From Levilinea saccharolytica (lineage in GTDB: Bacteria; Chloroflexota; Anaerolineae; Anaerolineales; Anaerolineaceae), in contig NZ_LGCM01000039.1 of the NCBI RefSeq assembly GCF_001306035.1, positions 62,001 to 126,000 of the forward strand: a stretch of 64,000 nucleotides of DNA, written 5' to 3'. Positions 1 through 64,000 of this stretch are shown one piece after another. The notes beneath the pieces were generated by a model that did not search any database, was not told where the DNA came from, and worked only from the letters and a program-made list of their open reading frames with translations. Made by a program: the position numbers and the translations under genes. Position 1 is the first letter of the stretch. Every line of letters starts with the position of its first letter.

Positions 1-2
1 TG

Positions 3-86
3 AGCTACAAGAGCATGGAAACCAGCAAAAAGGCCGAAAAAGCCTCCCCCCTGCTGGATTTGTTCCACAAGCTGCGACCGCAGTAA
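3..86 (+). CDS. C-terminal end of an unidentified protein (partial)
   Basis: An open frame enters from outside the window and ends at TAA 84-86. It reads as 27 lysine-rich residues ending LLDLFHKLRPQ. It is followed 20 bp later by a good intrinsic terminator, which supports it as the end of a real gene. Too little is present to name a family. Confidence 0.5.
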   Translation, partial: SYKSMETSKKAEKASPLLDLFHKLRPQ

Positions 87-106
87 ACCGCTTGCCCTAT
101 TTTCCA

Positions 107-149
107 CCCCAGCCCCTTGGCGCTCCTGCCGCCCTGGGGCCTTTTTTTT
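107..149 (+). terminator. Intrinsic terminator of the partial gene at the left edge
   Basis: CCCCAG (107-112) pairs with CTGGGG (134-139) and is followed by a run of eight T (142-149). It separates the left-edge gene from the TetR promoter. Confidence 0.75.
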
Positions 150-167
150 ATGGGGGCAATTGACCTC

Positions 168-196
168 TTGACAAGGAATAATAAACGCTGTATATT
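168..196 (+). promoter_or_regulatory. Promoter of the TetR-type regulator gene
   Basis: TTGACA (168-173) and TATATT (191-196) are separated by exactly 17 bp. The -10 box lies inside the left arm of the palindrome at 180-218, which fits autorepression. Confidence 0.75.
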
Positions 197-218
197 TATT
201 ATATATACACCGTTTATT
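180..218. promoter_or_regulatory. Palindromic operator, probably for the TetR-type regulator
   Basis: Two 16-bp arms, AATAAACGCTGTATAT (180-195) and ATATACACCGTTTATT (203-218), are reverse complements at 15 of 16 positions around a 7-bp centre. The element covers the spacer, the -10 box and the start region of the promoter. Assignment to the adjacent TetR protein is inferred from position. Confidence 0.7.
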
Positions 219-232
219 TAAAGAGGCCCCGC

Positions 233-931
233 ATGTCCCCACGCCCGCGCCGCAGCGCGCAAATCCCCCACCTGCAAGCCGCCATCCAGGAAACCGCCTG
301 GGCGCAGATCGCCGAGTTCGGCGCCGCTGCCCTCAGCCTGCGTGCCGTGGCCCGCGCCCTGCACATCACCGCCCCGGCCATCTACAACTATTTCCCCAGC
401 CGCGACGACCTCGTCACCGCCCTGATTGTGGATGCCTTCAGCTCGCTGGCCGATTCGCAGCAGGCCGCCCTGAGCCGCCTGAGCGCCGCTAGCCCGCAGG
501 AGCAGCTGGTTGCCCTGGGGATGGATTACCGCCAGTGGGCGCTGCGCTACCCCCAGCGCTACCAGCTCATCTTCGGCACCCCCATCCCCCATTACCACGC
601 CCCCGAAGACGTCACCAACCCCGCTGCCAGCCGCGCCCTGCTGTCTTTGATGCAGGTCATCCAGCGCCTCTACACGATCCAAAATCCGCCGCGGCCCCAC
701 CTGGCCCCCATGACCCCCGCCCTGGAGGCCATGCTGACCGCCTGGCAAAGCGCCGGGCTGCCCCTGGAGCGCGAGGTCATTTATCTGGCCGTGGTCATCT
801 GGAGCCGGGTGCACGGCCTGGTGCAGTTGGAAATTGGTCGTCAGTTCCCACCCCACATCACCGACCCTGGCGAAGTCTTCCAGCGGGAAATCCGCAGTAT
901 GCTGATTCAATATTCATTGAATGGAGAATAA
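233..931 (+). CDS. TetR/AcrR-family regulator with WHG-type C-terminal domain
   Basis: A 232-residue DNA-binding repressor. The N-terminal third has the TetR helix-turn-helix (LSLRAVARALHITAPAIYNYF, about residues 35-55), followed by a helical ligand or dimer domain ending in WSRVHGLVQLE, typical of the WHG-type C-terminal domain. AAGAGG lies at suitable distance before the ATG. The stop is 2 bp before the ATG of the following NAD(P)-binding protein, so the two form an operon. The strong 39-bp palindrome over the promoter suggests it represses itself and the operon. The inducer is unknown. Confidence 0.9.
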   Translation: MSPRPRRSAQIPHLQAAIQETAWAQIAEFGAAALSLRAVARALHITAPAIYNYFPSRDDLVTALIVDAFSSLADSQQAALSRLSAASPQEQLVALGMDYRQWALRYPQRYQLIFGTPIPHYHAPEDVTNPAASRALLSLMQVIQRLYTIQNPPRPHLAPMTPALEAMLTAWQSAGLPLEREVIYLAVVIWSRVHGLVQLEIGRQFPPHITDPGEVFQREIRSMLIQYSLNGE

Positions 932-933
932 CC

Positions 934-1893
934 ATGTCTGAGCTTCACGTCATTTTTGGCAGCGGGCCGCTGGCCCAGGCTGTGCAGCGCGCCCTGCTGC
1001 GCCGCGGTCGCAAAGTGAAAATGGTCAACCGCAGCGGCAAACGCCCCGCCGGGGTACCCGCCGAAGTGGAAATCGCCGCGGGCGACGCCTACAACCTGGA
1101 TTTCACCCGCACCGTCACCCAGGGGGCCGCGGTGGTGTATCAATGCGCCCAACCGCCCTATCACCAATGGGTGACCCAATTCCCACCCCTGCAGGCCGCC
1201 ATCCTGGCGGGCGCGGCCGAAAACCGCGCCAAACTGATCGCCGCCGAGAACCTGTATATGTACGGCGACACCGACGGCCAGCCCCTGCACGAGGGTCTGC
1301 CCTACAGCGCCCGCACCCGCAAGGGCAAAGTCCGCGCCCAGATGGCCCTGGCCCTGCAGGAAGCCCACCGCAGCGGCAAAGTGCAGACCGCCTCGGCCCG
1401 CGGCTCCGATTTCTTCGGCCCGGGCGTGCTGGGCTCCGCATTGGGCGAGCGCACCTTCCTCCCCCTGCTGCAGGGCAAGCCCGCCGAGGTGACTGGCGCG
1501 CTGGATCTGCCCCACGCCTACACCTACATTGACGACTTTGGCGAAGCCCTGGCCGTGCTGGGTGAGCGCCCCGAGGCCCTGGGACGCGCCTGGCACGTGC
1601 CCAACGCCCCCGCCCTCACCCAGCGCCAACTGCTGACCCAGTTCTTTGAAGCCGCCGGCCTGCCGCCCAAATTCACCGTGATGAGCAAATTCATGCTGGG
1701 CCTAGGCGGGCTGTTCATCCCCGCCGCCCGCGAGATGGTGGAGATGGCCTATGAATTTGAAAAGCCCTTCCAGGTGGATGCCAGCGCCTTCACCCAGGCC
1801 TTCGGCGATATCGCCACCCCCCTGGCGCGCGCCGTGCCCGAGACATTGCAGTGGTACCGGCAGCACCTGGCCGCGCATAGAGGGCAAGCCTAA
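934..1893 (+). CDS. NAD(P)-binding short-chain epimerase/reductase-like protein
   Basis: A 319-residue protein with an N-terminal Rossmann fold (HVIFGSGPLAQAVQRALLRRG), an unusual version of the GxxGxxG loop, and the Y-x-Y-G segment (LYMYGDTDG, near residue 110) seen in extended short-chain dehydrogenases. The likely role is a redox or epimerase reaction on a small molecule; the substrate cannot be told. The start at 934 is set by GGAG seven bases upstream and by its position 2 bp after the TetR stop, so it is probably the main target of that repressor. The open frame extends upstream inside the TetR gene but has no homology there. Confidence 0.85.
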   Translation: MSELHVIFGSGPLAQAVQRALLRRGRKVKMVNRSGKRPAGVPAEVEIAAGDAYNLDFTRTVTQGAAVVYQCAQPPYHQWVTQFPPLQAAILAGAAENRAKLIAAENLYMYGDTDGQPLHEGLPYSARTRKGKVRAQMALALQEAHRSGKVQTASARGSDFFGPGVLGSALGERTFLPLLQGKPAEVTGALDLPHAYTYIDDFGEALAVLGERPEALGRAWHVPNAPALTQRQLLTQFFEAAGLPPKFTVMSKFMLGLGGLFIPAAREMVEMAYEFEKPFQVDASAFTQAFGDIATPLARAVPETLQWYRQHLAAHRGQA

Positions 1894-2089
1894 AGTTAAA
1901 GAAAAACAGATGCAATAAAGGATCTTCCCCTGCCCAGACGTTCGCGCTCAGCTGCGCTACCAGAATGGGCAGGGATTTTCTGTATTTGGCTCCCAGCCGT
2001 TCGGGAACCGGGCACGAGGTCAGCCAGTTCTGCCTCGACGCTGAGCCGTGACCCAGACGCACTGCTGGCAAGCGAATCTCTTGGCAAAC
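1894..2089. other. Non-coding segment beyond the DGR template repeat
   Basis: No gene is supported here. In the leftward direction it lies just beyond the template repeat and could contain the 3' part of the TR transcript, which in known DGRs extends past the TR. I saw no clear terminator. Confidence 0.4.
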
Positions 2090-2203
2090 CTGTGGAGGGC
2101 CAAAATGCGGAAGCCGATGTTGTTGTTCCTGTTGTGAGGATTGTTGTTGTTGCGGTTAGACACCCGCGCGTTGTCTTGATTGTTGTTCCAGGAGCCGCCG
2201 TGC
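2090..2203 (-). repeat. DGR template repeat (TR)
   Basis: This 114-bp segment aligns without gaps to 3763-3876 (offset 1673). The 19 differences are at + strand positions 2093, 2120, 2121, 2124, 2127, 2132, 2133, 2144, 2145, 2151, 2156, 2157, 2171, 2172, 2174, 2177, 2183, 2184 and 2201. All are T on the + strand, that is A in the coding sense. Of 36 such adenines 19 differ; in the VR they are 9 T, 7 G and 3 C. No C, G or T of the TR sense strand differs. The sense strand is rich in AAC codons, which adenine mutagenesis can turn into many residues without making a stop. It begins 25 bp after the avd stop codon. Confidence 0.97.
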
Positions 2204-2228
2204 CCTTTGACCCGCGCCCAGAAAAGGG

Positions 2229-2576
2229 CTACTTGCTGCCCATTTCGTCTTTGATCCAGCCGCCCAGGCAATTGCCAGTTTCTGTCACCATACGGGCAAA
2301 ATGCTCGTACTGCGGCACCGAGATCAGTTTCTGATCCCGCGCAAAGCGCATCCACAAGCGCAGCTGCTCCAAACGGACATCCGCCTGCCGCAAATGGGTT
2401 TGACGCTGGCTGGCACGGCTTTTGCCTGCCGCAATCAATTGGTCTTGAAAATCGAGGGCAATATTCTGGATCCGCTCTGACAAACTGAAGCGGTACGCGC
2501 GGGGAAATCCCTGAACCTGCGGAATCAGCCACAGCAGTAAATCGTACGTGCGGGTAAAAACCGGGGATTCATTCAT
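2229..2576 (-). CDS. avd: Avd-like DGR accessory variability determinant (four-helix bundle)
   Basis: A 115-residue, mostly helical, basic protein (helices around residues 5-20, 28-50, 60-82, 88-110) with the size and character of Avd, the pentameric partner of DGR reverse transcriptases that binds the template RNA and is needed for mutagenic cDNA synthesis. Its ATG (2574-2576) overlaps the stop of the reverse transcriptase gene as ATGA, so the two are translationally coupled, and the template repeat follows 25 bp after its stop. Family assignment rests on length, helical pattern and this exact gene order; the sequence alone would only say four-helix-bundle protein. Confidence 0.88.
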
Positions 2577-3640
2577 AATACAATCGCTCCTAGAACAGCC
2601 TTCCGCAGACCCCAGGTGTCGCCAAAGCGCACATGGTTGATCCAGCCCTGGATGCAGGCGTTGAGTTGGGTGATAGAAACGCCGCCGGTGGAATATTCTT
2701 CCAACTGGCGGCGCAGTTTGCGGCGAAAATGGACGACCTTGCGGTGTTTGATGCGCCGGTGATCTGGGTAAATTCGAAATCCCAAGAACGGGATACCGGT
2801 AGCGGTTGGAAAGACCTGCGCGCGTTTCTCATGCAGGGTCAAACGCAAGGATGCCATTTTTTCAAAGATAGCGTTGCGCCAATTCAGAAGCGAACTGATG
2901 TCATCCCCAAAGAGCAGGAAATCATCCACATACCGGATGTAGGCCGGGCATTTCAGGTCGCGTTTGACGAAGTGGTCGAAGGTATTGAGATACACATTCG
3001 CCCAAAATTGGCTGGTAAGATTGCCGATCGGAAGCCCGCGCGGACGGATGGCTGCCAGCAAATCGTCTCCTGGGAAATACACCGTTTCATATTCTTCCTG
3101 CAAAACGCCCTCCCCGCTGCGCAAAATTTTGTCGCACAACCAGAGCGTGTTCTCATCGGGGATGAGCCGGGCCAGCTCAGCGCGCAGAATGGCTAGATCA
3201 ATAGATGCAAAAAATTGGCGCACATCGCATTGCAGCACATAGCGGTATTGGCGGGCAAACTGGGTGGTGCGGTCCAGCGCACGGTGGGTCCCTTTTCCGA
3301 CCCGATTGGCATAGCTGTCGTAGATGAAGCGGTTTTCCCAGATGGGTTCCATCAACCGGCAAAGCGCATGGTGCACCACCCGGTCGCGGAAGGGTGCAGC
3401 AGAAATCAATCGTTTCTTGGGGTCGTGGATATAAAAGCTGTGGTAGGGACCGGGCTGGTAGGTGAAATGCTGCAGTTCCGCTTGCAGAGCCAACAGCTCC
3501 TCCTCCTGAACACGTTCAAAAGCAGCCGCTCCTTCACGATACCGCTTGCCTTTGCGAGCCTTTCGCCAGGCATCATACAGGTTTTCAAACGAACAAATCT
3601 GCGGATACAAGTTTCGATAGGTTTTCACAGGCCTCCTCAT
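2573..3640 (-). CDS. DGR reverse transcriptase
   Basis: A 355-residue reverse transcriptase of the retroelement class. Visible motifs are KKRLISAAPFRDRVVHHAL (motif 1 region), the first catalytic aspartate in LQCDVRQFFASID, the GLPIGNLTSQFWANVYLN segment, whose IGNLTSQ replaces the usual QG of other reverse transcriptases and is a hallmark of DGR enzymes, and the catalytic YVDD in YIRYVDDFLLFGDD. It copies TR RNA with errors at adenines and supplies the cDNA that overwrites the VR. The open frame extends upstream to 3706, but homology starts near the Met at 3640. No good ribosome site precedes that ATG; AGGAGG lies just inside, 3 bp before a GTG at 3628, so the exact start is unsure. Confidence 0.96.
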   Translation of the reverse strand: MRRPVKTYRNLYPQICSFENLYDAWRKARKGKRYREGAAAFERVQEEELLALQAELQHFTYQPGPYHSFYIHDPKKRLISAAPFRDRVVHHALCRLMEPIWENRFIYDSYANRVGKGTHRALDRTTQFARQYRYVLQCDVRQFFASIDLAILRAELARLIPDENTLWLCDKILRSGEGVLQEEYETVYFPGDDLLAAIRPRGLPIGNLTSQFWANVYLNTFDHFVKRDLKCPAYIRYVDDFLLFGDDISSLLNWRNAIFEKMASLRLTLHEKRAQVFPTATGIPFLGFRIYPDHRRIKHRKVVHFRRKLRRQLEEYSTGGVSITQLNACIQGWINHVRFGDTWGLRKAVLGAIVL

Positions 3641-3758
3641 GGTGTTTTTTAACGCGGCCCCGCTGCGCGGGGTTGGCAAAGAACCCCTTTGCTCAGAGTC
3701 AGACAATGACCGACCGAGCAGGACAGAACACCGAAAACAGAAAACGGAACGCAGCCCC
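3641..3758. other. Spacer between VR and reverse transcriptase with hairpins
   Basis: A 118-bp non-coding gap that holds alternative hairpins: CCCCGC (3658-3663) with GCGGGG (3667-3672), or GGGGTT (3669-3674) with AACCCC (3682-3687). A shorter one spans the target stop codon (CCCC 3755-3758 with GGGG 3765-3768). In some DGRs a hairpin just downstream of the VR raises retrohoming efficiency; a similar role here is a guess. Confidence 0.45.
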
Positions 3759-6317
3759 TTAACTGGGGAGGGCCAAAATGCGGAAGCCGATGAAGTAGTC
3801 CCTGAGGTGAGGATTGCCGTTGTAGCGGACAGACACCCGCGCGCGGCCTAGATTGAAGTTCCAGGAGCCGCCGCGCAGGGATAAAACATCGTGATCCTTA
3901 TCGCGGTAATTGGCCAGCCACTCCCAGACGTTCCCGCTCAGATCCATCACCTCACGTGGGCTGGCGCCCTGCGGGTACATCCACACCGGCGTGGTGCGAT
4001 TGATCTGGCTTTCGCTGGTGTTGGCGTAACGGGAAATTTCTTGACTGGGGGTGCCCAGTTCACCAAAGGCAAAACGACCCTTTTCGTCCCCGCCTGCCGC
4101 TGCTATCCATTCCGCCTCCGTCGGCAGCCGCAGTTGGGCCGGCCTCGCCAGGCCGCGCTGACCCTCTTCCAGCTTCTCCCAGTGGGTCCACAGCCATCGG
4201 CAGTAGGCGTTGGCTTCATACCACGAAATTCCCACCACAGGGGCATTTGTCCGCCGGGCCCCAAAGCGGGCGTCCTGCCAGTAGCGCGGGAGGAGCACAC
4301 CGTTTTCTTTTTTCTGGCCTTGCAGCCAATCCCAAGCCTGGCTGCCCCAGTTGCCGATCGGTTTGTAATTTTCTTCGGGCTCAGCCAATTTCGGGAAGCC
4401 TTCCCACAGTGAACGATCCGCGAAGTTCTCCGGCTGCAAAAAGCGCGCATACTGGGCGTTGGTCACCGGGTATTTACCGATGGAGAATCGGGTGAGACCC
4501 GTCCCGATCTCCACAAAATCAAAAACATCCTGCGGTGCAAAACCCAATTCGTCAGCAACGTCAGCCGCATTGGCGCGGGATGTTGGAGGAAATTCGGAGT
4601 TTTGTGCAAGGCTGACCAAGTGATTCTGCGCCATCCTATGCTGCGGGCCTTGGGTGTCAGGCTCTCGTTCCTTCAGCGCAGCCAGCACTTCACGGATTTT
4701 TGCCAGGTCGCCGCTTTCCAATTCACGCGCCCAGTCTTCCGAAAGCTGCAAAGGGGGTGGAGCACCGTCCACAGTATCCGGCTCAAATGCGCCCACCAAC
4801 CCCACATAAACTTGCACTTCGCTTCGCGTCAGGCCGCCAAACCGGGCACGCTGAGACCCCTTCCCGGCTTCTAAAGGGTAGCGCAGCAGTTCTGCCAGCA
4901 AGGCATACTTCTGGCGGTCATTCAAAAATGGCGCCATCAGTCCCGACGCCGCCGGGCGCCGCGCAGGTCGAAGGGATGCCTCACGGTCAGCATTCCCGGC
5001 ACTAGGCTGCACCTTCTCACCCGGCGTTTCCTCAACGTTGAGGCCGCGCAAAAGCTCATCTTCCGAAACCGGCTGGCGTGTGTATTCGTCTTCCAGGGTC
5101 TGGATCAGGGTGGGGTATTGCCGCCAAAGCTTGTAAAGTTCTGGCCATTGGCTCTGGATGAGAACCGTTTTCGCCAATAAGGGAAAGGCCAGGAAATCCT
5201 TGGGAATTAACGCTCGCTTTTCCTGTTCTTGCGCCACCTGCTTTAACAAGAAAAACACGTTCAACGCGCGCTTCACCTGACGCGGGTTGGGGTACATCCC
5301 GCGCGCAAAGGCCTCACGGGTCATTTCATCCAGATGGTAATCAGCGGGGAGGTCGGTTTCCAGGTTCTGAATGAACTTTTCGCGAGCCTTCATGTCCAGC
5401 GGCGGCAAGTTGAACGGGATTTGGATGATTTTTTGCAGATAGACATCGCCGTTGATGGGCATTTCGTCTTCGCTGCTGGTTTTGAGTAAGGCGCCGTAAT
5501 GAGCTTCGATGCCGCGCCGGACAACCTCCCGATCCATTCCCAAAACAAAGACGGTACCGGGCACGTCTAAAAAGAGTTTGATTGCTTCCAGCACTTCAAT
5601 GGCTTTTTCAGGCAAGCAGCGGTCCAAATCATCCACAAAAACCACCAGCCGCCCATCATTTCCTAAAACCAGTTGAATGGCTTTTTGAAATTCTTCAGCA
5701 AACTGCTCCATATAATTCAACTGGTTCAAATGGTGTTCGCGCACTTCGCGCTCAAGCAGTTGGGCCAAATCTGGATTGAGCCCCAGGTCTTTTGCCGCAC
5801 TTCCCAAGCCCGTCAAATGAAAAGCCAGCCAAATCGGCAGTTTGCTGCCCTGTTTGAGCAGCTCACCCGTGTTAAGGCTCCACTGTCCTTCATCCTGCCA
5901 ATTGACAGTCTCATAAATGCTGCGTTCCAGGCGGCCCAGGTGCTCCAATTTTTCGCGTTCGGCTTTTTCGGCGTCTTCCTTAAAATCCTCTGGCTGGTAA
6001 CGCGTTCCGTCCGCCTTCCGTGGGTGCAGGCTGTCCACCACGCGCAGCATGAAGGCGCGCCAAAGGGCATCATGTTGTTCGTATTTCCAGGCGGTGAACC
6101 AGACTGTTTTCAAGGACGGGCTTTTCTGGTTATCCAGCTCATCCTTTAGCATGTTCAACAACGTGGTCTTTCCGCTTCCCCAGGTTCCAAAAACGCCCAC
6201 GGTCAGGGGCGTATCAGCGGTTTGTAAAATATTCAGCAGAGCTGGTTTGAAAATCGAGAAATCCAACCCATCTTCCGAAGCTCGGTAGTCGCTGATAAAC
6301 CCGCTCTTTTTGACCAT
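3759..6317 (-). CDS. DGR target: KAP-type P-loop NTPase fused to a variable FGE/C-type-lectin domain
   Basis: An 852-residue protein. Residues 40-250 are a KAP-family NTPase: Walker A GTWGSGKTT (44-52), the family segment WFTAWKYEQHDALW, and Walker B VVFVDDLDRC (225-234) followed by EVLEAIKLFLD. A helical linker follows. About residues 595-852 are a formylglycine-generating-enzyme/sulfatase-modifying-factor domain, a C-type-lectin fold: YPVTNAQYARFL, ISWYEANAYCRWL, LRLPTEAEWIAAA, DLSGNVWEW, and the terminal [11 protein letters not shown]. Thirteen codons differ from the template: residues 815, 821, 823, 824, 825, 830, 832, 834, 838, 840, 841, 842 and 851. No membrane segment is evident. GGGGAGAGGG precedes the ATG. 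By analogy with other NTPase-sensor proteins it may recognise variable ligands and trigger a response, but this function is inferred. Confidence 0.95.
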   Translation of the reverse strand: MVKKSGFISDYRASEDGLDFSIFKPALLNILQTADTPLTVGVFGTWGSGKTTLLNMLKDELDNQKSPSLKTVWFTAWKYEQHDALWRAFMLRVVDSLHPRKADGTRYQPEDFKEDAEKAEREKLEHLGRLERSIYETVNWQDEGQWSLNTGELLKQGSKLPIWLAFHLTGLGSAAKDLGLNPDLAQLLEREVREHHLNQLNYMEQFAEEFQKAIQLVLGNDGRLVVFVDDLDRCLPEKAIEVLEAIKLFLDVPGTVFVLGMDREVVRRGIEAHYGALLKTSSEDEMPINGDVYLQKIIQIPFNLPPLDMKAREKFIQNLETDLPADYHLDEMTREAFARGMYPNPRQVKRALNVFFLLKQVAQEQEKRALIPKDFLAFPLLAKTVLIQSQWPELYKLWRQYPTLIQTLEDEYTRQPVSEDELLRGLNVEETPGEKVQPSAGNADREASLRPARRPAASGLMAPFLNDRQKYALLAELLRYPLEAGKGSQRARFGGLTRSEVQVYVGLVGAFEPDTVDGAPPPLQLSEDWARELESGDLAKIREVLAALKEREPDTQGPQHRMAQNHLVSLAQNSEFPPTSRANAADVADELGFAPQDVFDFVEIGTGLTRFSIGKYPVTNAQYARFLQPENFADRSLWEGFPKLAEPEENYKPIGNWGSQAWDWLQGQKKENGVLLPRYWQDARFGARRTNAPVVGISWYEANAYCRWLWTHWEKLEEGQRGLARPAQLRLPTEAEWIAAAGGDEKGRFAFGELGTPSQEISRYANTSESQINRTTPVWMYPQGASPREVMDLSGNVWEWLANYRDKDHDVLSLRGGSWNFNLGRARVSVRYNGNPHLRDYFIGFRILALPS
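3763..3876 (-). repeat. DGR variable repeat (VR) at the 3' end of the target gene
   Basis: This is the 114-bp partner of the TR, ending 2 bp before the stop codon of the target gene. The sense 3' part (3763-3789) is nearly invariant and GC-rich (encoding GFRILAL) and is the likely initiation site of mutagenic homing. The changes from TR convert Asn, Gln, Asp and His codons into Phe, Leu, Gly, Arg, Val, Tyr, Asp and Pro, and no stop codon is present, as expected for a functional, selected variant. Confidence 0.97.
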
Positions 6318-6419
6318 ACCCTCTCCCCTTCATTCAACGTTCCGGTTGTATTAACCTGGGCCGCCATGCCCATGATATGCCCTCAATCTTGCCGTTCTGA
6401 ACCAAAGACACTCACAGCT

Positions 6420-6533
6420 TCAATTCCATGCGAGGATCCCCCATAAAGCAAAGGCCAGGATGGCGGTCAACTTGCCCGCCAGGGTATCAAAGAAATCTTT
6501 AAAGTAGGGGATAAAGCTCTTCCAATCAGGCAT
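6420..6533 (-). CDS. Small single-pass membrane peptide upstream of the DGR target
   Basis: A 37-codon open frame: MPDWKSFIPYFKDFFDTLAG, then a hydrophobic stretch (LTAILAFALWGILAW) and Asn-stop. The ATG is preceded at 5 nt by GGAGG, an excellent ribosome site, and a TATAAT lies about 40 bp further upstream. It ends 102 bp before the DGR target and has the same direction, so it may be the first gene of the DGR transcript. No family is recognised. It resembles small membrane toxins or holin-like peptides only in general shape. Confidence 0.5.
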   Translation of the reverse strand: MPDWKSFIPYFKDFFDTLAGKLTAILAFALWGILAWN

Positions 6534-6571
6534 GTTTCCCTCCAGCCGCCCATGTGTTTGCCGTCAGGTTG

Positions 6572-6600
6572 ATTATACAATGCGATGGAAAGGCAAGGTG
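6572..6600 (-). promoter_or_regulatory. Candidate promoter for the DGR operon
   Basis: A perfect TATAAT is read leftward at 6577-6572. The -35 position (CACCTT at 6600-6595, 17-bp spacing) is a poor match. It is the best promoter-like site between the tRNA-derived array and the small membrane peptide gene. Confidence 0.45.
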
Positions 6601-6646
6601 AAATTTCAGGAGCCCACCTTGGGGCGCGCATCTCGGTTTTGAATCC

Positions 6647-7397
6647 AAAAAGCCAACCGTACTGGCTGGCTTTAGTTTGGTGCCCCCAAGGGGACTCGAA
6701 ACATCCCCCTTGTGGGGATAGAATCCCCCCCGAGGGGACCCCTGTTTTGAAACAAAAAAGCCAACCGGTATCGGCTGACTTTTGTTTGGTGCCCCCAAGG
6801 GGACTCGAAACATCCCCCTTGTGGGGACCCCTGTTTTGAAACAAAAAAGCCAACCATAACTGGCTGGCTCTTCCGTAGTGCCCCCAAGGGGACTCGAAAC
6901 ATCCCCCCCGAGGGGACCCCTGTTTTGAAACAAAAAAGCCAACCGGCATCGGCTGACTTTTGTTTGGTGCCCCCAAGGGGACTCGAAACATCCCCCTTGT
7001 GGGGATAGAATCCCCCCCGAGGGGACCCCTGTTTTGAATCCAAAAAGCCAACCGGTATCGGCTGACTTTTGTTTGGTGCCCCCAAGGGGACTCGAAACAT
7101 CCCCCCCGAGGGGACCCCTGTTTTGAAACAAAAAAGCCAACCGGTATCGGCTGACTTTTGTTTGGTGCCCCCAAGGGGACTCGAAACATCCCCCCCGAGG
7201 GGACACCTGTTTTGAAACAAAAAAGCCAACCATAACTGGCTGGCTCTTCCGTAGTGCCCCCAAGGGGACTCGAATAGAATCCCCCCTGCGGGGGCCCCTG
7301 TTTTGATACAAAAAAGCCAACCGGTATCGGCTGACTTTTGTTTGGTGCCCCCAAGGGGACTCGAAACATCCCCCCCGAGGGGACCCCTGTTTTGAAG
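6647..7397 (-). repeat. Array of eight degenerate copies of the tRNA-Glu 3' end plus terminator
   Basis: Units start at 6647, 6754, 6843, 6932, 7042, 7130, 7219 and 7310 and are 88-110 bp long. Each has a terminator-like hairpin (sense AAAAGTCAGCC paired with GGTTGGCTTTT in the commonest type), then a block identical to the last 20 bases of the tRNA-Glu gene (sense TTCGAGTCCCCTTGGGGGCA), then a G/C-run insert of variable length, then sequence matching the bases before the T loop (CAAAACAGGGG). The intact tRNA-Glu and its own terminator at 7411-7523 form the ninth, complete unit. No unit could fold as a full tRNA. Reading frames across the array only reflect the repetition. Confidence 0.9.
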
Positions 7398-7410
7398 GGT
7401 TTGCACATTA

Positions 7411-7444
7411 AATCAAAAGAGCCAACCGATGAAGGTTAGCTCTT
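7411..7444 (-). terminator. Terminator of the tRNA-Glu gene
   Basis: In the leftward sense AAGAGCTAACC pairs with GGTTGGCTCTT (10 of 11 pairs) around a six-base loop and is followed by TTTTGATTT. Related hairpins recur in every unit of the neighbouring array. Confidence 0.8.
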
Positions 7445-7450
7445 CCGTAG

Positions 7451-7523
7451 TGCCCCCAAGGGGACTCGAACCCCTGTTTTGGCCTTGAGAGGGCCGCGTC
7501 CTGGGCCGCTAGACGATGGGGGC
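7451..7523 (-). tRNA. tRNA-Glu (anticodon CTC)
   Basis: A 73-nt cloverleaf: acceptor GCCCCCA pairs with TGGGGGC plus discriminator A, D-arm TCGTCTAGCGGCCCAGGACG, anticodon loop CTCTCAA (anticodon CTC) and T-arm GGGGTTCGAGTCCCC. The first anticodon-stem pair is C-A. CCA is not encoded. Its 3' end faces the DGR island and is the source of the repeat array. Confidence 0.95.
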
Positions 7524-7546
7524 CAGATCATTCTCAAGCGGGTGAG

Positions 7547-7575
7547 ATTTTATCATGCCTTATAACTCCTGTCAA
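7547..7575 (-). promoter_or_regulatory. tRNA-Glu promoter
   Basis: Leftward TTGACA (7575-7570) and TAAAAT (7552-7547) are separated by 17 bp, a near-consensus housekeeping promoter ending about 23 bp before the tRNA. Confidence 0.85.
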
Positions 7576-7592
7576 CGAATTGCCCGCGAAGG

Positions 7593-7621
7593 TTGACGCT
7601 TCCCCCGGTGCGTGATACAAT
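7593..7621 (+). promoter_or_regulatory. tRNA-Lys promoter
   Basis: TTGACG (7593-7598), a 17-bp spacer and TACAAT (7616-7621) lie just before the tRNA-Lys gene, divergent from the tRNA-Glu promoter. Confidence 0.85.
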
Positions 7622-7634
7622 CGGGGTCGAGTTT

Positions 7635-7706
7635 GGGCGCGTAGCTCAATGGCAGAGCAGTGGCCTTTTAAGCCATTGGTTGAGAGTTCGAGCCTCTCCG
7701 CGCTCA
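7635..7706 (+). tRNA. tRNA-Lys (anticodon TTT)
   Basis: A 72-nt cloverleaf: acceptor GGGCGCG pairs with CGCGCTC plus discriminator A, D-arm GCTCAATGGCAGAGC, anticodon arm TGGCC-TTTTAA-GCCA with anticodon TTT, T-arm GAGAGTTCGAGCCTCTC. CCA is not encoded. Confidence 0.95.
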
Positions 7707-7722
7707 CACAGTCCCAAACCCC

Positions 7723-7746
7723 AAACCTGCCTTGCGGCAGGTTTTT
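7723..7746 (+). terminator. tRNA-Lys terminator
   Basis: AAACCTGCC (7723-7731) and GGCAGGTTT (7736-7744) form a 9-bp stem with a TTGC loop, running into a short T tract. Confidence 0.85.
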
Positions 7747-7795
7747 GATTTAACAAAGCAGAGAATTGTCGTTGCATCCCCCCGCCCCTCACCCG

Positions 7796-9049
7796 CTACG
7801 GGCATTGAATGAACCCCTGCGCCCAAAGGCAGCCTCCGCAGGCCGGCTGTGAATTGCCAAAGCAATCTTCCAGGTTTGCTTCGGCCATGTTGCAGCTGTT
7901 GCAAAAAACGCATGGCGAAAAATCAAATTGCAGCAGCCGCTCGCGAAATTGCTGATATTCCCCCCGCTCCCAAATCGCGCGCAATGGCTGCGCGTTCACA
8001 TTCCCAAACGAAAACGACTGCGACACACGCAGATTCTGGCACAGATAATTTTCATGGGTATGCAGCAAGGGCAGGCAAGGGCTGACCTCGCCGTCCCAGC
8101 GCACCGCCAAACTGCCGCTTTCCGCAAAGGGGCAGCTGTCGCCGCCGGTTCGCACCGTTCGTCGGGCCACCTGCAGTTGGGTTCGCGCATTGTAGATCTT
8201 GCCGATCACATCCAGCACGTTCGCATCCAGGTCCATGCGCGGCAAAGAAATCTCGGTTGACCACACGGAGGACTGCAAATTGCCGTCCTGCATGGCGCGC
8301 GCATACAAACCTTCCGAAACCAGTTCCCGCGTATGCGGATACACATTGCTGACAGAAAACCTGTCGGCCCCCAGCTGCTTGCCCAAACGGATGACCTCCG
8401 GCAGCTCGTGCAGGTTGCGCCGCATGGCCACAAAAGCCACCCCGATTTTTGGATATCCCAATGGGTGTTTTTTTCGCAGGCTGTTCAGCAGCGACACATT
8501 GTGAATCACCGAAGCGAGCTGATCACCCAGGCGGACATCCGTGTAGCTTTCGCGCGAGGCCCCGTCAATGGAAACCCACACGCGCTGAACGCCGCATTCA
8601 ATCATTGGCTGAATGAGCTTTTCGGTCAGCAGAGTCCCATTGGTAATCAACTCCACCGCAATCCCCAGCCCCCTGGCCGCCGCAATCATGCGGATCAGTT
8701 CCGGGTGTGCCAAGGGCTCCCCAAATCCCCCAAAGAAAAGCAGCGGGAGCGGCGAACACGAGGCCGCCCCCTGCAAAACGGCCTCGTAGGTGCGCCACTC
8801 CATTTGCCCCAGGGGTTCATCCCAGGCGTTTCGCATGCAGGTCCGGCAGCCCAAATTGCAGGCGTTGGTCGCTTCTACATAGATTTTGTTGAGATTAAAT
8901 GTGGATCGAGAAAGGATAATCTCCGTATCGGAAACATCCACACGCATTTTCGCGCCGTCCGCAAAGCCAAACTGCTCCGCAAGTTCCTGCGGAATAATAT
9001 ACTGGCCAGCATCGTTTTTTTGAACGGTGAAGAAGAAGGACTTTTTCAT
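7796..9049 (-). CDS. Radical SAM/SPASM protein with AbrB-like N-terminus in an arsenic operon
   Basis: A 417-residue protein. Residues 1-50 (FFFTVQKNDAGQYIIPQELA) look like an AbrB/MazE-type beta domain. The radical SAM core follows with the Fe-S motif CNLGCRTC and FFGGFGEPL. A SPASM-type C-terminus holds many cysteines (CVFCNSCNMAEANLEDC and the end CGGCLWAQGFIQC), enough for additional Fe-S clusters. Such enzymes usually modify peptides or small molecules by radical chemistry. It follows arsR and the arsenite pump in the same direction after a hairpin, so a role in arsenic metabolism is possible but unproven. The Met at 9049 is chosen because the upstream frame reads through the hairpin and lacks family features. 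Confidence 0.85.
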   Translation of the reverse strand: MKKSFFFTVQKNDAGQYIIPQELAEQFGFADGAKMRVDVSDTEIILSRSTFNLNKIYVEATNACNLGCRTCMRNAWDEPLGQMEWRTYEAVLQGAASCSPLPLLFFGGFGEPLAHPELIRMIAAARGLGIAVELITNGTLLTEKLIQPMIECGVQRVWVSIDGASRESYTDVRLGDQLASVIHNVSLLNSLRKKHPLGYPKIGVAFVAMRRNLHELPEVIRLGKQLGADRFSVSNVYPHTRELVSEGLYARAMQDGNLQSSVWSTEISLPRMDLDANVLDVIGKIYNARTQLQVARRTVRTGGDSCPFAESGSLAVRWDGEVSPCLPLLHTHENYLCQNLRVSQSFSFGNVNAQPLRAIWERGEYQQFRERLLQFDFSPCVFCNSCNMAEANLEDCFGNSQPACGGCLWAQGFIQCP

Positions 9050-9058
9050 GGGTTCAAT

Positions 9059-9094
9059 CAAGAGGGGCAAACCTATGTCGGTCTGCCCCTCTTG
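9059..9094 (-). terminator. Hairpin between the arsenite pump and radical SAM genes
   Basis: An 11-bp perfect inverted repeat (CAAGAGGGGCA 9059-9069 with TGCCCCTCTTG 9084-9094) lies between the stop of the pump gene and the start of the radical SAM gene. There is no clear T run in the leftward direction, so it may dampen read-through or stabilise the upstream mRNA. Confidence 0.5.
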
Positions 9095-9101
9095 GAAAAT
9101 C

Positions 9102-10190
9102 CTAGCAAATATCCGAGGTGGGTTTCCCGGCCGTGACCTGCCCCTTGTACAATTTCTTCTGCAGCCAGAACGCCACATTGACCAGCCCGATCATCACCGG
9201 AACTTCCACCAGCGGGCCGATCACCGCCGCGAAGGCTTCTCCTGAATTCAATCCAAAAACGGCCACAGCCACCGCGATGGCCAGCTCAAAGTTGTTGGAA
9301 GCCGCCGTAAAGGACAGGGTTGTGGTCTGCTTGTAATCCGCGCCGATGCTCTTTCCCATCACAAAACTGACCAGGAACATCCCTACAAAATAGATCAGCA
9401 GCGGAATGGCGATGCGCACCACATCCAGCGGGATGCTGACGATCAGATTCCCCTTCAGGCTGAACATGACCAGGATGGTAAAGAGCAGCGCAATCAGGGT
9501 GATGGGGCTGATCTTGGGGATAAAGACCTTGTAAAACCAATCTTTTCCCTTGACCCGCGTTAGCACCTGATTGGTGATAAACCCGGCGATGAACGGAATG
9601 CCCAGGTAGATGAACACAGATTTGGCAATTTCACCGATGGTAATATGCACGGCCATGCCTTCCAGCCCAAACCAGGTGGGCAGCACCGTGATGAAGACAT
9701 ACGCATACACGCTGTAAAACAACACCTGGAAGATGCTGTTGAAGGCCACCAACCCGGCCGCATAATCCGTGTCGCCCTTCGCCAGCTCATTCCACACGAT
9801 CACCATGGCGATGCAGCGCGCCAGCCCAATCATAATCAGCCCGGCCATGTATTCGGGGTAGCCGCGCAGGAAAATGATTGCCAGCGCAAACATCAGGATC
9901 GGCCCAATGACCCAGTTCTGGATCAGGGACAGCCCCAGCACCTTCCAATTGCGGAAGACTTTGCCCAGTTCATCATAATGCACCTTGGCCAGCGGCGGGT
10001 ACATCATCAGGATGAGCCCAATCGCGATGGGGATGTTGGTGGTGCCCACCGACACGGCGGTGTTGAAGCTTTCCACCGCGGCGGGGAGCAGATACCCCAG
10101 GCCAACGCCGACCGCCATGGCCAGAAAGATCCACAGCGTCAAATACCGGTCCAGAAAAGATAATCGTTTGGTTACACTGGTGCTTTCCAT
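9102..10190 (-). CDS. acr3: ACR3-family arsenite efflux permease
   Basis: A 362-residue integral membrane protein with about ten hydrophobic segments. The conserved ACR3 segment [19 protein letters not shown] with the essential cysteine is present, as are [12 protein letters not shown] and the C-terminal [21 protein letters not shown]. It exports As(III) across the cytoplasmic membrane by proton antiport. The gene starts 13 bp after the stop of arsR, so the two are cotranscribed. Confidence 0.97.
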
Positions 10191-10203
10191 TGCGGAGTTC
10201 TCC

Positions 10204-10626
10204 TTAACGGGGATTCAAGAGGTTTGATTTCGTCTGGTTTCGGCAAGTTAATGCAGGGTCAAGGCCAGGGCTGCACTGCGGGCAAGGGCAGTTCGCCATG
10301 GGCCTCGTTTTTAAGGTTTCCAATTCCAGCGGGTCAACGCCGATCAAGCCCGCCGTCTGCTCAATCACAGCCAGGATTTCGGGGTGCAGCAGGCGGTAAA
10401 ACATGTTCCTGCCCATGCGCCGCGAACCCACCAGGCCCACTTTTCGCAGCACCATCAGATGCTGCGAGATGCTGGCCTGTCTGAGGCCCAGGACGGCTTC
10501 AAAATGACAGACACAGGCTTCCTGTTCAGCAATCACCATCAGAATCTGAATTCTGGCGGGTTGGCTGACAGCAGCCAGTACATTCGATATTTGAATTTCA
10601 GGGTCAGAACGCGGTGATATATTCAT
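10204..10626 (-). CDS. arsR: ArsR-family arsenic-responsive repressor
   Basis: A 140-residue winged-helix repressor. [31 protein letters not shown] contains the As(III)-binding CVC pair just before the recognition helix, as in classical ArsR. The C-terminal tail adds more cysteines (CPCPQCSPG and a final CRNQ), which may add metal ligands. It heads the arsR-acr3-radical SAM operon and is predicted to release DNA when it binds As(III) or Sb(III). A promoter lies immediately upstream with only about 6 nt of leader. Confidence 0.95.
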
Positions 10627-10638
10627 TTTAGCGAATGT

Positions 10639-10667
10639 ATTTTATCAGCTTTGCTGGATCCGCGCAA
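10639..10667 (-). promoter_or_regulatory. arsR promoter and likely ArsR operator region
   Basis: Leftward TTGCGC (10667-10662), a 17-bp spacer and TAAAAT (10644-10639). The imperfect palindrome ATTC-(8)-GAAT lies between the -10 box and the start codon, where an ArsR operator would block transcription. Confidence 0.6.
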
Positions 10668-10727
10668 TTCTTTTTTGAGGGGAACAGCCGAATCTGCACC
10701 CCGCGCCGGTTCCGCCGCCGGCAGCAC

Positions 10728-13427
10728 CTACCAAACCAGGGTCAGCGCCGTTTCTGCGGTGGTGTCCCGCACCCCCGTCCTCACCCGCACGAACGTACCG
10801 TCCCAGCTCCAGCCCACCTCCGACTGTTCCCAAACCTGCGCCGTTTGGCGCGGCAGGGCCGCCCCATTCATGAGCACCTCGCGCGGCGCGCCTTTGCCCC
10901 CCGTCACCACCTCCACCACGTTCTGACGCTGCGCCGTCATCCCCGCGTACGCTCCAATCGCCGCGCCAATCACCACCCGCAGCCCCCCATCCTCCGTCCA
11001 GCCCTGGCTCAGCAGCGTGCGCCGCACCTCGCCGCGCTGGTAGGCCGTCGTCTGGCCGTCATCCTCAAACAGCTCAAAGCTGCCCTCCCCCGCGTAGGCG
11101 CGCACGATCAGTTCATCGCGCACACTGCCGTCCTTGCGCCGTCCAAAAGCGTCCAGGGTCTGCTCATCCACAAACATCATCGGCACCACCGCCCCCGCGC
11201 GCGCATACAGCGGCACGCGGTACACCCCCTGCGCATACATGGGCACATCCTTCAGCACCTGCCCCTGCGAAACGATCTCCTCCTGGGTGTAAAAGTCAAA
11301 CCAGGTGCCCGCGGGCAGGTACACATCCCGTTTCTGCAAATTCAGCCTGGCCCCCACCGCCGCCATCAGCCCCGGGCCGATCATCTTCTGATCCCCAATC
11401 GTCAGGACCGCATCGTCCTGCGGAATGGCCAGCGCCAGCGGGGGATAAACCGCCTCGCCCGCCAAATAGGCGCGGTGCGCCAGCGAGTACAGGGTTGGGA
11501 TCAGCGCGTAACGCAGCCGCAGCGCGTCCAAATTGGCCTGCGCATCCCCAATGCGGTCGGGGGCTGTTTCTTTGCAGTTGCACAGGTTCTCCGTGTGCGG
11601 CCGCACCGGCACATCAAACAGCGCGCCGTAGGCAAACCACTGCGTGTACATCTCGTCCAAGTTGGCCTTGAGCATGGTGTTGCCCTCCAGCCCGCCGCGG
11701 TGGAACCCGCCGATATCTGTGCCGTAATAATCCATGCCGGAAAAAGACATGTGCATCTGCGCGTTGAAATGGGCCGCCAGACTGGTGCGGTTGGAGCCAA
11801 TATCCCCCGACCACATGGCCACCCCAAAGCGTTGGCTTCCCGCCGTGCCGGAACGCGACAGGATGAACAAACGCTGCTCCACCCCGTTGCGCGCGTAGCC
11901 CTCAAACAGGCTCTGGCTCCAGAAGAAGTTGTACAGGTTGCTCACGTCGGCATGCGTGGTCAGCGGGCCGTAATCCCCCGGCAGCCCCGCGTAGCGCGCC
12001 GCCGCCGAAAACTGTTCCGGCTCGCCCAGGTCGGTCCAATGAGCCATCACGCCTAGATCCACCAGCGGCTGGCGGCGGATATCGTGCCAATAGGCCCCCG
12101 CTTCCGGCTGGGTCCAATCCAGCATGCCGCCCTTGCCCCACCAGGGGTTATCCTGCAAAAATACCGGCTCGCCGCCCTCGCCCTGCCGCACCAGATAGCC
12201 CCGCGCCGCCAGATCGGCGTGTTCGGGCAGCCCGCGGCTGATGTAAGGCTCCTCGATGGTCATCACCCCGATGCCGTCCGCGCGCAAGGCCTGAATCTTG
12301 CCCGCCGGGTTGGGAAAATTCTGCGTGTCCCAGCGCAGCGACCCCATGCGCGAATTTTCGTCTGGCTGGATGCCCCCAAACCACTGCAAATCCAGCACCA
12401 CCCCGTCCACGGGGAAATTCGCCGCGCGCAGGCTGCTGAGCTTGTCGTCCATCTCGGCCCAGTTGTCAAACCCATATTCCGACACCCACATGCCAAACAT
12501 CTTGCGCGGCGGAACCGGCGGGCGGCCGGTCAATTCCAGGTACTGCGCCCGCACCCCAGCCGGCCCCTCACCCAGCAGCACGTAGCCGCGCATCCAATCA
12601 CCAGAGGTGGTGAACACATACGGGCTTTCGCGAAAATCCCAGCGCTGCGGGGCGGCGCTGTCCATATACAGTCCAAAGGCCTGCCCGCCCGCACGCAAAA
12701 AGGTGGCCACCGGGATCTGCGTATTGCCCACCGCGCCCCCGTTGTAGCCTTCCATCACATTCCCGTACCCCGAGCTGCTGAAGCGCACCCGCCCCAGCCA
12801 ATCGCCGTTAGAAACGCCCGGTTGGGGGAACTGCTGCCCCAGGCCGTACACCCCCCGCACCTCAGGGAAATCCAGGCGCAGCCGCTTGCGGCGCTGGGTC
12901 AAATTCTCCGGGCAGATCACCCCCAGCGCCCCACCCGCGCTCAGGCGGGTATCCTCCAGGTGGATGCACAGCTCCGCATCCACCGCCGCCGCCAGCCCCC
13001 CGCTCACCATGCGCCCATCCGGCGCTAACTGCCAGGCGCTGAGGCCCGCGCCCTGTGTTTGCAGCACCGAGGGTGTGGTGAAGATCGGCTCGTCCAGGCT
13101 GCGCCCGGCAGGGATCTTGCCCATCTCAAAGTGCAGGCGGTCGTCCGCCAAAAATTCCAGAATCAGGCTGGCCTCGCCGCGGTCAAAGCGCAGGCGCATG
13201 ACCCCGCCCGCCCCATCCCCCACCCAGGCGCTCGGCTGGATTCCCGTGAAAGCCGCCTCCTCAGCAGGCGCGGCCGTGGGCGCCGCCGGGGCGGCCGTGT
13301 GCTCCGGCACCGCGGTCCGGTCTACGGGGGTCGGCAGAATTTTCTCAGGTCCGCCGCACGCCGCCAGCAAAAGCGCCGCCGCCACTGCCAATCCCCAAAC
13401 CCGCCCATTCCGCCGTCTGTTTGTCAT
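10728..13427 (-). CDS. GH31-family alpha-glycosidase lipoprotein
   Basis: An 899-residue exported glycoside hydrolase. The N-terminus MTNRRRNGRVWGLAVAAALL leads to the lipobox LLAAC, so it should be lipid-anchored. A Pro/Ala/Thr linker follows, then a beta domain and the GH31 barrel: VDGVVLDLQWFGG, the nucleophile region HWTDLGEPE and the acid/base region MWSGDIGSNRTS. Typical substrates are alpha-glucosides or xylosides. The start at 13427 is supported by GAGGAG upstream and by the signal peptide; the longer open frame is not credible. Codons are markedly GC-rich like the neighbours. Confidence 0.93.
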   Translation of the reverse strand: MTNRRRNGRVWGLAVAAALLLAACGGPEKILPTPVDRTAVPEHTAAPAAPTAAPAEEAAFTGIQPSAWVGDGAGGVMRLRFDRGEASLILEFLADDRLHFEMGKIPAGRSLDEPIFTTPSVLQTQGAGLSAWQLAPDGRMVSGGLAAAVDAELCIHLEDTRLSAGGALGVICPENLTQRRKRLRLDFPEVRGVYGLGQQFPQPGVSNGDWLGRVRFSSSGYGNVMEGYNGGAVGNTQIPVATFLRAGGQAFGLYMDSAAPQRWDFRESPYVFTTSGDWMRGYVLLGEGPAGVRAQYLELTGRPPVPPRKMFGMWVSEYGFDNWAEMDDKLSSLRAANFPVDGVVLDLQWFGGIQPDENSRMGSLRWDTQNFPNPAGKIQALRADGIGVMTIEEPYISRGLPEHADLAARGYLVRQGEGGEPVFLQDNPWWGKGGMLDWTQPEAGAYWHDIRRQPLVDLGVMAHWTDLGEPEQFSAAARYAGLPGDYGPLTTHADVSNLYNFFWSQSLFEGYARNGVEQRLFILSRSGTAGSQRFGVAMWSGDIGSNRTSLAAHFNAQMHMSFSGMDYYGTDIGGFHRGGLEGNTMLKANLDEMYTQWFAYGALFDVPVRPHTENLCNCKETAPDRIGDAQANLDALRLRYALIPTLYSLAHRAYLAGEAVYPPLALAIPQDDAVLTIGDQKMIGPGLMAAVGARLNLQKRDVYLPAGTWFDFYTQEEIVSQGQVLKDVPMYAQGVYRVPLYARAGAVVPMMFVDEQTLDAFGRRKDGSVRDELIVRAYAGEGSFELFEDDGQTTAYQRGEVRRTLLSQGWTEDGGLRVVIGAAIGAYAGMTAQRQNVVEVVTGGKGAPREVLMNGAALPRQTAQVWEQSEVGWSWDGTFVRVRTGVRDTTAETALTLVW

Positions 13428-13735
13428 GGTTCCGCTCCTCTCTGTGCGCTCCGCCCGGGTACTGCCCTCATTGTACAACATCCAGCCCCGGGCCAAAACG
13501 GGGAATAGCGGCTTTTTGGGGGAATTCAAGGGAGGCCGATGTATAATTCTTTATAGCCTTGCGCGCAGTGCCTTTTCCGGCAGGGTGCGTGCCCAACGCA
13601 CCAATTACGTTTGGCCGTGCGGTGCGTTCGATGAACCTGAACGCATCCTACCCGCTACCGCCGCAACAATCGCTCGCTGCGCAGCACAGGCAAAGTTAGC
13701 CCCATTATCCGACCCTTTCACTTCACAGGTAACCC
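13428..13735. other. Divergent intergenic region between GH31 and PreA-like genes
   Basis: No gene is supported. It must hold two divergent promoters. Candidate -10 boxes are TATAAT (13542-13547, rightward) and TACAAT read leftward at 13476-13471, with a weak -35 (TTTTGG) 17 bp upstream of the latter. The short sequence GGTGCGT recurs near 13580-13625 without an obvious function. Confidence 0.4.
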
Positions 13736-14869
13736 ATGACCACAAACATAGATCTATCGGTTCAAGTTTTCGGCCACACCTTTCGCAATCCCATTATTCC
13801 CGCGGCGGGGCCAAATGTGGGCTCAGGAGCCATGGTGCGCCGCGCAGCAGAAGGCGCCGCCGGCGGATTATTGGCGAAAACCATTTCAAGGATTGCCGCG
13901 CCGGTCCCCCATCCCAACATGGTTCGCCTGGGAAGAGACAGCCTGCTCAACACCGAGCTGTGGAGCGAGCTGTCACCCGAACGATGGTTTGAGCACGAAT
14001 ATGATCTTGCCCTGGGCGCCGCCCGTGAATACCAGCTCCCCCTCATCGCCAGCGTCGGGTATACCGCCGAGGATCTGACCGCCTTAGGCCCGCGCTTAGA
14101 GCAAATCGGGGTGGATATTATTGAGTTTTCCATTCACTACCTGGATAAACAGCGGCTGATCGACACCGCCCAGGCGCTGAGGGAGGCCGTCTCCCTGCCC
14201 ATCGTGGCCAAGCTCAGCCCCCATGCCGGCGATCTGGGAGAAATTGCGCAGGTGCTCGACCCGTATGTGGACGGCTTTGCCTGCATCAACAGCTTTGGCC
14301 CCACCTTAATGATTGACATCGAACGCGTTGAATCGCCGTTAGGCTCGCAGTATGGGTACGGCTGGCTTTCCGGCTCAGCCGTTAAGCCCCTGGCCTTGCG
14401 CTCGGTCTTCGAAGTGGCCCGCGCCACCCACAAGCCCGTCATCGGCGTGGGCGGCGTAACCCACGGCGAAGACGTGATTGAGTTCTTCATGGCCGGAGCG
14501 TCCCTGGTGGGCGTTTGCACCGCTGCCATTCTGAAAGGCCCGGCGGTGTATGGAAAAATTGCCGCAGAAGCCGCCCAATGGCTGGAAGCCCACGGTTACC
14601 GCAGCATGGACGAAGTCAAAGGCCTGTATCTGGAAAAATACCGCCACGGTCAGCCCGTGGTCACCACCGTGGAACAGACCGCCTGGGTCAACGAAAGCCG
14701 CTGTAAGGCCTGCGGCACCTGTGAAAAAGTGTGCCAGTTCAATGCCCTGCACGCCCCGCTCAAACAAATCGCCCATGTAGACGTGGAACACTGCGCCGCC
14801 TGCGGTTTGTGCGTGTCGGTTTGCCCGTCCAATGCGCTGGAAATGCACCAGCGGGAAATGGCCGCGTAA
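13736..14869 (+). CDS. Dihydroorotate/dihydropyrimidine dehydrogenase-like (PreA-type) flavoprotein with two [4Fe-4S] motifs
   Basis: A 377-residue protein. Residues 1-310 form a class 1 dihydroorotate dehydrogenase-type FMN barrel (RNPIIPAAGPNVGSG at the start, KLSPHAGDLGEIAQ, VIGVGGVTHGEDVIEFFMAG at the phosphate-binding end). The C-terminus is a 2x[4Fe-4S] ferredoxin (CKACGTCEKVC and CAACGLCVSVCP). This architecture is that of PreA, the catalytic subunit of NAD-dependent dihydropyrimidine dehydrogenase. The partner PreT is not next to it, so the electron donor and substrate are open. It appears to be transcribed alone. Confidence 0.88.
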   Translation: MTTNIDLSVQVFGHTFRNPIIPAAGPNVGSGAMVRRAAEGAAGGLLAKTISRIAAPVPHPNMVRLGRDSLLNTELWSELSPERWFEHEYDLALGAAREYQLPLIASVGYTAEDLTALGPRLEQIGVDIIEFSIHYLDKQRLIDTAQALREAVSLPIVAKLSPHAGDLGEIAQVLDPYVDGFACINSFGPTLMIDIERVESPLGSQYGYGWLSGSAVKPLALRSVFEVARATHKPVIGVGGVTHGEDVIEFFMAGASLVGVCTAAILKGPAVYGKIAAEAAQWLEAHGYRSMDEVKGLYLEKYRHGQPVVTTVEQTAWVNESRCKACGTCEKVCQFNALHAPLKQIAHVDVEHCAACGLCVSVCPSNALEMHQREMAA

Positions 14870-15085
14870 GCCAATTTATAAATTGCTGACAAAATACCGG
14901 GTGCTGTGGTGGCGGTGATTCTGCGGCGTTTTTAGGGATTTTCAATACTTCTCGGTATTCCGACTGCCGCACATGGTTGAGCCGCGAAAAGCGCCGCCGC
15001 TTCCCTCCTATCACTTCTTCTGTTGGTGAGCGAAAAAGAACCTTATTCTGAATGTTTCGCGAGAGGAAAGGTCACGATAACCTAA

Positions 15086-17068
15086 ATGTGGAGCATTGAT
15101 TATAGGGTCTATCGAAATGCATATATGTACTTCGGTTGCCTATTGATTTCATGGCTTCTAGCCAGCTGTGACGGCGCGCCGCTTGCCACTGCTGCTGCAA
15201 CCATCAATGCCAACCAAACCCCCTCCCCCCTTCCCACCCCCTCAAAGCCCACCGCCATTCCCTCACCGACCACCCTTCTTTCCATTCCGAAAGAACCAAT
15301 AATTCCTGAGGTTGTTAACCACGTAGAGGTGGTGACCCGCCTGGGGAAAGGAAAGGGTGAACAGGTGGCTTTTTCTCCGGATGGAGACCTGCTGGCTGTG
15401 GCTTCTTCGCGCGGCATTTACCTTTACCAAACCGAAGCGCCAGAAAAAGTGCGTTACCTGGATAGCGGCAGCTGGGCCTCCAGCTTGACATTCTCCTCAG
15501 ACGGTCTGCTTCTAGCTTCAGGGGCAAAAGACGGCACAGTTCTTGTGTGGGGTGTAGCCAGCGGCGAGCGCCTGCGCACCTTGCAAGGTCATAGCGATTC
15601 GGTTCAAAGCGTGGCATTTGCTCCGGATAGGAAAGCCCTGGTCTCGGGAGCAATGGATGGTACAGTCATCCTTTGGGACATTCTCAGCGGCGAGCGCCTC
15701 ACCACCCTTCAAGGGAATGTCACTTCGGTGCGAAGTACGGCCTACACATCGAACGGGCAGGCGCTGGCCTTGAGATACGAAGACAGCGCGGTCATCCTGA
15801 GGGATGCTGCCAGCGGCGAGATCATCTACGCCTTGCCAGAAGCCAATGATCGGATCACAAGTGCAGCCTTCTCGCCGGATGGGCGCATCCTGGCTCTAGG
15901 ATCCAACGAAGGCTCGGTCGTCCTGCGGGACATCACTAGCGGAGAACAACTCCGCCTTCTACAAGTGGGAAATAGTTATGTCAGCAGTCTGGCGTTTTCA
16001 TCCGATGGACGCACCCTGGCCTCAGGAGGCAGGGAGGAGATCACCTTATGGAATACGGCTACCGGGGACCAATTGGGCATCCTGCAAGGGCACAGTTGGG
16101 ATGTCAGGAGCGTGGCCTTCGCACCGAATGGGCATACTCTGGCTTCCCTGGGGTCAATTGATGAAACGGTCATCCTGTGGGATACCCTCAGCGGTAAACG
16201 TTTACACATCCTGCAAGGATACGGCTCAACCGTAGAAGACCTGGCCTTTTCACCAGACGGGAGCACTCTGACCTGGAGGTCAAGCAGCAAGGTTAACGTT
16301 TGGGACGCTGTCTCCGAAGAAATGCTTCAATCCCTGCAAGGGCAAAGTATATTTGTCAACGGCCTGGCCTTTTCACCAGATAGTAGTACTCTGGCATCGG
16401 GGGTCAATGAGGAGATTACCTTGTGGGATGTATCTACCGGCAAGCCCAGAGCGAACCTGCAAGGGCACAGCGGGGATGTGCGCTGCCTAGCCTTCTCGCC
16501 AGATGGGCATATGCTGGCCTCAGGGTCAGCGGACCAAACGGTGATCCTTTGGGATGTTTCCAGTGGCAAGAGCCTGCGCACCTTGCATGTATACAGTGAT
16601 TACGATGTCACCAGCCTGGCCTTCTCGCCGAATGGCCGAACCCTGGCTTCAGGGACCCGGTTCCAGATCGATCTGTGGGATGTTGCCAACAAAGAACTGC
16701 TCCGCACCTTATCAGGGCCATCTTATTTTGTAAACAGCCTGGCCTTTTCACCGGACGGTAAAACCCTGGCTGCCGCAGGTACAAACACTGCACAAGTTAT
16801 CCTTATTGACCTTTCCTATCTGGATAATAGTGTATTGAAAGGCCCTAAGGGCGCTTTAACGACGCTGACCTTCTCCCCAGATGGGCGAATCCTGGTCACG
16901 GGTTCGGATGACAAGACAATCATTTTGTGGGATGCGATCAGCAAACAGCCACTCCGGACTTTGGAAGGGCAAAGCGATAATGTAACAAGTTTAGCCTTCT
17001 CACCAGATGGGCATACCCTGGCCTCAGGATCAGAGGACGGCACAGTTCTTTTATGGGGCGTACGGTAG
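15086..17068 (+). CDS. WD40-repeat lipoprotein
   Basis: A 660-residue protein. A hydrophobic N-terminus ends in the lipobox LLASC (Cys28), followed by a Pro/Thr/Ser-rich linker and about 13 WD40 repeats, each around 42 residues with the pattern LAFSPDGxxLASGSxDxTVxLWD. It probably forms one or two beta-propellers on the outer face of the membrane and acts as a protein-binding scaffold. An internal ATG at 15125 would still keep the lipobox; no strong ribosome site decides between the two. Confidence 0.9.
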   Translation: MWSIDYRVYRNAYMYFGCLLISWLLASCDGAPLATAAATINANQTPSPLPTPSKPTAIPSPTTLLSIPKEPIIPEVVNHVEVVTRLGKGKGEQVAFSPDGDLLAVASSRGIYLYQTEAPEKVRYLDSGSWASSLTFSSDGLLLASGAKDGTVLVWGVASGERLRTLQGHSDSVQSVAFAPDRKALVSGAMDGTVILWDILSGERLTTLQGNVTSVRSTAYTSNGQALALRYEDSAVILRDAASGEIIYALPEANDRITSAAFSPDGRILALGSNEGSVVLRDITSGEQLRLLQVGNSYVSSLAFSSDGRTLASGGREEITLWNTATGDQLGILQGHSWDVRSVAFAPNGHTLASLGSIDETVILWDTLSGKRLHILQGYGSTVEDLAFSPDGSTLTWRSSSKVNVWDAVSEEMLQSLQGQSIFVNGLAFSPDSSTLASGVNEEITLWDVSTGKPRANLQGHSGDVRCLAFSPDGHMLASGSADQTVILWDVSSGKSLRTLHVYSDYDVTSLAFSPNGRTLASGTRFQIDLWDVANKELLRTLSGPSYFVNSLAFSPDGKTLAAAGTNTAQVILIDLSYLDNSVLKGPKGALTTLTFSPDGRILVTGSDDKTIILWDAISKQPLRTLEGQSDNVTSLAFSPDGHTLASGSEDGTVLLWGVR

Positions 17069-17449
17069 GTCAGATCTCGCCATTCTGAAAACATGGGAAT
17101 ATAAACCTGTTTTTGATACGACCGGAAAATCTGGCAAAGGGCCGAATCGGTCGGTTTTCAGGATATAATTTATCCATATATGCATATTTTTTCTCCTCAG
17201 CAGGAATTTATTACGCCAAATCAGCTCCGAGCAGGAGTGCATCAGGAGCCGATCATGGAACTTCTTCTCACGTCAGCAGGTGCCACCAAAACCAGCAATC
17301 ATAATATGCTGATTAACTTATTGTGCAAACTGATTGCAAAAGTCACACTCGCAATCAAAGCGCCGCCCCCGACCACCGCTCATGCTCACCGCTGGCCGGC
17401 TCTGCGAAAAAATGTTGAATCGTAAACTGCTCATTGAAGGAACCGAATC
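17069..17449. other. Intergenic region after the WD40 gene
   Basis: No gene can be supported in these 381 bp. Short open frames lack a ribosome site and any recognisable sequence. A TATAAT occurs at 17164-17169 without a good -35. Confidence 0.4.
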
Positions 17450-18022
17450 ATGCGAAAAATCATGGTGCTGGAACATATCTCCCTGGACGGCGTGATTCAG
17501 GCGCCGGGCGGGCCAGACGAAGACCCCAGCGGCGGCTTCACCCACGGCGGGTGGGTCAGCCCCTTTTCCGATGAAACCCTGGGGACGTTGCTGCGAAAGC
17601 AGATGAATCTGCCCTTTGATCTGCTCTTAGGGCGCACCACCTTTGAAATTTGGGAGCCGTACTGGCCTCAGCATGGGGATGTTTGGCCCAACGTCAACAA
17701 AGCCGTCAAATACGTGGCCTCCCAAACTCGAAGCTCCAGCCCCTGGCAGCCGTCCGTGTTTTTCAGAGGGGACATTGCCGAGCAAGTGGCCCACCTCAAG
17801 CAGCAGCCGGGTGCCGATCTGCACGTTTGGGGCAGCAGCCAGCTGGTTCAGACCCTGATCCAGCATGGGTTGGTGGATACCTTCTGGCTGATGATCTATC
17901 CCATCATCTTGGGCACTGGCAAGCGCTTATTTGCCGGCAGCACACCCCCCACCGCCTTCCAGGTGACCGCAAGCACGGTCACCCCAAACGGTGTTGTGGT
18001 TATCAACTACGAACGCGCATAA
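17450..18022 (+). CDS. RibD C-terminal/dihydrofolate reductase-like protein
   Basis: A 190-residue protein of the RibD_C/DHFR-like family (MRKIMVLEHISLDGVIQAPG at the start, FDLLLGRTTFEIW in the middle, then LHVWGSSQLVQTLIQHGLVD and YPIILGTGKRLF). Stand-alone members of this family are NADPH-binding reductases of unknown substrate. AAGGAA precedes the ATG. It is followed by a terminator and so stands alone. Confidence 0.9.
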   Translation: MRKIMVLEHISLDGVIQAPGGPDEDPSGGFTHGGWVSPFSDETLGTLLRKQMNLPFDLLLGRTTFEIWEPYWPQHGDVWPNVNKAVKYVASQTRSSSPWQPSVFFRGDIAEQVAHLKQQPGADLHVWGSSQLVQTLIQHGLVDTFWLMIYPIILGTGKRLFAGSTPPTAFQVTASTVTPNGVVVINYERA

Positions 18023-18033
18023 GCGCTTCGCAG

Positions 18034-18104
18034 AAACCGGAGCCGCGCTCACACCCCAGCCCATCCCAGCGAATTCGGCCCCGTGAGCGCGCAGCCCCGG
18101 TTTT
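18034..18104 (+). terminator. Terminator after the RibD_C-like gene
   Basis: AAACCGG and GCGCTCAC on the left pair with GTGAGCGC and CCGGTTTT on the right around a 30-nt loop, ending in TTTT. It insulates the glnA leader from the upstream gene. Confidence 0.6.
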
Positions 18105-18141
18105 CCCCGCTAAATTCCCCCCTTCACCCCAAAAAAAGGGG

Positions 18142-18170
18142 TTGACAAGCCCCCCATTTTTGGTTACGAT
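18142..18170 (+). promoter_or_regulatory. Promoter of the glnA leader RNA
   Basis: TTGACA (18142-18147), a 17-bp spacer and TACGAT (18165-18170). The start would lie near 18177, leaving about 27 nt before the ribozyme cleavage position and a leader of about 355 nt before glnA. Confidence 0.8.
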
Positions 18171-18203
18171 AGTCCCAGTTAAAAATTAAATATCTGGAGA
18201 TCT

Positions 18204-18410
18204 AGCGGCTGAGTCTCGCGCCCCGCGCGAGATGACGAGGTGGAGGTTCCTCTCTGCGAAGAGAGCGCTAACCCGGTGGGGGCCAAACCGGGAAAAATCG
18301 AATGATCAGCGGATGCCTCTGAAGCCTGACCACGGGCTTCTTTCTCCCTTCCCAATCAGCACAAGCTGAAAAACGTCCGGCGACGGGCGTCACAGAGCCT
18401 GCGCAGTGGT
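18204..18410 (+). ncRNA. glmS-ribozyme-like leader RNA upstream of glnA
   Basis: Conserved parts of the glmS ribozyme occur in order: the cleavage-site context A-GCGG (18204/18205), P1 hairpin TCTCGCG/CGCGAGA (18214-18220, 18226-18232), TGACGAGG (18233-18240), GGAGGTT (18242-18248), ATCGAA (18297-18302), TCAGCGGATGCCTC (18306-18319), and the downstream domain AAAACGTCCGGCGACGGGCG with CACAGAGC, the equivalent of P4.1 and its flanks. P2 can form as GCTGA/TCAGC, P4 as 18359-18367 with 18395-18403. An extra 47-48 nt (18249-18296) with two hairpins interrupts the GGTT-TATCGA core segment. The known ribozyme self-cleaves with glucosamine-6-phosphate and controls glmS; here the downstream gene is glnA. 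Confidence 0.82.
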
Positions 18411-18485
18411 GTCGAGCCAATTCCCGGCCCGGCCTTGTTTTCGTTTGGAAGGGATGCCCCTCATCCAAGTTGTTTGGCTATTCAA

Positions 18486-18506
18486 CAGGCATGCCTTGCA
18501 TGCCTG
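18486..18506 (+). promoter_or_regulatory. Nine-bp hairpin just upstream of the glnA ribosome site
   Basis: CAGGCATGC (18486-18494) and GCATGCCTG (18498-18506) form a perfect stem with a 3-nt loop, 14 bp before AAGGAG. It could protect the 5' end after cleavage or influence translation. There is no T run. Confidence 0.6.
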
Positions 18507-18532
18507 CATATTTTAAGTTAAGGAGATTTGGT

Positions 18533-19870
18533 ATGGACGCAAAAGATCTATTTGCGCGCACCCGTGAAGACGGCGTAAAGTTCATCGCCCTCCAGTTCAC
18601 CGACGTCACCGGCTCGGTGAAAAGCCTCGATATCCCCGTGGAACAGCTCCCCGGCGCCCTGGAAAACGGGGTGTGGTTCGACGGCTCCTCGGTCGAAGGC
18701 TTCGCCCGCATTCAGGAATCCGACATGCACCTGCGCGTGGATATGGACACCTACGCCGTCCTCCCCTGGACTCCCGCCGATCTGCGCCGCGCGCGCCTGT
18801 TCTGCGACATCTACACCCCCGACGGCCAGCCCTTCCCCGGCGACCCGCGCGGCGCGCTTAAGCGCATGATCGCCAAGGTCGAAGCCCGCGGCTGGACCTA
18901 CAACGTCGGCCCTGAACCGGAATTTTTCCTCTTCAAGCGCAACGGCAGCGACACCATTCACCCCGTGCCCTTTGACGTCGGTGGTTATTTTGACTTCTCC
19001 CCCAACGACGACGCCGTGCGCGTGCGCTCTGAACTGATGGACACCCTCAACAATATGGGCCTGGAGATTGAGGTCGGCCATCACGAAGTGGCCCTGGGCC
19101 AGCACGAAATTGACTTCCGCTTTGCCGAGGCCCTGCGCACCGCTGACAACGTCCTCACCCTCAAATACACCGTCAAAGCCATCGCCGCTCAGCACGGCCT
19201 GGTGGCCTCCTTCATGCCCAAGCCCATCTTCGGCATCAACGGCTCCGGCATGCACTGTCACCAGTCCCTGTTTGACGCCAACGGCCAGAACCTGTTCTTC
19301 GACCCCACCGACGCCTTCAACCTGTCGCCCCTGGCCTACGGCTTCATCAGCGGCCAGCTGGCCCACGCCCGCGCCCTTTCGGCCGTGGTAGCCCCCTCGG
19401 TCAACTCCTACAAGCGCCTCGTTCCCGGCTACGAAGCCCCCGTGTACGTGGGCTGGGCCCAGACCAACCGCTCGGCCCTCATCCGCATCCCGCGCTTCAC
19501 CAAAGGCCTGGATAAGGCCGTGCGCGCCGAGCTGCGCTGCCCCGACCCCTCCTGCAACCCCTACTTGGCCTTCGCCGCCATGCTGGGCGCCGCCCTGGAC
19601 GGCATTGACCAGGGCCTCACCCCGCCCGCCCCGCTGCAGAACGTCAACGTCTATCACCTCACCGCGGAGGAACGCGCCGAATTGGGCGTGCGCGAACTGC
19701 CCGCCTCCTTGCGCGAGGCCTTGCAGGAACTGGAACGCGATTCCGTCCTGCGCGAAGCCCTGGGCGAAACCGTCTTCGAAGCCTTCTTCCGCGCGAAGTG
19801 GGAAGAATGGGACCAATACCGCATTCATGTCATGGATTGGGAAGTTCAGCGCTATTTGGAAGTGGCCTGA
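18533..19870 (+). CDS. glnA: Type I glutamine synthetase, GSI-alpha
   Basis: A 445-residue enzyme that makes glutamine from glutamate, ammonia and ATP. Motifs: VWFDGSSVEGF, the EPEFFLF metal site, NGSGMHCHQSLFD, and VNSYKRLVPGYEAPVYVGW. The C-terminal part reads NVYHLTAEERAELGV, like Gram-positive GSI-alpha enzymes, and lacks the adenylylation NLYDLP motif, so control by adenylylation is not expected. The ATG at 18533 follows AAGGAG by 8 nt; the longer open frame runs into the leader RNA and is rejected. No GlnR or GlnB gene is nearby; the ribozyme-like leader is the visible regulator. Confidence 0.98.
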   Translation: MDAKDLFARTREDGVKFIALQFTDVTGSVKSLDIPVEQLPGALENGVWFDGSSVEGFARIQESDMHLRVDMDTYAVLPWTPADLRRARLFCDIYTPDGQPFPGDPRGALKRMIAKVEARGWTYNVGPEPEFFLFKRNGSDTIHPVPFDVGGYFDFSPNDDAVRVRSELMDTLNNMGLEIEVGHHEVALGQHEIDFRFAEALRTADNVLTLKYTVKAIAAQHGLVASFMPKPIFGINGSGMHCHQSLFDANGQNLFFDPTDAFNLSPLAYGFISGQLAHARALSAVVAPSVNSYKRLVPGYEAPVYVGWAQTNRSALIRIPRFTKGLDKAVRAELRCPDPSCNPYLAFAAMLGAALDGIDQGLTPPAPLQNVNVYHLTAEERAELGVRELPASLREALQELERDSVLREALGETVFEAFFRAKWEEWDQYRIHVMDWEVQRYLEVA

Positions 19871-19883
19871 GCCGTCGGTTCAT

Positions 19884-19919
19884 GGGGCTGCCCCGCGCCG
19901 GGGCGGCCCCAAATTTTTT
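19884..19919 (+). terminator. glnA terminator
   Basis: GGGGCTGCCCC and GGGGCGGCCCC form an imperfect GC-rich stem around a short loop and are followed by AAATTTTTT. It sits directly against the converging ttuA stop codon. Confidence 0.75.
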
Positions 19920-19920
19920 C

Positions 19921-20868
19921 TTACTCCTGGGGCGCGCTGCCGTCCACCAGGCGGCAGAACAGGCACAGCCCCGCCGTGGTGGTGGGCTGACCGCAGCTTG
20001 GGCAAAATTGCAGCGGCGGCGGCTCCGCGTTCCCCTCTGCCCCGCTCGCAAAGGCCCCCTGGGCTTTGGCCTTCAAAAAGGTGCTGTAAAAGCGCAGCTT
20101 GGAGCCCGGCGACTGCTGTTCCAGCTGGTTCAGCAGCGCCTTATTCACCAAAGACGTGCTGCCCACCGCGTGCGGGCACTCTTCATAGACATATTCAATC
20201 CCGTTGAGAATGGCGTAGGCGGCTGACTCGCGTTCATAAAAGCGGCACAGCGGCTTCACCTTGCGCGGGAAGCCGGGGCTTTCGGGCAGCACCGGGTTTT
20301 GCCGCAGGAGCATATCCACCGACCAGCTCAAGGTATTGTTAAACAGCACCGCCGCCTCATCATCCAGGTTGTGGCCGGTAGCCAGCACCCCGCAGCCCAG
20401 GCGCATCGCGGCCTCGTTCATCGAGTGGCGCTTCACCACCCCACACACCGAACAGGCGCGGTGCCGTCCGCGCGCCGTGCGCGCTGCCATCTGCGGGATG
20501 GATTCGCCGTAACGCTCCGGCACATGCGTCACCTCCAGCCGCAGCCCGCGCGCCGCGGCAAAAGCCTGCGCCAGCGCCAGCGAATGATCCGAATAGCCCT
20601 CGGCTTCTTCAATCCCCAGGTGAATATACAGCCCCACCGTCTCATAGCCCAGCTTGGCCAGCACATCCCACAGCGCCAGCGAATCCTTGCCCCCCGAAAC
20701 CGCCACCAGCACGCGTTCATCCCTCTTAAACATGCGGTACTTGTGGATGGTGCGCTCGGTCTGTTCCACAAACCATTCCGAAAAATGCTCCCGGCACAGG
20801 GCCAGGTTGTGCTGCTTCATCTGCACCGCGGCCTTTCCGCCGCACTTCTTGCAGCGCATCACGTTCAT
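19921..20868 (-). CDS. ttuA: TtuA-like tRNA 2-thiolation enzyme
   Basis: A 315-residue TtcA/TtuA-family enzyme. An N-terminal zinc finger (CKKCGGKAAV, then CREHF), the PP-loop SGGKDSLAL, the catalytic and Fe-S cysteines in CSVCGVVKRH and KPLCRFYERE, GHNLDDEAAV, and a C-terminal zinc finger (CPSCGQPTTTAGLCLFC) are visible. TtuA makes the 2-thio group of T54 in tRNAs of thermophiles using the carrier TtuB. Its ATG overlaps the stop of the carrier gene as ATGA. Related CTU1/Ncs6-type enzymes thiolate U34, so the modified position is not certain. Confidence 0.88.
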   Translation of the reverse strand: MNVMRCKKCGGKAAVQMKQHNLALCREHFSEWFVEQTERTIHKYRMFKRDERVLVAVSGGKDSLALWDVLAKLGYETVGLYIHLGIEEAEGYSDHSLALAQAFAAARGLRLEVTHVPERYGESIPQMAARTARGRHRACSVCGVVKRHSMNEAAMRLGCGVLATGHNLDDEAAVLFNNTLSWSVDMLLRQNPVLPESPGFPRKVKPLCRFYERESAAYAILNGIEYVYEECPHAVGSTSLVNKALLNQLEQQSPGSKLRFYSTFLKAKAQGAFASGAEGNAEPPPLQFCPSCGQPTTTAGLCLFCRLVDGSAPQE

Positions 20869-21071
20869 GCCCGCCCCCCAGAAATCACCGCGATCAACTG
20901 CGCCGTATCTCCATCGCGCAGCAGGGCGTCATCCGTCAGCAGTTCGCCGTCGCGCAGCACCAAATGCGTCTCCGATGACACCCCCAACCGTGCCAATGCC
21001 GCCGCCACGGTGATTTTTTTCTTATCCTCAATGCGGTGTTCCTGCTTGCGTAGAATTAGAATAATGGCCAC
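20865..21071 (-). CDS. ttuB: MoaD/ThiS-type sulfur carrier, TtuB-like
   Basis: A 68-residue ubiquitin-like protein (IEDKKKITVAAALARLG, LVLRDGELLTDDALLRDGD, IAVISGGRA). Carriers of this class are adenylated and thiocarboxylated at a terminal Gly-Gly; here two extra residues (Arg-Ala) follow the Gly-Gly, so trimming would be needed. The start is taken as GTG at 21071 because AGGAGG lies 5 nt upstream and the length then fits the family; the longer frame from 21113 includes that ribosome site. It overlaps ttuA, which indicates the functional partner. Confidence 0.82.
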   Translation of the reverse strand: MAIILILRKQEHRIEDKKKITVAAALARLGVSSETHLVLRDGELLTDDALLRDGDTAQLIAVISGGRA

Positions 21072-21148
21072 GAGCACCTCCTGGGGGTATTGTACCATGC
21101 CGTGAACAGCCAAATTCGCCCCTTCAAAACGGATCGGCTTTCACTAAA

Positions 21149-24100
21149 ATGGCGTACAATCAATTAGGACTGTTGTCATTCGGCAACGGACGCCCGGGTT
21201 ATTCTATTCATCAATCTTCTGGTGACTCATGGCCTTATCTGTATCGGTCAAATACCGCATTTCGGGGGACAAACTTGTCGGTTGAGGATCAACACCCGCG
21301 TCCTTCTGGCAGCCGCGCCGCGCCCCGGCTGCGCACGCGCTACCTATGGCTCATCACGGCCAGTGTTGCGCTGATTTGGCTTGTCATGGCCGCCTGGATC
21401 CTGAACACCGCTCTGAATCAGCTCCACCAGCGCGGAGAAGCCCAGATGCTGCTGGCTGCGCGCGCCACCCAAACCCGCCTGCTGGATTGGTCGCACGAGC
21501 GTCTGACCCTGGCCTGTGCGGCCGCGGCCCAGCCCGAAGTGCGCAGCTTTGCCCGCCAGCCCTCCAGCCAAACCGCCCTGGTGGCCGAAGCCATGTCTCC
21601 CTTCACCCTGCCCAAACCCGCCGCCCTGGCCGACGGCTGGCATGTGGCGCACCTCGGCGGGGGTTCGCTGGGCAGCCTCGACCTTTCGGACCTGGCCCCC
21701 CCTTCCGCCGCCCTCATGCGCGGCGAGCCCGAATTCCAGTTCACCCGCCCCGCGGGTGAACCCCTGTGGATCGCTGCCTGCCCCGTCCGCGACCCCCTGG
21801 GCTTTCGCACCGTGGGCATCGTGCGTCTGGGCGGCAATGTCGAGTTCATCCAATCCCGCCTGATCCGCATGCGCGACACAGGCGGCATGGATGTGGATAT
21901 CTGGGTCTTTGATCAGCACGGCCAAATCATCGCCATGCCCCCGGGAGCCGCGGCCCCGCCCAGCGATGCCGCCCGCCAGGCGCTGCTCTCTCAACCGGCC
22001 GCCAAACGCCAGTCCCTGCCCGCCGGAGCCCTCACCCCCAACGCAGCCCAGGCGGTGTGGGTGAGTCTGCCCGAATATTCCCTGAGCATTGTGGCCGTGC
22101 AGGACAACAACAGTTTTTACCGCCCCCTGCGCGGGCTGATCCTGCTGCTGATTTTCAGCGGTCTGGCCCTGACGGCCGCCGCGGCATTGGTCAGCGTTTA
22201 TCTGGCGCGCTGGTCAGCCCGCCGCCTGGCAGCCTTCGCCGCCGCCGCCGAGCAGATGACCGCGGGCGACCCCACCGCCGCCTTTGACGCTGCCCCGCCG
22301 CTGGAATTTACCGCCCTGGCCAATGCCCTCACCACCCTGTACAACCATCTTAATGCGGCTGCCCGCGCCTTGCAGGGCCAACTGCATAGGGAAAAAAGCG
22401 CCCACACCCGTACCCGCGAACGTCTGACGCAGGAAACCGCCCAACGAAAAAAAGCCGAAGAGGCCCTGCGCGTTCAGCAGCAGCTTTTCAACCTCGGCCC
22501 TGTCATGATCCTGCGCCGGCCCGCCGTGGGTGGGCGCTACGCCCTGCAGGCCACCGACAACCTGCGCCAGTTGGGTCATCCCGCCGAGGACTTCCGTCAA
22601 GGCAAAATTTCGCTCTCGCGCCTGATCCACCCCGAAGACCGCCCCCTGGTGGAAGCCCGTATCCGCGAATACGACTGGTCTTCCCCCACCCCCCTGGAAC
22701 AGGATTACCGCGTTGCCCTGCCCTCCGGCGAGGTGCGCTGGCTGCACGACACCACCTACCTGCGCCCTGACGCCAGCGGGGAGACCCTGGTGTACGACTC
22801 CTACCTGCTGGATGTCACCCGCCAAAAACTGGCCGAGCGCCTGGTTGCTGAAAACGAAGCCCTCTTCCGCACCCTCATCCACCAGATACCTGACTTCCTG
22901 CAAGTGTGGGATCTGCAAAATCACCGATCCTTATTCTGCAACCGGGGCGAGTTCCTGGGGCGGGCCGCCGAATCGTTCTTCGCCCGCGAGCAGTGGATCC
23001 ATTTTGTTCACCCCCAGGACCAAACCAGAGTGCAGCACGCCTGGCAGTCGGCCCATCAGGAATATCAGGCCGCCGTGGAATTCCGCCTCCAGCGTCAAGA
23101 TAACAGCTACGCCTGGTATGAAATGCGCCTGCGCCCCCTGCTCACCCCCCACAGCAGCGCCGCCCAATATCTGCTCATCCTCCTGTCCGAAATTGACACG
23201 CGCAAGATGATCGAACTTCAGCTGCGCCAATCCGAAACGAAACTGCGCGGGCTGATCGAACAATCCGAAGACGGCATTCTTCTGGCCGATTCCGACGGCT
23301 CCATCCTGGAGTGGAACCGCGGGCAGGAGCGCCTCACCGGCGTGCGCCGCGAAGACGCCCTGGGCCGAAAAACCTGGGAGATGACCGCCGCTCTGTGGCC
23401 TGCGCGCGAAAAAACCACCAGCGTGCTGCGCAGCCTGCGCGACCAGACCCTGCTCACCTATGAAAAACTGCGCCAAACCGGCCAAAGCCAACAGAGCGAA
23501 TTGGCCTTGCGCACCCCCGAAGGCGGACAGCGCGTTCTGCAAACCCTCACCTTCCCCATCCATTTGGACAGCCGCATCATCTTTGGGGCCGTCACCCGCG
23601 ACATCTCCGAATTTAAACAGGCCCAGCAAAAATCGCAGGAATACGCCCGGGAATTGGAAGAGCTGAACGAAGAAGCGCGCCAGTTCGTGTACATCATCTC
23701 CCACGACCTGCGCGCCCCTCTGGTGAACCTCAAAGGCTATTCCGCCGAAATCCGCCACGCGCTGGAACGTCTGCACGACCTTTCCCACACCGTCCTGCCT
23801 GCCCTGGAAGAAAAGCACGCCCGCGAGCTGCAAACCCAGCTCACCACCAACCTGCCTGAAGCCCTGGAATTTATTGATTCCTCGGTCATCCGCATGGATC
23901 ATTACATTAACGCCCTCCTCAAGCTCTCGCGCGAGGGCCGCCGCGAGCTGAAATTTGAGCGGGTGGACATGAACGCCCTGATGGCCTCTACCCTTGAATC
24001 CCTCTCCCACCAGCTCACCTCGCGCGGCGTCAAGGTGCATGTGGGCCAGCTCCCCACCCTCACCGCCGACCGCACCGCCCTGGAACAGGTGTTTGGCAAC

Positions 24101-24403
24101 CTGATCAACAACGCCGTCATCTATCTGGATCCCAAGCGCCCCGGCGAGCTGGACATCCGCGCCGAGCACACCCCCGAAGGCTTCCTCTTCCAGGTGCGCG
24201 ATAATGGGCGCGGTATCAGCGCCGAAGACCTGCCCCTGGTCTTCTTACCCTTCCGCCGCGGCAAAACCTCCGACGTGCCCGGCGAAGGGCTGGGTCTGGC
24301 CGTGGTGCAGGCCCTCGTCCGCCGCCACAGCGGGCGCATCTGGGTGGAATCCACACCCGACAAAGGCACCACCTTCTTCATCAACATCCCGGCCCACTTG
24401 TAA
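21149..24403 (+). CDS. Multi-PAS membrane sensor histidine kinase
   Basis: An up to 1084-residue sensor kinase. TM1 is at about 65-87 and TM2 at about 327-351, enclosing an extracytoplasmic sensor domain. A HAMP segment, a coiled stretch and about three PAS domains follow. The kinase core has the H-box IISHDLRAPLVNL (His near 852), N-box NLINNAVIYLDP, G1 DNGRGIS and G2 GEGLGLAVVQ. Its stop lies 18 nt before the receiver-GGDEF gene, so the two probably form one phosphorelay. The start is uncertain: the first ATG has no ribosome site, whereas TTG at 21275 follows GGGGGA and would remove a 42-residue tail without features. Confidence 0.93.
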   Translation: MAYNQLGLLSFGNGRPGYSIHQSSGDSWPYLYRSNTAFRGTNLSVEDQHPRPSGSRAAPRLRTRYLWLITASVALIWLVMAAWILNTALNQLHQRGEAQMLLAARATQTRLLDWSHERLTLACAAAAQPEVRSFARQPSSQTALVAEAMSPFTLPKPAALADGWHVAHLGGGSLGSLDLSDLAPPSAALMRGEPEFQFTRPAGEPLWIAACPVRDPLGFRTVGIVRLGGNVEFIQSRLIRMRDTGGMDVDIWVFDQHGQIIAMPPGAAAPPSDAARQALLSQPAAKRQSLPAGALTPNAAQAVWVSLPEYSLSIVAVQDNNSFYRPLRGLILLLIFSGLALTAAAALVSVYLARWSARRLAAFAAAAEQMTAGDPTAAFDAAPPLEFTALANALTTLYNHLNAAARALQGQLHREKSAHTRTRERLTQETAQRKKAEEALRVQQQLFNLGPVMILRRPAVGGRYALQATDNLRQLGHPAEDFRQGKISLSRLIHPEDRPLVEARIREYDWSSPTPLEQDYRVALPSGEVRWLHDTTYLRPDASGETLVYDSYLLDVTRQKLAERLVAENEALFRTLIHQIPDFLQVWDLQNHRSLFCNRGEFLGRAAESFFAREQWIHFVHPQDQTRVQHAWQSAHQEYQAAVEFRLQRQDNSYAWYEMRLRPLLTPHSSAAQYLLILLSEIDTRKMIELQLRQSETKLRGLIEQSEDGILLADSDGSILEWNRGQERLTGVRREDALGRKTWEMTAALWPAREKTTSVLRSLRDQTLLTYEKLRQTGQSQQSELALRTPEGGQRVLQTLTFPIHLDSRIIFGAVTRDISEFKQAQQKSQEYARELEELNEEARQFVYIISHDLRAPLVNLKGYSAEIRHALERLHDLSHTVLPALEEKHARELQTQLTTNLPEALEFIDSSVIRMDHYINALLKLSREGRRELKFERVDMNALMASTLESLSHQLTSRGVKVHVGQLPTLTADRTALEQVFGNLINNAVIYLDPKRPGELDIRAEHTPEGFLFQVRDNGRGISAEDLPLVFLPFRRGKTSDVPGEGLGLAVVQALVRRHSGRIWVESTPDKGTTFFINIPAHL

Positions 24404-24421
24404 CCCCCTTTGGAGTGGATG

Positions 24422-27043
24422 ATGAGCGCAAATCCTACAACCCGTGTTCTCGCCATCGAAGATGATCTCGGCCTTTCGCGCCTCATTCAGCGCCGCCTGG
24501 AACGCGCCGGTTATGAGGTGGAATGCGCCTTCAGCGCCGAAGAAGGCTTGCAGCGCTGGGCCGAAGGCAGTTTTCAGGTTTTGCTCACCGACCACATCCT
24601 GCCCAACAAAACCGGTCTGGATGTGCTGCGCGCTCTGGCCGAGCTGGGCGATATGCCCCCCGCGGTGATGATCACCGGCGGCGGCAGCGAACACGTGGCC
24701 GTTGAAGCCCTCAAACTGGGTGCATCCGAATACATCGTCAAAGACACCGCCGGGAATTTTCTGGATCTGCTGCCCACCGTGTTGGAACAGGTGCTGCGCC
24801 AGGCCCAGGTGCGCCGGGAACACCGTGCCGCCGTCGAAGCCCTGCGCGCCAGCGAAGACCGCTACCGCTCTGTGGTTGAAGACCAAACCGATCTGATCTT
24901 CCGCGCCAACACCCAGGGCAGCATCACCTTTGCCAACCCTGCCTTTCGCCGCTTCTTTGATTTTCCCGCGGGCATGCCCGAAATCCCCCTGGAGGCTTCC
25001 CCCTTCGCCGCCGACCGTATGCGCTTGATCCAACTGGCAGCGCAGTTGACCCCCGAAAACGCCACCGCCTCTATCGAACAGCACATTCAGGATCAACGTC
25101 TGGGCGAGCACCGCATCAACTGGACCTTCCGCGGCATTTTTGATCCCAGCGGTACGCTGGTTGAAGTGCAGGGCGTGGGCTGGGATATCACCGAACGCTA
25201 TGCGATGGAAGAGCAGCTGCGCCAAAGCGAACTGAAGCTGCGCACCCTCTTTCAGCGCTCGAACGATTTCTTATTCCTCACCGACGAGACTGGCCGCATC
25301 ACCAATTGGAACGCCGCTGGCGAAGCGCTGACCGGTTTCTCCTTCAACGATGTGCAGGGGAAATACATCTGGGATATTCAATACCAGTTGATCCACCCAG
25401 AAAACCGCTCTCCTGATAAATATCAGAACATTTATAATGTCCTTTCCCAGCTACTCACCGCGGTTGAGTCGGATTACAGCGGCAAAATTGTGGAATCAGA
25501 GCTGCATGCCAAAGACGGCTCCATCCGCATTGCCCAGCAAAAAATCACCGTCATCCCCACCCAAAAAGGGCACACCCTCTTTGGCATCATCCGCGACATC
25601 ACCGAATACGCCCGCGCCGCCCGTGAGCTGCGCGAACGCGACTTGCGCCTGCGCATGATCGCCGATAACATTCTGGATGTCATCTGTGAAACCGACCTGA
25701 GCGGCATGCTGCGCTATGTCAGCCCCTCCAGCCTGACCGTATTCGGCTGCCTGCCCGAAACCCTGCTGGGCATGTCCATCCACCGCTTTTTCGCCCACGC
25801 CGATCAGCCCGATTTCGGCTCCTTCCTGGCGCAGGTCTCCAGCCAAAACATCCCCGGAAAAATCGAACACCGCTTTCAGCGTCCCGACGGCTCTCTCATC
25901 TGGTTAGAATCCATCGCCAGCCCGCTGAAAAATGAGGCCGGAGCTTTAGCCGGAATCGTGATTAACTCGCGCGACATCACCCAGCGCAAAGAGGCCGAGG
26001 AATCGCTGCGCGTTTTGAACCAGGAGCTTTCCACCTGGGTGTCCGAATTGGAGCACCGCAACAGCGAAGTCACCACCATCAATGAGATGGGCGAAATGCT
26101 GCAAAGCTGCCAATCCTGGCCAGATGCCTTTCAGGTGGTCAGCCGGTACGCGCAGCGCCTTTTCCCCTCCCAGGCGGGCGCCTTATTCTCCTACACGGAA
26201 TCCAAAGAATGGATGGAAGCGGCCGTGTCTTGGGGCAGCCCGCAGCAGACCGCGCTCAGTTTTGGGCCGCAGGATTGCTGGGCGCTGCGCCGCGGGCGGA
26301 TTCACCGCCTGAACCCCGCCCACAGCCCCCTGTTCTGCGTTCACAGCCAAAAACCCGCATCCGGCGAAGTCGCCCTCCATTCCATCTGCATCCCCCTCAT
26401 CGCCCAAACCGAATCACTGGGCATTTTCTATCTGGAACTCGCCCCCGGCCAATCCATGAACCATTGGGAGGCCCTGGCGGTCATGGTGGCCGACCGCATC
26501 GCCCTGGCCCTGGCCAACCTGGGCTTGCGCGTTACCCTCCACGAACAGGCCATCCGCGACCCCCTCACCAAATGCTTCAACCGCCGCTTTATGGAAGCCA
26601 CCCTGGAGCGCGAGGTCACTTCGGCCCAACGCCACGAGCGCCCGCTGGCCTTGATTATGCTGGATATTGACCACTTCAAGCACTTCAACGACCATTTCAG
26701 CTACGCCGCGGGCGACGCTCTCCTGGTGGAGCTGGCTGATTTACTGCTGCAAAACGTGCGTTCCAGCGACGTGGTTTGCCGTTACGGCGGCGAAGAGTTT
26801 ATGCTCATCCTGCTGGAATCCACCCTCGATAACGCCCTGCGGCGCGCCAGTGAAATCCAGATTCTCATCCGCAACCTGCGCCTCATCCACCGCGGTCAAC
26901 CCCTGGGGGCGGTCACAGTTTCGCTGGGCGTGGCAGCCTTCCCCCAACACGGCACCACCGGCGAAGAATTGCTGCGCTCGGTGGACACCGCCCTGCACCA
27001 CGCCAAAAACACCGGCCGCGACCGCATCAGCATCGCCGAATAA
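24422..27043 (+). CDS. Response regulator with PAS, GAF and GGDEF (diguanylate cyclase) domains
   Basis: An 873-residue protein. A receiver domain (VLAIEDDLGL, phosphoacceptor Asp in LLTDHILPNKTG, KDTAG) fills residues 1-125. Three PAS domains span about 145-540, a GAF domain about 555-700, and a GGDEF domain the last 170 residues with the active GGEEF motif (near 789) preceded at 5 residues by RSSD, a complete inhibitory I-site. It should make c-di-GMP under control of the adjacent kinase. ATG at 24422 is preceded by GGAG at 6 nt. No EAL or HD-GYP domain is present. Confidence 0.94.
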   Translation: MSANPTTRVLAIEDDLGLSRLIQRRLERAGYEVECAFSAEEGLQRWAEGSFQVLLTDHILPNKTGLDVLRALAELGDMPPAVMITGGGSEHVAVEALKLGASEYIVKDTAGNFLDLLPTVLEQVLRQAQVRREHRAAVEALRASEDRYRSVVEDQTDLIFRANTQGSITFANPAFRRFFDFPAGMPEIPLEASPFAADRMRLIQLAAQLTPENATASIEQHIQDQRLGEHRINWTFRGIFDPSGTLVEVQGVGWDITERYAMEEQLRQSELKLRTLFQRSNDFLFLTDETGRITNWNAAGEALTGFSFNDVQGKYIWDIQYQLIHPENRSPDKYQNIYNVLSQLLTAVESDYSGKIVESELHAKDGSIRIAQQKITVIPTQKGHTLFGIIRDITEYARAARELRERDLRLRMIADNILDVICETDLSGMLRYVSPSSLTVFGCLPETLLGMSIHRFFAHADQPDFGSFLAQVSSQNIPGKIEHRFQRPDGSLIWLESIASPLKNEAGALAGIVINSRDITQRKEAEESLRVLNQELSTWVSELEHRNSEVTTINEMGEMLQSCQSWPDAFQVVSRYAQRLFPSQAGALFSYTESKEWMEAAVSWGSPQQTALSFGPQDCWALRRGRIHRLNPAHSPLFCVHSQKPASGEVALHSICIPLIAQTESLGIFYLELAPGQSMNHWEALAVMVADRIALALANLGLRVTLHEQAIRDPLTKCFNRRFMEATLEREVTSAQRHERPLALIMLDIDHFKHFNDHFSYAAGDALLVELADLLLQNVRSSDVVCRYGGEEFMLILLESTLDNALRRASEIQILIRNLRLIHRGQPLGAVTVSLGVAAFPQHGTTGEELLRSVDTALHHAKNTGRDRISIAE

Positions 27044-27053
27044 CCCCCCCTCG

Positions 27054-28262
27054 TTACCCTCCGAAATTCTTCACGGCCATCTCGGCGATGGCCTCGCCAA
27101 TGCGGATGGAGGCGGTGGCCGCCGGGGAGGGCGCGTTCAGCACGTGCACCATGCGCTCGGCTTCCACAATGCGGAAATCATCCACCAGCATGCCGTTCGG
27201 CTCCAAGGCCTGCGCGCGCACGCCCGCCCCCCCGCGGCGCAGGTCTTCTTCGCGCAGGTCGGGCAGCAGCCGCTGCAGCGCGCGCGTAAAGGCCTTTTTA
27301 GAGAACGAACGGTAAAACTCACCCAGGCCGGTCTTCCAATACTTCATGGACATGCGCCAGAAGCCGCTGTATGCAGCGTATTCCAACACGTCCCGCGGCG
27401 AGAAACTCCAGCGGGTATACCCTTCGCGTTTGAAGGACAAAACCGCGTTGGGGCCGGCTTCCACCCCGCCTTTGGCCATGCGGGTGAAATGCACCCCCAG
27501 GAACGGGAAGCGCGGGTCCGGCACCGGGTAAATCAGATTCCGCACCAGATGCGCCTTTTCGGGCACAATTTCATAGTATTCACCGCGGAAGGGGATAATT
27601 TGCAGCTTGGGATCCAGACCGCACAGGCGCGCGATGCGGTCCGACTGCAAGCCGCCGCAGTTGATCAGATTACGGCAGTGCAGGGTGCCCTGGTTGGTCT
27701 CAATGGCAAACTGCCCCCCATCGCGCTTCACCCCCAAAAAGCGCGTGCCGGTCAAAATGCGCCCGCCGCCCGCCTGCACACGCCGCGCGTAAGCTTCCAC
27801 CACCTGGGTGTAGTTGACAATGCCGGTCTGGGGCACAAACAGCCCTGCGATCCCCGCTGCGTGCGGCTCATATTCGCGGATTTCTTCGGCTTCCAGCCGC
27901 CGCATCCCCTCCAGCCCATTGGCCCGCCCGCGCTCGGTCAGCACCTCCAAAGCGGGCATCTCGCCGGGGCGGGTGGCCACCACAACTTTGCCGCAGGTCT
28001 CGTGGGGAATGCCCTCCGCTTCGCAAAAGTCCAGCAAGGCGCGGCGCCCTTCAATGCACAGGCGCGCCTTCAAGGAGCCGGGCTTATAGTACAGCCCGGA
28101 ATGGATCACCCCGCTGTTGTGGCCGGTCTGGTGGCGGGCCAGGCCCTCTTCGGCCTCGATCACCGTCACCCGTAAATGCCGCCCGCAGGTTAACGCCATC
28201 GCGGTGGCCATGCCCACAACCCCACCGCCGATAATGGTGACATCGCACACGCCGTCGCTCAT
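27054..28262 (-). CDS. lhgO: L-2-hydroxyglutarate oxidase/dehydrogenase
   Basis: A 402-residue FAD-dependent oxidoreductase. The N-terminal Rossmann motif VTIIGGGVVGMATAMAL, the GHNSGVIHSGLYY segment, PFRGEYYEI, YPVPDPRFPFLGVHFTRM and the C-terminal LNAPSPAATASIRIGEAIAE match LhgO, which oxidises L-2-hydroxyglutarate to 2-oxoglutarate and feeds electrons to the quinone pool. It converges on the GGDEF gene and diverges from the cysteine-rich protein gene. Confidence 0.95.
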   Translation of the reverse strand: MSDGVCDVTIIGGGVVGMATAMALTCGRHLRVTVIEAEEGLARHQTGHNSGVIHSGLYYKPGSLKARLCIEGRRALLDFCEAEGIPHETCGKVVVATRPGEMPALEVLTERGRANGLEGMRRLEAEEIREYEPHAAGIAGLFVPQTGIVNYTQVVEAYARRVQAGGGRILTGTRFLGVKRDGGQFAIETNQGTLHCRNLINCGGLQSDRIARLCGLDPKLQIIPFRGEYYEIVPEKAHLVRNLIYPVPDPRFPFLGVHFTRMAKGGVEAGPNAVLSFKREGYTRWSFSPRDVLEYAAYSGFWRMSMKYWKTGLGEFYRSFSKKAFTRALQRLLPDLREEDLRRGGAGVRAQALEPNGMLVDDFRIVEAERMVHVLNAPSPAATASIRIGEAIAEMAVKNFGG

Positions 28263-28393
28263 ATCCCCGTCCTTGGGTTCGTCATCGGAACAAAGCTATC
28301 CACGGCTAAATTGTACAGAAGAACAGTCAAAAATGCAAAACTTTCTCGCACCCCCCCGCGCCGTTCCCACCTGAGTGTGATACAATCCACCCC

Positions 28394-29002
28394 GTGACCC
28401 GCCAAATCAACCCCCGAATGCTGCAAGCCGAACCGATGCGCCGCTGCCGCCTGCATCAATGTCAGGCTGCCTGCTGCCTGCACGGGGTATGGCTGGATCT
28501 AGGCGAAGTGGAAGCCCTGCGCCAGCGCGCGCCGCAGATTGCCCCCTTCCTGCCGCCCGAGCGCCGCGATCCGCAAGGCTGGTTCACCGGCTTGCCCGAA
28601 GAAGACCCTCACAGCCCGTCGGGGCAGGTGCTGCATTCCACCGTGCTGCCCACTCCCTGGCATTACGGCGGCACGGCCTGTGTTTTCCTGCGCCGCGACT
28701 TCAAATGTGCCCTGCAGACGGCCGCGCACAGCGCCGGTCTGCACCCCTGGGCCTGGAAACCCTTTTACTGCATCCTGCACCCCCTCGACCTGGACGACCA
28801 GGGGCGCATCACCCTGGATGAGGCCGCGCTGCTGTTGGACGAGCCCGGCTCCTGCCTGCGCCCTTCTCCCACCCCCCTGCCCCTGTTGGCTACCTTTGAA
28901 GAAGAACTGCGCTACTTTTTGGGGGACGAGGCCTACGAGGCTCTGGCCCGCCAGCAGGGGCTGCCCATGCCCCCAACCCAGAACCCGCCTTCAGCCCCCT
29001 GA
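28394..29002 (+). CDS. Cysteine-rich YkgJ/DUF3109-like protein
   Basis: A 202-residue protein with three cysteine clusters: RCRLHQCQAACCLHG near the N-terminus, CVFLRRDFKCALQ in the middle, and KPFYCILHPL. This pattern is that of the YkgJ/DUF3109 group, thought to bind Zn or an Fe-S centre; function unknown. The start is a GTG with no ribosome site. The -10-like TACAAT lies only about 10 nt upstream, so the mRNA may be leaderless. Confidence 0.8.
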   Translation: MTRQINPRMLQAEPMRRCRLHQCQAACCLHGVWLDLGEVEALRQRAPQIAPFLPPERRDPQGWFTGLPEEDPHSPSGQVLHSTVLPTPWHYGGTACVFLRRDFKCALQTAAHSAGLHPWAWKPFYCILHPLDLDDQGRITLDEAALLLDEPGSCLRPSPTPLPLLATFEEELRYFLGDEAYEALARQQGLPMPPTQNPPSAP

Positions 29003-29024
29003 GCGCACCCTTGCGGCTTAAAAG

Positions 29025-29049
29025 CACTCTCCCCTTAGCGGGGAGAGTG
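29025..29049 (-). terminator. Hairpin between the cysteine-rich protein and ftsZ
   Basis: CACTCTCCCC (29025-29034) and GGGGAGAGTG (29040-29049) form a perfect 10-bp stem with a 5-nt loop. In the leftward direction it is followed by CTTTTAAG, so it probably ends the dcw transcript after ftsZ. Confidence 0.65.
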
Positions 29050-29176
29050 TGTGGAGGGGGGAGATAATGGCAGTTTGAATCAGCCTCAACCCGTTGAGGC
29101 GGCGGGCAGAACCCAGGGTGAAATTGCAGAGCAGACTGCCGATCCGCCCTGCAATACACCCCCCTGAGGATTACGT

Positions 29177-30334
29177 CTAGCGCTGCCGATTGCGCAGGAA
29201 CGCCGGAATGTCCAAATCGTCCGTATTCAAAACACGCGCCTGAAATTCGGTCGGCCCAGGTTGGGCAGGCCGCTGTCCTAGCGCCGGTGTCTCCGCGGGC
29301 CGGCTCACCGGGCGAGCGGCCGCAACCGTCTGCGGATCGCGGGCGCGGTCCACCAGCGTAGCGGGCTGCATCGGTGAGCTGTGGTCAAAACCCGTGGCGA
29401 TCACGGTCACGCGCAGTTCATCACCCATGTTGGGATCAATCACGGCACCAAAGATCAGGTTCACATCCGGGTGAGCCGTTTCCTTGATGATGGCCGCAGC
29501 CTGGTTGACCTCGAACAGGGTCAGGCTGTTGCCGCCGGTCACGTTGAACAGGATACCGCGCGCACCGTCAATGGTGATGTCCAGCAGCTGGCTGGAAATC
29601 GCCGCTTCGGCCGCCACACGCGCCCGTTCCTCGCCCGAGGCCGTACCCACGGCCATCAGCGCCGCGCCGCCTTCGCTCATGATGGCGCGCACATCTGCAA
29701 AGTCCAGGTTGATCAGGCCGGGGACGGTGATCAGCTCGGAAATGCCCTGAATACCCTGGCGCAGCACGTCGTCGGCCACCATAAAGGCTTCCTGCAGGCT
29801 GGCGCGCTTATCCACGATTTGCAGCAGCTTATCGTTGGGGATCACGATGAGGGTGTCGGCGTGTTCCTTCAGGCGAGAAATGCCGCCTTCCGCCGATTTC
29901 TGCCGCCGCATGCCTTCGAAGGTGAAGGGCCGCGTCACCACGCCGATGGTCAGCGCGCCCACGTCCTTGGCGATCTGGGCCACAATGGGAGCCGCGCCCG
30001 TGCCGGTACCGCCGCCCAGGCCCGCGGTCACGAAGACCATATCGCTCCCGCGCAGCACCTCGTAGAGCGCTTCCGCTGACTCTTCGGCCGCCTTGGCCCC
30101 CATCTCGGGGTTGCCGCCCGCGCCCAAACCGCGCGTGGACTTATCGCCAATGCGAACCCGGGTTTGCGCCTTGGAAAGCTGCAAGGCCTGTCCATCCGTG
30201 TTCACGGTGATGAACTCGATCCCTTGCAAACCTTCGTCAATCATCCGGTTGACGGCGTTGCAGCCGCCACCGCCCACACCGACCACCTTGATGCGGGCAA
30301 ACGACTCGTTTTGGTTCTGACCGAACTGTTCCAT
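29177..30334 (-). CDS. ftsZ: Cell division GTPase FtsZ
   Basis: A 385-residue tubulin-like GTPase that polymerises into the division ring. Visible are [15 protein letters not shown], the G-box [19 protein letters not shown] (T7 loop) and, after a disordered Pro/Ala linker, the C-terminal peptide [12 protein letters not shown] that binds FtsA and other partners. The ATG at 30334 follows GGAGGAGG; the ATG five codons earlier overlaps that ribosome site and is rejected. It is the last gene of the dcw cluster, 48 bp after ftsA. Confidence 0.98.
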
Positions 30335-30382
30335 GGTTTCCTCCTCCACATTAATGATGAACCGCAGTCATTTTCGAGATAA

Positions 30383-31618
30383 TTACGGAAGCATACGCTT
30401 CAAGAAATTTTTGATGATTTCCCAATTGACATTACCTCCTCCACGAGGCCGCCGTCCGCGGGGTGAAACCGGCATGGTCTCGCTCATCATCAAGGCCCAA
30501 TACAGCAGCCCTACGCTGGTGGAATACGCCGGTGAATGTAATTGATCCACCAGGCCCACCAAATTGTCCGGCTTGGCAATCCGCACCGGCAGCCCCAGCA
30601 CTTCGCTGGCCAGGGTGCGGATCCCCGGTAAATTGCTCATCCCGCCGGTCAAAACCATCCCCGCCGGAAGCATGCCGTCGTACCCGGAACGCTTAATCTC
30701 TTGCAGCACCAGGTCGAAGATCTCTTCCACCCGGGCTTCAATGATGTGCGCCAGGTCTTTGCGGCTGACAATTTCTGCCTGCTCTTCACCAAAGGGGCGC
30801 ATGGTAAAGGTGTCGTCCGCCGCTACCTCGCGCTCCAGAGCATACCCGTATTGTTTCTTGATCTCTTCGGCCTGATCCATCGGCAGCCGCAGGCCGTGGG
30901 CGATGTCGGAAGTCACGTGGTTGCCCCCCACCGCAATCACCATGGTGTGCCAGACATCCCCGTCAATGTAGATGGCCAGGTCTGTCGTCCCCCCGCCGAT
31001 ATCGCAGACCACCGCGCCCATCTGCCGTTCGGTTTCCGAAAGCACCACCTCGGCCGAAGCCAGCGGGTTCAGCACAAATTGAGTGGCCTCAACCCCCGCT
31101 GCCTGCACGCTCTGGCGCAGATTTTCCACCGTGGTGGCCGCGGCGGTGATGATGTGGGCTTCCATCTCCAGCCGGAAACCGTGCATCCCTACCGGCATGC
31201 GAATGCCGTCCTGCCCGTCCACCACAAAACCGCGCTGGATCACGTGAATGATCTCGCGGTTATGCGGAATGGCCACGGCCTGGGCGGCTTCGAGGGCGCG
31301 CTCCACATCATCCTGATCAATCATGCGGCCCGAAACGCCCACCACCCCACGGCTGTTCACCGAGGAAACGTGCGAGCCAGCCAGGCTGACCAAAGCCGAG
31401 GTGATCTCCAGGCCGGATGTGCGCTGCGCCTTTTCCACCGAACGTGCGATGGACTGTGTGGCTGCCCCCAGATCCACAATCGTCCCTTTGCGAATACCCT
31501 GAGACGGTTCGATCCCTACGCCCAAAATGCGCAGCCCGCGTTCGCCTTCTACCCGCGCCACCAGGGTGCAGACTTTGGTCGTGCCGATATCAATGCCCAC
31601 CACAATAGGTTCGTCCAT
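30383..31618 (-). CDS. ftsA: Cell division protein FtsA
   Basis: A 411-residue actin-like ATPase that anchors FtsZ to the membrane. VVGIDIGTTKVCTLVA starts the phosphate-1 loop, CDIGGGTTDLAIY is phosphate-2, and the C-terminus EIIKNFLKRMLP is the amphipathic membrane-targeting helix. GGAGG lies 10 nt before the ATG at 31618; the ATG three codons earlier (31627), which overlaps the ftsQ stop as ATGA, is only 1 nt from that site and less likely. Confidence 0.97.
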   Translation of the reverse strand: MDEPIVVGIDIGTTKVCTLVARVEGERGLRILGVGIEPSQGIRKGTIVDLGAATQSIARSVEKAQRTSGLEITSALVSLAGSHVSSVNSRGVVGVSGRMIDQDDVERALEAAQAVAIPHNREIIHVIQRGFVVDGQDGIRMPVGMHGFRLEMEAHIITAAATTVENLRQSVQAAGVEATQFVLNPLASAEVVLSETERQMGAVVCDIGGGTTDLAIYIDGDVWHTMVIAVGGNHVTSDIAHGLRLPMDQAEEIKKQYGYALEREVAADDTFTMRPFGEEQAEIVSRKDLAHIIEARVEEIFDLVLQEIKRSGYDGMLPAGMVLTGGMSNLPGIRTLASEVLGLPVRIAKPDNLVGLVDQLHSPAYSTSVGLLYWALMMSETMPVSPRGRRPRGGGNVNWEIIKNFLKRMLP

Positions 31619-31623
31619 AGCCG

Positions 31624-32664
31624 TCATTCCTCCAGCCTGTAAAAGGGCGCGTGCAGGTATGCCACGCTCACCAGGGCCGGTTGGATGCCCTTCTCTTGAA
31701 GTGCCTTCACAATATGTTCATACAAAGCCAGTTTCAGGTCAAAATCCTCAAGGGAGACTCCGACGTATACCTTCCAGCCCAGAGGGTCATTCCACCCCAG
31801 ACCATTGCTGCTATTATACGTCAGGCTGGTCTCCGGCGGCAATTTCTCAGACAGAGCAAAAATAGCCTTCAAGAACTCCGGCGAAACCTGCTTGGGGACC
31901 CTGGGCTTGTTGGCGGGTTTTTCCGCCGCCGCATCCTCAGGGGTAGGGGTGGGGTCTTCCACCAGGGCCGCCAGTGAATCCACCGGCGTAAACAAAGGCG
32001 GGGCGCTGTCGGCCACGATGGTCAGCAGCGGAACCGTTGGTTCGCCGCGCGCCGGAAAGATCATGCCTTCCGCATCAATCCAGATCAGGTTGGTGTCGTA
32101 CTCCCAGGCCAAAATCGGCTGGCGCTCCACCGCGCTGATGATCACGCGGTTAGGCAGCATCACCTTGACGGTGATATCCTTCAATTCGGGGTAAGCCCGC
32201 GCCACCTTCGCCTGCACCTGGGCCGGCTGCACTAGGAACACCGGCGTGTTCTCCAAGCGCAGCGTCTCGCTCAAATCCTCGGCGCTGATGCGCGTCAGCC
32301 CCGCCACCTCCGGAACACCCACCTGGAACGTGGGAGCCGTGAAACCCATGATCACAGCAGCGCAGCACAGCACCACCAGCAGCCCGCTCACCAAGCGCCA
32401 CCCTGGGCGAATGGCGGGCAGAGAAGGCAGCTGCATCTCCGCCCCCGGCGAACCCAGGCGGACGTTCACCTGGCGCCGTACCTGACTGCGGGTGCGTTGG
32501 ATCACCGGCGTGCCCATGCCGCCCCGCATGGTCAGCGGCGGCGTCACCGCCGTGTAGCGCACGCGGGTGGCTGCCTGTTGACTGTGCTGTTGGCTTTCCC
32601 GGCTGCGCCGTTCGCGCGCCAGTTCGGCCCGGGTTTTTCCGCGATCACTGCGTGGCGTGTTCAT
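31624..32664 (-). CDS. ftsQ: Cell division protein FtsQ/DivIB
   Basis: A 346-residue bitopic membrane protein: basic, Arg/Gln-rich cytoplasmic tail (1-85), one transmembrane segment (LVSGLLVVLCCAAVIMGF, about 91-108), then a POTRA domain (FQVGVPEVAGLTRISAEDL and LPNRVIISAVERQPILAWE) and a FtsQ beta domain interrupted by a Pro/Glu/Ala-rich insert (about 236-262). It bridges early and late divisome proteins. The start overlaps the ddl stop as ATGA. Confidence 0.93.
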   Translation of the reverse strand: MNTPRSDRGKTRAELARERRSRESQQHSQQAATRVRYTAVTPPLTMRGGMGTPVIQRTRSQVRRQVNVRLGSPGAEMQLPSLPAIRPGWRLVSGLLVVLCCAAVIMGFTAPTFQVGVPEVAGLTRISAEDLSETLRLENTPVFLVQPAQVQAKVARAYPELKDITVKVMLPNRVIISAVERQPILAWEYDTNLIWIDAEGMIFPARGEPTVPLLTIVADSAPPLFTPVDSLAALVEDPTPTPEDAAAEKPANKPRVPKQVSPEFLKAIFALSEKLPPETSLTYNSSNGLGWNDPLGWKVYVGVSLEDFDLKLALYEHIVKALQEKGIQPALVSVAYLHAPFYRLEE

Positions 32665-33788
32665 GCTGCACTCCTGTAGGTGTGTTCGGTCGCGCGGCGC
32701 TCCGCCTGCCGTTCCAGGGCCAGACGGATCAACTCATCCACCAGCGCCGTGTACGAAAGCCCGCTGGCCTCCCACAATTTCGGATACATGCTCACCGTTG
32801 TAAACCCGGGGATGGTGTTGATCTCGCTGATATACACCTTCCCTGAGGTCTTTTCCATCAAAAAGTCCACACGCGCCATGCCCGCCGCGTCCACGGCCAG
32901 GTAAGCCCGCCGCGCCAGTTCTTGAATGCGCCGCGCCGCGCCCTCTTCCAAATCGGCCGGGACTGCCAGGCGCGTGCCTCGATCCAGATACTTGGCCGCA
33001 TAGGTGTAAAACTCTTCCGCGGGGAAGATTTCGCCCACGGCCGAAACGCGCACCTCTGCGTTGCCCAAAACGCTCACTTCCAACTCGCGCGCCTCGATCC
33101 CGCGTTCGATCATCACCCGCCGGTCAAACCGCGCCGCCTCCACCAGCCCCTGGTACAGCTCTTCGCGGCTGCGGCATTTGCGAATGCCCACGGAGGAGCC
33201 CAGGTTGGCCGGTTTGGTGAAGAACGGGTAATTGCTCAGGCTCTCGGCCTTCAGTAGAATTTCATCCAGCCGCGCTTCAATCTCATGCCGGTTCACCAGC
33301 ATCGAATCCAGCACCGGCAGCCGGTAGGCGCGCATCACATCCTTAAATAGGGCCTTATCCATGCCCACCGCCGAGCCCAAAACCCCCGCGCCCACATAGG
33401 CGACGCCGAGGATCTCAAACAGCCCCTGCAGTGTGCCGTCCTCGCCAAAGGTGCCGTGCAAAACCGGGAAGATCACATCCACAGGCGTCACCGGCCGCAG
33501 CACGCGCCCCGATTGACCCTCTTCCAGCGCGTAGAGGACATGGTTCCCCGGCTCCGGCAGCATCGTCACCGCCGTCAGGCCGTCCAGCGACTCCTGTGCC
33601 AGCTTTTCCAGCACGTTCTCGCCCGTCCACCAGCGCCCGTCGCGGGTAATGCCCACCGGCGTCACCGCGTAGCGATCGGGGTGCAGCACGTTCAAAATGG
33701 AACGCGCGGACATCAGGGAAACTTCATGTTCCCCTGAACAGCCCCCGAACAGCACCGCGATGTGAATCTTCTGCGTTGTCATCGTCAT
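32661..33788 (-). CDS. ddl: D-alanine--D-alanine ligase
   Basis: An ATP-grasp ligase of 375 residues (373 from the second ATG at 33782) that joins two D-alanines for the peptidoglycan stem. Motifs: VLFGGCSGEHEVSLMSA at the start, FPVLHGTFGEDGTLQGLFE, FTKPANLGSSVGI, EVSVLGNAEV, and YISEINTIPGFTTVSMYPKLW. AAGG upstream fits the start at 33782 better; both lie 12-18 bp after murB. Confidence 0.97.
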   Translation of the reverse strand: MTMTTQKIHIAVLFGGCSGEHEVSLMSARSILNVLHPDRYAVTPVGITRDGRWWTGENVLEKLAQESLDGLTAVTMLPEPGNHVLYALEEGQSGRVLRPVTPVDVIFPVLHGTFGEDGTLQGLFEILGVAYVGAGVLGSAVGMDKALFKDVMRAYRLPVLDSMLVNRHEIEARLDEILLKAESLSNYPFFTKPANLGSSVGIRKCRSREELYQGLVEAARFDRRVMIERGIEARELEVSVLGNAEVRVSAVGEIFPAEEFYTYAAKYLDRGTRLAVPADLEEGAARRIQELARRAYLAVDAAGMARVDFLMEKTSGKVYISEINTIPGFTTVSMYPKLWEASGLSYTALVDELIRLALERQAERRATEHTYRSAA

Positions 33789-33800
33789 CCTTAATGCCGC

Positions 33801-34748
33801 CTAAGCCGCGGCCTCCTCAAAATTACCCAGCAGTTCAATTTCCAATTCCAGGCTGATCCCAAAGCGCTCCAACACGGCCTTCTGAGCTGTGCGGATGAGA
33901 GCCATCACATCCGCCGCTTTGGCACCTTCATCATTGACAAAGAAATTGGCGTGCACCGGGCTGATCTGCGCCCCCCCCACGCGCGCCCCTTTCAGCCCCG
34001 CCGCCTCAATCAGCCGTCCCGCGTAATCACCGGGCGGGTTCTTGAACATGGACCCCATGCTCGCCCCCGGCGGCTGGGTGGCCTTGCGCCGTTCGTTATA
34101 CTGCTCCATCGTCTCCTGCACCGCCTGCGGGGTGCTGTAGCTCAGGCGCAGCGTGGCGGTCAAAATGACCACCGGGCTGGGGGTGCGCTTCAGTGCGCTG
34201 CTGCGGTAGCTGTATCCCATCTGCTCCGCGTTCCACACCTGCCGCCCCTCTGTGCGGTGCAAGATTTCGGCCAGCATCAGGTTGCCGGCCATGTCGCCGC
34301 CGTGCGCCCCAGCGTTGCCGTACACCGCCCCGCCCAGGCTGCCGGGAATGTTGGCGGCCCATTCCAGCCCGCTCAGCCCCCGCAGCGCCGCCTGGCGGGC
34401 GATGCGCCCCAGGTTGGCGCCCGATTCGGCCCACACGCTGGGCTGGGCATCGTGCGCCTGAATTTTGACGTTGTGCCCGCGGTTCAAAACCACCACCCCG
34501 CGCAGCCCGCTGTCGGCTACCAGCACATTGCTGCCGCTGCCCAAAATCACAAAAGGCACGTCCAGATCCCAAAGCTGCCGTACCACCGCTTCCAGTTCCT
34601 GCCAGGTCTGCGCGATCACCATTCCATCCACCGCCCCGCCCATGCGGCCGGTGGTGTAATTGGAAAGGCGCACGTTCTCCTGCAGCCGCGTGCCAAAGGC
34701 GCTGCGCAGGGCGTGGATCGGTAGGGTGGAACGGCTCTTCGGGCTCAT
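33801..34748 (-). CDS. murB: UDP-N-acetylenolpyruvoylglucosamine reductase
   Basis: A 315-residue FAD enzyme that reduces UDP-GlcNAc-enolpyruvate to UDP-MurNAc. VILGSGSNVLVADSGLRG and GLEWAANIPGSLGGAVYGNAG are the FAD-binding motifs; PPGASMGSMFKNP holds the catalytic Ser of type II MurB, and GGAQISPVHANFFVN the C-terminal part. AGGAGC precedes the ATG at 34748; the upstream extension of the frame overlaps the end of the small gene before it. Confidence 0.96.
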   Translation of the reverse strand: MSPKSRSTLPIHALRSAFGTRLQENVRLSNYTTGRMGGAVDGMVIAQTWQELEAVVRQLWDLDVPFVILGSGSNVLVADSGLRGVVVLNRGHNVKIQAHDAQPSVWAESGANLGRIARQAALRGLSGLEWAANIPGSLGGAVYGNAGAHGGDMAGNLMLAEILHRTEGRQVWNAEQMGYSYRSSALKRTPSPVVILTATLRLSYSTPQAVQETMEQYNERRKATQPPGASMGSMFKNPPGDYAGRLIEAAGLKGARVGGAQISPVHANFFVNDEGAKAADVMALIRTAQKAVLERFGISLELEIELLGNFEEAAA

Positions 34749-34755
34749 CCGGCTC

Positions 34756-34941
34756 CTAGAAACCCTTGAAAAAATCAATCAGGCGGTTGACCACCTGCTC
34801 TTTTTGCTCGTTTTCGGACGCCTGGGCAGCTTGCGCCTTGCCCTCGGCCCCGCTCTTATCCCGCGGCGGGCGGGGGGTCAAAACCAGCCCGTTCACCGCC
34901 GGGACGTCCAACTCATACTTGCGTTTTTCCGCCTCACGCAT
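34756..34941 (-). CDS. Small protein of unknown function inside the dcw cluster, with amphipathic C-terminal helix
   Basis: A 61-residue protein between murC and murB. Its ATG overlaps the end of murC by 8 bp and is preceded by GGAGGGGAG, one of the best ribosome sites in the cluster; its TAG lies in the ribosome site of murB. The middle is charged and probably disordered (Lys/Glu/Gln/Ala-rich). The last residues VVNRLIDFFKGF would form an amphipathic helix similar in character to the membrane-targeting helix of FtsA. No family is recognised. Overlaps on both sides argue for a real, translationally coupled gene. Confidence 0.7.
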   Translation of the reverse strand: MREAEKRKYELDVPAVNGLVLTPRPPRDKSGAEGKAQAAQASENEQKEQVVNRLIDFFKGF

Positions 34942-36325
34942 GCTCCCCTCCTCTTGTTCGCAGGCCGGCCAGCACCTGCGCGCTCACCTGGGTGGCGTCC
35001 CCCGCCGAAAGCACCAAAATGACATCTCCGGGGGCCGCCTCGGCCAGCAGCAGCTCAGCGGCCTCGTGCAGCTGCCGCACAAACCTCGCCTGCACACCGC
35101 TCATCTTTGCCACCACCGCCGCCGAAGAAAAATCCTGCGGTTTTTCCCGCGCGGCGTAAATCTCGGTCACAATCACGCGGTCCGCGTCCGCAAAGGACTG
35201 CGCGAATTCATCCAGCAGCAGCTGCGTGCGTGAATAGGTGTGGGGCTGCCACACCGCCCAAATTCGCCGCCCCGCGTAACGGCTGCGCGCCCCCGCCAGG
35301 GTAGTGCGGATTTCGGTGGGATGGTGAGCGTAGTCATCCACCACCACCACACCCGCTGCTTCGCCCAGCACGTCAAAGCGCCGGCCGGTGCCGCTGAACT
35401 GGCCCAGGGCATCGGCCGCCGCGTTCACATCCAGCCCCAAATGGTGCGCCACCGCCAAAGCCGCCAATGCGTTGCGCACGTTGTGTTCGCCGGGAACCTG
35501 CAAATGCACCTCGGCCAGCGGGGCTTCGGCTCCCGATTCCAGCAGCAGCGCCGCGCGGAAACTGAGCCCCAGGCCCGGACGGCTGCCGGTGATGTGCGCT
35601 CGGTAATTCGCCCCCGGCTTCAGGCCGTAGGTCAGGGCCGTGCAGGCGGGCGGCGCAGCTTCCACCAGACCCACCGCGCCCTGCTGGTCGGCGCAGGCCA
35701 ACAGCAGCCCCCCCGCGCGCAGCCGGCCCACAAACTCGCCAAATGCCTGGTAGTAATCCGCCGGTGTGGGGAAGCAGTCGGGGTGATCATGTTCAACATG
35801 CGTCACCACGGCCACATCCGGGTTCAGACCCAGGAACATGCGGTCATATTCATCCGCCTCGATCACAAACACCGGCCCCTGGCCCGCGTGAGCGTTGCTG
35901 CCCAGGTTCTTGGCCACCCCGCCGATGATGTACGAGGGTTCTTGCCCCAGCGCGGTCAGCATCCAGGCGATCATGGCAGTGGTGGTGCTTTTGCCGTGCG
36001 TCCCCGCCACAGCCACGGTCACGTTCTCAGCCATCAGGCCGCCCAGGAAATCGGAGCGCTTCAGCACAGGGATACCCGCCGCCTGCGCCGCCTGCACCTC
36101 GGGGTTCTCATCTGCCACAGCGCTGGAGCGCACCACCAGGTCTGCACCCTGAATGTTCTCCGCGCGGTGGCCCACCTCTACGCGCGCACCCAAACGGGAC
36201 AGCTCTTCGGTGGCTGCCGAAGCCTGTTGGTCCGAGCCGCTCACGACGTAGCCGCGCTCCAAAAGCAAGCGCGCAATCGCCGAAAGGCCGCTCCCACCCA
36301 TCCCAATCAAGTGCACGTGTGTCAT
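34934..36325 (-). CDS. murC: UDP-N-acetylmuramate--L-alanine ligase
   Basis: A 463-residue Mur ligase that adds L-Ala to UDP-MurNAc. HLIGMGGSGLSAIARLL (N-terminal UDP site), the P-loop AGTHGKSTTTAM, EADEYDRMFL, and VVDDYAHHPTEI are diagnostic. The ATG at 36325 shares one base with the stop of the CvpA-like gene (TGATG), so it is coupled; the upstream frame is a shadow of that gene. Confidence 0.98.
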   Translation of the reverse strand: MTHVHLIGMGGSGLSAIARLLLERGYVVSGSDQQASAATEELSRLGARVEVGHRAENIQGADLVVRSSAVADENPEVQAAQAAGIPVLKRSDFLGGLMAENVTVAVAGTHGKSTTTAMIAWMLTALGQEPSYIIGGVAKNLGSNAHAGQGPVFVIEADEYDRMFLGLNPDVAVVTHVEHDHPDCFPTPADYYQAFGEFVGRLRAGGLLLACADQQGAVGLVEAAPPACTALTYGLKPGANYRAHITGSRPGLGLSFRAALLLESGAEAPLAEVHLQVPGEHNVRNALAALAVAHHLGLDVNAAADALGQFSGTGRRFDVLGEAAGVVVVDDYAHHPTEIRTTLAGARSRYAGRRIWAVWQPHTYSRTQLLLDEFAQSFADADRVIVTEIYAAREKPQDFSSAAVVAKMSGVQARFVRQLHEAAELLLAEAAPGDVILVLSAGDATQVSAQVLAGLRTRGGEHA

Positions 36326-36861
36326 CAGATAAACACCACCAGAACAAAAGCGAAGGCAATCGCCACAGCGAAATAAATCGCCGGGGTGCCCAACCAATAC
36401 GGCGGCATCAGCGGCATCATGCGCGCGGTCGCCTCTGCAATCGGGCCTGACATGGGCGCTATGATAACGCTAAAAGGATATCCGGCGTCATCCAGGTAAT
36501 ACCAGATTGAGCCAAATACCAGGTAGCCGTTCAGCGCACCCAAAAAGAAGCCCAGCAGCGAATCTTGCAGCCGTTCGCGGGCAAAGCGGTTGGTGCCGGC
36601 CAGCTTGGGGATATTGGGGCCTTGATAGCCGAAAAACACCATCGCCAGCATCAGCAAAAACCGCACCCAAAAGAGGGTCGCCCCACCGGCAAAGACCACG
36701 TTATCGCGCATGAAGGGCACAAACCGCTCCAACACAGTGATGATGAACATGGCCAGAATGACCGCAAAGCTGACCAGCAGTTCCTTGGCCCAACCGCGAG
36801 TCATGCCGATCACCGCGAACAGCGCCACAAAAATCCAAAAAAGCACATTCAAGCCTATCAT
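36325..36861 (-). CDS. CvpA-like integral membrane protein
   Basis: A 178-residue protein with about four transmembrane segments, starting MIGLNVLFWIFVALFAVIGM and continuing TRGWAKELL, the conserved loop of the CvpA/colicin V production family. It overlaps the end of murG by 4 bp (ATGA) and touches murC. CvpA is not normally in the dcw cluster; its placement suggests a role at the division site or in cell envelope assembly, which is inference. Confidence 0.75.
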   Translation of the reverse strand: MIGLNVLFWIFVALFAVIGMTRGWAKELLVSFAVILAMFIITVLERFVPFMRDNVVFAGGATLFWVRFLLMLAMVFFGYQGPNIPKLAGTNRFARERLQDSLLGFFLGALNGYLVFGSIWYYLDDAGYPFSVIIAPMSGPIAEATARMMPLMPPYWLGTPAIYFAVAIAFAFVLVVFI

Positions 36862-37970
36862 GCGGGGCCTCCCGCTTTCGCATCTTCGCCTTTGGCCTGA
36901 GCCAACACCAGGGCGGCAATCCGTTCCGCCGCGCCGGGTTGGGCCAAAGAACGCATGGCCGCGCGCATTGCGTCCAGCCGGGATGGGTCTTGCAGCAAGC
37001 CCGAAACCTTCTCCAAAAGCTGCGCGCCCAGTTCCTCATCCCGCACCATCACCGCCGCCCCCTGAGCCTCCAAGAAGGCCGCGTTGACCTTTTGGTAGCG
37101 CCAGGCGTAAGGATACGGCACCAACACCGCGGGCAGACCGAATTTGGGCAGTTCGCCCAGGGTGGAGGCGCCCGCCCGCATCACCGCCAGATCGGCGCTG
37201 GCCAAAGCCGCGCCCATGTCGTGCAGGTAGGGGAAAGCCCGGTAGCGAAAGGTCAGCTCTTCCGGCAGGGCCTGCGCCGCCCGATCCACCTCTTCCCAAT
37301 CCAACTGCCCGCTGACATGCACCACCTGGCAGAGCTTAAGCAGTTCGGGCAGATGGGCCAGCACCGCACGGTTCAAAGAACGCGCACCCTTGCTGCCCCC
37401 CGCCACCAACAGCACGGGCACATCCGCCTTGAAGGCGAAGCGCCGCTGCCCGCCGCGCCGGTCCCACTCATCCAGTTCGGGACGCGTGGGATACCCCGTC
37501 ACCGTCATGGCCTTGCGCTGGGGGAAGAATTCCCGCGAAGGTTCCGCCGTCAGAGCAATATGGTCGGCGAAGCGCGCCAGGAATTTCAGCGCCATCCCCG
37601 GCTCAATATCCGGCACATACAGCACGGTGGGGATGCGCCAGGCCGCCACGGCCATCGGCGCGGCCACGTACCCGCCGGTCATCAGCAGCACGTCCGGACG
37701 AAATTCGCGCAGCACGCGGCCCGCCGCCAGCACGCCCTGGATCAGCTTCCACAGGTTCCCAGGCAGCGCGCGCAGACCCACGCCGTGCACCCCCGCCGCC
37801 GGAATGGCGCGGAACGGCACACCGGCGCGTTCCACCAGGTCGGCTTCCATGCCGCCCTGGCCGCCCACCCACAAGACGGACTCGAACTTACCCGCGAGGG
37901 CTTGCAGCACGGACAGTGCGGGATACACGCCGCCGCCCGTCCCGCCAGCGCAAATCAACAACCGCGCCAA
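36858..37970 (-). CDS. murG: Divergent MurG-like lipid II glycosyltransferase
   Basis: A 370-residue GT28 enzyme predicted to add GlcNAc to lipid I. Matching features: GGTGGGVYPALSVL, MTGGYVAAPMAVAAW, VAGGSKGARSLN, MRAGASTLGELPKFGLPAVLVP. Two usual signatures are altered: the conserved His of GGTGGH is Gly, and the HEQN segment reads YVPDIEPG. The start is set at TTG 37970: it gives MARLLICAGGTGGG as in other MurG proteins and is preceded at 8 nt by GGAGG; an ATG at 38021 is possible but overlaps more. The gene overlaps ftsW by 83 bp. Confidence 0.88.
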   Translation of the reverse strand: MARLLICAGGTGGGVYPALSVLQALAGKFESVLWVGGQGGMEADLVERAGVPFRAIPAAGVHGVGLRALPGNLWKLIQGVLAAGRVLREFRPDVLLMTGGYVAAPMAVAAWRIPTVLYVPDIEPGMALKFLARFADHIALTAEPSREFFPQRKAMTVTGYPTRPELDEWDRRGGQRRFAFKADVPVLLVAGGSKGARSLNRAVLAHLPELLKLCQVVHVSGQLDWEEVDRAAQALPEELTFRYRAFPYLHDMGAALASADLAVMRAGASTLGELPKFGLPAVLVPYPYAWRYQKVNAAFLEAQGAAVMVRDEELGAQLLEKVSGLLQDPSRLDAMRAAMRSLAQPGAAERIAALVLAQAKGEDAKAGGPA

Positions 37971-39132
37971 AGGTCTTCCCTCCACTCGTTCCGGAATCCT
38001 GCATGCCGATCCGGTTGACATTTAACAGCAGGCCAATACCCGCGAAAATCGTGATCAAAGATGAGCCGCCGTAACTGAGGAACGGCAGCGCGTTCCCCGT
38101 AAAAGGCAGCAGCCCAAACAGCACCGCGATGTTCAGCAGCGCCTCCAGGGTGATCCACAGCGTCACCCCGCTGGCCAGCAGCTTGCCCAAGAAATCCGGC
38201 GTGCGCTCCGCAATGCGCAGCCCGCGCCACAAGATCAGCCCATAGAGCGCAATCACCACCAGGCCGCCGATCAGACCGGCTTCTTCCACCAGCACCGCAA
38301 AAACGCTGTCCGTCCAACCGAAGGGCAGGCCGGTGTTTTTGGTCAGGCTGTTGCCCAGCCCCACCCCAAACACCCCACCCCGCGCCACCGCCTCCAATGC
38401 GCGCTGCACGTGGTTCGAAGCGTTGAGCAAGTCCTTCAAGCCCTCAATGTACGAACCCATGCGGTTGCTGCCGGTGGAATACAGCCGCACCACCACCAGG
38501 CCCACAGTTGAGACCATAATTAGAAAAGTGGTGATGATGCGGAAGTTGCCGCCCGCTAAGAACAGCATGATCCCGCCCATGATCAGGATGGTGAAGGCCA
38601 CGCTCATATCCGGCTGGATCATGATCAACCCGGCCATCAGCCCCATAATGCCCAACATGGGCAGCAGACCGGCGCTGATGCTGTTGATCGAGTCCTTGCG
38701 CGAGTTCATCCACACCGACAAATAGAGAACCGTCATCAGCTTGGCCAACTCCGAGGGCTGAACCGAGCCTTCCACCAGTGAACGCCCGTTGACCTCTCCC
38801 TTGATTTTGGCGATGGTGATCACCACCGCCAGGGCCACCAGGGTCACGCCCATCATCGGCACCACAAAGCGTTTCAGCCAGCGGTAATCCAGGAAATAAG
38901 CCGCGCCCATGACGGCCAGGCCCAGCACCACGAAGACGGCCTGCCGCACCAAAAAGTAGGTGGTGGAGCCGTTCTCCTGGGCCATGCCCGCTTTCCAACT
39001 GGCCGAATAAATCGCCATAAGGCCAATTAATGCCAGGGCAATCACCGCCAACAGCAGAGGAACGTCCACCGCCAGCCGTAAGTTTCTGCGCGCCGAAACC
39101 GCCGCGGGCCTTACGAAAGTTGATTGACCCAT
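37888..39132 (-). CDS. ftsW: Septal peptidoglycan polymerase FtsW
   Basis: A 414-residue SEDS-family polytopic protein with ten predicted membrane segments. NGRSLVEGSVQPSELAKL, GLGNSLTKNTGLPFGWTDSVFAVLVEEAGL and LPFLSYGGSSLI are the SEDS signatures, including the catalytic Glu/Asp loop. It polymerises lipid II with FtsI. A basic 40-residue tail after the last membrane segment is encoded in the overlap with murG. Its ATG overlaps the end of murD by 22 bp. Confidence 0.96.
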   Translation of the reverse strand: MGQSTFVRPAAVSARRNLRLAVDVPLLLAVIALALIGLMAIYSASWKAGMAQENGSTTYFLVRQAVFVVLGLAVMGAAYFLDYRWLKRFVVPMMGVTLVALAVVITIAKIKGEVNGRSLVEGSVQPSELAKLMTVLYLSVWMNSRKDSINSISAGLLPMLGIMGLMAGLIMIQPDMSVAFTILIMGGIMLFLAGGNFRIITTFLIMVSTVGLVVVRLYSTGSNRMGSYIEGLKDLLNASNHVQRALEAVARGGVFGVGLGNSLTKNTGLPFGWTDSVFAVLVEEAGLIGGLVVIALYGLILWRGLRIAERTPDFLGKLLASGVTLWITLEALLNIAVLFGLLPFTGNALPFLSYGGSSLITIFAGIGLLLNVNRIGMQDSGTSGGKTFGAVVDLRWRDGRRRVSRTVRAASPRG

Positions 39133-40499
39133 TTTCGGAACTCCTCTCCGCGCTCTTCAAAGTCGCGGAATTGATCAAAGCTGGTTCCACCCGGCGAAAG
39201 CAGCACCACATCGCCCGCCGAAGCCGCCCGCGCCGCCGCCTGCACAGCTTCCTGCAAACCAGGGCACTGTTCCAACGTGTAGGGGCGCTGACCGGGCTGG
39301 GTTTCGCCCAGGGCAGCCAAAATCTTGGGGGCGGCCTCGCCAAACACCACCACATGATCCACACGCTCGTGGATCAGCGCCGCCAGGCCTTCCCAGGGCA
39401 GTTTCTTGTCGCGCCCGCCCAACAGCAGCACCAGCGGCTCGCTGAAGGCGCGCACCGCCGCTGCCGTGCGTTCCGGCGCGGTGGCGATCGAATCGTTGTA
39501 CCAGGCAGCCCCGTTGACCATGCGCACAAATTCCAAACGGTGCGCCACCCCCGCAAAGCCGCTCACCCCGGCGATCATGGCCTCCACCGGAAAACCCGCC
39601 GCATAGGCGATGGCACAGGCCGCCAGCACATTCATGCGGTTGTGCATGCCGCGCAGGCGGATCAAGTCCACCGGCATCAGCTCCACAGCTTTGCCGTTGG
39701 CCTGCAGCCAGATGCGCCCATCGCGTTCAAATGTGCCGGTTTGATCCGGCGCCAGGCGCTCAAAACCAAAGCTCACCAGCTTGCCGCGCACCTGCCCGGC
39801 CAAAGCCCAGGCCCCGGGGTCTTCGCGCCCCAAGATGGCGATGTCTTCCGGCTTCTGGAAAGCCAGAATGCGCCCCTTGGCCGCGGCGTAGGCTTCCAAG
39901 GTGCCGTGGCGGTCCAAATGGTTGGGGGTGATGTTCAAAACTGCCCCCACCTGCGGGGAACGCGTCATCTGCTCCAATTGGAAGCTGGACAGCTCCAAAA
40001 TGACCACATCCTCCGGCTTCATCTGATCCACCAGATCAATCAGCGGCTGGCCGATGTTGCCGCCCACCCAGGCATGCTGCGGTTCACGCACAGCGGCCTG
40101 CGCCATGCGCGCCACCAGGGTGGTGGTGGTGGTCTTGCCCGCCGAGCCGGTGATGCCCACCACGCGGCAGGGCACGGCGTCCATGAAGATCTGCGAATCG
40201 TTGCTCAGCGGGATGCCGCGCCGCTGCGCCTCGACCACAATGGGCAGATCCAGCGGAACCCCGCCGGAAAGGCACACCAGATCCGTCTGATCCAACAGTT
40301 CCAAAGGATGACCGCCCAAGGCCCAGCGCACGCCCGTATCGGCCATGCCTTCCATCGAAGCCAGCATCTGCGCCTCGCTGCGCTGATCGTTGAGGGTCAC
40401 GCGCGCGCCCATGCGGTCCAGATAGCGTCCCAGGGCCAGGCCCTGACGGGCGGCTCCTAGAATGAGAATTCGGCGGTTCGTCCAATCGTTCATCATCAT
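39111..40499 (-). CDS. murD: UDP-N-acetylmuramoylalanine--D-glutamate ligase
   Basis: A 462-residue Mur ligase that adds D-Glu. GAARQGLALGRYLDRMG, the P-loop GITGSAGKTTTTTL, ELSSFQLEQM, NITPNHLDRHG, and the C-terminal LLLGGRDKKLPW are present. Three consecutive ATG codons begin at 40499, the first sharing a base with the mraY stop (TGATG). The longer frame upstream is a shadow of mraY. Confidence 0.97.
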   Translation of the reverse strand: MMMNDWTNRRILILGAARQGLALGRYLDRMGARVTLNDQRSEAQMLASMEGMADTGVRWALGGHPLELLDQTDLVCLSGGVPLDLPIVVEAQRRGIPLSNDSQIFMDAVPCRVVGITGSAGKTTTTTLVARMAQAAVREPQHAWVGGNIGQPLIDLVDQMKPEDVVILELSSFQLEQMTRSPQVGAVLNITPNHLDRHGTLEAYAAAKGRILAFQKPEDIAILGREDPGAWALAGQVRGKLVSFGFERLAPDQTGTFERDGRIWLQANGKAVELMPVDLIRLRGMHNRMNVLAACAIAYAAGFPVEAMIAGVSGFAGVAHRLEFVRMVNGAAWYNDSIATAPERTAAAVRAFSEPLVLLLGGRDKKLPWEGLAALIHERVDHVVVFGEAAPKILAALGETQPGQRPYTLEQCPGLQEAVQAAARAASAGDVVLLSPGGTSFDQFRDFEERGEEFRKWVNQLS

Positions 40500-41491
40500 C
40501 ACACCAGCGCAATCGCAATGCCTAACATCGCAAACAGCAGCCCCACCAACCAAAAGCGCTGTACCACCTGCGTTTCGCTCCAACCCATCAGCTCAAAATG
40601 GTGATGGATGGGGGCCATCTTGAAAAAGCGCTTGCCTTTGGTGAGCCGAAAATAGGTGATTTGGATCACCACGCTGAGCACCTCGCTCACCGGAATGATG
40701 GCAATCACCGGGATGAGCAGCCACTGGCCGGTCATCAGCGCCACCACGCCCAACACCGCACCCAGGGCCAGCGAGCCGGTATCCCCCATGAACAGCTCGG
40801 CCGGGTGGACGTTGAACCACAAGAAGCCGAAGATCGCGCCCACCAGGGTGAAGCAGAAGCGGCCCAAGAACACCTGCCCCTGCATCAGGGCGATGGCCCC
40901 GTAGGCGGCGAAAGCCGTGGCCGAAATCAGCCCCGCCAGGCCGTCTAACCCATCGGTGAAGTTGACCGCGTTGGAGCAGCCCACAATGATAAAAGCTGCC
41001 ACCGGCACGTACCACACCCCCAGGGGGATGGGGTCTTCATAAGCGGGCCAAAACACCTCCGGCACGCCCAGCATGTATTTCAAAACCAGAGCCGTGCCCA
41101 CCGCCAGCAGCACCTGGAAGAGGAATTTCGTCCGCGCGCGCATCCCCAGCCCGCGGCGCGGCCCGCGAATCCCTTCCCAGTCGTCAATGCCGCCCAAAAT
41201 GCTGAAGGAGATCATCACCACCAGCGGCAGCAGCACCGAGCGGCCCAACACATCCACACCCAATACGGTGGCCCCATTCATCAGCAGGGTCACCAGCGTT
41301 ACCGGCAGGATGATCATCACCCCACCCATCGTGGGGGTGCCCATCTTGGTGAAGTGCCGCCCGGGGCCTTCCACGCGGATCAATTTACCGATCTTGAGGT
41401 AGCGCAGCAAACGCACCAGCGGCCCGCCCCAAATCACGGCCATCATGAAGCCCAGCGTGCTCAAAGCCAGCGCCAGAGAAGTCTCTTTCAT
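40499..41491 (-). CDS. mraY: Phospho-N-acetylmuramoyl-pentapeptide transferase
   Basis: A 330-residue polytopic enzyme that makes lipid I from UDP-MurNAc-pentapeptide and undecaprenyl phosphate. KMGTPTMGGVMI, FSILGGIDDWEGI (the DD motif), CSNAVNFTDGLDGLAG, FMGDTGSLALG, and MAPIHHHFELMGWSE (the HHH motif) are all present. Its start overlaps the murF stop as ATGA. Confidence 0.98.
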   Translation of the reverse strand: MKETSLALALSTLGFMMAVIWGGPLVRLLRYLKIGKLIRVEGPGRHFTKMGTPTMGGVMIILPVTLVTLLMNGATVLGVDVLGRSVLLPLVVMISFSILGGIDDWEGIRGPRRGLGMRARTKFLFQVLLAVGTALVLKYMLGVPEVFWPAYEDPIPLGVWYVPVAAFIIVGCSNAVNFTDGLDGLAGLISATAFAAYGAIALMQGQVFLGRFCFTLVGAIFGFLWFNVHPAELFMGDTGSLALGAVLGVVALMTGQWLLIPVIAIIPVSEVLSVVIQITYFRLTKGKRFFKMAPIHHHFELMGWSETQVVQRFWLVGLLFAMLGIAIALV

Positions 41492-42912
41492 CGCTTCGGC
41501 TCCAATCCAGAAACGATCCGGTCCATGCGCAGGCCGTGGGAGCCTTTGATCAAAACCACATCGCCTTCGTGCAGGTGGGTCTTGAGGTAATCCGTAACCG
41601 CTTCGATCTCATCAAAGCAGGTGATATGCTTGGGGTTCATCCCAGCGCGCCGCGCCGCATCGGCAATGATGCAGCCGCGCTGGCCCAAGGTCACCAACTC
41701 GCTGCACACCTCAGCCACGCGCACACCCACCATCTCGTGCCCCTGCCGTTCGTACTGGCCCAGTTCCAACATCTCGCCCAACACAGCCACCTTGCGCCCA
41801 TCAATTTCGCTGAGCAAGTTCAAGGCTGCCAGAGTCGATTCCGGCGAGGCGTTGTAGGTATCGTCCAAAATCAGTGCGCCCTGCGCGCTATGCACCGCCA
41901 CCAGCCGCAGCTGGGTGTGGCCGTGCTGCATTCCAGACACAATTTCAGACCATGACAGGCCTTCCACCAGCCCCACCGCCGCCGCGCGCAGCGCCGTGTG
42001 CACCGAATGACGGCCAATGAGCGGCACGCGCAGATGCAGAGCTTCCTGGCGGTAGTTCAGCCGGAAGCGAATGCCCTCCAGCCCCAGCCCTTCCACGCGG
42101 TCAGCCCACAAATCGGCTTCGGGATCCATGCCGTAATAGAACACCCGCGCCTGGGTCTTGGCCGCCATCGGCCGCACCCACGGGTCGTCGTAGTTCAAAA
42201 TGGCCACGCCCTCTGGCCCGGCCGGAAGCGCCTGCACCAGCTCACTCTTGCCCTGGGCGATGACCTCCTGCGAACCGGCGCGCTCGGCGTGTACCGTGCC
42301 CACGTTGGTCACCACACCCACCTGGGGCAGGGCGATATCGCACAGGAAAGATATTTCCCCGGGCACAAAGAAGCCCATCTCCAAAACCGCTCGTTCGTGA
42401 CCCGGCCCCAGCCGCAAAATGCTCAAAGGCAGGCCGATTTCGTTGTTCAAATTACCCGGGCTTTTCAGGGTGCGGTAGCGGCGGCTGAGCACTTCGCTGA
42501 CCAGTTCTTTGGTGGTGGACTTCCCCACGCTGCCGGTGATGCCGATCACGCGCAGGTTGAGCTGCCGCCGCCAAAAGCGCGCCGTCTGCTGCAAGGCGGT
42601 CAGGGGGTCATCCACCCACAGGCAGAAGGGGCCTTGCGGAACGCTGAACCCCGCGGGCAGTTGGCCGCCGCGCAGGTCCACACAGGTGAACTGGGCGGAA
42701 AGGTCGCGCCCCACCAACGCCAGATGCGCCCCGCGCCGAAAAGCGTCCCCGATGTAATCATGCCCATCCACGCGCTCGCCTGGCAGGGCCACAAACATCG
42801 AAGCCGGAATCACCTGACGTGAATCAATCGTAGCCTCACTGATCACCAATGAGGCCGCGCCGTCCGGTCGAATGCCCGTCAGGGCCTGCAGCACGTCTGC
42901 CAGTGTAAGCAC
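41488..42912 (-). CDS. murF: UDP-MurNAc-tripeptide--D-alanyl-D-alanine ligase
   Basis: A 474-residue Mur ligase that adds D-Ala-D-Ala. IDSRQVIPASMFVALPGERV near the N-terminus, the P-loop GITGSVGKSTTKELV, NLNNEIGLPLSILRL, LEMGFFVPGEI, DDTYNASPESTLAAL and KGSHGLRMDRIV are typical. It follows ftsI directly (12 bp); the gene for the preceding step, murE, is not between them as it is in most dcw clusters. Confidence 0.98.
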   Translation of the reverse strand: MLTLADVLQALTGIRPDGAASLVISEATIDSRQVIPASMFVALPGERVDGHDYIGDAFRRGAHLALVGRDLSAQFTCVDLRGGQLPAGFSVPQGPFCLWVDDPLTALQQTARFWRRQLNLRVIGITGSVGKSTTKELVSEVLSRRYRTLKSPGNLNNEIGLPLSILRLGPGHERAVLEMGFFVPGEISFLCDIALPQVGVVTNVGTVHAERAGSQEVIAQGKSELVQALPAGPEGVAILNYDDPWVRPMAAKTQARVFYYGMDPEADLWADRVEGLGLEGIRFRLNYRQEALHLRVPLIGRHSVHTALRAAAVGLVEGLSWSEIVSGMQHGHTQLRLVAVHSAQGALILDDTYNASPESTLAALNLLSEIDGRKVAVLGEMLELGQYERQGHEMVGVRVAEVCSELVTLGQRGCIIADAARRAGMNPKHITCFDEIEAVTDYLKTHLHEGDVVLIKGSHGLRMDRIVSGLEPKR

Positions 42913-42924
42913 GTTTCCTTTACC

Positions 42925-44766
42925 TCACTTTTGCGTCAACCCCAGGCGAATATCGTCGGGGGGAATGCGCATCAGTTTCATTAATTCGGTGGTCACCTCG
43001 CGAAACACCGGGGCTGCCACCACAGAACCCCAAATTTCTGAGGTCGGTTTTTCAATCCACACATACACCAACACCTGGGGATCGTCCGCCGGACCCCAAC
43101 CCACAAAAGAGGCATTGGTCAGCTGGCTGACATATCCCAGCCCCGGCACCGCAATTTCCGCCGTACCGGTTTTCCCCGCAAAGCGGTAGCCTTCTACCTT
43201 TGCGGCTGTGGTTTCCGTTTCCACCGACTCGGCCAGCATCTCGGTCAGCGCGCGGGCCGTCTTGGCCTTGATCGGGCGCGAGACAATCATGGGCGACAGT
43301 TCACGCACCCGCCCCTCGCCGTCAATGGTGGCCTTCACCACATGTGGGGCCATGATCTTACCTTTGTTGGCCACCGCCGAGATCGCCGAGGCGATCTGAA
43401 TCGGCGTGACCAAAACACCCTGGCCAAACGCATTGTTGGCCAAAGTTCCAACCGTCCAACCGTCATCCCCTGGCAGGCGCATGGTGGGGCTTTGCTCGCC
43501 CGCCAGGTCCACCTGGGTGGGCCGGCCAATGCCAAAGGCGCTCATATACTCGTAATACTGCTTATCGCCCAGATCAATAGCCAGCGAAGCCAAACACACG
43601 TTCAGCGAGTGGGCCATACAGCCCTGCATGGTCTGCTCGCCCCATGCGCCGCCGTCCCAGTTGGTGACAAAGCCGCCCGCGTAATCCAGCCGGCCCGTAT
43701 CGTAGAAAGTGGTGTCCGGGGCCACCATACCCGAATCCAACGCCGCGGCCATGGTCAGCACCTTGAAGACAGAGCCGGGTTCGTAAGTCTGGCCGATGGC
43801 GCGGTTGAAGTAGTAGGCGGGGGTGCTGTCGTCAGCGGCTTTTTCTTTCTTCTTATCGTCCTTCGCCGCTTCGTCCTTCACCTTCCACATCTTCCAGTAT
43901 TCGTTCAGGTTCAGGCCAGGGGTCGAGGCCATGCCCAAAATCTCACCGGTCTTGGGGTCCATCACCAAAATGCTCACCGATTTCGCCCCGTTGGCGTCCA
44001 GGGCCTCCTGCGCTTTGCGTTCCAGCATGGCCTGAATTTGCAGGTCAATGGTCAGCACCAGGCTGGTGCTTTGGGGCAGGTCCGGCATTTGCTGCAGCTC
44101 GGCGGGATTCACGCGGTAGCTCACGTTCATCTCCGGCCCGGCCAGCAGGGTATCGTACTGCTGTTCCACCCCGTAAAAGCCGTGAGGATCATCCGGGTCC
44201 AAAAACGTGTAAAACCCCAACACGTTGGAGGCAATGCTGTTCTCTGGGTAGGTGCGCATGATCATGGGCTTCCAAACCACTCCGCGCATGCTCGGCAGCA
44301 CCTCACCCCGCTTGGGCTTGGTGCTTTCAGAGGCGTCGTTGATGCGCTTCTTGGTCTCCTGCACCTTTTGCAGCGTCTCGGGCGAAACAAAGCGTTTCAC
44401 CGTCACATACTGCTTATCGGGGTCTTCCTCACGCATCTTGGCAAGTTGTTCCAGCTTGTTGCGGTCCATCTCCAACAGGGTAGAAAGCTCGCGGGCAATG
44501 GTTTCGGGGTCGGTGACAAAGTTAAAATCCAGCCCAATTTCGTACATCTCTTTGTTGCCCGCCAGCAAAATCCCCTCGCGGTCGTAGATGTTGCCGCGCG
44601 GAGGCCGCAGCTTTTCGCTGACTTCCAGGTACTGCTGGCCGCGTTCCTGCAGTTGCTTGCCCGCGTCCACCGTCTGAATACGCACCATCTGAAACACAAT
44701 CAGCCCGAAACCCAGGCTCATCAACAGGCCAACCAGATTCATGCGGGAAGAAAAGAGAGATTTCAT
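42925..44766 (-). CDS. ftsI: Division-specific class B penicillin-binding protein FtsI/PBP2
   Basis: A 613-residue transpeptidase: N-terminal anchor (MNLVGLLMSLGFGLIVFQMV), dimerisation domain with RGNIYDREGILLA, and transpeptidase domain with SVFK (active Ser in YEPGSVFKVL), SLN (in AHSLNVCLA) and KTG (in FAGKTGTAEI). A lysine/aspartate-rich insert (about 316-333, DEAAKDDKKKEKAADD) is unusual. The ATG at 44766 follows GGAG and overlaps the ftsL stop as ATGA. Confidence 0.97.
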   Translation of the reverse strand: MKSLFSSRMNLVGLLMSLGFGLIVFQMVRIQTVDAGKQLQERGQQYLEVSEKLRPPRGNIYDREGILLAGNKEMYEIGLDFNFVTDPETIARELSTLLEMDRNKLEQLAKMREEDPDKQYVTVKRFVSPETLQKVQETKKRINDASESTKPKRGEVLPSMRGVVWKPMIMRTYPENSIASNVLGFYTFLDPDDPHGFYGVEQQYDTLLAGPEMNVSYRVNPAELQQMPDLPQSTSLVLTIDLQIQAMLERKAQEALDANGAKSVSILVMDPKTGEILGMASTPGLNLNEYWKMWKVKDEAAKDDKKKEKAADDSTPAYYFNRAIGQTYEPGSVFKVLTMAAALDSGMVAPDTTFYDTGRLDYAGGFVTNWDGGAWGEQTMQGCMAHSLNVCLASLAIDLGDKQYYEYMSAFGIGRPTQVDLAGEQSPTMRLPGDDGWTVGTLANNAFGQGVLVTPIQIASAISAVANKGKIMAPHVVKATIDGEGRVRELSPMIVSRPIKAKTARALTEMLAESVETETTAAKVEGYRFAGKTGTAEIAVPGLGYVSQLTNASFVGWGPADDPQVLVYVWIEKPTSEIWGSVVAAPVFREVTTELMKLMRIPPDDIRLGLTQK

Positions 44767-45242
44767 GGCTGCTTCTCCACCTTCACGCTCCACTCAGACA
44801 GCTGATCCAAAGACCACTCCCACAAAGACTGCGTGTATGCCGGCTTAATCATCGGCATCTCCAGCAGCGGCGTTTGCGAGGCGTTCACGCGCAGGGCGCG
44901 CATCTCGCGGCCGGGGTATTCGGGAACCACCACATACAGCGCGCTGTCCAAATTGGCGGGCTCAAAACCCATCTCAGCAGAACGGTCGCGCACGGCTTCG
45001 CTGGAATAGACCTCCGCCAGTTTAGCGTTTTTGCTGGCGATCGAAAGCTGCAATTCGTCACGCTTGAATCCCATGCGCTGGATCATCACCCCCGCCTGAG
45101 CGGTTTGCGCGCCGATGTTCAGGTACAAACCCATCACCAGCATCACCCCGATTAACGCGATCAAGACCCCCACGATCCATTGAATTTGGACGCGCCAGGG
45201 GGTCTGCCGATAAGCCTGGATGAGGCGTTGTGTCGTTTGCAT
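44763..45242 (-). CDS. ftsL: FtsL-like division protein
   Basis: A 159-residue bitopic protein: short cytoplasmic tail, one membrane segment (QWIVGVLIALIGVMLVMGLYL, about 21-41), then a coiled-coil region with a SEAVRDRSAEMGFEPANLD segment, the usual end of FtsL/DivIC-type domains, and a 50-residue C-terminal extension. Sequence identity in this family is low; position between rsmH and ftsI is the main support. Confidence 0.85.
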   Translation of the reverse strand: MQTTQRLIQAYRQTPWRVQIQWIVGVLIALIGVMLVMGLYLNIGAQTAQAGVMIQRMGFKRDELQLSIASKNAKLAEVYSSEAVRDRSAEMGFEPANLDSALYVVVPEYPGREMRALRVNASQTPLLEMPMIKPAYTQSLWEWSLDQLSEWSVKVEKQP

Positions 45243-45298
45243 ACTTCGTTTCCATCCTTTAGATCTGCGATACAGAAGTCATGCAAATCTCGTGCCAG

Positions 45299-46237
45299 CT
45301 ACCGTTTTTCTACCACACGAAGTTTGGCGCTGCGTGCGCGACTATTTCTTTGAATTTCCACTTCTCCCGCCGTCAATGGACGGCGGCTAATTTCATCAAT
45401 CACCGCCCGGTGGCCGCAGGTGCAAATCAGACGCTCCGGCGGGCACACACAATCACGGCTTTCGCGGTGGAAATACTGTTTCACAATGCGGTCTTCCAAC
45501 GAGTGAAACGAGATCACCGCCAGCCGCCCCCCCGGGTTCAGGGCCTCCACCGCCTGCGGCAGCAGCTCTTCCACCGCCCGTAGTTCATCGTTCACCGCGA
45601 TGCGCAGCGCCTGAAAGGTGCGCGTGGCCGGGTGAATTTTCCCGCGCGGGCCGCCGCTGCCCCGCGCAATGGCCTCAGCCAGTTGGCGGGTGGTTTCAAA
45701 CGGGCGCTGCTGCACCATCAGGCGCGCAATCCGCCGCGCGCTGCGTTCCTCGCCGTACCGCCACAAGATGTCGGCCAGGTCGGCCTCAGCCCACTGGTTG
45801 ACGATTTGCGCGGCGCTGCGGGGCTGCTCCGGGCCAAAGCGCATGTCCAGCGGCCCGTCGCTTTGGAAGGAAAACCCGCGCTGCGGGGTGTCAATCTGCA
45901 TGGAAGACACCCCCAGATCCACCACGATGCCGTCCACACCCTGCCACCCCAGTTCTGCCAGAGCCTCGCGCAGGTGTACGTAGGAACGCTGCACCGCGCT
46001 GAAGCGGCTGCCATAACGCGCCAGGCGCTGGCGAGCGATGGCCAGCGCCTGGGGATCCAGGTCCATTCCCAACAAGCACCCGTCTGGGCTGCTTGCCTCC
46101 AGGATCCCCCCCGCATGACCTCCGGCCCCCAGGGTGGCATCTACATACCGCCCTGGGCTTTTTGGGCGTAAAGCGAGTATAATTTCATGGTAAAGTACAG
46201 GGTCGTGCGGGGCGTTCTCTTCCGCTGGATTCGTCAT
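45299..46237 (-). CDS. rsmH: 16S rRNA (cytosine1402-N4)-methyltransferase
   Basis: A 312-residue SAM-dependent methyltransferase (MraW). HDPVLYHEIILAL, DATLGAGGHAGGIL (SAM loop), DGIVVDLGVSSMQID, RGFSFQSDGPLDMR, FQALRIAVNDEL and VISFHSLEDRIVKQYF are diagnostic. A cysteine group near the C-terminus (CVCPPERLICTCGH) is common in the family. It lies 2 bp after mraZ. Confidence 0.98.
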   Translation of the reverse strand: MTNPAEENAPHDPVLYHEIILALRPKSPGRYVDATLGAGGHAGGILEASSPDGCLLGMDLDPQALAIARQRLARYGSRFSAVQRSYVHLREALAELGWQGVDGIVVDLGVSSMQIDTPQRGFSFQSDGPLDMRFGPEQPRSAAQIVNQWAEADLADILWRYGEERSARRIARLMVQQRPFETTRQLAEAIARGSGGPRGKIHPATRTFQALRIAVNDELRAVEELLPQAVEALNPGGRLAVISFHSLEDRIVKQYFHRESRDCVCPPERLICTCGHRAVIDEISRRPLTAGEVEIQRNSRARSAKLRVVEKR

Positions 46238-46239
46238 GG

Positions 46240-46677
46240 CTAGTGCACCGGCAAATTCAGGGCCGCGAAACCATCCATTTTGAAATCCGGATCCTGAATC
46301 TGAGCTTCCTGCGCGGCCCAGGCTTCCTTTGACCAGATTTCGATGCTGTCGCCCACCCCGATCACCATCACCGTCTCGCGCAGATTGGCCGCATCGCGCA
46401 GGAACGGCGGGATGAGCACCCGGCCGGTTTTGTCGAATTCCACGCGCACCGCGTTGGAAAACAGCAGCCGCCGCAGCAGCCGCGTGCGCGGGTCGGTCAG
46501 GCTCATTTCGTTCACCGCGCGGTACATGGCCTCAAACGAGGCCGCGGTGAGCACGGTCAGGTTGTTGTCGAAGCCCTGGGTCAGGTACGCGCCGGTTTCC
46601 AGCAGCTCGCGAAAACGCGCTGGCATCATCAGGCGGCCCTTGTTATCGAGGTTGTGTTCGAATTGACCCAGGAACAT
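46240..46677 (-). CDS. mraZ: Transcriptional regulator MraZ
   Basis: A 145-residue protein with two AbrB-like halves (FEHNLDNKGRLMMPARFRE and VEFDKTGRVLIPPFLRD), each with the DxxGR motif. It forms a ring that binds direct repeats in front of its own gene and regulates the dcw operon. The ATG at 46677 follows GGGAAGG; the upstream frame passes through the operator and is rejected. Confidence 0.97.
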   Translation of the reverse strand: MFLGQFEHNLDNKGRLMMPARFRELLETGAYLTQGFDNNLTVLTAASFEAMYRAVNEMSLTDPRTRLLRRLLFSNAVRVEFDKTGRVLIPPFLRDAANLRETVMVIGVGDSIEIWSKEAWAAQEAQIQDPDFKMDGFAALNLPVH

Positions 46678-46722
46678 ACGTTCTACCTTCCCGATATATG
46701 CGGAACGCCGGATTGCTCCGGC

Positions 46723-46752
46723 GTCCCACTTTCTACCACTTTTTACCACTTG
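46723..46752 (-). promoter_or_regulatory. MraZ box: three 10-bp direct repeats
   Basis: Read leftward, AAGTGGTAAA, AAGTGGTAGA and AAGTGGGACG follow each other at an exact 10-bp period between the dcw -10 box and mraZ. MraZ operators in other bacteria are direct repeats of a GTGG core at 10-bp spacing, so this is its expected site. Confidence 0.85.
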
Positions 46753-46759
46753 TGTCCTC

Positions 46760-46788
46760 AGTATAAACGAATTTTAATCAATTTGCAA
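46760..46788 (-). promoter_or_regulatory. dcw cluster promoter
   Basis: Leftward TTGCAA (46788-46783), a 17-bp spacer and TATACT (46765-46760). The start falls near 46753, immediately before the MraZ repeats, so bound MraZ would block early elongation. Confidence 0.8.
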
Positions 46789-46889
46789 GTGCTTTTCACA
46801 ATTGCAAGGCAAATTGTGAGTATTTTGCTCCAAAAATTCGCGCTTTTCCCCCACCCCATTTCCCATCTTTTCACAGGAGATCCAATCAT

Positions 46890-47315
46890 ATGAAACCACA
46901 GCTTTTCGCCTTACTCACCGCCATCGCCTGGGGTGTCGGCGGCTACTTTGAGAAAAAGGGCCTCCATCTCGGCAACCTATCCCCCCAAATGGGCATCACC
47001 ATCCGCACCGCCATCGCCCTCATCATCCTCGGCGCGGTCAGCTTCCCCCAATGGAAGACCCTCACCCAGGCCGGCCCCAAGGCCATCCTCTACATGGTCG
47101 TCGGCGGCGGCGTGGTGGCCGGGGCGGTCGGCATGCTGTGCTTTTACACCGCCATCAAAGGCGCACCCCTGACCAAGGTCATGCCCATCGCCTTCACCTC
47201 CCCCCTCTTCGGCGCGCTCATGGGCATCCTCTTGGGCGGCGAACCCCTCACCGTGAAAACCGTGGTGGGCATGCTGCTCACCATCGGCGGGATTGTGGTC
47301 TTGACTGTGGGGTAA
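46890..47315 (+). CDS. Half-size EamA/DMT-superfamily transporter
   Basis: A 141-residue protein with four to five hydrophobic segments ending in IGGIVVLTVG, equal to a single EamA repeat. Full-length members have two repeats, so this should act as a dimer, as small drug/metabolite transporters do. AGGAG lies upstream of the ATG. The substrate is unknown. It diverges from mraZ. Confidence 0.85.
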   Translation: MKPQLFALLTAIAWGVGGYFEKKGLHLGNLSPQMGITIRTAIALIILGAVSFPQWKTLTQAGPKAILYMVVGGGVVAGAVGMLCFYTAIKGAPLTKVMPIAFTSPLFGALMGILLGGEPLTVKTVVGMLLTIGGIVVLTVG

Positions 47316-47350
47316 ACCGCCGCACCGGATACCCTCATATTAATGAAAGA

Positions 47351-47380
47351 AAGGGCTGAACTCTGATGAGTTCAGCCCTT
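47351..47380 (-). terminator. Terminator of the cyclic-nucleotide-sensor kinase gene
   Basis: AAGGGCTGAACTC (47351-47363) and GAGTTCAGCCCTT (47368-47380) form a perfect 13-bp stem with a 4-nt loop. In the leftward direction it is followed by TCTTTC; it lies between two converging genes and may serve both. Confidence 0.75.
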
Positions 47381-47403
47381 GATATTCACTCCTTGGACCG
47401 ACT

Positions 47404-48567
47404 TTATTGGCTGTTCAGCCACACGGTGAAGGTGCTGCCTTGCCCCAGGGTGCTGCGCACTTCAATCCGCCCGTGGTGCTGCTCAATCACCGCCCGCGCC
47501 ACCGAGAGGCCCAGGCCCACCCCGCGGAACAGATGCCCCCCCACCTGATCCAGATGGAAGAAGCGGTCAAAGATCTGCGGCAGGGCTTCGGGCGGAATGC
47601 CCACCCCGTGATCTTCAATCCGCACCCACACCACGCCGTCCTGCTGGCCCACCTCCACCGCCACCTCGCCCCCCTCCGGGCTGAATTTGATCGCGTTGTG
47701 CAGGATAGCCTGAATGGCCCGTCCCAGACTTTTGGCGTCAATCATCGCCGTGGGCACATCCGGCGGCAGGGTTAATTGCACGCCCACATGGTTGCGCTGG
47801 GCGTCTTTGTGCAGCGCCTCCACACAGGCCGCCACCACCGCCCCCACGTCCCCTGGCTCAAACGCCGGTAGGATCAAATCCATTTCCTGCAGGAATAAAA
47901 TATCGTTGGTCAGGGTGATGATGTCCTGCAGATTGCGCGCCACCGTCTCCAACCCCGATTTCAGCGCGTCGCCCTGCAAATTGGCAGTGCGAATGACCTG
48001 CACAAAGCCGTTCGCGGCCATCAGCGGCGTGCGCAGCTCGTGGGCGATGGTGGTCAAGAATTCGCGCCGGGCATAATCTTGCTCAGCCAGGTGTTGGTAG
48101 GCTTCGGCCAGCTCTTTGGCCTTCAGGCGCAAATCGCTGATGGCCATGTCGTCGTTCTCGCGCAGCCGGCGGCTGACCTCGCGTACCATCGCCAGCGACA
48201 TGCTGGTGTTGCGCTCCAGCAGGGCAGAAAAGGCTTCTTTGGGGAAACACAGCAGGGTGCTTTCGGTCATGGTGGCCACGGTGGCCGCCCGCGGGGCCTG
48301 GTGCAAAATGGCCATCTCGCCGAAGAAATCCCCCGCGCGCAGCCGGTTCAGCAGGCGCTCATCTTCCCCTTGCAGCTGCTTGGTAACCTTCACCTCGCCG
48401 TCCAACACGATGTAAAACGTGCTTTCAAAAGCCCCTTCCCGGCACAACACCGTCCCTGCCGGACAGTTCATCACTTCCCCCTGTTCCACCATTTCCTGCG
48501 CTTCTCCCAGGTCCAGCCCAGGGAAGGCGCGCTGCAAAACTTGAATTGGGATGATTTGCGGCTTCAT
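47404..48567 (-). CDS. Soluble histidine kinase with N-terminal cyclic-nucleotide-binding domain
   Basis: A 387-residue protein without membrane segments. Residues 1-140 are a cNMP-binding (CRP-type) domain (YIVLDGEVKVTKQL, RLRAGDFFGEMAILHQAPRAATV). A coiled linker leads to HisKA with the H-box TTIAHELRTPLMAANGF and a HATPase domain (N-box AILHNAIKFSPEGG, G1 EDHGVGIP, G2 GVGLGLSVARAVIEQHHG). The start at 48567 is preceded by GGAG; the longer frame has no homology. No response regulator lies beside it. Confidence 0.92.
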   Translation of the reverse strand: MKPQIIPIQVLQRAFPGLDLGEAQEMVEQGEVMNCPAGTVLCREGAFESTFYIVLDGEVKVTKQLQGEDERLLNRLRAGDFFGEMAILHQAPRAATVATMTESTLLCFPKEAFSALLERNTSMSLAMVREVSRRLRENDDMAISDLRLKAKELAEAYQHLAEQDYARREFLTTIAHELRTPLMAANGFVQVIRTANLQGDALKSGLETVARNLQDIITLTNDILFLQEMDLILPAFEPGDVGAVVAACVEALHKDAQRNHVGVQLTLPPDVPTAMIDAKSLGRAIQAILHNAIKFSPEGGEVAVEVGQQDGVVWVRIEDHGVGIPPEALPQIFDRFFHLDQVGGHLFRGVGLGLSVARAVIEQHHGRIEVRSTLGQGSTFTVWLNSQ

Positions 48568-48712
48568 AGGCACTCCAGCCTGTGAGAAGGATGGCTCCCC
48601 GTTGAGGGTGGCCAGCGGCGATTTTCCGGATAAAATAATTGTACCATCCCTGTTCCGGTGAGTGGCCCATTCACCGCCAGCCGGATTCCATTTTTCCTGA
48701 AAGGACCGATCC

Positions 48713-49645
48713 ATGACCCAACCTGTGCAGCGTTTCCCTCTGGCGCATACCTTTTCCATCGTCGCCCGCGACCCCAACAGCGGACAAATGGGGGTGGCGG
48801 TGCAGTCTCACTGGTTTTCTGTCGGCTCGATGGTCACCTGGGGGGAAGCGGGGGTCGGCGTGGTCGCCACCCAATCCATGGTCGAGCCCTCGTACGGCCC
48901 GCTGGGGCTGGAACTGATGCGCGCGGGCATCAGCGCGCCCGATGCGCTGCGCGCGCTCTTGGCCGCGGATGAAGGACGTGACGTGCGCCAGGTGGCGATG
49001 GTGGATGCCCAGGGGCGCGTGGCTGCCCACACCGGCGCCCGCTGCATCCCGGCCGCCGGACACGAAACCGGCGAGGGCTTTTCGGCCCAGGCCAATATGA
49101 TGGCCCACCCCACCGTGTGGCCGGCCATGGCCGCTGCCTACCGCGCCGCCAGCGGGGACCTGGCCGATCGTCTGCTGGCCGCTCTGCAGGCCGCCCAGGA
49201 CGCCGGCGGGGATATTCGCGGGCAGCAGTCCGCCGCCATCCTCATCGTCAAGCCGCATTCTTCCGGCCGCCCCTGGGTTGACCGTGTGGTGGAACTGCGC
49301 GTGGAAGATCACCCTCAGCCGGTGGCCGAGCTGCGCCGCGTGGTCACCCTGCATCAGGCTTACGAGCACATGAACGCCGGGGATGCCCACCTGAGCGCCG
49401 GGCGCATTGCCGAAGCCCTGGATGATTACCGCGCCGCCGCCGGGCTGGCCCCGCACATCGCCGAGCTGCCCTTCTGGCACGCCGTGACCCTGGCCGACCT
49501 GGGGCGCGTGGAAGAGGCTCTGCCCATTTTCCGGAAGGTCTTCGCCGAAAACCGCGACTGGGCCGAGCTGCTGCGCCGCCTGCCGGGTGTGGGCCTGCTG
49601 CGCGACGATCCTGAAATGCTGCAAAAAATTCTGGCGGTGCAGTAG
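48713..49645 (+). CDS. DUF1028 Ntn-hydrolase-like protein with TPR tail
   Basis: A 310-residue protein. Residues 1-215 match the DUF1028 family (HTFSIVARDPNSGQMGVAVQ, WGEAGVGVVATQSMVEPSYG, GARCIPAAGHETGEGFSAQANMM, GGDIRGQQSAAI), predicted N-terminal nucleophile-type hydrolases. The C-terminal 80 residues look like two TPR repeats (AEALDDYRAAAGLAPHIAEL, VEEALPIFRKVFAEN). Biological substrate unknown. AAAGGA lies before the ATG. Confidence 0.88.
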   Translation: MTQPVQRFPLAHTFSIVARDPNSGQMGVAVQSHWFSVGSMVTWGEAGVGVVATQSMVEPSYGPLGLELMRAGISAPDALRALLAADEGRDVRQVAMVDAQGRVAAHTGARCIPAAGHETGEGFSAQANMMAHPTVWPAMAAAYRAASGDLADRLLAALQAAQDAGGDIRGQQSAAILIVKPHSSGRPWVDRVVELRVEDHPQPVAELRRVVTLHQAYEHMNAGDAHLSAGRIAEALDDYRAAAGLAPHIAELPFWHAVTLADLGRVEEALPIFRKVFAENRDWAELLRRLPGVGLLRDDPEMLQKILAVQ

Positions 49646-49670
49646 GGGCACGTCTGAGACGTGCCCCTAC
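49642..49670 (+). terminator. Hairpin overlapping the DUF1028 stop codon
   Basis: GTAGGGGCACGT and ACGTGCCCCTAC form a perfect 12-bp stem with a 5-nt loop and include the TAG stop codon. No T run follows. It joins the interspersed repeats to the right. Confidence 0.5.
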
Positions 49671-50180
49671 CCGCCAACCATGTCATCGCGAGCCCTCGTA
49701 CTTCGAGGGTGTACCCTCGCACTTCGAGGGCGTGGCGATCTCCACCTCGGCACATCCTCTTCCTTCAGGGTAGAGACTGCTTCGACCGGAAACCCACCGG
49801 TCTCGCAGTGACATGTGTATAGGATGTCATCGCAACTACCGCCAACCATGTCATCGCGAGCCCTCACACTTCGAGGGTGTACCCTCGCACTTCGAGGGCG
49901 CGGCGATCTCCACCTTTCGGGGTAGAGAATGCTTCGACCGGAACCCCCCCGGTCTCGCCCTCAAAAGGCGAGGGCAGGCAGTGACACTTGCTTGATGTCA
50001 TCGCAACCACCGCCAACCATGTCATCGCGAGCCCTCGCACTTTGGCGGCGTGCCCTCGTACTTCGAGGGCGTGGCGATCTCCACCTTTCGGGGTAGAGAC
50101 TCCTTCGACCGGAACCCCCCCGGTCTCGCCCTCAAAAGGCGAGGGCAGGCAGTGACACGTCAATAGGATGTCACCACGGC
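49671..50180. repeat. Three tandem copies of an interspersed, hairpin-rich repeat
   Basis: Copies start near 49671, 49839 and 50010 (period 168-171 bp). Each has CCGCCAACCATGTCATCGCG, then a palindromic CCCTCG...CGAGGG block (often doubled), GGCGATCTCCACC, GGTAGAGA and TCGACCGGAA, then a CCGGTCTCGC box and GCAGTGACA. They look like intergenic repeats of the REP/MITE kind rather than genes; open frames across them have no ribosome site. Confidence 0.8.
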
Positions 50181-50199
50181 CGCAGTGACATGCATGACT

Positions 50200-51507
50200 C
50201 TACGGCAGCACCCGAATCAGATCAAAATTCACTTCCCCGCTGCCCGTCTGCATCAGCGTCAGCGTATGCGTGCCAGCCTGCGTCCAGCGCCGCCGCCACA
50301 CCCGCCCCCACAGCTCACTGCTGCGCCGCTGGTCAATCGTCGTCACCGCCTTGCCGTCCACCCACAGGCGCAGCTTACCCGCCTCAGGCAAACGCGCATA
50401 CACCAGTTCTACCCCCCGGCCGGTAAAGGTCAGCGCCGCGGCCTCGTGCACACCGCCCGTGACCACGTAATCCCCGCCTACCGCGGAAATATGCTCCCGC
50501 GTCATCCAGCCGTTGCCGTAGCTCATCAGCGGCTCACCCAGGGCCTGGTACTCCCCCGGCCCCGCCGCCGCCCACGGCTGAAAATCCAGGTCAAGGCCCA
50601 AAAGCGAAGGGCTGGGCTGCAGCGGATCGAGCGGGGGATGCCCACCCACTTCAATGAAGTAAGTCAGGCCAGCCACCACCGGCATGGCGTTGATCTTGGT
50701 CTGAAACACGCTCGTACCCGCGTCCTCGCCTTCAAAAGGCGGCATCTGACCGCTGTACCCCACCCAGGCGGCCGTGTCATAATTGCTGCGCGCCGTGTCC
50801 AACGTCAGCCAACCCGAGATGACCGGCTTAAAGCGGTACCACACCGTGCGTTCCAACACCGCGTTCACCACCGGCGGGTCGCTGGCTGCCTGGGTCGCCC
50901 GCCAAACATCTGTATCCGCCGACCAGGTGAAGGGCGTGCTGCTGGCAGGCACTTTGACGGCGTAGGCGCGCGCATCGTTGACCGCCCGCGCCGGCTGAAA
51001 GCGTGCGCTGAGGTGCAGCTGCCCCTCGGCAGGGGTTTTGGCCGCCAGCACAATGCGCACTTCCTGGCCGCCTTTCAATGCCGCGCTCAACTGGGAATAC
51101 TTGCCGCGGGATGCGTTGTCGTTCCATTTCAGCGGTTTGGCGCTCAGACTGCCGTCCGGGTTCACCAGCCATACCCCCAACAGGGTGTCCACACTGCTGC
51201 CCTGGCTGCTCAGGCGCAGACTGCCGGGGGCGTGTGTGCGCAGGCGGTACCACAGGGTGGCGTAGCCGCTTTGCGCCTGCCCGCGCAGGGGAAAGAGCGG
51301 GTCATCCCCCGCGCTGCTGGCGCAGGCCGTCTCCTGGGTGTCCTCCCAGGTCTGCAGCCCGCCGGTCAGCGCCCATTCCTGCGCTCCTTCGGCCAAATCA
51401 TGCAGCGCCGGGCAGTCCGCCTGTGCCTGCACGCCGCCAACCAGCCCGCCCAACAGGGCGATCACCACGCCCCACAAAGAGAATTGGAACCATTTGAGCC
51501 GCAGCAT
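50200..51507 (-). CDS. Secreted beta-rich protein with PPC-like domains
   Basis: A 435-residue exported protein. The signal peptide MLRLKWFQFSLWGVVIALLG ends at VQAQA. The mature part has two repeats of a pre-peptidase C-terminal (PPC)-like beta domain: SGYATLWYRLRTHAPGSLRL and NAVLERTVWYRFKPVISGWL, each followed by a DTLLGVW/YDTAAWV strand. A carbohydrate-binding-like C-terminal sandwich ends GEVNFDLIRVLP, nearly the same end as the adjacent protease (MVNVDAVRVLP). No catalytic domain is seen. GGGAGGGAG precedes the ATG at 51507. Confidence 0.75.
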   Translation of the reverse strand: MLRLKWFQFSLWGVVIALLGGLVGGVQAQADCPALHDLAEGAQEWALTGGLQTWEDTQETACASSAGDDPLFPLRGQAQSGYATLWYRLRTHAPGSLRLSSQGSSVDTLLGVWLVNPDGSLSAKPLKWNDNASRGKYSQLSAALKGGQEVRIVLAAKTPAEGQLHLSARFQPARAVNDARAYAVKVPASSTPFTWSADTDVWRATQAASDPPVVNAVLERTVWYRFKPVISGWLTLDTARSNYDTAAWVGYSGQMPPFEGEDAGTSVFQTKINAMPVVAGLTYFIEVGGHPPLDPLQPSPSLLGLDLDFQPWAAAGPGEYQALGEPLMSYGNGWMTREHISAVGGDYVVTGGVHEAAALTFTGRGVELVYARLPEAGKLRLWVDGKAVTTIDQRRSSELWGRVWRRRWTQAGTHTLTLMQTGSGEVNFDLIRVLP

Positions 51508-51594
51508 AGTCTCCCTCCCGCATTGCCCCATATACCCAAGCAAACCATGACCCACCTGTGCTTTCATTTTATTGAATTTTCGCCGGAATGGCAA

Positions 51595-51629
51595 CAAAAA
51601 AGGCGAAGCAGGATGGATCCCACTTCGCC
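51595..51629 (-). terminator. Terminator of the first papain-like protease gene
   Basis: Leftward GGCGAAG and CTTCGCC form a 7-bp stem with a 14-nt loop, followed by TTTTTT. Confidence 0.75.
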
Positions 51630-51652
51630 TTGGAGATCTTGGAAACCAGGGG

Positions 51653-54532
51653 CTACGGCAGCACCCGCACCGCGTCCACGTTTACCATCGCGCCAGAGCG
51701 GTGCACAAAGGTGATGGTATGCACCCCCGGCTTCAGCTTTGGCGTGCGCCACACCACCTGATCGGTCTCGGTGCTGCTCTTCTGCCCGCGCAGGGCGGTC
51801 ACGCGCCCATCCACCAAAATCTGCACCACTCCGCCCTGGGTCAGGCGTGAATACACCACCTCAGCGCGGCTGCCCGTAAAGGTCAGCCCGCTGGCTGCGT
51901 ACAGCTCCTGCGAGGTTAGCAAACTGCCATTCAGCGCGCCCTCTCGTCCGGCGGGCTGCCAGCCGCCCAGCGTCACCAACCCATCCGCGGGCAGGTCATA
52001 TTCGCCCGCACTCAGCGGCGCCCCCGGCACATAGCGCAGATCCAATTCCAACCACGAGGGCGCATTGGGGTCTTGGGAGACTACTTCAATATAATAGGTC
52101 AGCCCGCCTACCAATGCCGTCCCCTCCAGGCGCGCCTCCCCCTGAACTGCCGTCCGCAGGCCGCTGGGCGAAGAAGTGTACACCCCCACCCGCCCGGCAA
52201 AGTCGCTGCCCGCCAGGTCCACCGTCAGCGTCCCGTTTTGGCGCGGCTTATAGCGGAACCACACACTGCGGTGCAGGGGGCTGCCGTCAAAGAGCGGATC
52301 GCTGGCGGCGGTGGTGGCGTTCCACACGTCCAGGCTGGCGTGGTAATGGGTCTCCCCCGCCAGGGCATCCGTGATGCGCAGCGCGCTGCCGCGGGCGTCG
52401 TTGCTGGCCTTGCGCGGCGTGAACTGGCCGTCTACCACCAGCACACCGGCGGTGGTGGTCTTGCTCACCACCTCAATCCAGTAGGTTTGGCCGCCTTTCA
52501 GGCTCGCCGAAAGGGAAGAATGGCGCTTCTTTCCGGCGTTATCATTCCACTTCACCACTTTCGGTTCCAAACCGCCGCCCGCAGCCTCGGCCCACACCGC
52601 CGCGATGGTGTCGTATTCGCTGCCCAGGGTGCTCAGCCGTAAAGTGCCCGGCCCCAATGGGGTAAAGCGGTACCACACCGAACGGTAACCCTGCGGCGCG
52701 CTCTTGCGCGGCAGCCGCGGATCATCCGGCGCCGTGCTGGCATTCAGCGTGTTGCGCGTATCATGGAAGCTTTGCACCCCGCTCTGCCCCGCCCACACAA
52801 TCGCCTGATCGCGGTCATCGTTGACCGGCGGTTCGATCAGCCGGAAGTTGGCCGTGACGCTGCTGTTGGCCTTCACCACCAGGGTGGTCATGCCGTCCGT
52901 GCTGGTCACCGCCCCGCTCCAGCCGGTGAATTCATAGCCGTACTCCGGCGCGGCGGTCATCTGCAATACCGTGCCCTGGCGGTAACCGCTGCCGCTGGGG
53001 CAGTTGGGCCCAGGGTTCACCTGCACACTGCCGCCCGCGCTGGACTGCACATTCACCGCGTAGCAGGTGTCGCCCGCGGGGGTGGGGTCAAAGACCACGA
53101 AATTGGCCGCCGAGCCCAGGTTGGAAATGCCGCGCTGGATGCGCATGTAGCCCTGCTCGCCCCACCAGCTCCCCCAGGAATTGCGGATCAGCCAGGTGTT
53201 GTCGGCGTCGTTCCAGCCCACAATCACCACCGCGTGGTTGGTGGACCAGCTGTTCCCGCCGCAGCTGCTGGCTTCATTTTTCGCGAACACGCCCCCGCGG
53301 TAATTTTGAAACGCCGGCCCCACGCACACCGAGGCCCCCACCGGCCCATAGCGGTAAATGGCTTCTTTAATTTGCTGCTGACTGGGCGTCACCGTCCAGT
53401 TGCCGCCCACGAAAAACCAGGCTGACTGCCGGTATGGGTGCGCATCCACTACCTTGCAGCTGCCGTTGCTGGCCGAATAAGGCATATTCGCCTCCAGCAC
53501 CGCCCCCACGCTGCTTTGCTGGCGTCCTAATTCGTCCGTGTGATAGTCATGCGCGAACCAGTAGCCCCCGCCGCAGCCGTAACCGTCGCGGTTGCAGGAG
53601 ATGAGGAACTGCTCCGAAAGGTCGGCTGCCGCCGCGCCCTTCTGCACCATCAGGGCCGATTCCATCACCCCCACCGTGCCAAAGGCCCAGCAGCTGCCGC
53701 AAGAGCCCTGGTCGCGCACCGGCGTAGTCTTGCCCAGCGCCAGCAGGCTGTAAGACGCGGGCAGTTGGGTGGCCTGCAGCGATCCTAAAACCGACTCGGG
53801 GGGCGGCACGTTCTCGCCCACTTCGGGGGTGGGCAGGGCTTCCAACGGGCTGCTCAAATCCACAGCTTCCATCCACTGCCCCATCTGCACGTTCAGCCGC
53901 GCCAACGGGGCCTGGCTCACCTCAAATGGGCGCTGGTACACCAGGCGCAGCACGGCTTCGCCGCTGACTGCCGCCTCCAGGTCAAAATGCACCTGGGCCG
54001 GCGCCCCTGGGTAACTGCCGCGGCTGGTCTGGTACGGCTCCGCCGTCAGGCGCAGGCCGCTTTCCTCCAGCCCCGCCAGAGTCCATTGGTATCCCGCCGC
54101 CGGGCGCGCTTCCAGGGTCAGGCTCAGGCGCTGACCCTGCTCGGCCCACCCGCTCAGTTGCACTTCCGCCGGGCCGCCCAGAAAATCAAAGCCGCCCGCT
54201 AAATCGGCAAACAACACTTCAGCCAGGACGGGGCCTTCCGGCGCTTCGCCCTGCGCGCTCACCTGTACCCACTCGCCCTGCGCGTCCGCCGCCCCCACCC
54301 CGGTGACAGCCGCTGCGCTGCCTTCCAGCCGTTCGGCCAGCGCCTGGCGCACAGCCTCTTGAGCGGTCTCATCCGCCTGCGGAACGCGCACCTGCATCTC
54401 CAGCTGCCAGCTCAGCCCCTGCGGGGCCTGGGCCTGTGCGGGCTGCCCGCCTCCCCAAAAGGAGAGGGCCAGTCCCAGGGCAGCTAGCCAATGAATTCCG
54501 CGGTGGAGTGCGCGTAGGGTTGATGATTTCAT
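51653..54532 (-). CDS. Secreted papain-like (C1A) cysteine protease with chagasin-like N-terminal domain
   Basis: A 959-residue exported protein. After the signal peptide (to about 35) comes a region with the three chagasin (inhibitor I42) loops: AAGYQW (145-150), the RGSYPG loop (171-176) and QRPFE (200-204). The C1A domain follows: oxyanion Gln275, Cys281 in CGSCWAFGT, His433 in NHAVVIVGWN, Asn451 in RNSWGSWWGEQGYM. Residues 490-565 form an InlB-like bacterial repeat (YGYEFTGWSG). Two PPC-like domains (about 570-830) and a C-terminal beta sandwich complete it. The N-terminal domain probably acts as an intramolecular inhibitor or chaperone, by analogy. Confidence 0.9.
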   Translation of the reverse strand: MKSSTLRALHRGIHWLAALGLALSFWGGGQPAQAQAPQGLSWQLEMQVRVPQADETAQEAVRQALAERLEGSAAAVTGVGAADAQGEWVQVSAQGEAPEGPVLAEVLFADLAGGFDFLGGPAEVQLSGWAEQGQRLSLTLEARPAAGYQWTLAGLEESGLRLTAEPYQTSRGSYPGAPAQVHFDLEAAVSGEAVLRLVYQRPFEVSQAPLARLNVQMGQWMEAVDLSSPLEALPTPEVGENVPPPESVLGSLQATQLPASYSLLALGKTTPVRDQGSCGSCWAFGTVGVMESALMVQKGAAAADLSEQFLISCNRDGYGCGGGYWFAHDYHTDELGRQQSSVGAVLEANMPYSASNGSCKVVDAHPYRQSAWFFVGGNWTVTPSQQQIKEAIYRYGPVGASVCVGPAFQNYRGGVFAKNEASSCGGNSWSTNHAVVIVGWNDADNTWLIRNSWGSWWGEQGYMRIQRGISNLGSAANFVVFDPTPAGDTCYAVNVQSSAGGSVQVNPGPNCPSGSGYRQGTVLQMTAAPEYGYEFTGWSGAVTSTDGMTTLVVKANSSVTANFRLIEPPVNDDRDQAIVWAGQSGVQSFHDTRNTLNASTAPDDPRLPRKSAPQGYRSVWYRFTPLGPGTLRLSTLGSEYDTIAAVWAEAAGGGLEPKVVKWNDNAGKKRHSSLSASLKGGQTYWIEVVSKTTTAGVLVVDGQFTPRKASNDARGSALRITDALAGETHYHASLDVWNATTAASDPLFDGSPLHRSVWFRYKPRQNGTLTVDLAGSDFAGRVGVYTSSPSGLRTAVQGEARLEGTALVGGLTYYIEVVSQDPNAPSWLELDLRYVPGAPLSAGEYDLPADGLVTLGGWQPAGREGALNGSLLTSQELYAASGLTFTGSRAEVVYSRLTQGGVVQILVDGRVTALRGQKSSTETDQVVWRTPKLKPGVHTITFVHRSGAMVNVDAVRVLP

Positions 54533-54674
54533 TCCAGTTCACCTCTAAGGTCGTGCTTTGAAAAAGTTGTGCAGCCAATGGCTACCATTTACCTCTACAA
54601 TTGTAGCGGAAAAACGCCCCCTGCTCACCCCACCTTACAGAATTGTGGGCTTTGACGTAGGGCAGCGGCAGCCA

Positions 54675-54711
54675 AACGGGGCTGCCCGTTTGCTGCGGAC
54701 AGCCCCGTCGT
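54675..54711 (-). terminator. Terminator-like hairpin after the subtilisin-like gene
   Basis: Leftward ACGGGGCTG and CAGCCCCGT form a 9-bp stem with a 15-nt loop, followed by TTGG rather than a full T run. Confidence 0.5.
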
Positions 54712-54749
54712 TTACTGGAAACAACTTTCAGCGCGTTAGGCGCGGGTGC

Positions 54750-57533
54750 TTACTTCACCGGGCAGTCTTCCTTGCCCGCCGCCTCACAAGCCGCCGCCTT
54801 CTGATCCCACAGCTCTTGAGTCATCGCCGGTTCCAGCGACATGCGCGCCTGGTACTCAGCCATGCTGATGAACGGCCCTGCCGGGCTGCCCGTCACCGAG
54901 GCCGGGTCGACCTCAACCGCTTGCGGCCAGAGCGCTTCGGCCCCCGCCCCACCAATGGGGATGGAGAGCGCTGCGCGGTCCACGTAGAAGTAATCATTGT
55001 AATCCCACCAATCCATCACAAACGAATGTACGCCGGTCACGCCGCTCTTGATGCCGTTTTGGGTTCCGGAGTACAGCAGCGTGCCGTTGATGTAGAAATT
55101 CATTACGCCGTTCACCCAGGTCACCCGTAGGGTGTTGTAACCCGTTGGATTGATGGCCGACGAATACGTCCAGCCCACCACCGGGCGCTCCGCGCCAGAA
55201 GCATAGCGCCAGATGGAGTAATACCCACCGTTGACGTAATTAAAGGCGTAGCCGCTGGACAAGCCGCCCCAGCGTTTGGCGTTCGTGGATCCGTGAATGA
55301 AGATCCCGTTGGAAGCATATGGATCCCCATTCCGATCCATGACGGCGGTGTAATCCAGATTGCCCTCAAAGGACGCGTGGTTGGCGCTGGCCCAGCTGTA
55401 ATTCGGGCCGTACCAGGAGTAGAAATCCGTCGAACTCTGGAACCAGGCGCCGATGGAGGGCCTTCTCTCCAGCCAGCCGGTGTGATCGCCGTTGAACTCG
55501 GAGACGAAGCCGTTAAAGGCCACGTTGAAGGCCCCGTCCGCAGCCGGCCCATAGCCTAGCGGGTTCCACGGGGTAACGCGGTAGGTGTAGGAGCCCGCCA
55601 GGAAGGTCTTCGGCGCGGGGATGCTGCAGCCGCCCGGATTGCAGATCGCGGTGCGCAAATAGGTCTTGGTGAAGATCTTCGAGGTGCCTTTCCAGATCTC
55701 CAGCTTGTATTTGTCGCCCACTGGCGGTGCCGTGTAGCCCCAAATAAACTCCGGGCCCCAGTAGTTGTAATTCCCATTCGGGCTGATCAACCCCACGGCC
55801 GCGGGCAGGGTATTGGGTGTCGAGAAGGCTCCCGGAGCCGACTCTGGGCCAGACCCCGCCAGCGAAGCGGGCTTCACCGTCCAGGTGAAGCTGCCCGTGG
55901 GGAAAATCTTAGTGCCGTAATACCAGCACTGACCGCTCAATGGGTCGCACACATCGGAGGTGTTGACCGTCTTGCTGAAGACCGTCTTTGTGCCCTTCTT
56001 CACCGTGATTTTGTATTTGCTCGCCAAATCCACATGCGACCAGCCAAATTCGACCGCGGAATATTCCGTCATGATCCCACCCGTCGGCCAGTACAGCGTG
56101 GGCACCGCAGTCGGCTTCACAAATTTCCCAACCGCCCCGGCCAGATCTAAGCGCGGGGTTTTCTTGCCGTTGCGCCAGTCAGTAATCTTCTTACCCGTGC
56201 TGCGGAAGGCGCCCAGAGCTTCGCTGACCGAAGCCGAGGGGCGCGCCTGGCGGTACACCGCCCAGGCCCCCGCCACGTGCGGGGTGGCCATGGAGGTGCC
56301 GTCGTAGGAATCATAGGCGTTTCCGGGGACCGAGGAATAAATATCCACGCCCGGGGCCAGCAGCTTCAGCATCGAATCGTAATTGGAGAAACTCGCCACA
56401 TAATCGAACTTATCCGTGGCGCCCACCGCCACCGCCGAGGAAATGCAAGAAGGCGAACCCATCCCATCCGTGAATCCATCATTGCCCGAGGCGATCACCG
56501 TGGCGATCTTGACCCCGCGCAGCTTGTCAATGGCGCGCTTCACCGCCGGTTTGGACGAATCGCAGTAGCTTTTATACTTTCCGCCGCCCAGGCTCATGTT
56601 CACCGAGGCGATGTTGTAGCTGGTGCGCAGCACGTACACACGCTCCAGACCCTTGACGTAGTCCGAATCCCAGGTGTAGGTTCCTCCATAATAATCCGAA
56701 AACACCTGGATAGCGATGATGCTGGCCCCAGGGGCCACGCCGTACAGCGGCAGGGAGGTATTCTTGCCCGCGGCGATGCCGGCCACGTGCGTCCCGTGGC
56801 TGCATTGGCCCATATAGCAGGGAACGCCGCTGCCTACCGCGGTGCTTTCCGGCACGCCCCCTGGGCACACCGAGGTGGCCACACCGTTAGCGCCCGAATA
56901 GCAGGCTTCCGAAACCACTTTGCCGCCCGCGAACATGGGGTGATTCTTGTCCACACCCGTGTCCAGGATCGCCACAGTCCAGCCCGTGCCGTCATAGCCC
57001 GCGCCCCAGGCTTCGGGCGCGCGCACGATCTTGGTGCTGTCGCTCAGGAAGGCTTCATTGATACCGTCTTCCTGCACCGCCGTCACCGCCGGGGAGGCCA
57101 CCAGGGCGTCCAGCCCCGCAGCATCCACCGTCATGGCCATGAAGGGGAAGACTTCGAAGCGGGTCACATGCGTGGGGTTCTTATCCGCCAGCGCCTCCAA
57201 CAGCAGGTCCTGGGCCTGAGCCACCACCTCGCGCTGAGCCGCCTCAGCGCTTACATCCCCTTCCTCGCCTTCCAAATCCGGCACGTCCAGCACCACCAAC
57301 ACGCGCACGGTGCCGTCCGCCGCAGCCTTGGCGGCCAGCGGGTCGTACCCATCCGCTACCTTGGCTTTAGCTTCTTTGCTCAAGCCCACACCGCGGGCGC
57401 TTTCGGCTTCCGCATTGGGCGGCTCGTCCTGGGCCTGCGCCGGGGACGCCGCAAAAAACAGACTGGACATCAGCACGCTGACCATCACCAGCGCGGAGAC
57501 CATCCATTGCAGGGTCTTTCGTGGAACACTCAT
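54750..57533 (-). CDS. Secreted subtilisin-like (S8) serine protease
   Basis: A 927-residue exported protein. The signal peptide (TLQWMVSALVMVSVLMSSLFF, to about 35) resembles that of the second papain-like protease. An inhibitor I9-like propeptide spans about 70-165. The catalytic triad is Asp191 (ILDTGVD), His246 (SHGTHVAGIAAG) and Ser414 (GTSMATPHVAG), with Asn351 in ASGNDG. Two fibronectin-like beta domains (about 480-680) and a concanavalin-like C-terminal domain (about 690-870) may bind surface glycans. GGGAGG precedes the ATG at 57533; the ATG five codons earlier overlaps that site. Confidence 0.93.
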   Translation of the reverse strand: MSVPRKTLQWMVSALVMVSVLMSSLFFAASPAQAQDEPPNAEAESARGVGLSKEAKAKVADGYDPLAAKAAADGTVRVLVVLDVPDLEGEEGDVSAEAAQREVVAQAQDLLLEALADKNPTHVTRFEVFPFMAMTVDAAGLDALVASPAVTAVQEDGINEAFLSDSTKIVRAPEAWGAGYDGTGWTVAILDTGVDKNHPMFAGGKVVSEACYSGANGVATSVCPGGVPESTAVGSGVPCYMGQCSHGTHVAGIAAGKNTSLPLYGVAPGASIIAIQVFSDYYGGTYTWDSDYVKGLERVYVLRTSYNIASVNMSLGGGKYKSYCDSSKPAVKRAIDKLRGVKIATVIASGNDGFTDGMGSPSCISSAVAVGATDKFDYVASFSNYDSMLKLLAPGVDIYSSVPGNAYDSYDGTSMATPHVAGAWAVYRQARPSASVSEALGAFRSTGKKITDWRNGKKTPRLDLAGAVGKFVKPTAVPTLYWPTGGIMTEYSAVEFGWSHVDLASKYKITVKKGTKTVFSKTVNTSDVCDPLSGQCWYYGTKIFPTGSFTWTVKPASLAGSGPESAPGAFSTPNTLPAAVGLISPNGNYNYWGPEFIWGYTAPPVGDKYKLEIWKGTSKIFTKTYLRTAICNPGGCSIPAPKTFLAGSYTYRVTPWNPLGYGPAADGAFNVAFNGFVSEFNGDHTGWLERRPSIGAWFQSSTDFYSWYGPNYSWASANHASFEGNLDYTAVMDRNGDPYASNGIFIHGSTNAKRWGGLSSGYAFNYVNGGYYSIWRYASGAERPVVGWTYSSAINPTGYNTLRVTWVNGVMNFYINGTLLYSGTQNGIKSGVTGVHSFVMDWWDYNDYFYVDRAALSIPIGGAGAEALWPQAVEVDPASVTGSPAGPFISMAEYQARMSLEPAMTQELWDQKAAACEAAGKEDCPVK

Positions 57534-57778
57534 TTCTGCCTCCCTCAATTAGAAACTACTGTGGAAATGAAAGAAAAAACCTCACCCAAAGGGTGAGTGA
57601 TGGCCCCCAAAAGCGGCCGTCGCCGGGAATTTCCCTTGGGGCAATAGGTATTACAATTTTGATCTACTTAATTTATTCTAATTTTATTATGGCATATTTT
57701 TAAACCATCAGCAACAAAATGTTGCACTATACAAGCATATTACAATGAAATTACAAGATAAATGCAACTTTTAAGAAC

Positions 57779-57807
57779 AAAAAGGCGCTCCCCCTGAGGG
57801 GAGCGCC
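57779..57807 (-). terminator. Terminator of the second papain-like protease gene
   Basis: GGCGCTCCCC (57784-57793) and GGGGAGCGCC (57798-57807) form a perfect 10-bp stem with a 4-nt loop; leftward it runs into TTTTTG. Confidence 0.9.
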
Positions 57808-57829
57808 CAAAACAAAACCCTTGCGTCGT

Positions 57830-60184
57830 TTAGCGCGTGTAGGTCAGATTCCACATCATCAGGTACGGACCGCCGTAGGTCTGCGAGCCGAAGCCGATCC
57901 AATAGGTGCGTCCGCCCGTCAGGCCCCCTGGCCAGGTCTTGCCGGTCTCTGGGTCCGATTCGGGGACAACCTGAACCGTCTCGCCCGGCTCTACAACCCG
58001 CGGGAAGCCCGGCATCACCTGCCGTCCGCTGGTCACCCCGCTGGCATAATAGAACATGGTGATCTGCCAGGGATAAGTAGAGTTGTTGGTGATCGTCGCC
58101 GTACCCGACACATCTGGTTTGAATTTATACCACACGGTATGGTGCGGGTAGGTGGTCCACCAGCCGTTGTAATACCACTGGTAAAAGTCTTCGCGCGAGG
58201 TGGTCGCCTTGGAGATGTCCCAGAATTCCGTGTAACTGGTCACATCCGCCGGGATCTTGCGCGCAGCGCCGCGATTATTGTGCGGGGGGGCCTTGGGCTT
58301 AAAGTTCACCCGCGTGTACAGGTTTCCGCCACCCTCGTATTTGCTGGCCACTTCGATCCAATAGGTGGTGAGAGCCTTCACGCTGCGGGACATCTTGGAA
58401 TACGTCTTCTTGCTGGAGACGTTATCGTGCAGGCCCATGCGCTTCAGCGTCCCATCCGGCATTTCTTTGTAAATCGCCAGCACGGTGTCGTAATCGCTGC
58501 CGATGGTGTCCACTTTCAGCACGCCGTTCACCCAGGGGGTCACCGTATACCACACGGTGTTGTACCCCTGGCCCAGCTTGGTGGAAAGGATCGGATCGTC
58601 CGCCGAAACGGTGGCCCCAGCGGTGGTTCCCGTCCAGGTGTAGTCTATTTGACCGCCCTGATCAGGAGGATAGTAGGCGGTGGCCATAGTGTCATTGGTC
58701 ATAGCTTCCACCGGTTCAGAGAAGGCCGCATACGAAGCCCCCTGCCCCACCAGGTCGTAGCCGTAGCGGATGCGCATGTAGCCGCCTTCGCCCCAGGTGG
58801 GACCCCACGAGTTGCGCAGAATCCAGGAGCTGGTGGCGTCGTTCCAGCCCACCAGCACGATCTGATGGTTGGCCGCGCCGGAGCAGTAGGAAATACCCGC
58901 ATCCACAGAATAGACGCCGCCGGTGTACGAGTACCAGCCCGGGTCCACGCACACGCCCGCCGTCACCGCACCGTATTTATAGATGGCGGCCTTAATTGCG
59001 TCCACGCTGGGCGCGCCGTAATCCCACCCGGAAACCAGATAGTTCCACTCCACCAGGGGTCCCTGCTGAATTTCGCGCGTGCAGGGCACATTGGTGCGCT
59101 TGGAGCTGCCGGTGTTGCCATCCATATAGGGCATGTCGCTTTCCAGCACTGGCCCCGGCATCAACTGGTTCTTGGCCTTGGTGTCGTAATAGTACTTGCT
59201 GGCGGTGAAGCCGCCCGTGCAGCCGTATTTGTCCTTATTGCAGGAGATCAGGAATTGCTCCGACAGGTCGCGGCTGTTGTTGTAGGACTTGGCAAAGTTA
59301 AATTCCGCCGCGCCTACCGTGCCAAACGCCCAGCAGGAACCGCAGTTTTCCTGGTCGCGAACGGCCGGTTCGGGCCAGGCTTCGGCGCGCGCGTCATACG
59401 AAGCGGGCAGTGCGCCCACCATTGGGGTTTCGCCCTCGCCCAGCGCCGCCACCGTGGGGGCTTGGGGCAGGCTCAAATCTTCCACATAGGGCTGAACCAG
59501 GCTGAACTCCGCCGGCATCTCCGCCGTGCTCAGGCGCACGGTATAGCGCGCCTCTTCCGCCTGCCAGGCTCGCCGGTAGGTCAGGCGCAGCTTGGCGTCG
59601 CCGCCCTGCAGGGCTTTGATCTGAAGGGTGTCCACCGAAGGCGCGCCCAGGGCTTTGCCCTTCTGCGCCACCATGTGCTCCACCACCTCAAAACGCCCAT
59701 CGGGGTCGTCCAACTGCCAGCCGTAGCCGGTGGTCATGTTGCCGTCCAGCCGCACGGTCATCACAGCCTCCGCCGGCATGGCCGCCGCAATTTCCACGTC
59801 CATGGCCGCGCCCGCGAAGGGGAACAGGCCGCTCAAATTCTGGAAGACCACCTGCTGAAGCTGCTCCAGGCCGCCCGTGCCGCGCACCAGCACCTGAAAA
59901 TTCGCAGCTTCCGCGCTCTGACCGGTAGGCTCCACCGCGAAGCTGGCGGCTTCGCCCAGCGCCTCGGTCAATTCGCCTTCCAAAGACGCACGGGCTGCTT
60001 CAGCCCCGCCCAGTGCGCTCACCTCACCCACCGGAACGCTGGTGACCAACACCAGCTCCCACTGGGTTTCCCCCGCCTGGGCCTTCACCGGCGTGGGGTT
60101 GACCATCACAAAAGCAGACAGAACCAGGCTGATCATCACCAGCGCAGATACTGCCCAGTGGACCGACTGACGCGTCGAAACCAT
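57830..60184 (-). CDS. Second secreted papain-like (C1A) protease with chagasin-like N-terminal domain
   Basis: A 784-residue exported protein with a signal peptide to about 36. The chagasin-like region is clearer than in its neighbour: MTTGYGW (150-156), close to the NPTTGYxW loop of true chagasins, then a KGKALGAP loop and RRAW (204-207). The C1A domain has Gln278, Cys284 (CGSCWAFGT), His440 (NHQIVLVGWN) and Asn458 (RNSWGPTWGEGGYM). Two PPC-like domains follow (LGQGYNTVWYTVTPWVNGVL and PHHTVWYKFKPDVSGTAT). It lacks the InlB-like repeat and C-terminal sandwich of the other protease, so the two are paralogues with different tails. Confidence 0.92.
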   Translation of the reverse strand: MVSTRQSVHWAVSALVMISLVLSAFVMVNPTPVKAQAGETQWELVLVTSVPVGEVSALGGAEAARASLEGELTEALGEAASFAVEPTGQSAEAANFQVLVRGTGGLEQLQQVVFQNLSGLFPFAGAAMDVEIAAAMPAEAVMTVRLDGNMTTGYGWQLDDPDGRFEVVEHMVAQKGKALGAPSVDTLQIKALQGGDAKLRLTYRRAWQAEEARYTVRLSTAEMPAEFSLVQPYVEDLSLPQAPTVAALGEGETPMVGALPASYDARAEAWPEPAVRDQENCGSCWAFGTVGAAEFNFAKSYNNSRDLSEQFLISCNKDKYGCTGGFTASKYYYDTKAKNQLMPGPVLESDMPYMDGNTGSSKRTNVPCTREIQQGPLVEWNYLVSGWDYGAPSVDAIKAAIYKYGAVTAGVCVDPGWYSYTGGVYSVDAGISYCSGAANHQIVLVGWNDATSSWILRNSWGPTWGEGGYMRIRYGYDLVGQGASYAAFSEPVEAMTNDTMATAYYPPDQGGQIDYTWTGTTAGATVSADDPILSTKLGQGYNTVWYTVTPWVNGVLKVDTIGSDYDTVLAIYKEMPDGTLKRMGLHDNVSSKKTYSKMSRSVKALTTYWIEVASKYEGGGNLYTRVNFKPKAPPHNNRGAARKIPADVTSYTEFWDISKATTSREDFYQWYYNGWWTTYPHHTVWYKFKPDVSGTATITNNSTYPWQITMFYYASGVTSGRQVMPGFPRVVEPGETVQVVPESDPETGKTWPGGLTGGRTYWIGFGSQTYGGPYLMMWNLTYTR

Positions 60185-60581
60185 AGGACCCTCCCTATTA
60201 AGTTTGGAGGCCCAGACCGTGAAGGTCTGAACCTTGAGAATAAAGTTGTCGGAACTCGAATTTCTAAATCCCCACCCGAAACGATAATGTAATCTGCGAT
60301 GCTGCGTGAATTATGTCACGAATCCGGCCAATTCGCAAGAGGTCAGTCAGCCCGGCAGCCGCAGTCCTGGCCCTTTGACCAGGGGCAAAACTCCCCCGCA
60401 GGCCAGGCAAACTTACCCCATCCGCAGGTGAGATTTTGGTCGAATATCCGTTAAAGTAAGAGCATCGCCCTGGCTGTGCGCCAGAGCCTCTTTTTTTGTG
60501 CCCGGCGAGGCCTCCCAGAATCCGGGTTATAATGAAGTCCTTTGCCGTTACTGAAAGGCATGATTATCGAAGGAGCCCCCT
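60185..60581. other. Divergent intergenic region between protease and ABC exporter genes
   Basis: No gene is supported in these 397 bp. A rightward TATAAT (60528-60533) lies before the ABC exporter but without a good -35. A CTGGC/GCCAG hairpin followed at a distance by TTTTTTT (60468-60497) could terminate an unidentified short transcript. Confidence 0.4.
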
Positions 60582-62408
60582 TTGTCTGTCTCATCATCTG
60601 TGCTGAATTATGATCTAAAGAACGCCATCTCCAAGAACCGCCTCTTGGGTCTGTGGAGGTTGATGCACGGCTTTCAATGGAAATACATCATCGCCACCGT
60701 CTCCATCGGCTTTGCCGCTGTGGCCAAGACCTGCACCTACCTGCTGCTGCGCTACTTTGTGGATAACGCCTTCACCGAGGGCGGCACCAGCATCAACCTG
60801 CCCCTCATCGCCCTGGGATTCATCCTCCTGGCGGGGGCAGAGGGCGGTTTCACCTTCCTCAGCGGCCGTTTTGCCGCACAAACCGCCGAGGGCGTCACCC
60901 GCCGCCTGCGCAACTACCTCTTTGACCACATCCAGCACCTGTCCTTCACCTACCACTCGCAGACAGACACCGGCGAGCTGATCCAGCGCTCCACCTCCGA
61001 CGTGGACGCCCTGCGCCGCTTTTATGCCGATCAGGCCATCGGCGCGGGCCGCATTTTCCTGCTCTTCGTGGTCAATTTCGTCGCCCTGCTCAGCCTCAAC
61101 GTGACCCTGGGGTTGGTCTCGGTCATCATCGTGCCGTTGATGTTCTACGTCTCTATTCTCTTCTTCCGGCGCATTTCGAAGGCCTATGAATCCTATCAGG
61201 AACAGGAAGCCACCCTTTCCACCACCCTGCAGGAAAACCTCACCGGCGTGCGCGTGGTGAAGGCCTTCGCCCGCCAGCAGTTTGAGATGGATAAATTCGA
61301 GCGGGATAACTTTGAAAAATTTAACCGCGGCAAGAAACTGCTCACCATGCACTCCCTCTTTTGGCCCATCTCCGACACCCTGTGCGGTTTCCAGATGGTG
61401 GGCGGCTTCCTTCTGGCCTCCATCATGGCCGTCAATGGGCAGATCACCGTCGGTACCTATCTGGCGTACGTGGGCCTGGTGGTGTGGATCATTTTCCCCA
61501 TCCGCGGTCTGGGGCGCATGATCGTGCAGATGTCCACCGGCATGGTCTCCTACAACCGCGTCATGGAAATCATCCGCCAGGAGCGCGAGCCGCTGGACGA
61601 AGGTGACTACACCCCCGCCGCGGGCACGCTGCGCGGTGACCTGGAATTCCAGAACGTGTCCTTCGCTTACGAAGACAACCCCACCCAAAAGGTGCTGGAC
61701 GACATCACCTTCGCCTGCCAGCGCGGCCAGGTGGTGGCCCTGCTGGGTTCCACCGGCTCCGGCAAGACCTCGCTGGTGAATCTGCTGCCCCGCTTCTATG
61801 ATTACACCGCCGGCAGTCTGCTCTTAGACGGAGTGGAGCTGCGCCGCTACACGCGCCGCTTCCTGCGCTCGCAGATCGGCATTGTGGAGCAGGAACCCTT
61901 CCTCTTCTCCCGCACCATCCGCGAGAACATCACCTACGGGGTGGGCCGCGAGGTCAGCGAAGAAGAAATTGTGGCTGCTGCCCAGGCTGCCGCCGTCCAC
62001 GACGTGATCCTCACCTTCCCCCAGGCTTACAACACCCTGGTGGGCGAAAAGGGCGTCACCCTCTCCGGCGGTCAAAAGCAGCGTGTGGCCATCGCCCGCA
62101 CCATCCTCAAGAACCCGCGCATCCTCATCCTGGATGATTCCACCTCCTCGGTGGACACCGAAACCGAAGGTGAAATTCGCCAGGCCCTGCAAAGCCTGAT
62201 GCAGGACCGTACCACCTTTGTCATCGCCCACCGCATTCAGAGCATCATGAACGCCGATCTCATCCTGGTCATGGACGACGGCCGCATTGTGCAGCGCGGC
62301 CGCCACGAAGACCTGCTGGCCCAAGACGGCATCTACCGGCAAATCTTCAATATCCAGACGCGCATTGAAGACGAACTCGAAAAGGAGATCGCCAGTGTCA
62401 GTGAATAA
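60582..62408 (+). CDS. ABC exporter subunit 1 (degenerate ATPase site half)
   Basis: A 608-residue fused membrane-ATPase protein of the multidrug/lipid exporter (ABCB) type. Six membrane segments, then an ATPase domain with Walker A GSTGSGKTS, signature LSGGQKQR, Walker B LILDDSTSSVD and the switch His in IAHRIQS. The residue after the Walker B Asp is Asp rather than the catalytic Glu, as in the degenerate half of heterodimeric exporters such as BmrC. Start is TTG 60582, preceded at 6 nt by AAGGAG. It overlaps the second subunit by 14 bp. Confidence 0.93.
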   Translation: MSVSSSVLNYDLKNAISKNRLLGLWRLMHGFQWKYIIATVSIGFAAVAKTCTYLLLRYFVDNAFTEGGTSINLPLIALGFILLAGAEGGFTFLSGRFAAQTAEGVTRRLRNYLFDHIQHLSFTYHSQTDTGELIQRSTSDVDALRRFYADQAIGAGRIFLLFVVNFVALLSLNVTLGLVSVIIVPLMFYVSILFFRRISKAYESYQEQEATLSTTLQENLTGVRVVKAFARQQFEMDKFERDNFEKFNRGKKLLTMHSLFWPISDTLCGFQMVGGFLLASIMAVNGQITVGTYLAYVGLVVWIIFPIRGLGRMIVQMSTGMVSYNRVMEIIRQEREPLDEGDYTPAAGTLRGDLEFQNVSFAYEDNPTQKVLDDITFACQRGQVVALLGSTGSGKTSLVNLLPRFYDYTAGSLLLDGVELRRYTRRFLRSQIGIVEQEPFLFSRTIRENITYGVGREVSEEEIVAAAQAAAVHDVILTFPQAYNTLVGEKGVTLSGGQKQRVAIARTILKNPRILILDDSTSSVDTETEGEIRQALQSLMQDRTTFVIAHRIQSIMNADLILVMDDGRIVQRGRHEDLLAQDGIYRQIFNIQTRIEDELEKEIASVSE

Positions 62409-64000
62409 TTACTTCGAAGAAGAAGAGTTCAGCGCGCAGTTTAACGGCAAAACCCTGCGCCGCATTCTGGGCCTCACCGCCCCACATTGGAAGTGGGTGG
62501 CGGGATTCCTCATCAGCATCCTCATCGTCTCCGGCCTGGATGCCGTCTTCACCTACATCAGCAAGCTGGTGATTGATCAGGGCATCCTGGCGGCAGACCG
62601 CGCCCGCATTTACGAGCTTTTGGGTATGTACGCGGGCTTGCTGGTGGTTCAGGCCCTCTTCGTGCTGTGCTTCATTTATTTGGTCGGCATCCTCGGCGAG
62701 CGCATTCGCTACGACCTGCGCCAGAAGATGTTCAACCACCTGCAGAACCTGTCCCTATCTTATTTCAGCCGCACCCCTGTCGGCTGGATCATGTCGCGCG
62801 TCACCTCGGATTCGGACCGGGTGGCCGATCTGGTCACCTGGGGTATCCTCGACTCCACCTGGGCGGTCATGAACATCCTCACTTCGATGATCTTCATGTT
62901 CGTGATCAACTGGAAGCTGGCCCTCATCGTGCTCATCATCCTGCCCATCCTGCTGGTCATCGCTGTCGAATTCCGCAAGCGCATCCTGGTACAGTTCCGC
63001 AACGTGCGCAAGTTTAATTCCAAGATCACTGGCGCCTACAACGAGAATATCACCGGCGTGCGCGTGGTGAAGGCTCTGGGGCGCGAAGGCGAGAACATGC
63101 GCGAATTTGGCGGGCTGACCCAAGAAATGTACCGCTCCGGTTACCGCGCCGCCTGGCTCAGCGCTCTCTTCCTGCCCACCGTCCAGCTTGTTTCGGCCTT
63201 TGCGGTCGGCGCCGTCATCTGGTACGGCGGCCTGCAGGCCCAATTGGGCGGCATCTCCGCCGGCGGCATCCACGCCTTCGTTTCCTACATCACCTTCATG
63301 ATGTGGCCCATTCAGGACCTGGCCCGCGTGTATGCCGAAATCCAGCACGCCATCGCCTCCGCCGAGCGCATGTTCTCGCTGATTGACACCGTGCCCGAAG
63401 TGGCCGACCGCGAGAACGCCGCCGACCCAGGCAGCATCTACGGCGATATTGAATTCGATCACGTCTCCTTCTGGTACGAGGATGAGAGCCAGCCGGTTCT
63501 CAAAGATTTCAGCCTCAAGGTCAAGCGCGGCGAAACTATCGCCCTGGTCGGCCCCACCGGCGGCGGCAAAACCACCACGGTGAACCTGCTGGCCCGCTTC
63601 TACGAACCGCGCAGCGGAGCCATCCGCATCGGCGGGCAGGATTACACCTCCTTCTCTCTGCACAGCATCCAATCGCGCATCGGCATCGTGCTGCAAACCC
63701 CGCACCTTTTCTCCGGCACCATCCGCGAGAACCTGCGCTACGGCCGCCTGGATTCCACCGACGCCGAGATCGAAGAGGCTGCCCGCCTGGTGGGCGCGCA
63801 CGACTTCATTATGAAATACCCCAAGGGTTATGATGAACCCGTCGGTGAAAGCGGCAATCTGCTTTCCGTGGGTCAAAAACAGCTCATCAGCCTGGCGCGC
63901 GCCGTGTTGGCCCGGCCGGAGATCTTCATCATGGACGAAGCCACCTCCTCGGTGGATACCCTCACCGAAGCCCTCATCCAGCGCGGCATGCAGGCCATCA
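62395..64000 (+). CDS. ABC exporter subunit 2 (partial, continues past the window)
   Basis: At least 535 residues of the partner subunit. GTG 62395 follows AAGGAG by 7 nt inside the end of the first gene. It has the membrane domain, then the ATPase domain with Walker A GPTGGGKTT, signature LSVGQKQL (Val for the first Gly, common in this partner) and a normal Walker B IFIMDEATSSVD with the catalytic Glu. The two genes therefore encode an asymmetric heterodimer with one active site. The cargo is unknown. The frame is open to the last base of the window. Confidence 0.93.
   Translation, partial: MSVNNYFEEEEFSAQFNGKTLRRILGLTAPHWKWVAGFLISILIVSGLDAVFTYISKLVIDQGILAADRARIYELLGMYAGLLVVQALFVLCFIYLVGILGERIRYDLRQKMFNHLQNLSLSYFSRTPVGWIMSRVTSDSDRVADLVTWGILDSTWAVMNILTSMIFMFVINWKLALIVLIILPILLVIAVEFRKRILVQFRNVRKFNSKITGAYNENITGVRVVKALGREGENMREFGGLTQEMYRSGYRAAWLSALFLPTVQLVSAFAVGAVIWYGGLQAQLGGISAGGIHAFVSYITFMMWPIQDLARVYAEIQHAIASAERMFSLIDTVPEVADRENAADPGSIYGDIEFDHVSFWYEDESQPVLKDFSLKVKRGETIALVGPTGGGKTTTVNLLARFYEPRSGAIRIGGQDYTSFSLHSIQSRIGIVLQTPHLFSGTIRENLRYGRLDSTDAEIEEAARLVGAHDFIMKYPKGYDEPVGESGNLLSVGQKQLISLARAVLARPEIFIMDEATSSVDTLTEALIQRGMQAI

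Follow-up and report, generated by a model that had tools for sequence, protein, structure and literature searches.

The chromosome of Levilinea saccharolytica, a Chloroflexota host, almost certainly carries a complete diversity-generating retroelement (DGR) that would retarget a probable immune-type sensor. The stretch analysed was a window of 64,000 nt (GCF_001306035.1, contig NZ_LGCM01000039.1, positions 62,001-126,000), and all coordinates are positions within it. The cassette is complete and reads target-VR-RT-Avd-TR-RNA, entirely on the minus strand, with open reading frames for target, RT and Avd. In the proposed working, an operon transcript would carry RT, Avd, TR and a structured RNA 3' of the TR; RT and Avd would bind this RNA, make cDNA from the TR and misread its adenines, as in BPP-1. 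The cDNA would then take the place of the VR in the 3' end of a KAP-FGE gene; the site is probably marked by a fixed A/C (IMH-like) position, a TCTG tract and a hairpin. The predicted outcome is a varied ligand-binding face of the FGE/C-type-lectin domain, with the NTPase part probably coupling ligand binding to a response, in the manner proposed for bacterial antigen-sensor and conflict systems.

DGRs, FGE targets, remote targets and KAP-NTPase targets have already been published (PMC3521204, PMC7517822, PMC10907252); the least-known parts are the clade-wide RNA and TCTG tract. The element is a clean and intact case, on a chromosome, of hypermutation directed at a probable immune-type sensor, and its comparison with relatives opens to testing the way in which a DGR picks out its own target genes, distant ones included.

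The cassette and its adenine-specific differences

The TR (2090..2203, minus strand, 36 A) and the VR (3763..3876, minus strand), which forms the last codons of the target gene, align without a gap over 114 bp. They differ at 19 positions, every one a TR adenine, and at 0/78 positions with other bases; were 19 differences placed at random, the probability of every one hitting an A would be 4.2e-12 (hypergeometric). The VR carries T at nine of these positions, G at seven and C at three, only at codon positions 1 and 2, and 13 target codons are altered with no stop. The first-pass annotation had described this gap-free alignment and the 13 stop-free codons correctly, and it was also right in claiming a complete DGR with its genes on one strand: RT, Avd, the A-only TR/VR pair and an FGE/C-type-lectin target were each tested and found. 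Its interval, 2090-6317, holds the core parts and is too short at the 2090 end, because the RNA continues to about 1927.

Its count of 19 out of 19 differences at adenines held, but only 18 of them are mutagenic. At the 3' end of the repeats the TR has A (2093) and the VR has C (3766, minus strand), and the same A-to-C occurs in 21/25 related loci, a count read off locus alignments; an automatic tally gives C in 23/28 pairs and misassigns a few rows in which the aligned stretch ends early or the last spaced A difference is internal. Away from the terminal position, A-to-C accounts for 49/389 substitutions (12.6%). In a second DGR of the same genome, on contig C46, the terminal change is synonymous (CGA/CGC), and therefore protein selection is no explanation there. 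The position is best read, from these alignments, as a fixed mismatch of the IMH*/IMH type known from BPP-1 (PMC3240598, PMC12875486). Because this 3'-most difference is fixed clade-wide, the mutagenic differences become 18/18 among 35 A. At the sequence level the element has both an IMH/IMH*-like difference and a hairpin after the VR.

The RT (355 aa, 2573..3640, minus strand) was assigned from domain matches, motifs, a structure search and a tree; its reading frame opens at a TTG (3706), and the best start is the ATG at 3640. It retains QCDVRQFF, IGNLTSQ and YVDD, which comprise the catalytic aspartates and the (I/V/L)GxxxSQ motif defined for DGR RTs (PMC3521204), so that the catalytic motifs and IGNLTSQ reported in the first reading are indeed intact. 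The closest solved RT is 8ub7 (E 6.6e-52), whose structure also contains a chain named Avd. In the tree the RT belongs to a Chloroflexota DGR clade, and cyanobacterial plasmid RTs and phage RTs lie outside it; its nearest relatives come from Anaerolineaceae and other Chloroflexota MAGs, including one of 75% identity in the window genome's own family. A phage origin was considered and rejected, the best phage RTs being ~40% and IMG/VR RTs 37% identical; a search with the target likewise yielded no viral relative. Avd (115 aa, 2229..2576, minus strand) scores 102.3 bits against NF033474 (1.5e-29; cut-off 80), matches PF22296 (1.2e-20) and is related to Bbp7/Avd structures.

The phage DGR of BPP-1 (mtd-avd-TR-brt) has in common with this element an RT, Avd, A-only TR/VR differences and an IMH/IMH* mismatch (PMC3240598, PMC12875486), as well as a GC hairpin after the VR, a structured spacer RNA after the TR and an avd gene just upstream of the TR. 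Unlike BPP-1, the present DGR lies on a host chromosome, its FGE target is fused to a KAP NTPase, its order is target-RT-avd-TR-RNA, and a TCTG tract, absent from BPP-1, separates VR and hairpin; the RTs are 36% identical.

The KAP NTPase-FGE target and its relatives

The target gene (3759..6317, minus strand) encodes 852 aa. Pfam places a KAP NTPase at residues 27-355 (KAP_NTPase, 4.7e-40; Walker A GTWGSGKT, VVFVDDLDR) and a C-terminal FGE-sulfatase/C-type-lectin domain at 609-848 (FGE, 9.4e-34); the VR falls within the 3' end of the C-type-lectin/FGE part. An AlphaFold2 model of the FGE domain, based on 27 FGE domains, reaches a pLDDT of 88 and supersedes an earlier one from 6 sequences (pLDDT 42); Foldseek relates it to FGE and EgtB folds. 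Of the two cysteines in the whole protein (234 and 706), a single one lies in the FGE domain, which is therefore probably a binding scaffold and not an enzyme.

The target is a probable defence or immune-type sensor, a role in sensing conflict being suggested by analogy. In PADLOC, the KAP domain matches QatA (143.8 bits) and PifA (104.8 bits), defence ATPases that share the KAP NTPase domain. They differ from the target, which has an FGE domain and a DGR and lacks recognised QatB, QatC and QatD. Its NCBIfam QatA score, 172.5 bits, is far below the cut-off of 600 and does not make it a Qat protein. The flanking ORFs, read by eye, comprise a TetR-like regulator, an epimerase-like gene and tRNAs; among them no QatB, QatC or QatD was recognised beside the target, and no partner effector gene was seen adjoining it. 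By target type, the element can be likened to the DGRs of multicellular bacteria with STAND/KAP NTPase-CLec targets, which share the combination of NTPase and CLec/FGE (PMC10907252); KAP NTPases are among the target types of clade 5D, and filamentous Chloroflexi among the hosts (PMC10907252). Here, in contrast, there is a single local KAP-FGE target.

The second DGR, on contig C46, comprises an RT (57% identical to the window RT), Avd, a TR and kinase-FGE targets that lie on several contigs. Its TR has A-only VRs on C46 (L005 5607, 22 A) and on contig C7 (L028, 17 A), and shows 1 to 5 non-A differences to three further FGE genes. In the whole genome, no VR of the window TR was found beyond the local one; a match on C46, considered as an extra VR, proved to be the TR of the second DGR. 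Cross-use of the two TRs was not seen at up to 22 non-A mismatches. Cyanobacterial DGRs (PMC7517822) also have FGE targets and remote targets, with RTs ~50% identical, and their kinase-CLec targets are of the same type as the kinase-FGE targets of the second DGR. However, their VRs have a CCTTTTAC-type pyrimidine-rich tract where the window DGR has TCTG, and in several of them Avd precedes RT, unlike the RT-Avd order here.

Another genome, G025, encodes on contig C8 a full-length KAP-FGE homologue with 57% identity to the target. Its VR differs from a TR on contig C18 at 16 A and 0 non-A positions, while the local target of the C18 TR is a different FGE protein. Because the VR of this homologue matches a TR on another contig, the repeat comparisons indicate that diversification has recruited KAP-FGE proteins on more than one occasion, one of these being remote.

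Candidate targeting signals 3' of TR and VR

The segment directly 3' of the TR (1927..2094, minus strand; covariance model R1) is conserved across loci and forms a structured RNA with three main helices, the terminal one pairing 1967-1974 with 1928-1935. The evidence for it rests on covariation, because the single-sequence fold is not significant (z -1.25). In an alignment of nine sequences, 54 paired cells carry double changes, whereas shuffles give 17.8 and slid controls no more than 11; a 15-locus alignment, itself fitted to the model, gives 122 against 32.7 in shuffles. R1 also detects loci outside its building set (L115, L083, L082, L110, L106 and L146). No Rfam family matches this RNA, and no description was found in the literature searched. 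It probably recruits RT-Avd and primes, as in BPP-1, since a functional structured spacer sits at the same place after the TR there (PMC12875486).

Downstream of the VR, the target gene is followed by a tract with four TCTG (3694..3741, minus strand) and then by the GC hairpin CCCCGC-GCA-GCGGGG (3658..3672, minus strand), whose position and kind are those of the BPP-1 hairpin (PMC3240598). TCTG is the most enriched 4-mer after VRs across loci, with at least two copies within 80 nt in 23/26 loci (1.15 expected), and most loci then have a hairpin with 6 bp or more. Among the papers searched, none mentions TCTG together with 'diversity-generating retroelement'. The idea that the tract pairs with the DGR RNA was tested and rejected, matched pairs being no better than mismatched ones (permutation p 0.52).

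Both the RNA and the tract with its hairpin recur across Chloroflexota DGRs. With chances not far below even, these DGRs may use a two-part code, in which the covarying RNA 3' of the TR is joined by a TCTG tract, placed between VR and hairpin, that licenses local or remote targets. A rather unlikely alternative is that tract and hairpin serve the target gene merely as a transcription terminator or as a spacer and are no DGR target signal: a GC hairpin can act as a terminator, many tracts and hairpins sit in the short stretch that precedes the RT, and one FGE paralogue of the same genome, at L005 3514, has a tract with no TR match. However, the tract also follows VRs located away from the RT (L028, L089, L104, L108), is missing after the three others among the four own FGE paralogues that lack a VR match, and is nearly absent after TRs, where no tract of at least two copies occurs (0/22) and TCTG averages 0.27 per 80 nt against 3.4 after VRs. 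Tract and RNA are accordingly candidate cis signals for DGR targeting, and the tract offers a way to find remote targets overlooked when only the surroundings of the RT are searched. Under the two-part code, some cassettes with target, TR and RNA and no RT found beside them would be served in trans. In the paralogue at L005 3514-3629, which has 17 non-A differences to the C46 TR, a former target may perhaps be seen. A separate locus, L146 5301-6005 (G039:C59), combines an FGE target, a TCTG tract, a hairpin, a TR-like stretch and the DGR RNA; no RT or Avd was found beside the target and TR-like stretch, and this cassette is possibly served in trans.

Recent activity of the window DGR may reasonably be inferred from its repeats, because the 78 non-A positions hold no difference and the reading frames are intact. 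The window target is known from one VR sequence, which leaves some room for a degenerate or silent DGR, its anatomy intact and its VR frozen after one past event; this is improbable, given that all ORFs are open, the RT motifs are intact, TR and VR differ at none of the non-A positions and the RNA keeps its helices. If the FGE 3' end had simply been duplicated and its copies had drifted apart, TR and VR would both encode an FGE C-terminus, as they do; this reading is refuted by the substitution pattern, confined to adenines here and at many independent loci, most related loci with both repeats having A-only pairs.

Genomic setting

The segment 1875..6635 is absent from the syntenic site of a same-genus genome, G001 (blastn). 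That genome is collinear up to window position 1874 and again from a tRNA-Glu array at ~6636; between these points it carries other genes, about 8 kb, instead of the DGR, a two-genome comparison that fits gain or loss. Because it is absent from this one same-genus genome, the cassette is not essential to the genus. The array (6636-7470) consists of nine tandem copies of about 90-110 bp immediately 3' of tRNA-Glu(CTC), each comprising the 3' part of the tRNA (T-arm, acceptor) together with a hairpin resembling a terminator; at the corresponding place the same-genus genome carries fewer copies, and other relatives only single short tRNA-derived matches. In the same-genus genome a 6.8 kb insert between two tRNA-Lys copies (L093 10785-17738) contains a tyrosine-integrase-like ORF and adjoins the tRNA-Glu array, marking an integration hot spot. 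Elsewhere in the window, a 171-bp tandem repeat occurs in two copies at 49823-50158, with 93% matches.

Follow-up and report, generated by a model that had tools for sequence, protein, structure and literature searches.

P1 and P2, two papain-like proteases of Levilinea saccharolytica, each hold a true I42 (chagasin) domain ahead of a C1A papain domain, and we think it rather probable that both are secreted C1A proteases made as tethered-inhibitor zymogens. We infer that the I42 domain docks in cis and inhibits its own enzyme until an activation route sets the enzyme free. Both genes lie in the window, by which we mean the whole 64-kb stretch of DNA that was analyzed. The genes and coordinates given in the preliminary description agreed with the ORF listing, in which P2, an S8 subtilisin gene and P1 are all on the minus strand with the S8 gene between the two proteases. 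The features are as follows, with the evidence in parentheses.

51653-54532, minus strand: P1, a secreted I42-C1A fusion protease of 959 aa (ORF, Pfam).
53093-53767, minus strand: P1 C1A papain domain, aa 256-480, with Q275, C281, H433 and N451 (Pfam, motifs).
53768-53887, minus strand: P1 linker, aa 216-255 (position between the Pfam domains).
53888-54166, minus strand: P1 I42 (chagasin) domain, aa 123-215, with loops L2 RPAAGYQW, L4 GAPA and L6 YQRPF at 199-203 (Pfam, loops).
54750-57548, minus strand: S8 subtilisin-like protease, neighbor of P1 and P2 (Pfam, E = 8.6e-37).
57783-57808, minus strand: terminator-like hairpin after P2 (11 pairs, 9 of them G-C, and a T tail; consensus match).
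57830-60184, minus strand: P2, a secreted I42-C1A fusion protease of 784 aa (ORF, Pfam).
58730-59416, minus strand: P2 C1A papain domain, aa 257-485, with Q278, C284, H440 and N458 (Pfam, motifs, fold).
59417-59518, minus strand: P2 I42-C1 linker, aa 223-256 (low pLDDT in the I42+C1 model; family linker lengths).
59519-59797, minus strand: P2 I42 (chagasin) domain, aa 130-222, with loops L2 NMTTGYGW at 149-156, L4 LGAPS near 179-183 and L6 YRRAW at 203-207 (Pfam, loops, predicted fold).
59798-60073, minus strand: P2 N-terminal module, aa 38-129, predicted beta-alpha-beta-beta-alpha (ferredoxin-like) (AF2 model).

Inspection by eye placed a Sec-type signal peptide at the start of both P1 and P2, and the P2 ATG is immediately preceded by GGGAGG, which resembles a ribosome-binding site. 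A curated NCBIfam name was found for neither protein. The window also encodes, at 50200-51597 on the minus strand, a 465 aa protein without a Pfam match that by eye is similar to the C-terminal part of P1.

Assignment of the I42 domains came from profile and fold comparisons. The Pfam I42 profile matched aa 131-208 of P1 (50.1 bits, E = 3.6e-13) and aa 139-215 of P2 (50.7 bits, E = 2.2e-13), both above the curated cut-off of 27.2 bits, and in each protein this match was followed by a C1 match, at aa 268-472 in P1 (E = 5.5e-45) and aa 259-477 in P2 (E = 3.9e-39), as expected from the original claim of a chagasin-family domain upstream of the papain domain. Fold prediction was run on P2 alone, using aa 38-262 without C1, and the resulting AF2 model had a pLDDT of 93 and a pTM of 0.82. 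In a VIA search aa 130-223 of this model aligned with chagasin (2h7w) over 86 residues at 2.6 A with a Z score of 7.2, which is a middling value, and the top Foldseek match was the inhibitor EhICP2 (E = 2e-4, prob 1.00). Comparison of a predicted structure with chagasin had been proposed as a check, and for P2 it returned the chagasin fold rather than an unrelated one. A profile of 46 N-terminal regions, all taken from fusions, found Pseudomonas aeruginosa ICP (2wgn, at 4e-26), amoebiasins and chagasin in the PDB, in agreement with the fold comparison. The module at aa 38-129 of P2 gave generic ferredoxin-like matches in structure searches, with Z up to about 7, and its profile matched 18 of 64 fused frames plus two frames that have I42 but lack C1. 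A joint model of the I42 and C1 domains of P2, based on an alignment of only 10 sequences, was of low confidence (pLDDT 66, pTM 0.61), and the matches found in a structure search with it were all taken up by C1 domains.

The Gln-Cys-His-Asn residues are intact in both proteins, as first reported, and the catalytic columns are invariant in an alignment of 79 related proteins. The nearest PDB entries to the P2 C1 domain were cruzain and rhodesain, with a fold Z score of 22.9 to rhodesain. When the 79 related C1A proteins, P1 and P2 included, were scanned with Pfam at E 0.01, an I29 propeptide was detected in none of them, in agreement with the original claim that P1 and P2 lack it. I42 was present in 50 of the 79, and the other 29, some of which start at contig ends, had neither domain; enzymes of this kind can therefore do without either.

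A search for the same fusion in other Chloroflexota, suggested at the outset, found it in many members of the phylum and beyond it. Within the L. saccharolytica genome itself four of six C1 matches are fused to I42, namely P1, P2 and two identical copies on contig C64, and two further I42 genes, on contig C10, are free. The contig C64 gene encodes a third I42-C1 fusion of 1686 aa, found twice (L072:3251-8308 on the minus strand and L073:8185-13242 on the plus strand), and by eye the later part of the protein is clostripain-like. Both copies belong to a perfect inverted repeat, 16 kb or more in length, and this repeat may be an assembly artefact. Among 400 genomes drawn from the phylum, 14 C1 matches scored at least 130 bits and 11 of these were in frame with I42; of the remainder, G304 was truncated inside I42, where its contig ends, and G072 and G253 were unfused. 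Among 301 genomes drawn from the order, 18 of 24 such matches were fused, the unfused ones being G563, G631, G072, G486, G560 and G538. These phylum and order counts each include four rows of the L. saccharolytica genome. Low-scoring C1 proteins sharing a frame with I42 were absent from both draws, except for a contig-end fragment of G335. In the order and phylum draws, then, high-scoring C1A proteins are as a rule fused.

Public genomes were scanned using an alignment of ten fusions as the query. In the 78 loci taken, the best 78 of 560, the fusion was present in 49 (48 of 77 extracted frames plus L116), with L163 and L114 tallied as non-fused although both start at contig ends; a few of these loci come from contigs that the phylum draw also contained. 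By record title 34 of the 49 fused loci are Chloroflexota and 15 are other bacteria, from Pseudomonadota, Thermodesulfobacteriota and other 'Deltaproteobacteria', Myxococcota, Bacteroidota and Acidobacteriota together with one Cyanobacteriota MAG. Single taxon labels may be wrong, because most of the fused public loci are MAGs. In viral contigs no close relatives were matched. Leptolinea tardivitalis YMTK-2, which carries the fusion (L122), is an isolate, and thus cultured material may exist. In a C1 tree, which was used for clustering alone and in which the G253 row is out of frame and L114 is truncated at the end of its contig, the fusion was clustered, requiring 7 changes compared with a mean of 26.5 for shuffled labels.

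The anatomy of the fusion is fixed. Of 64 fused frames, a few of which are duplicate records, all 64 have the order I42 then C1, a regularity far from what chance would give, and in 63 the two domains are separated by a linker of 25-62 aa rich in Pro, Ala and Ser. The remaining frame, L146:972-3587 on the plus strand, has a gap of 245 aa that apparently holds an extra inserted domain. This constancy of side and spacing is not what would be expected of an accessory Ig-like binding domain. Across 58 fusions the I42 and C1 distances were correlated (Mantel r 0.64, exceeded in 0 of 999 permutations), and mean identity among fusions was 29% for I42 versus 50% for C1. Comparison with Levilinea sp. 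D180, the nearest relative, gave dN/dS values of 0.13 for the P1 I42 domain and 0.36 for that of P2, each on few changes, which indicates that both I42 domains of the window are under purifying selection. The D180 orthologue of P2 (L091:3001-4083) has an in-frame TAG inside I42, which may be a sequencing error or decay.

The binding loops of the fused domains are chagasin-like in part. Passages of PMC2607524 and PMC7863939 report that the Ki of chagasins for C1A enzymes is in the pM to nM range, that L2 lies at the catalytic center, that residues T31, T32 and W93 of chagasin are important and that binding is reversible and tight; GxGG at L4 is described as conserved in chagasins in a section of PMC2607524. 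Of the loops originally listed for P1 and P2, L2 and L6 were found, and the 'G-rich loop' was not entirely accurate, since L4 is GxP and not the canonical GxGG. At L2 the NPTTG motif is represented by NMTTG in P2 and RPAAG in P1, whereas at L6 P1 has RPF and P2 has RAW, a variant of RP[WF]. Loop conservation was compared between 53 non-redundant fused domains and 32 free ones. The L2 residues of the fused domains were N in 37, P in 36, T in 46 and G in all 53, and at L6 R was found in 49 and W or F in 50. GxGG at L4 occurred in 0 of 59 fused versus 27 of 43 free I42 domains and GxP in 43 of 59 versus 6 of 43, the repeat records L091, L125, L126, L131 and L162 having been omitted from the loop counts and L073 and L084 also from the L4 count. 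GxGG was not treated as strictly defining I42, because EhICP2, a member of solved structure and an inhibitor, lacks it and in the profile alignment has GFP at L4.

The L4 contrast between fused and free domains gave a Fisher p of 2e-9 with related sequences treated as independent. However, the I42 tree requires only 7 switches between the fused and free states, which leaves few independent events behind the contrast, and only two well-supported independent fused/free pairs were found in that tree, for which an L4 sign test was not significant. We therefore rejected the idea that the L4 sequence proves an adaptation to tethering; it is a correlate of fusion and need not be an effect of it. GxP at L4 is also found in free I42 domains that adjoin a C1 gene (L142, L152 and L097).

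The proposed mechanism is conveniently followed along the polypeptide, which consists of a signal peptide, a ferredoxin-like module (in P1 and P2), I42, the Pro/Ala/Ser-rich linker, C1A and C-terminal domains. Loops L2 and L6 of I42 would plug the active-site cleft of the protein's own catalytic domain and thereby take the role of the I29 propeptide. The exposed linker would then be cut, by the enzyme itself or by another protease, and dilution outside the cell would leave free enzyme, making the linker the putative switch. As chagasin-type inhibition is reversible, the tether would provide the high local concentration that keeps the enzyme off, and given such a concentration a fused inhibitor would not have to bind as tightly as a free one, which would fit the changed L4 loop.

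Several observations speak against a tethered zymogen: the loss of GxGG at L4, the RPAAG sequence of L2 in P1, the lower conservation of I42 relative to C1, the 29 of 79 related proteins without I42 or I29, the stop codon, possibly a sequencing error, within the I42 part of the D180 P2 gene and the low confidence of the joint I42 and C1 model. The first three of these, with GxGG absent from all 59 fused domains and I42 diverging faster than C1, would also be expected if I42, once an inhibitor but no longer a tight binder, now assisted folding or served simply as an Ig-like structural module. We consider such a role unlikely, given that the two loops in contact with the active site, L2 and L6, are conserved, that the solved inhibitor EhICP2 likewise has GFP at L4 and that the N-terminal position and linker length are constant. 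The fusion could instead be a means of equal co-secretion, with I42 acting in trans once released to shield the producer or to block proteases of competitors or a host. Bacterial chagasins are able to inhibit foreign C1A enzymes, according to part of PMC5014320, and free chagasin genes are present both in the same genome (the two on contig C10) and beside the fusions L092, L101 and L104. Those free genes, however, would already supply a trans inhibitor, the L4 of fused domains differs from that of free ones and an inhibitor tethered 1:1 would meet its own enzyme first; we regard action in trans as quite improbable. The perfect 16 kb inverted repeat around the third L. saccharolytica copy, possibly an assembly artefact, could raise the suspicion of accidental or misassembled gene fusions. 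An accident is nevertheless refuted by the breadth of occurrence, in 49 of the 78 public loci (the best 78 of 560) and in many order and phylum genomes, and the dN/dS below 0.4 of both I42 domains relative to a close relative argues in the same direction; we give it almost no credence.

The neighboring subtilisin had been put forward as a possible activator of the two proteases. This was not supported: the S8 neighbor is not conserved and a terminator-like site lies between P2 and S8. A scan of the neighborhoods by motif alone, with flanks of roughly 3 kb at most loci, found an S8 motif beside the protease elsewhere only in L091 and L125, loci of one close relative. The terminator scan overall gave no more terminators than shuffled sequences, and the hairpin after P2 is a strong consensus match; judging from this sequence P2 probably ends its own transcript. 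Hence, the S8 protease was rejected as a dedicated activator of P1 and P2, and the gene at 54750-57548 is regarded simply as a neighbor.

The Calditrichota loci L142 and L152 each have separate I42 and C1 genes that are direct neighbors on one strand, an adjacency expected of an inhibitor-enzyme pair, and we count this in favor of the tethered-inhibitor reading. Immediately downstream of the fusions in L092, L101 and L104, and in the same orientation, there is a free chagasin gene (L092:5264-5746, L101:2976-3443, L104:3164-3652), and similar pairs were found in G576, G613, G625 and G643. In L088, L089 and L090 a free I42 gene and a small C1 gene of a different type are convergent, and the small C1 genes of L088 and L089 lack a propeptide-sized N-terminus. 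The neighborhoods of L142, L152 and L088-L090 would fit a functional pairing of the I42 and C1 families in bacteria. Some frames carry several I42 domains, four in one 504 aa frame (G011:C229:35954-37252) and two in frames of G139, G292 and G058, and these are possible multi-headed inhibitors.

A broader proposal, which we consider somewhat less likely than not, is that I42-C1A proteins are a hitherto undescribed zymogen class spread over several bacterial phyla, in which a captured inhibitor serves as the propeptide, with L4 changed from GxGG to GxP and inhibition strong only when tethered. Many bacterial chagasins would then natively control their producer's own secreted C1A enzymes, whether as a tethered domain, as the partner gene of an operon or as a free protein encoded next to a fusion. 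The role of bacterial chagasins is given as not yet elucidated in a passage of PMC5014320, and that role becomes directly testable in one polypeptide when a protease bears its own chagasin. The fusion also offers a model for engineering latent proteases that linker cleavage would switch on. It shows how an inhibitor can turn into a propeptide, and the I29-like free inhibitors are the mirror image of that change.

The closest known systems share only parts of this architecture. A description of an I42-C1 fusion was not found in our searches of the open-licence PMC literature, and the fusion may have been noticed before or be listed in Pfam or MEROPS pages. Cathepsin F has an inhibitor-type domain fused upstream of its papain domain, as do P1 and P2, but this domain is cystatin-like rather than I42 and cathepsin F also retains an I29 propeptide. 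The I29 zymogens of the C1A family (procathepsins, propapain) likewise combine a papain domain with an N-terminal blocking segment, a function that in P1 and P2 would fall to an Ig-like inhibitor domain on a linker, I29 being absent; the I29 propeptide is mostly helical and passes through the cleft opposite to the substrate direction (part of PMC7863939). The stefin-chagasin of Bacteroides fragilis, as introduced in a portion of PMC2784779, is also a bacterial I42 fusion, although it joins two inhibitors and has no protease. With the chagasin family (MEROPS I42, Pfam PF09394; chagasin, ICPs, amoebiasins and P. aeruginosa ICP) the fused domains share sequence family, fold (as predicted for P2) and the L2 and L6 loops (with RPAAG at L2 in P1), whereas the known members are separate proteins and the domains described here are N-terminal in a protease of the target type and have GxP rather than GxGG at L4. 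I42 and C1A are each known, and what is unusual is their combination, within what would be zymogens having N-terminal inhibitor domains.
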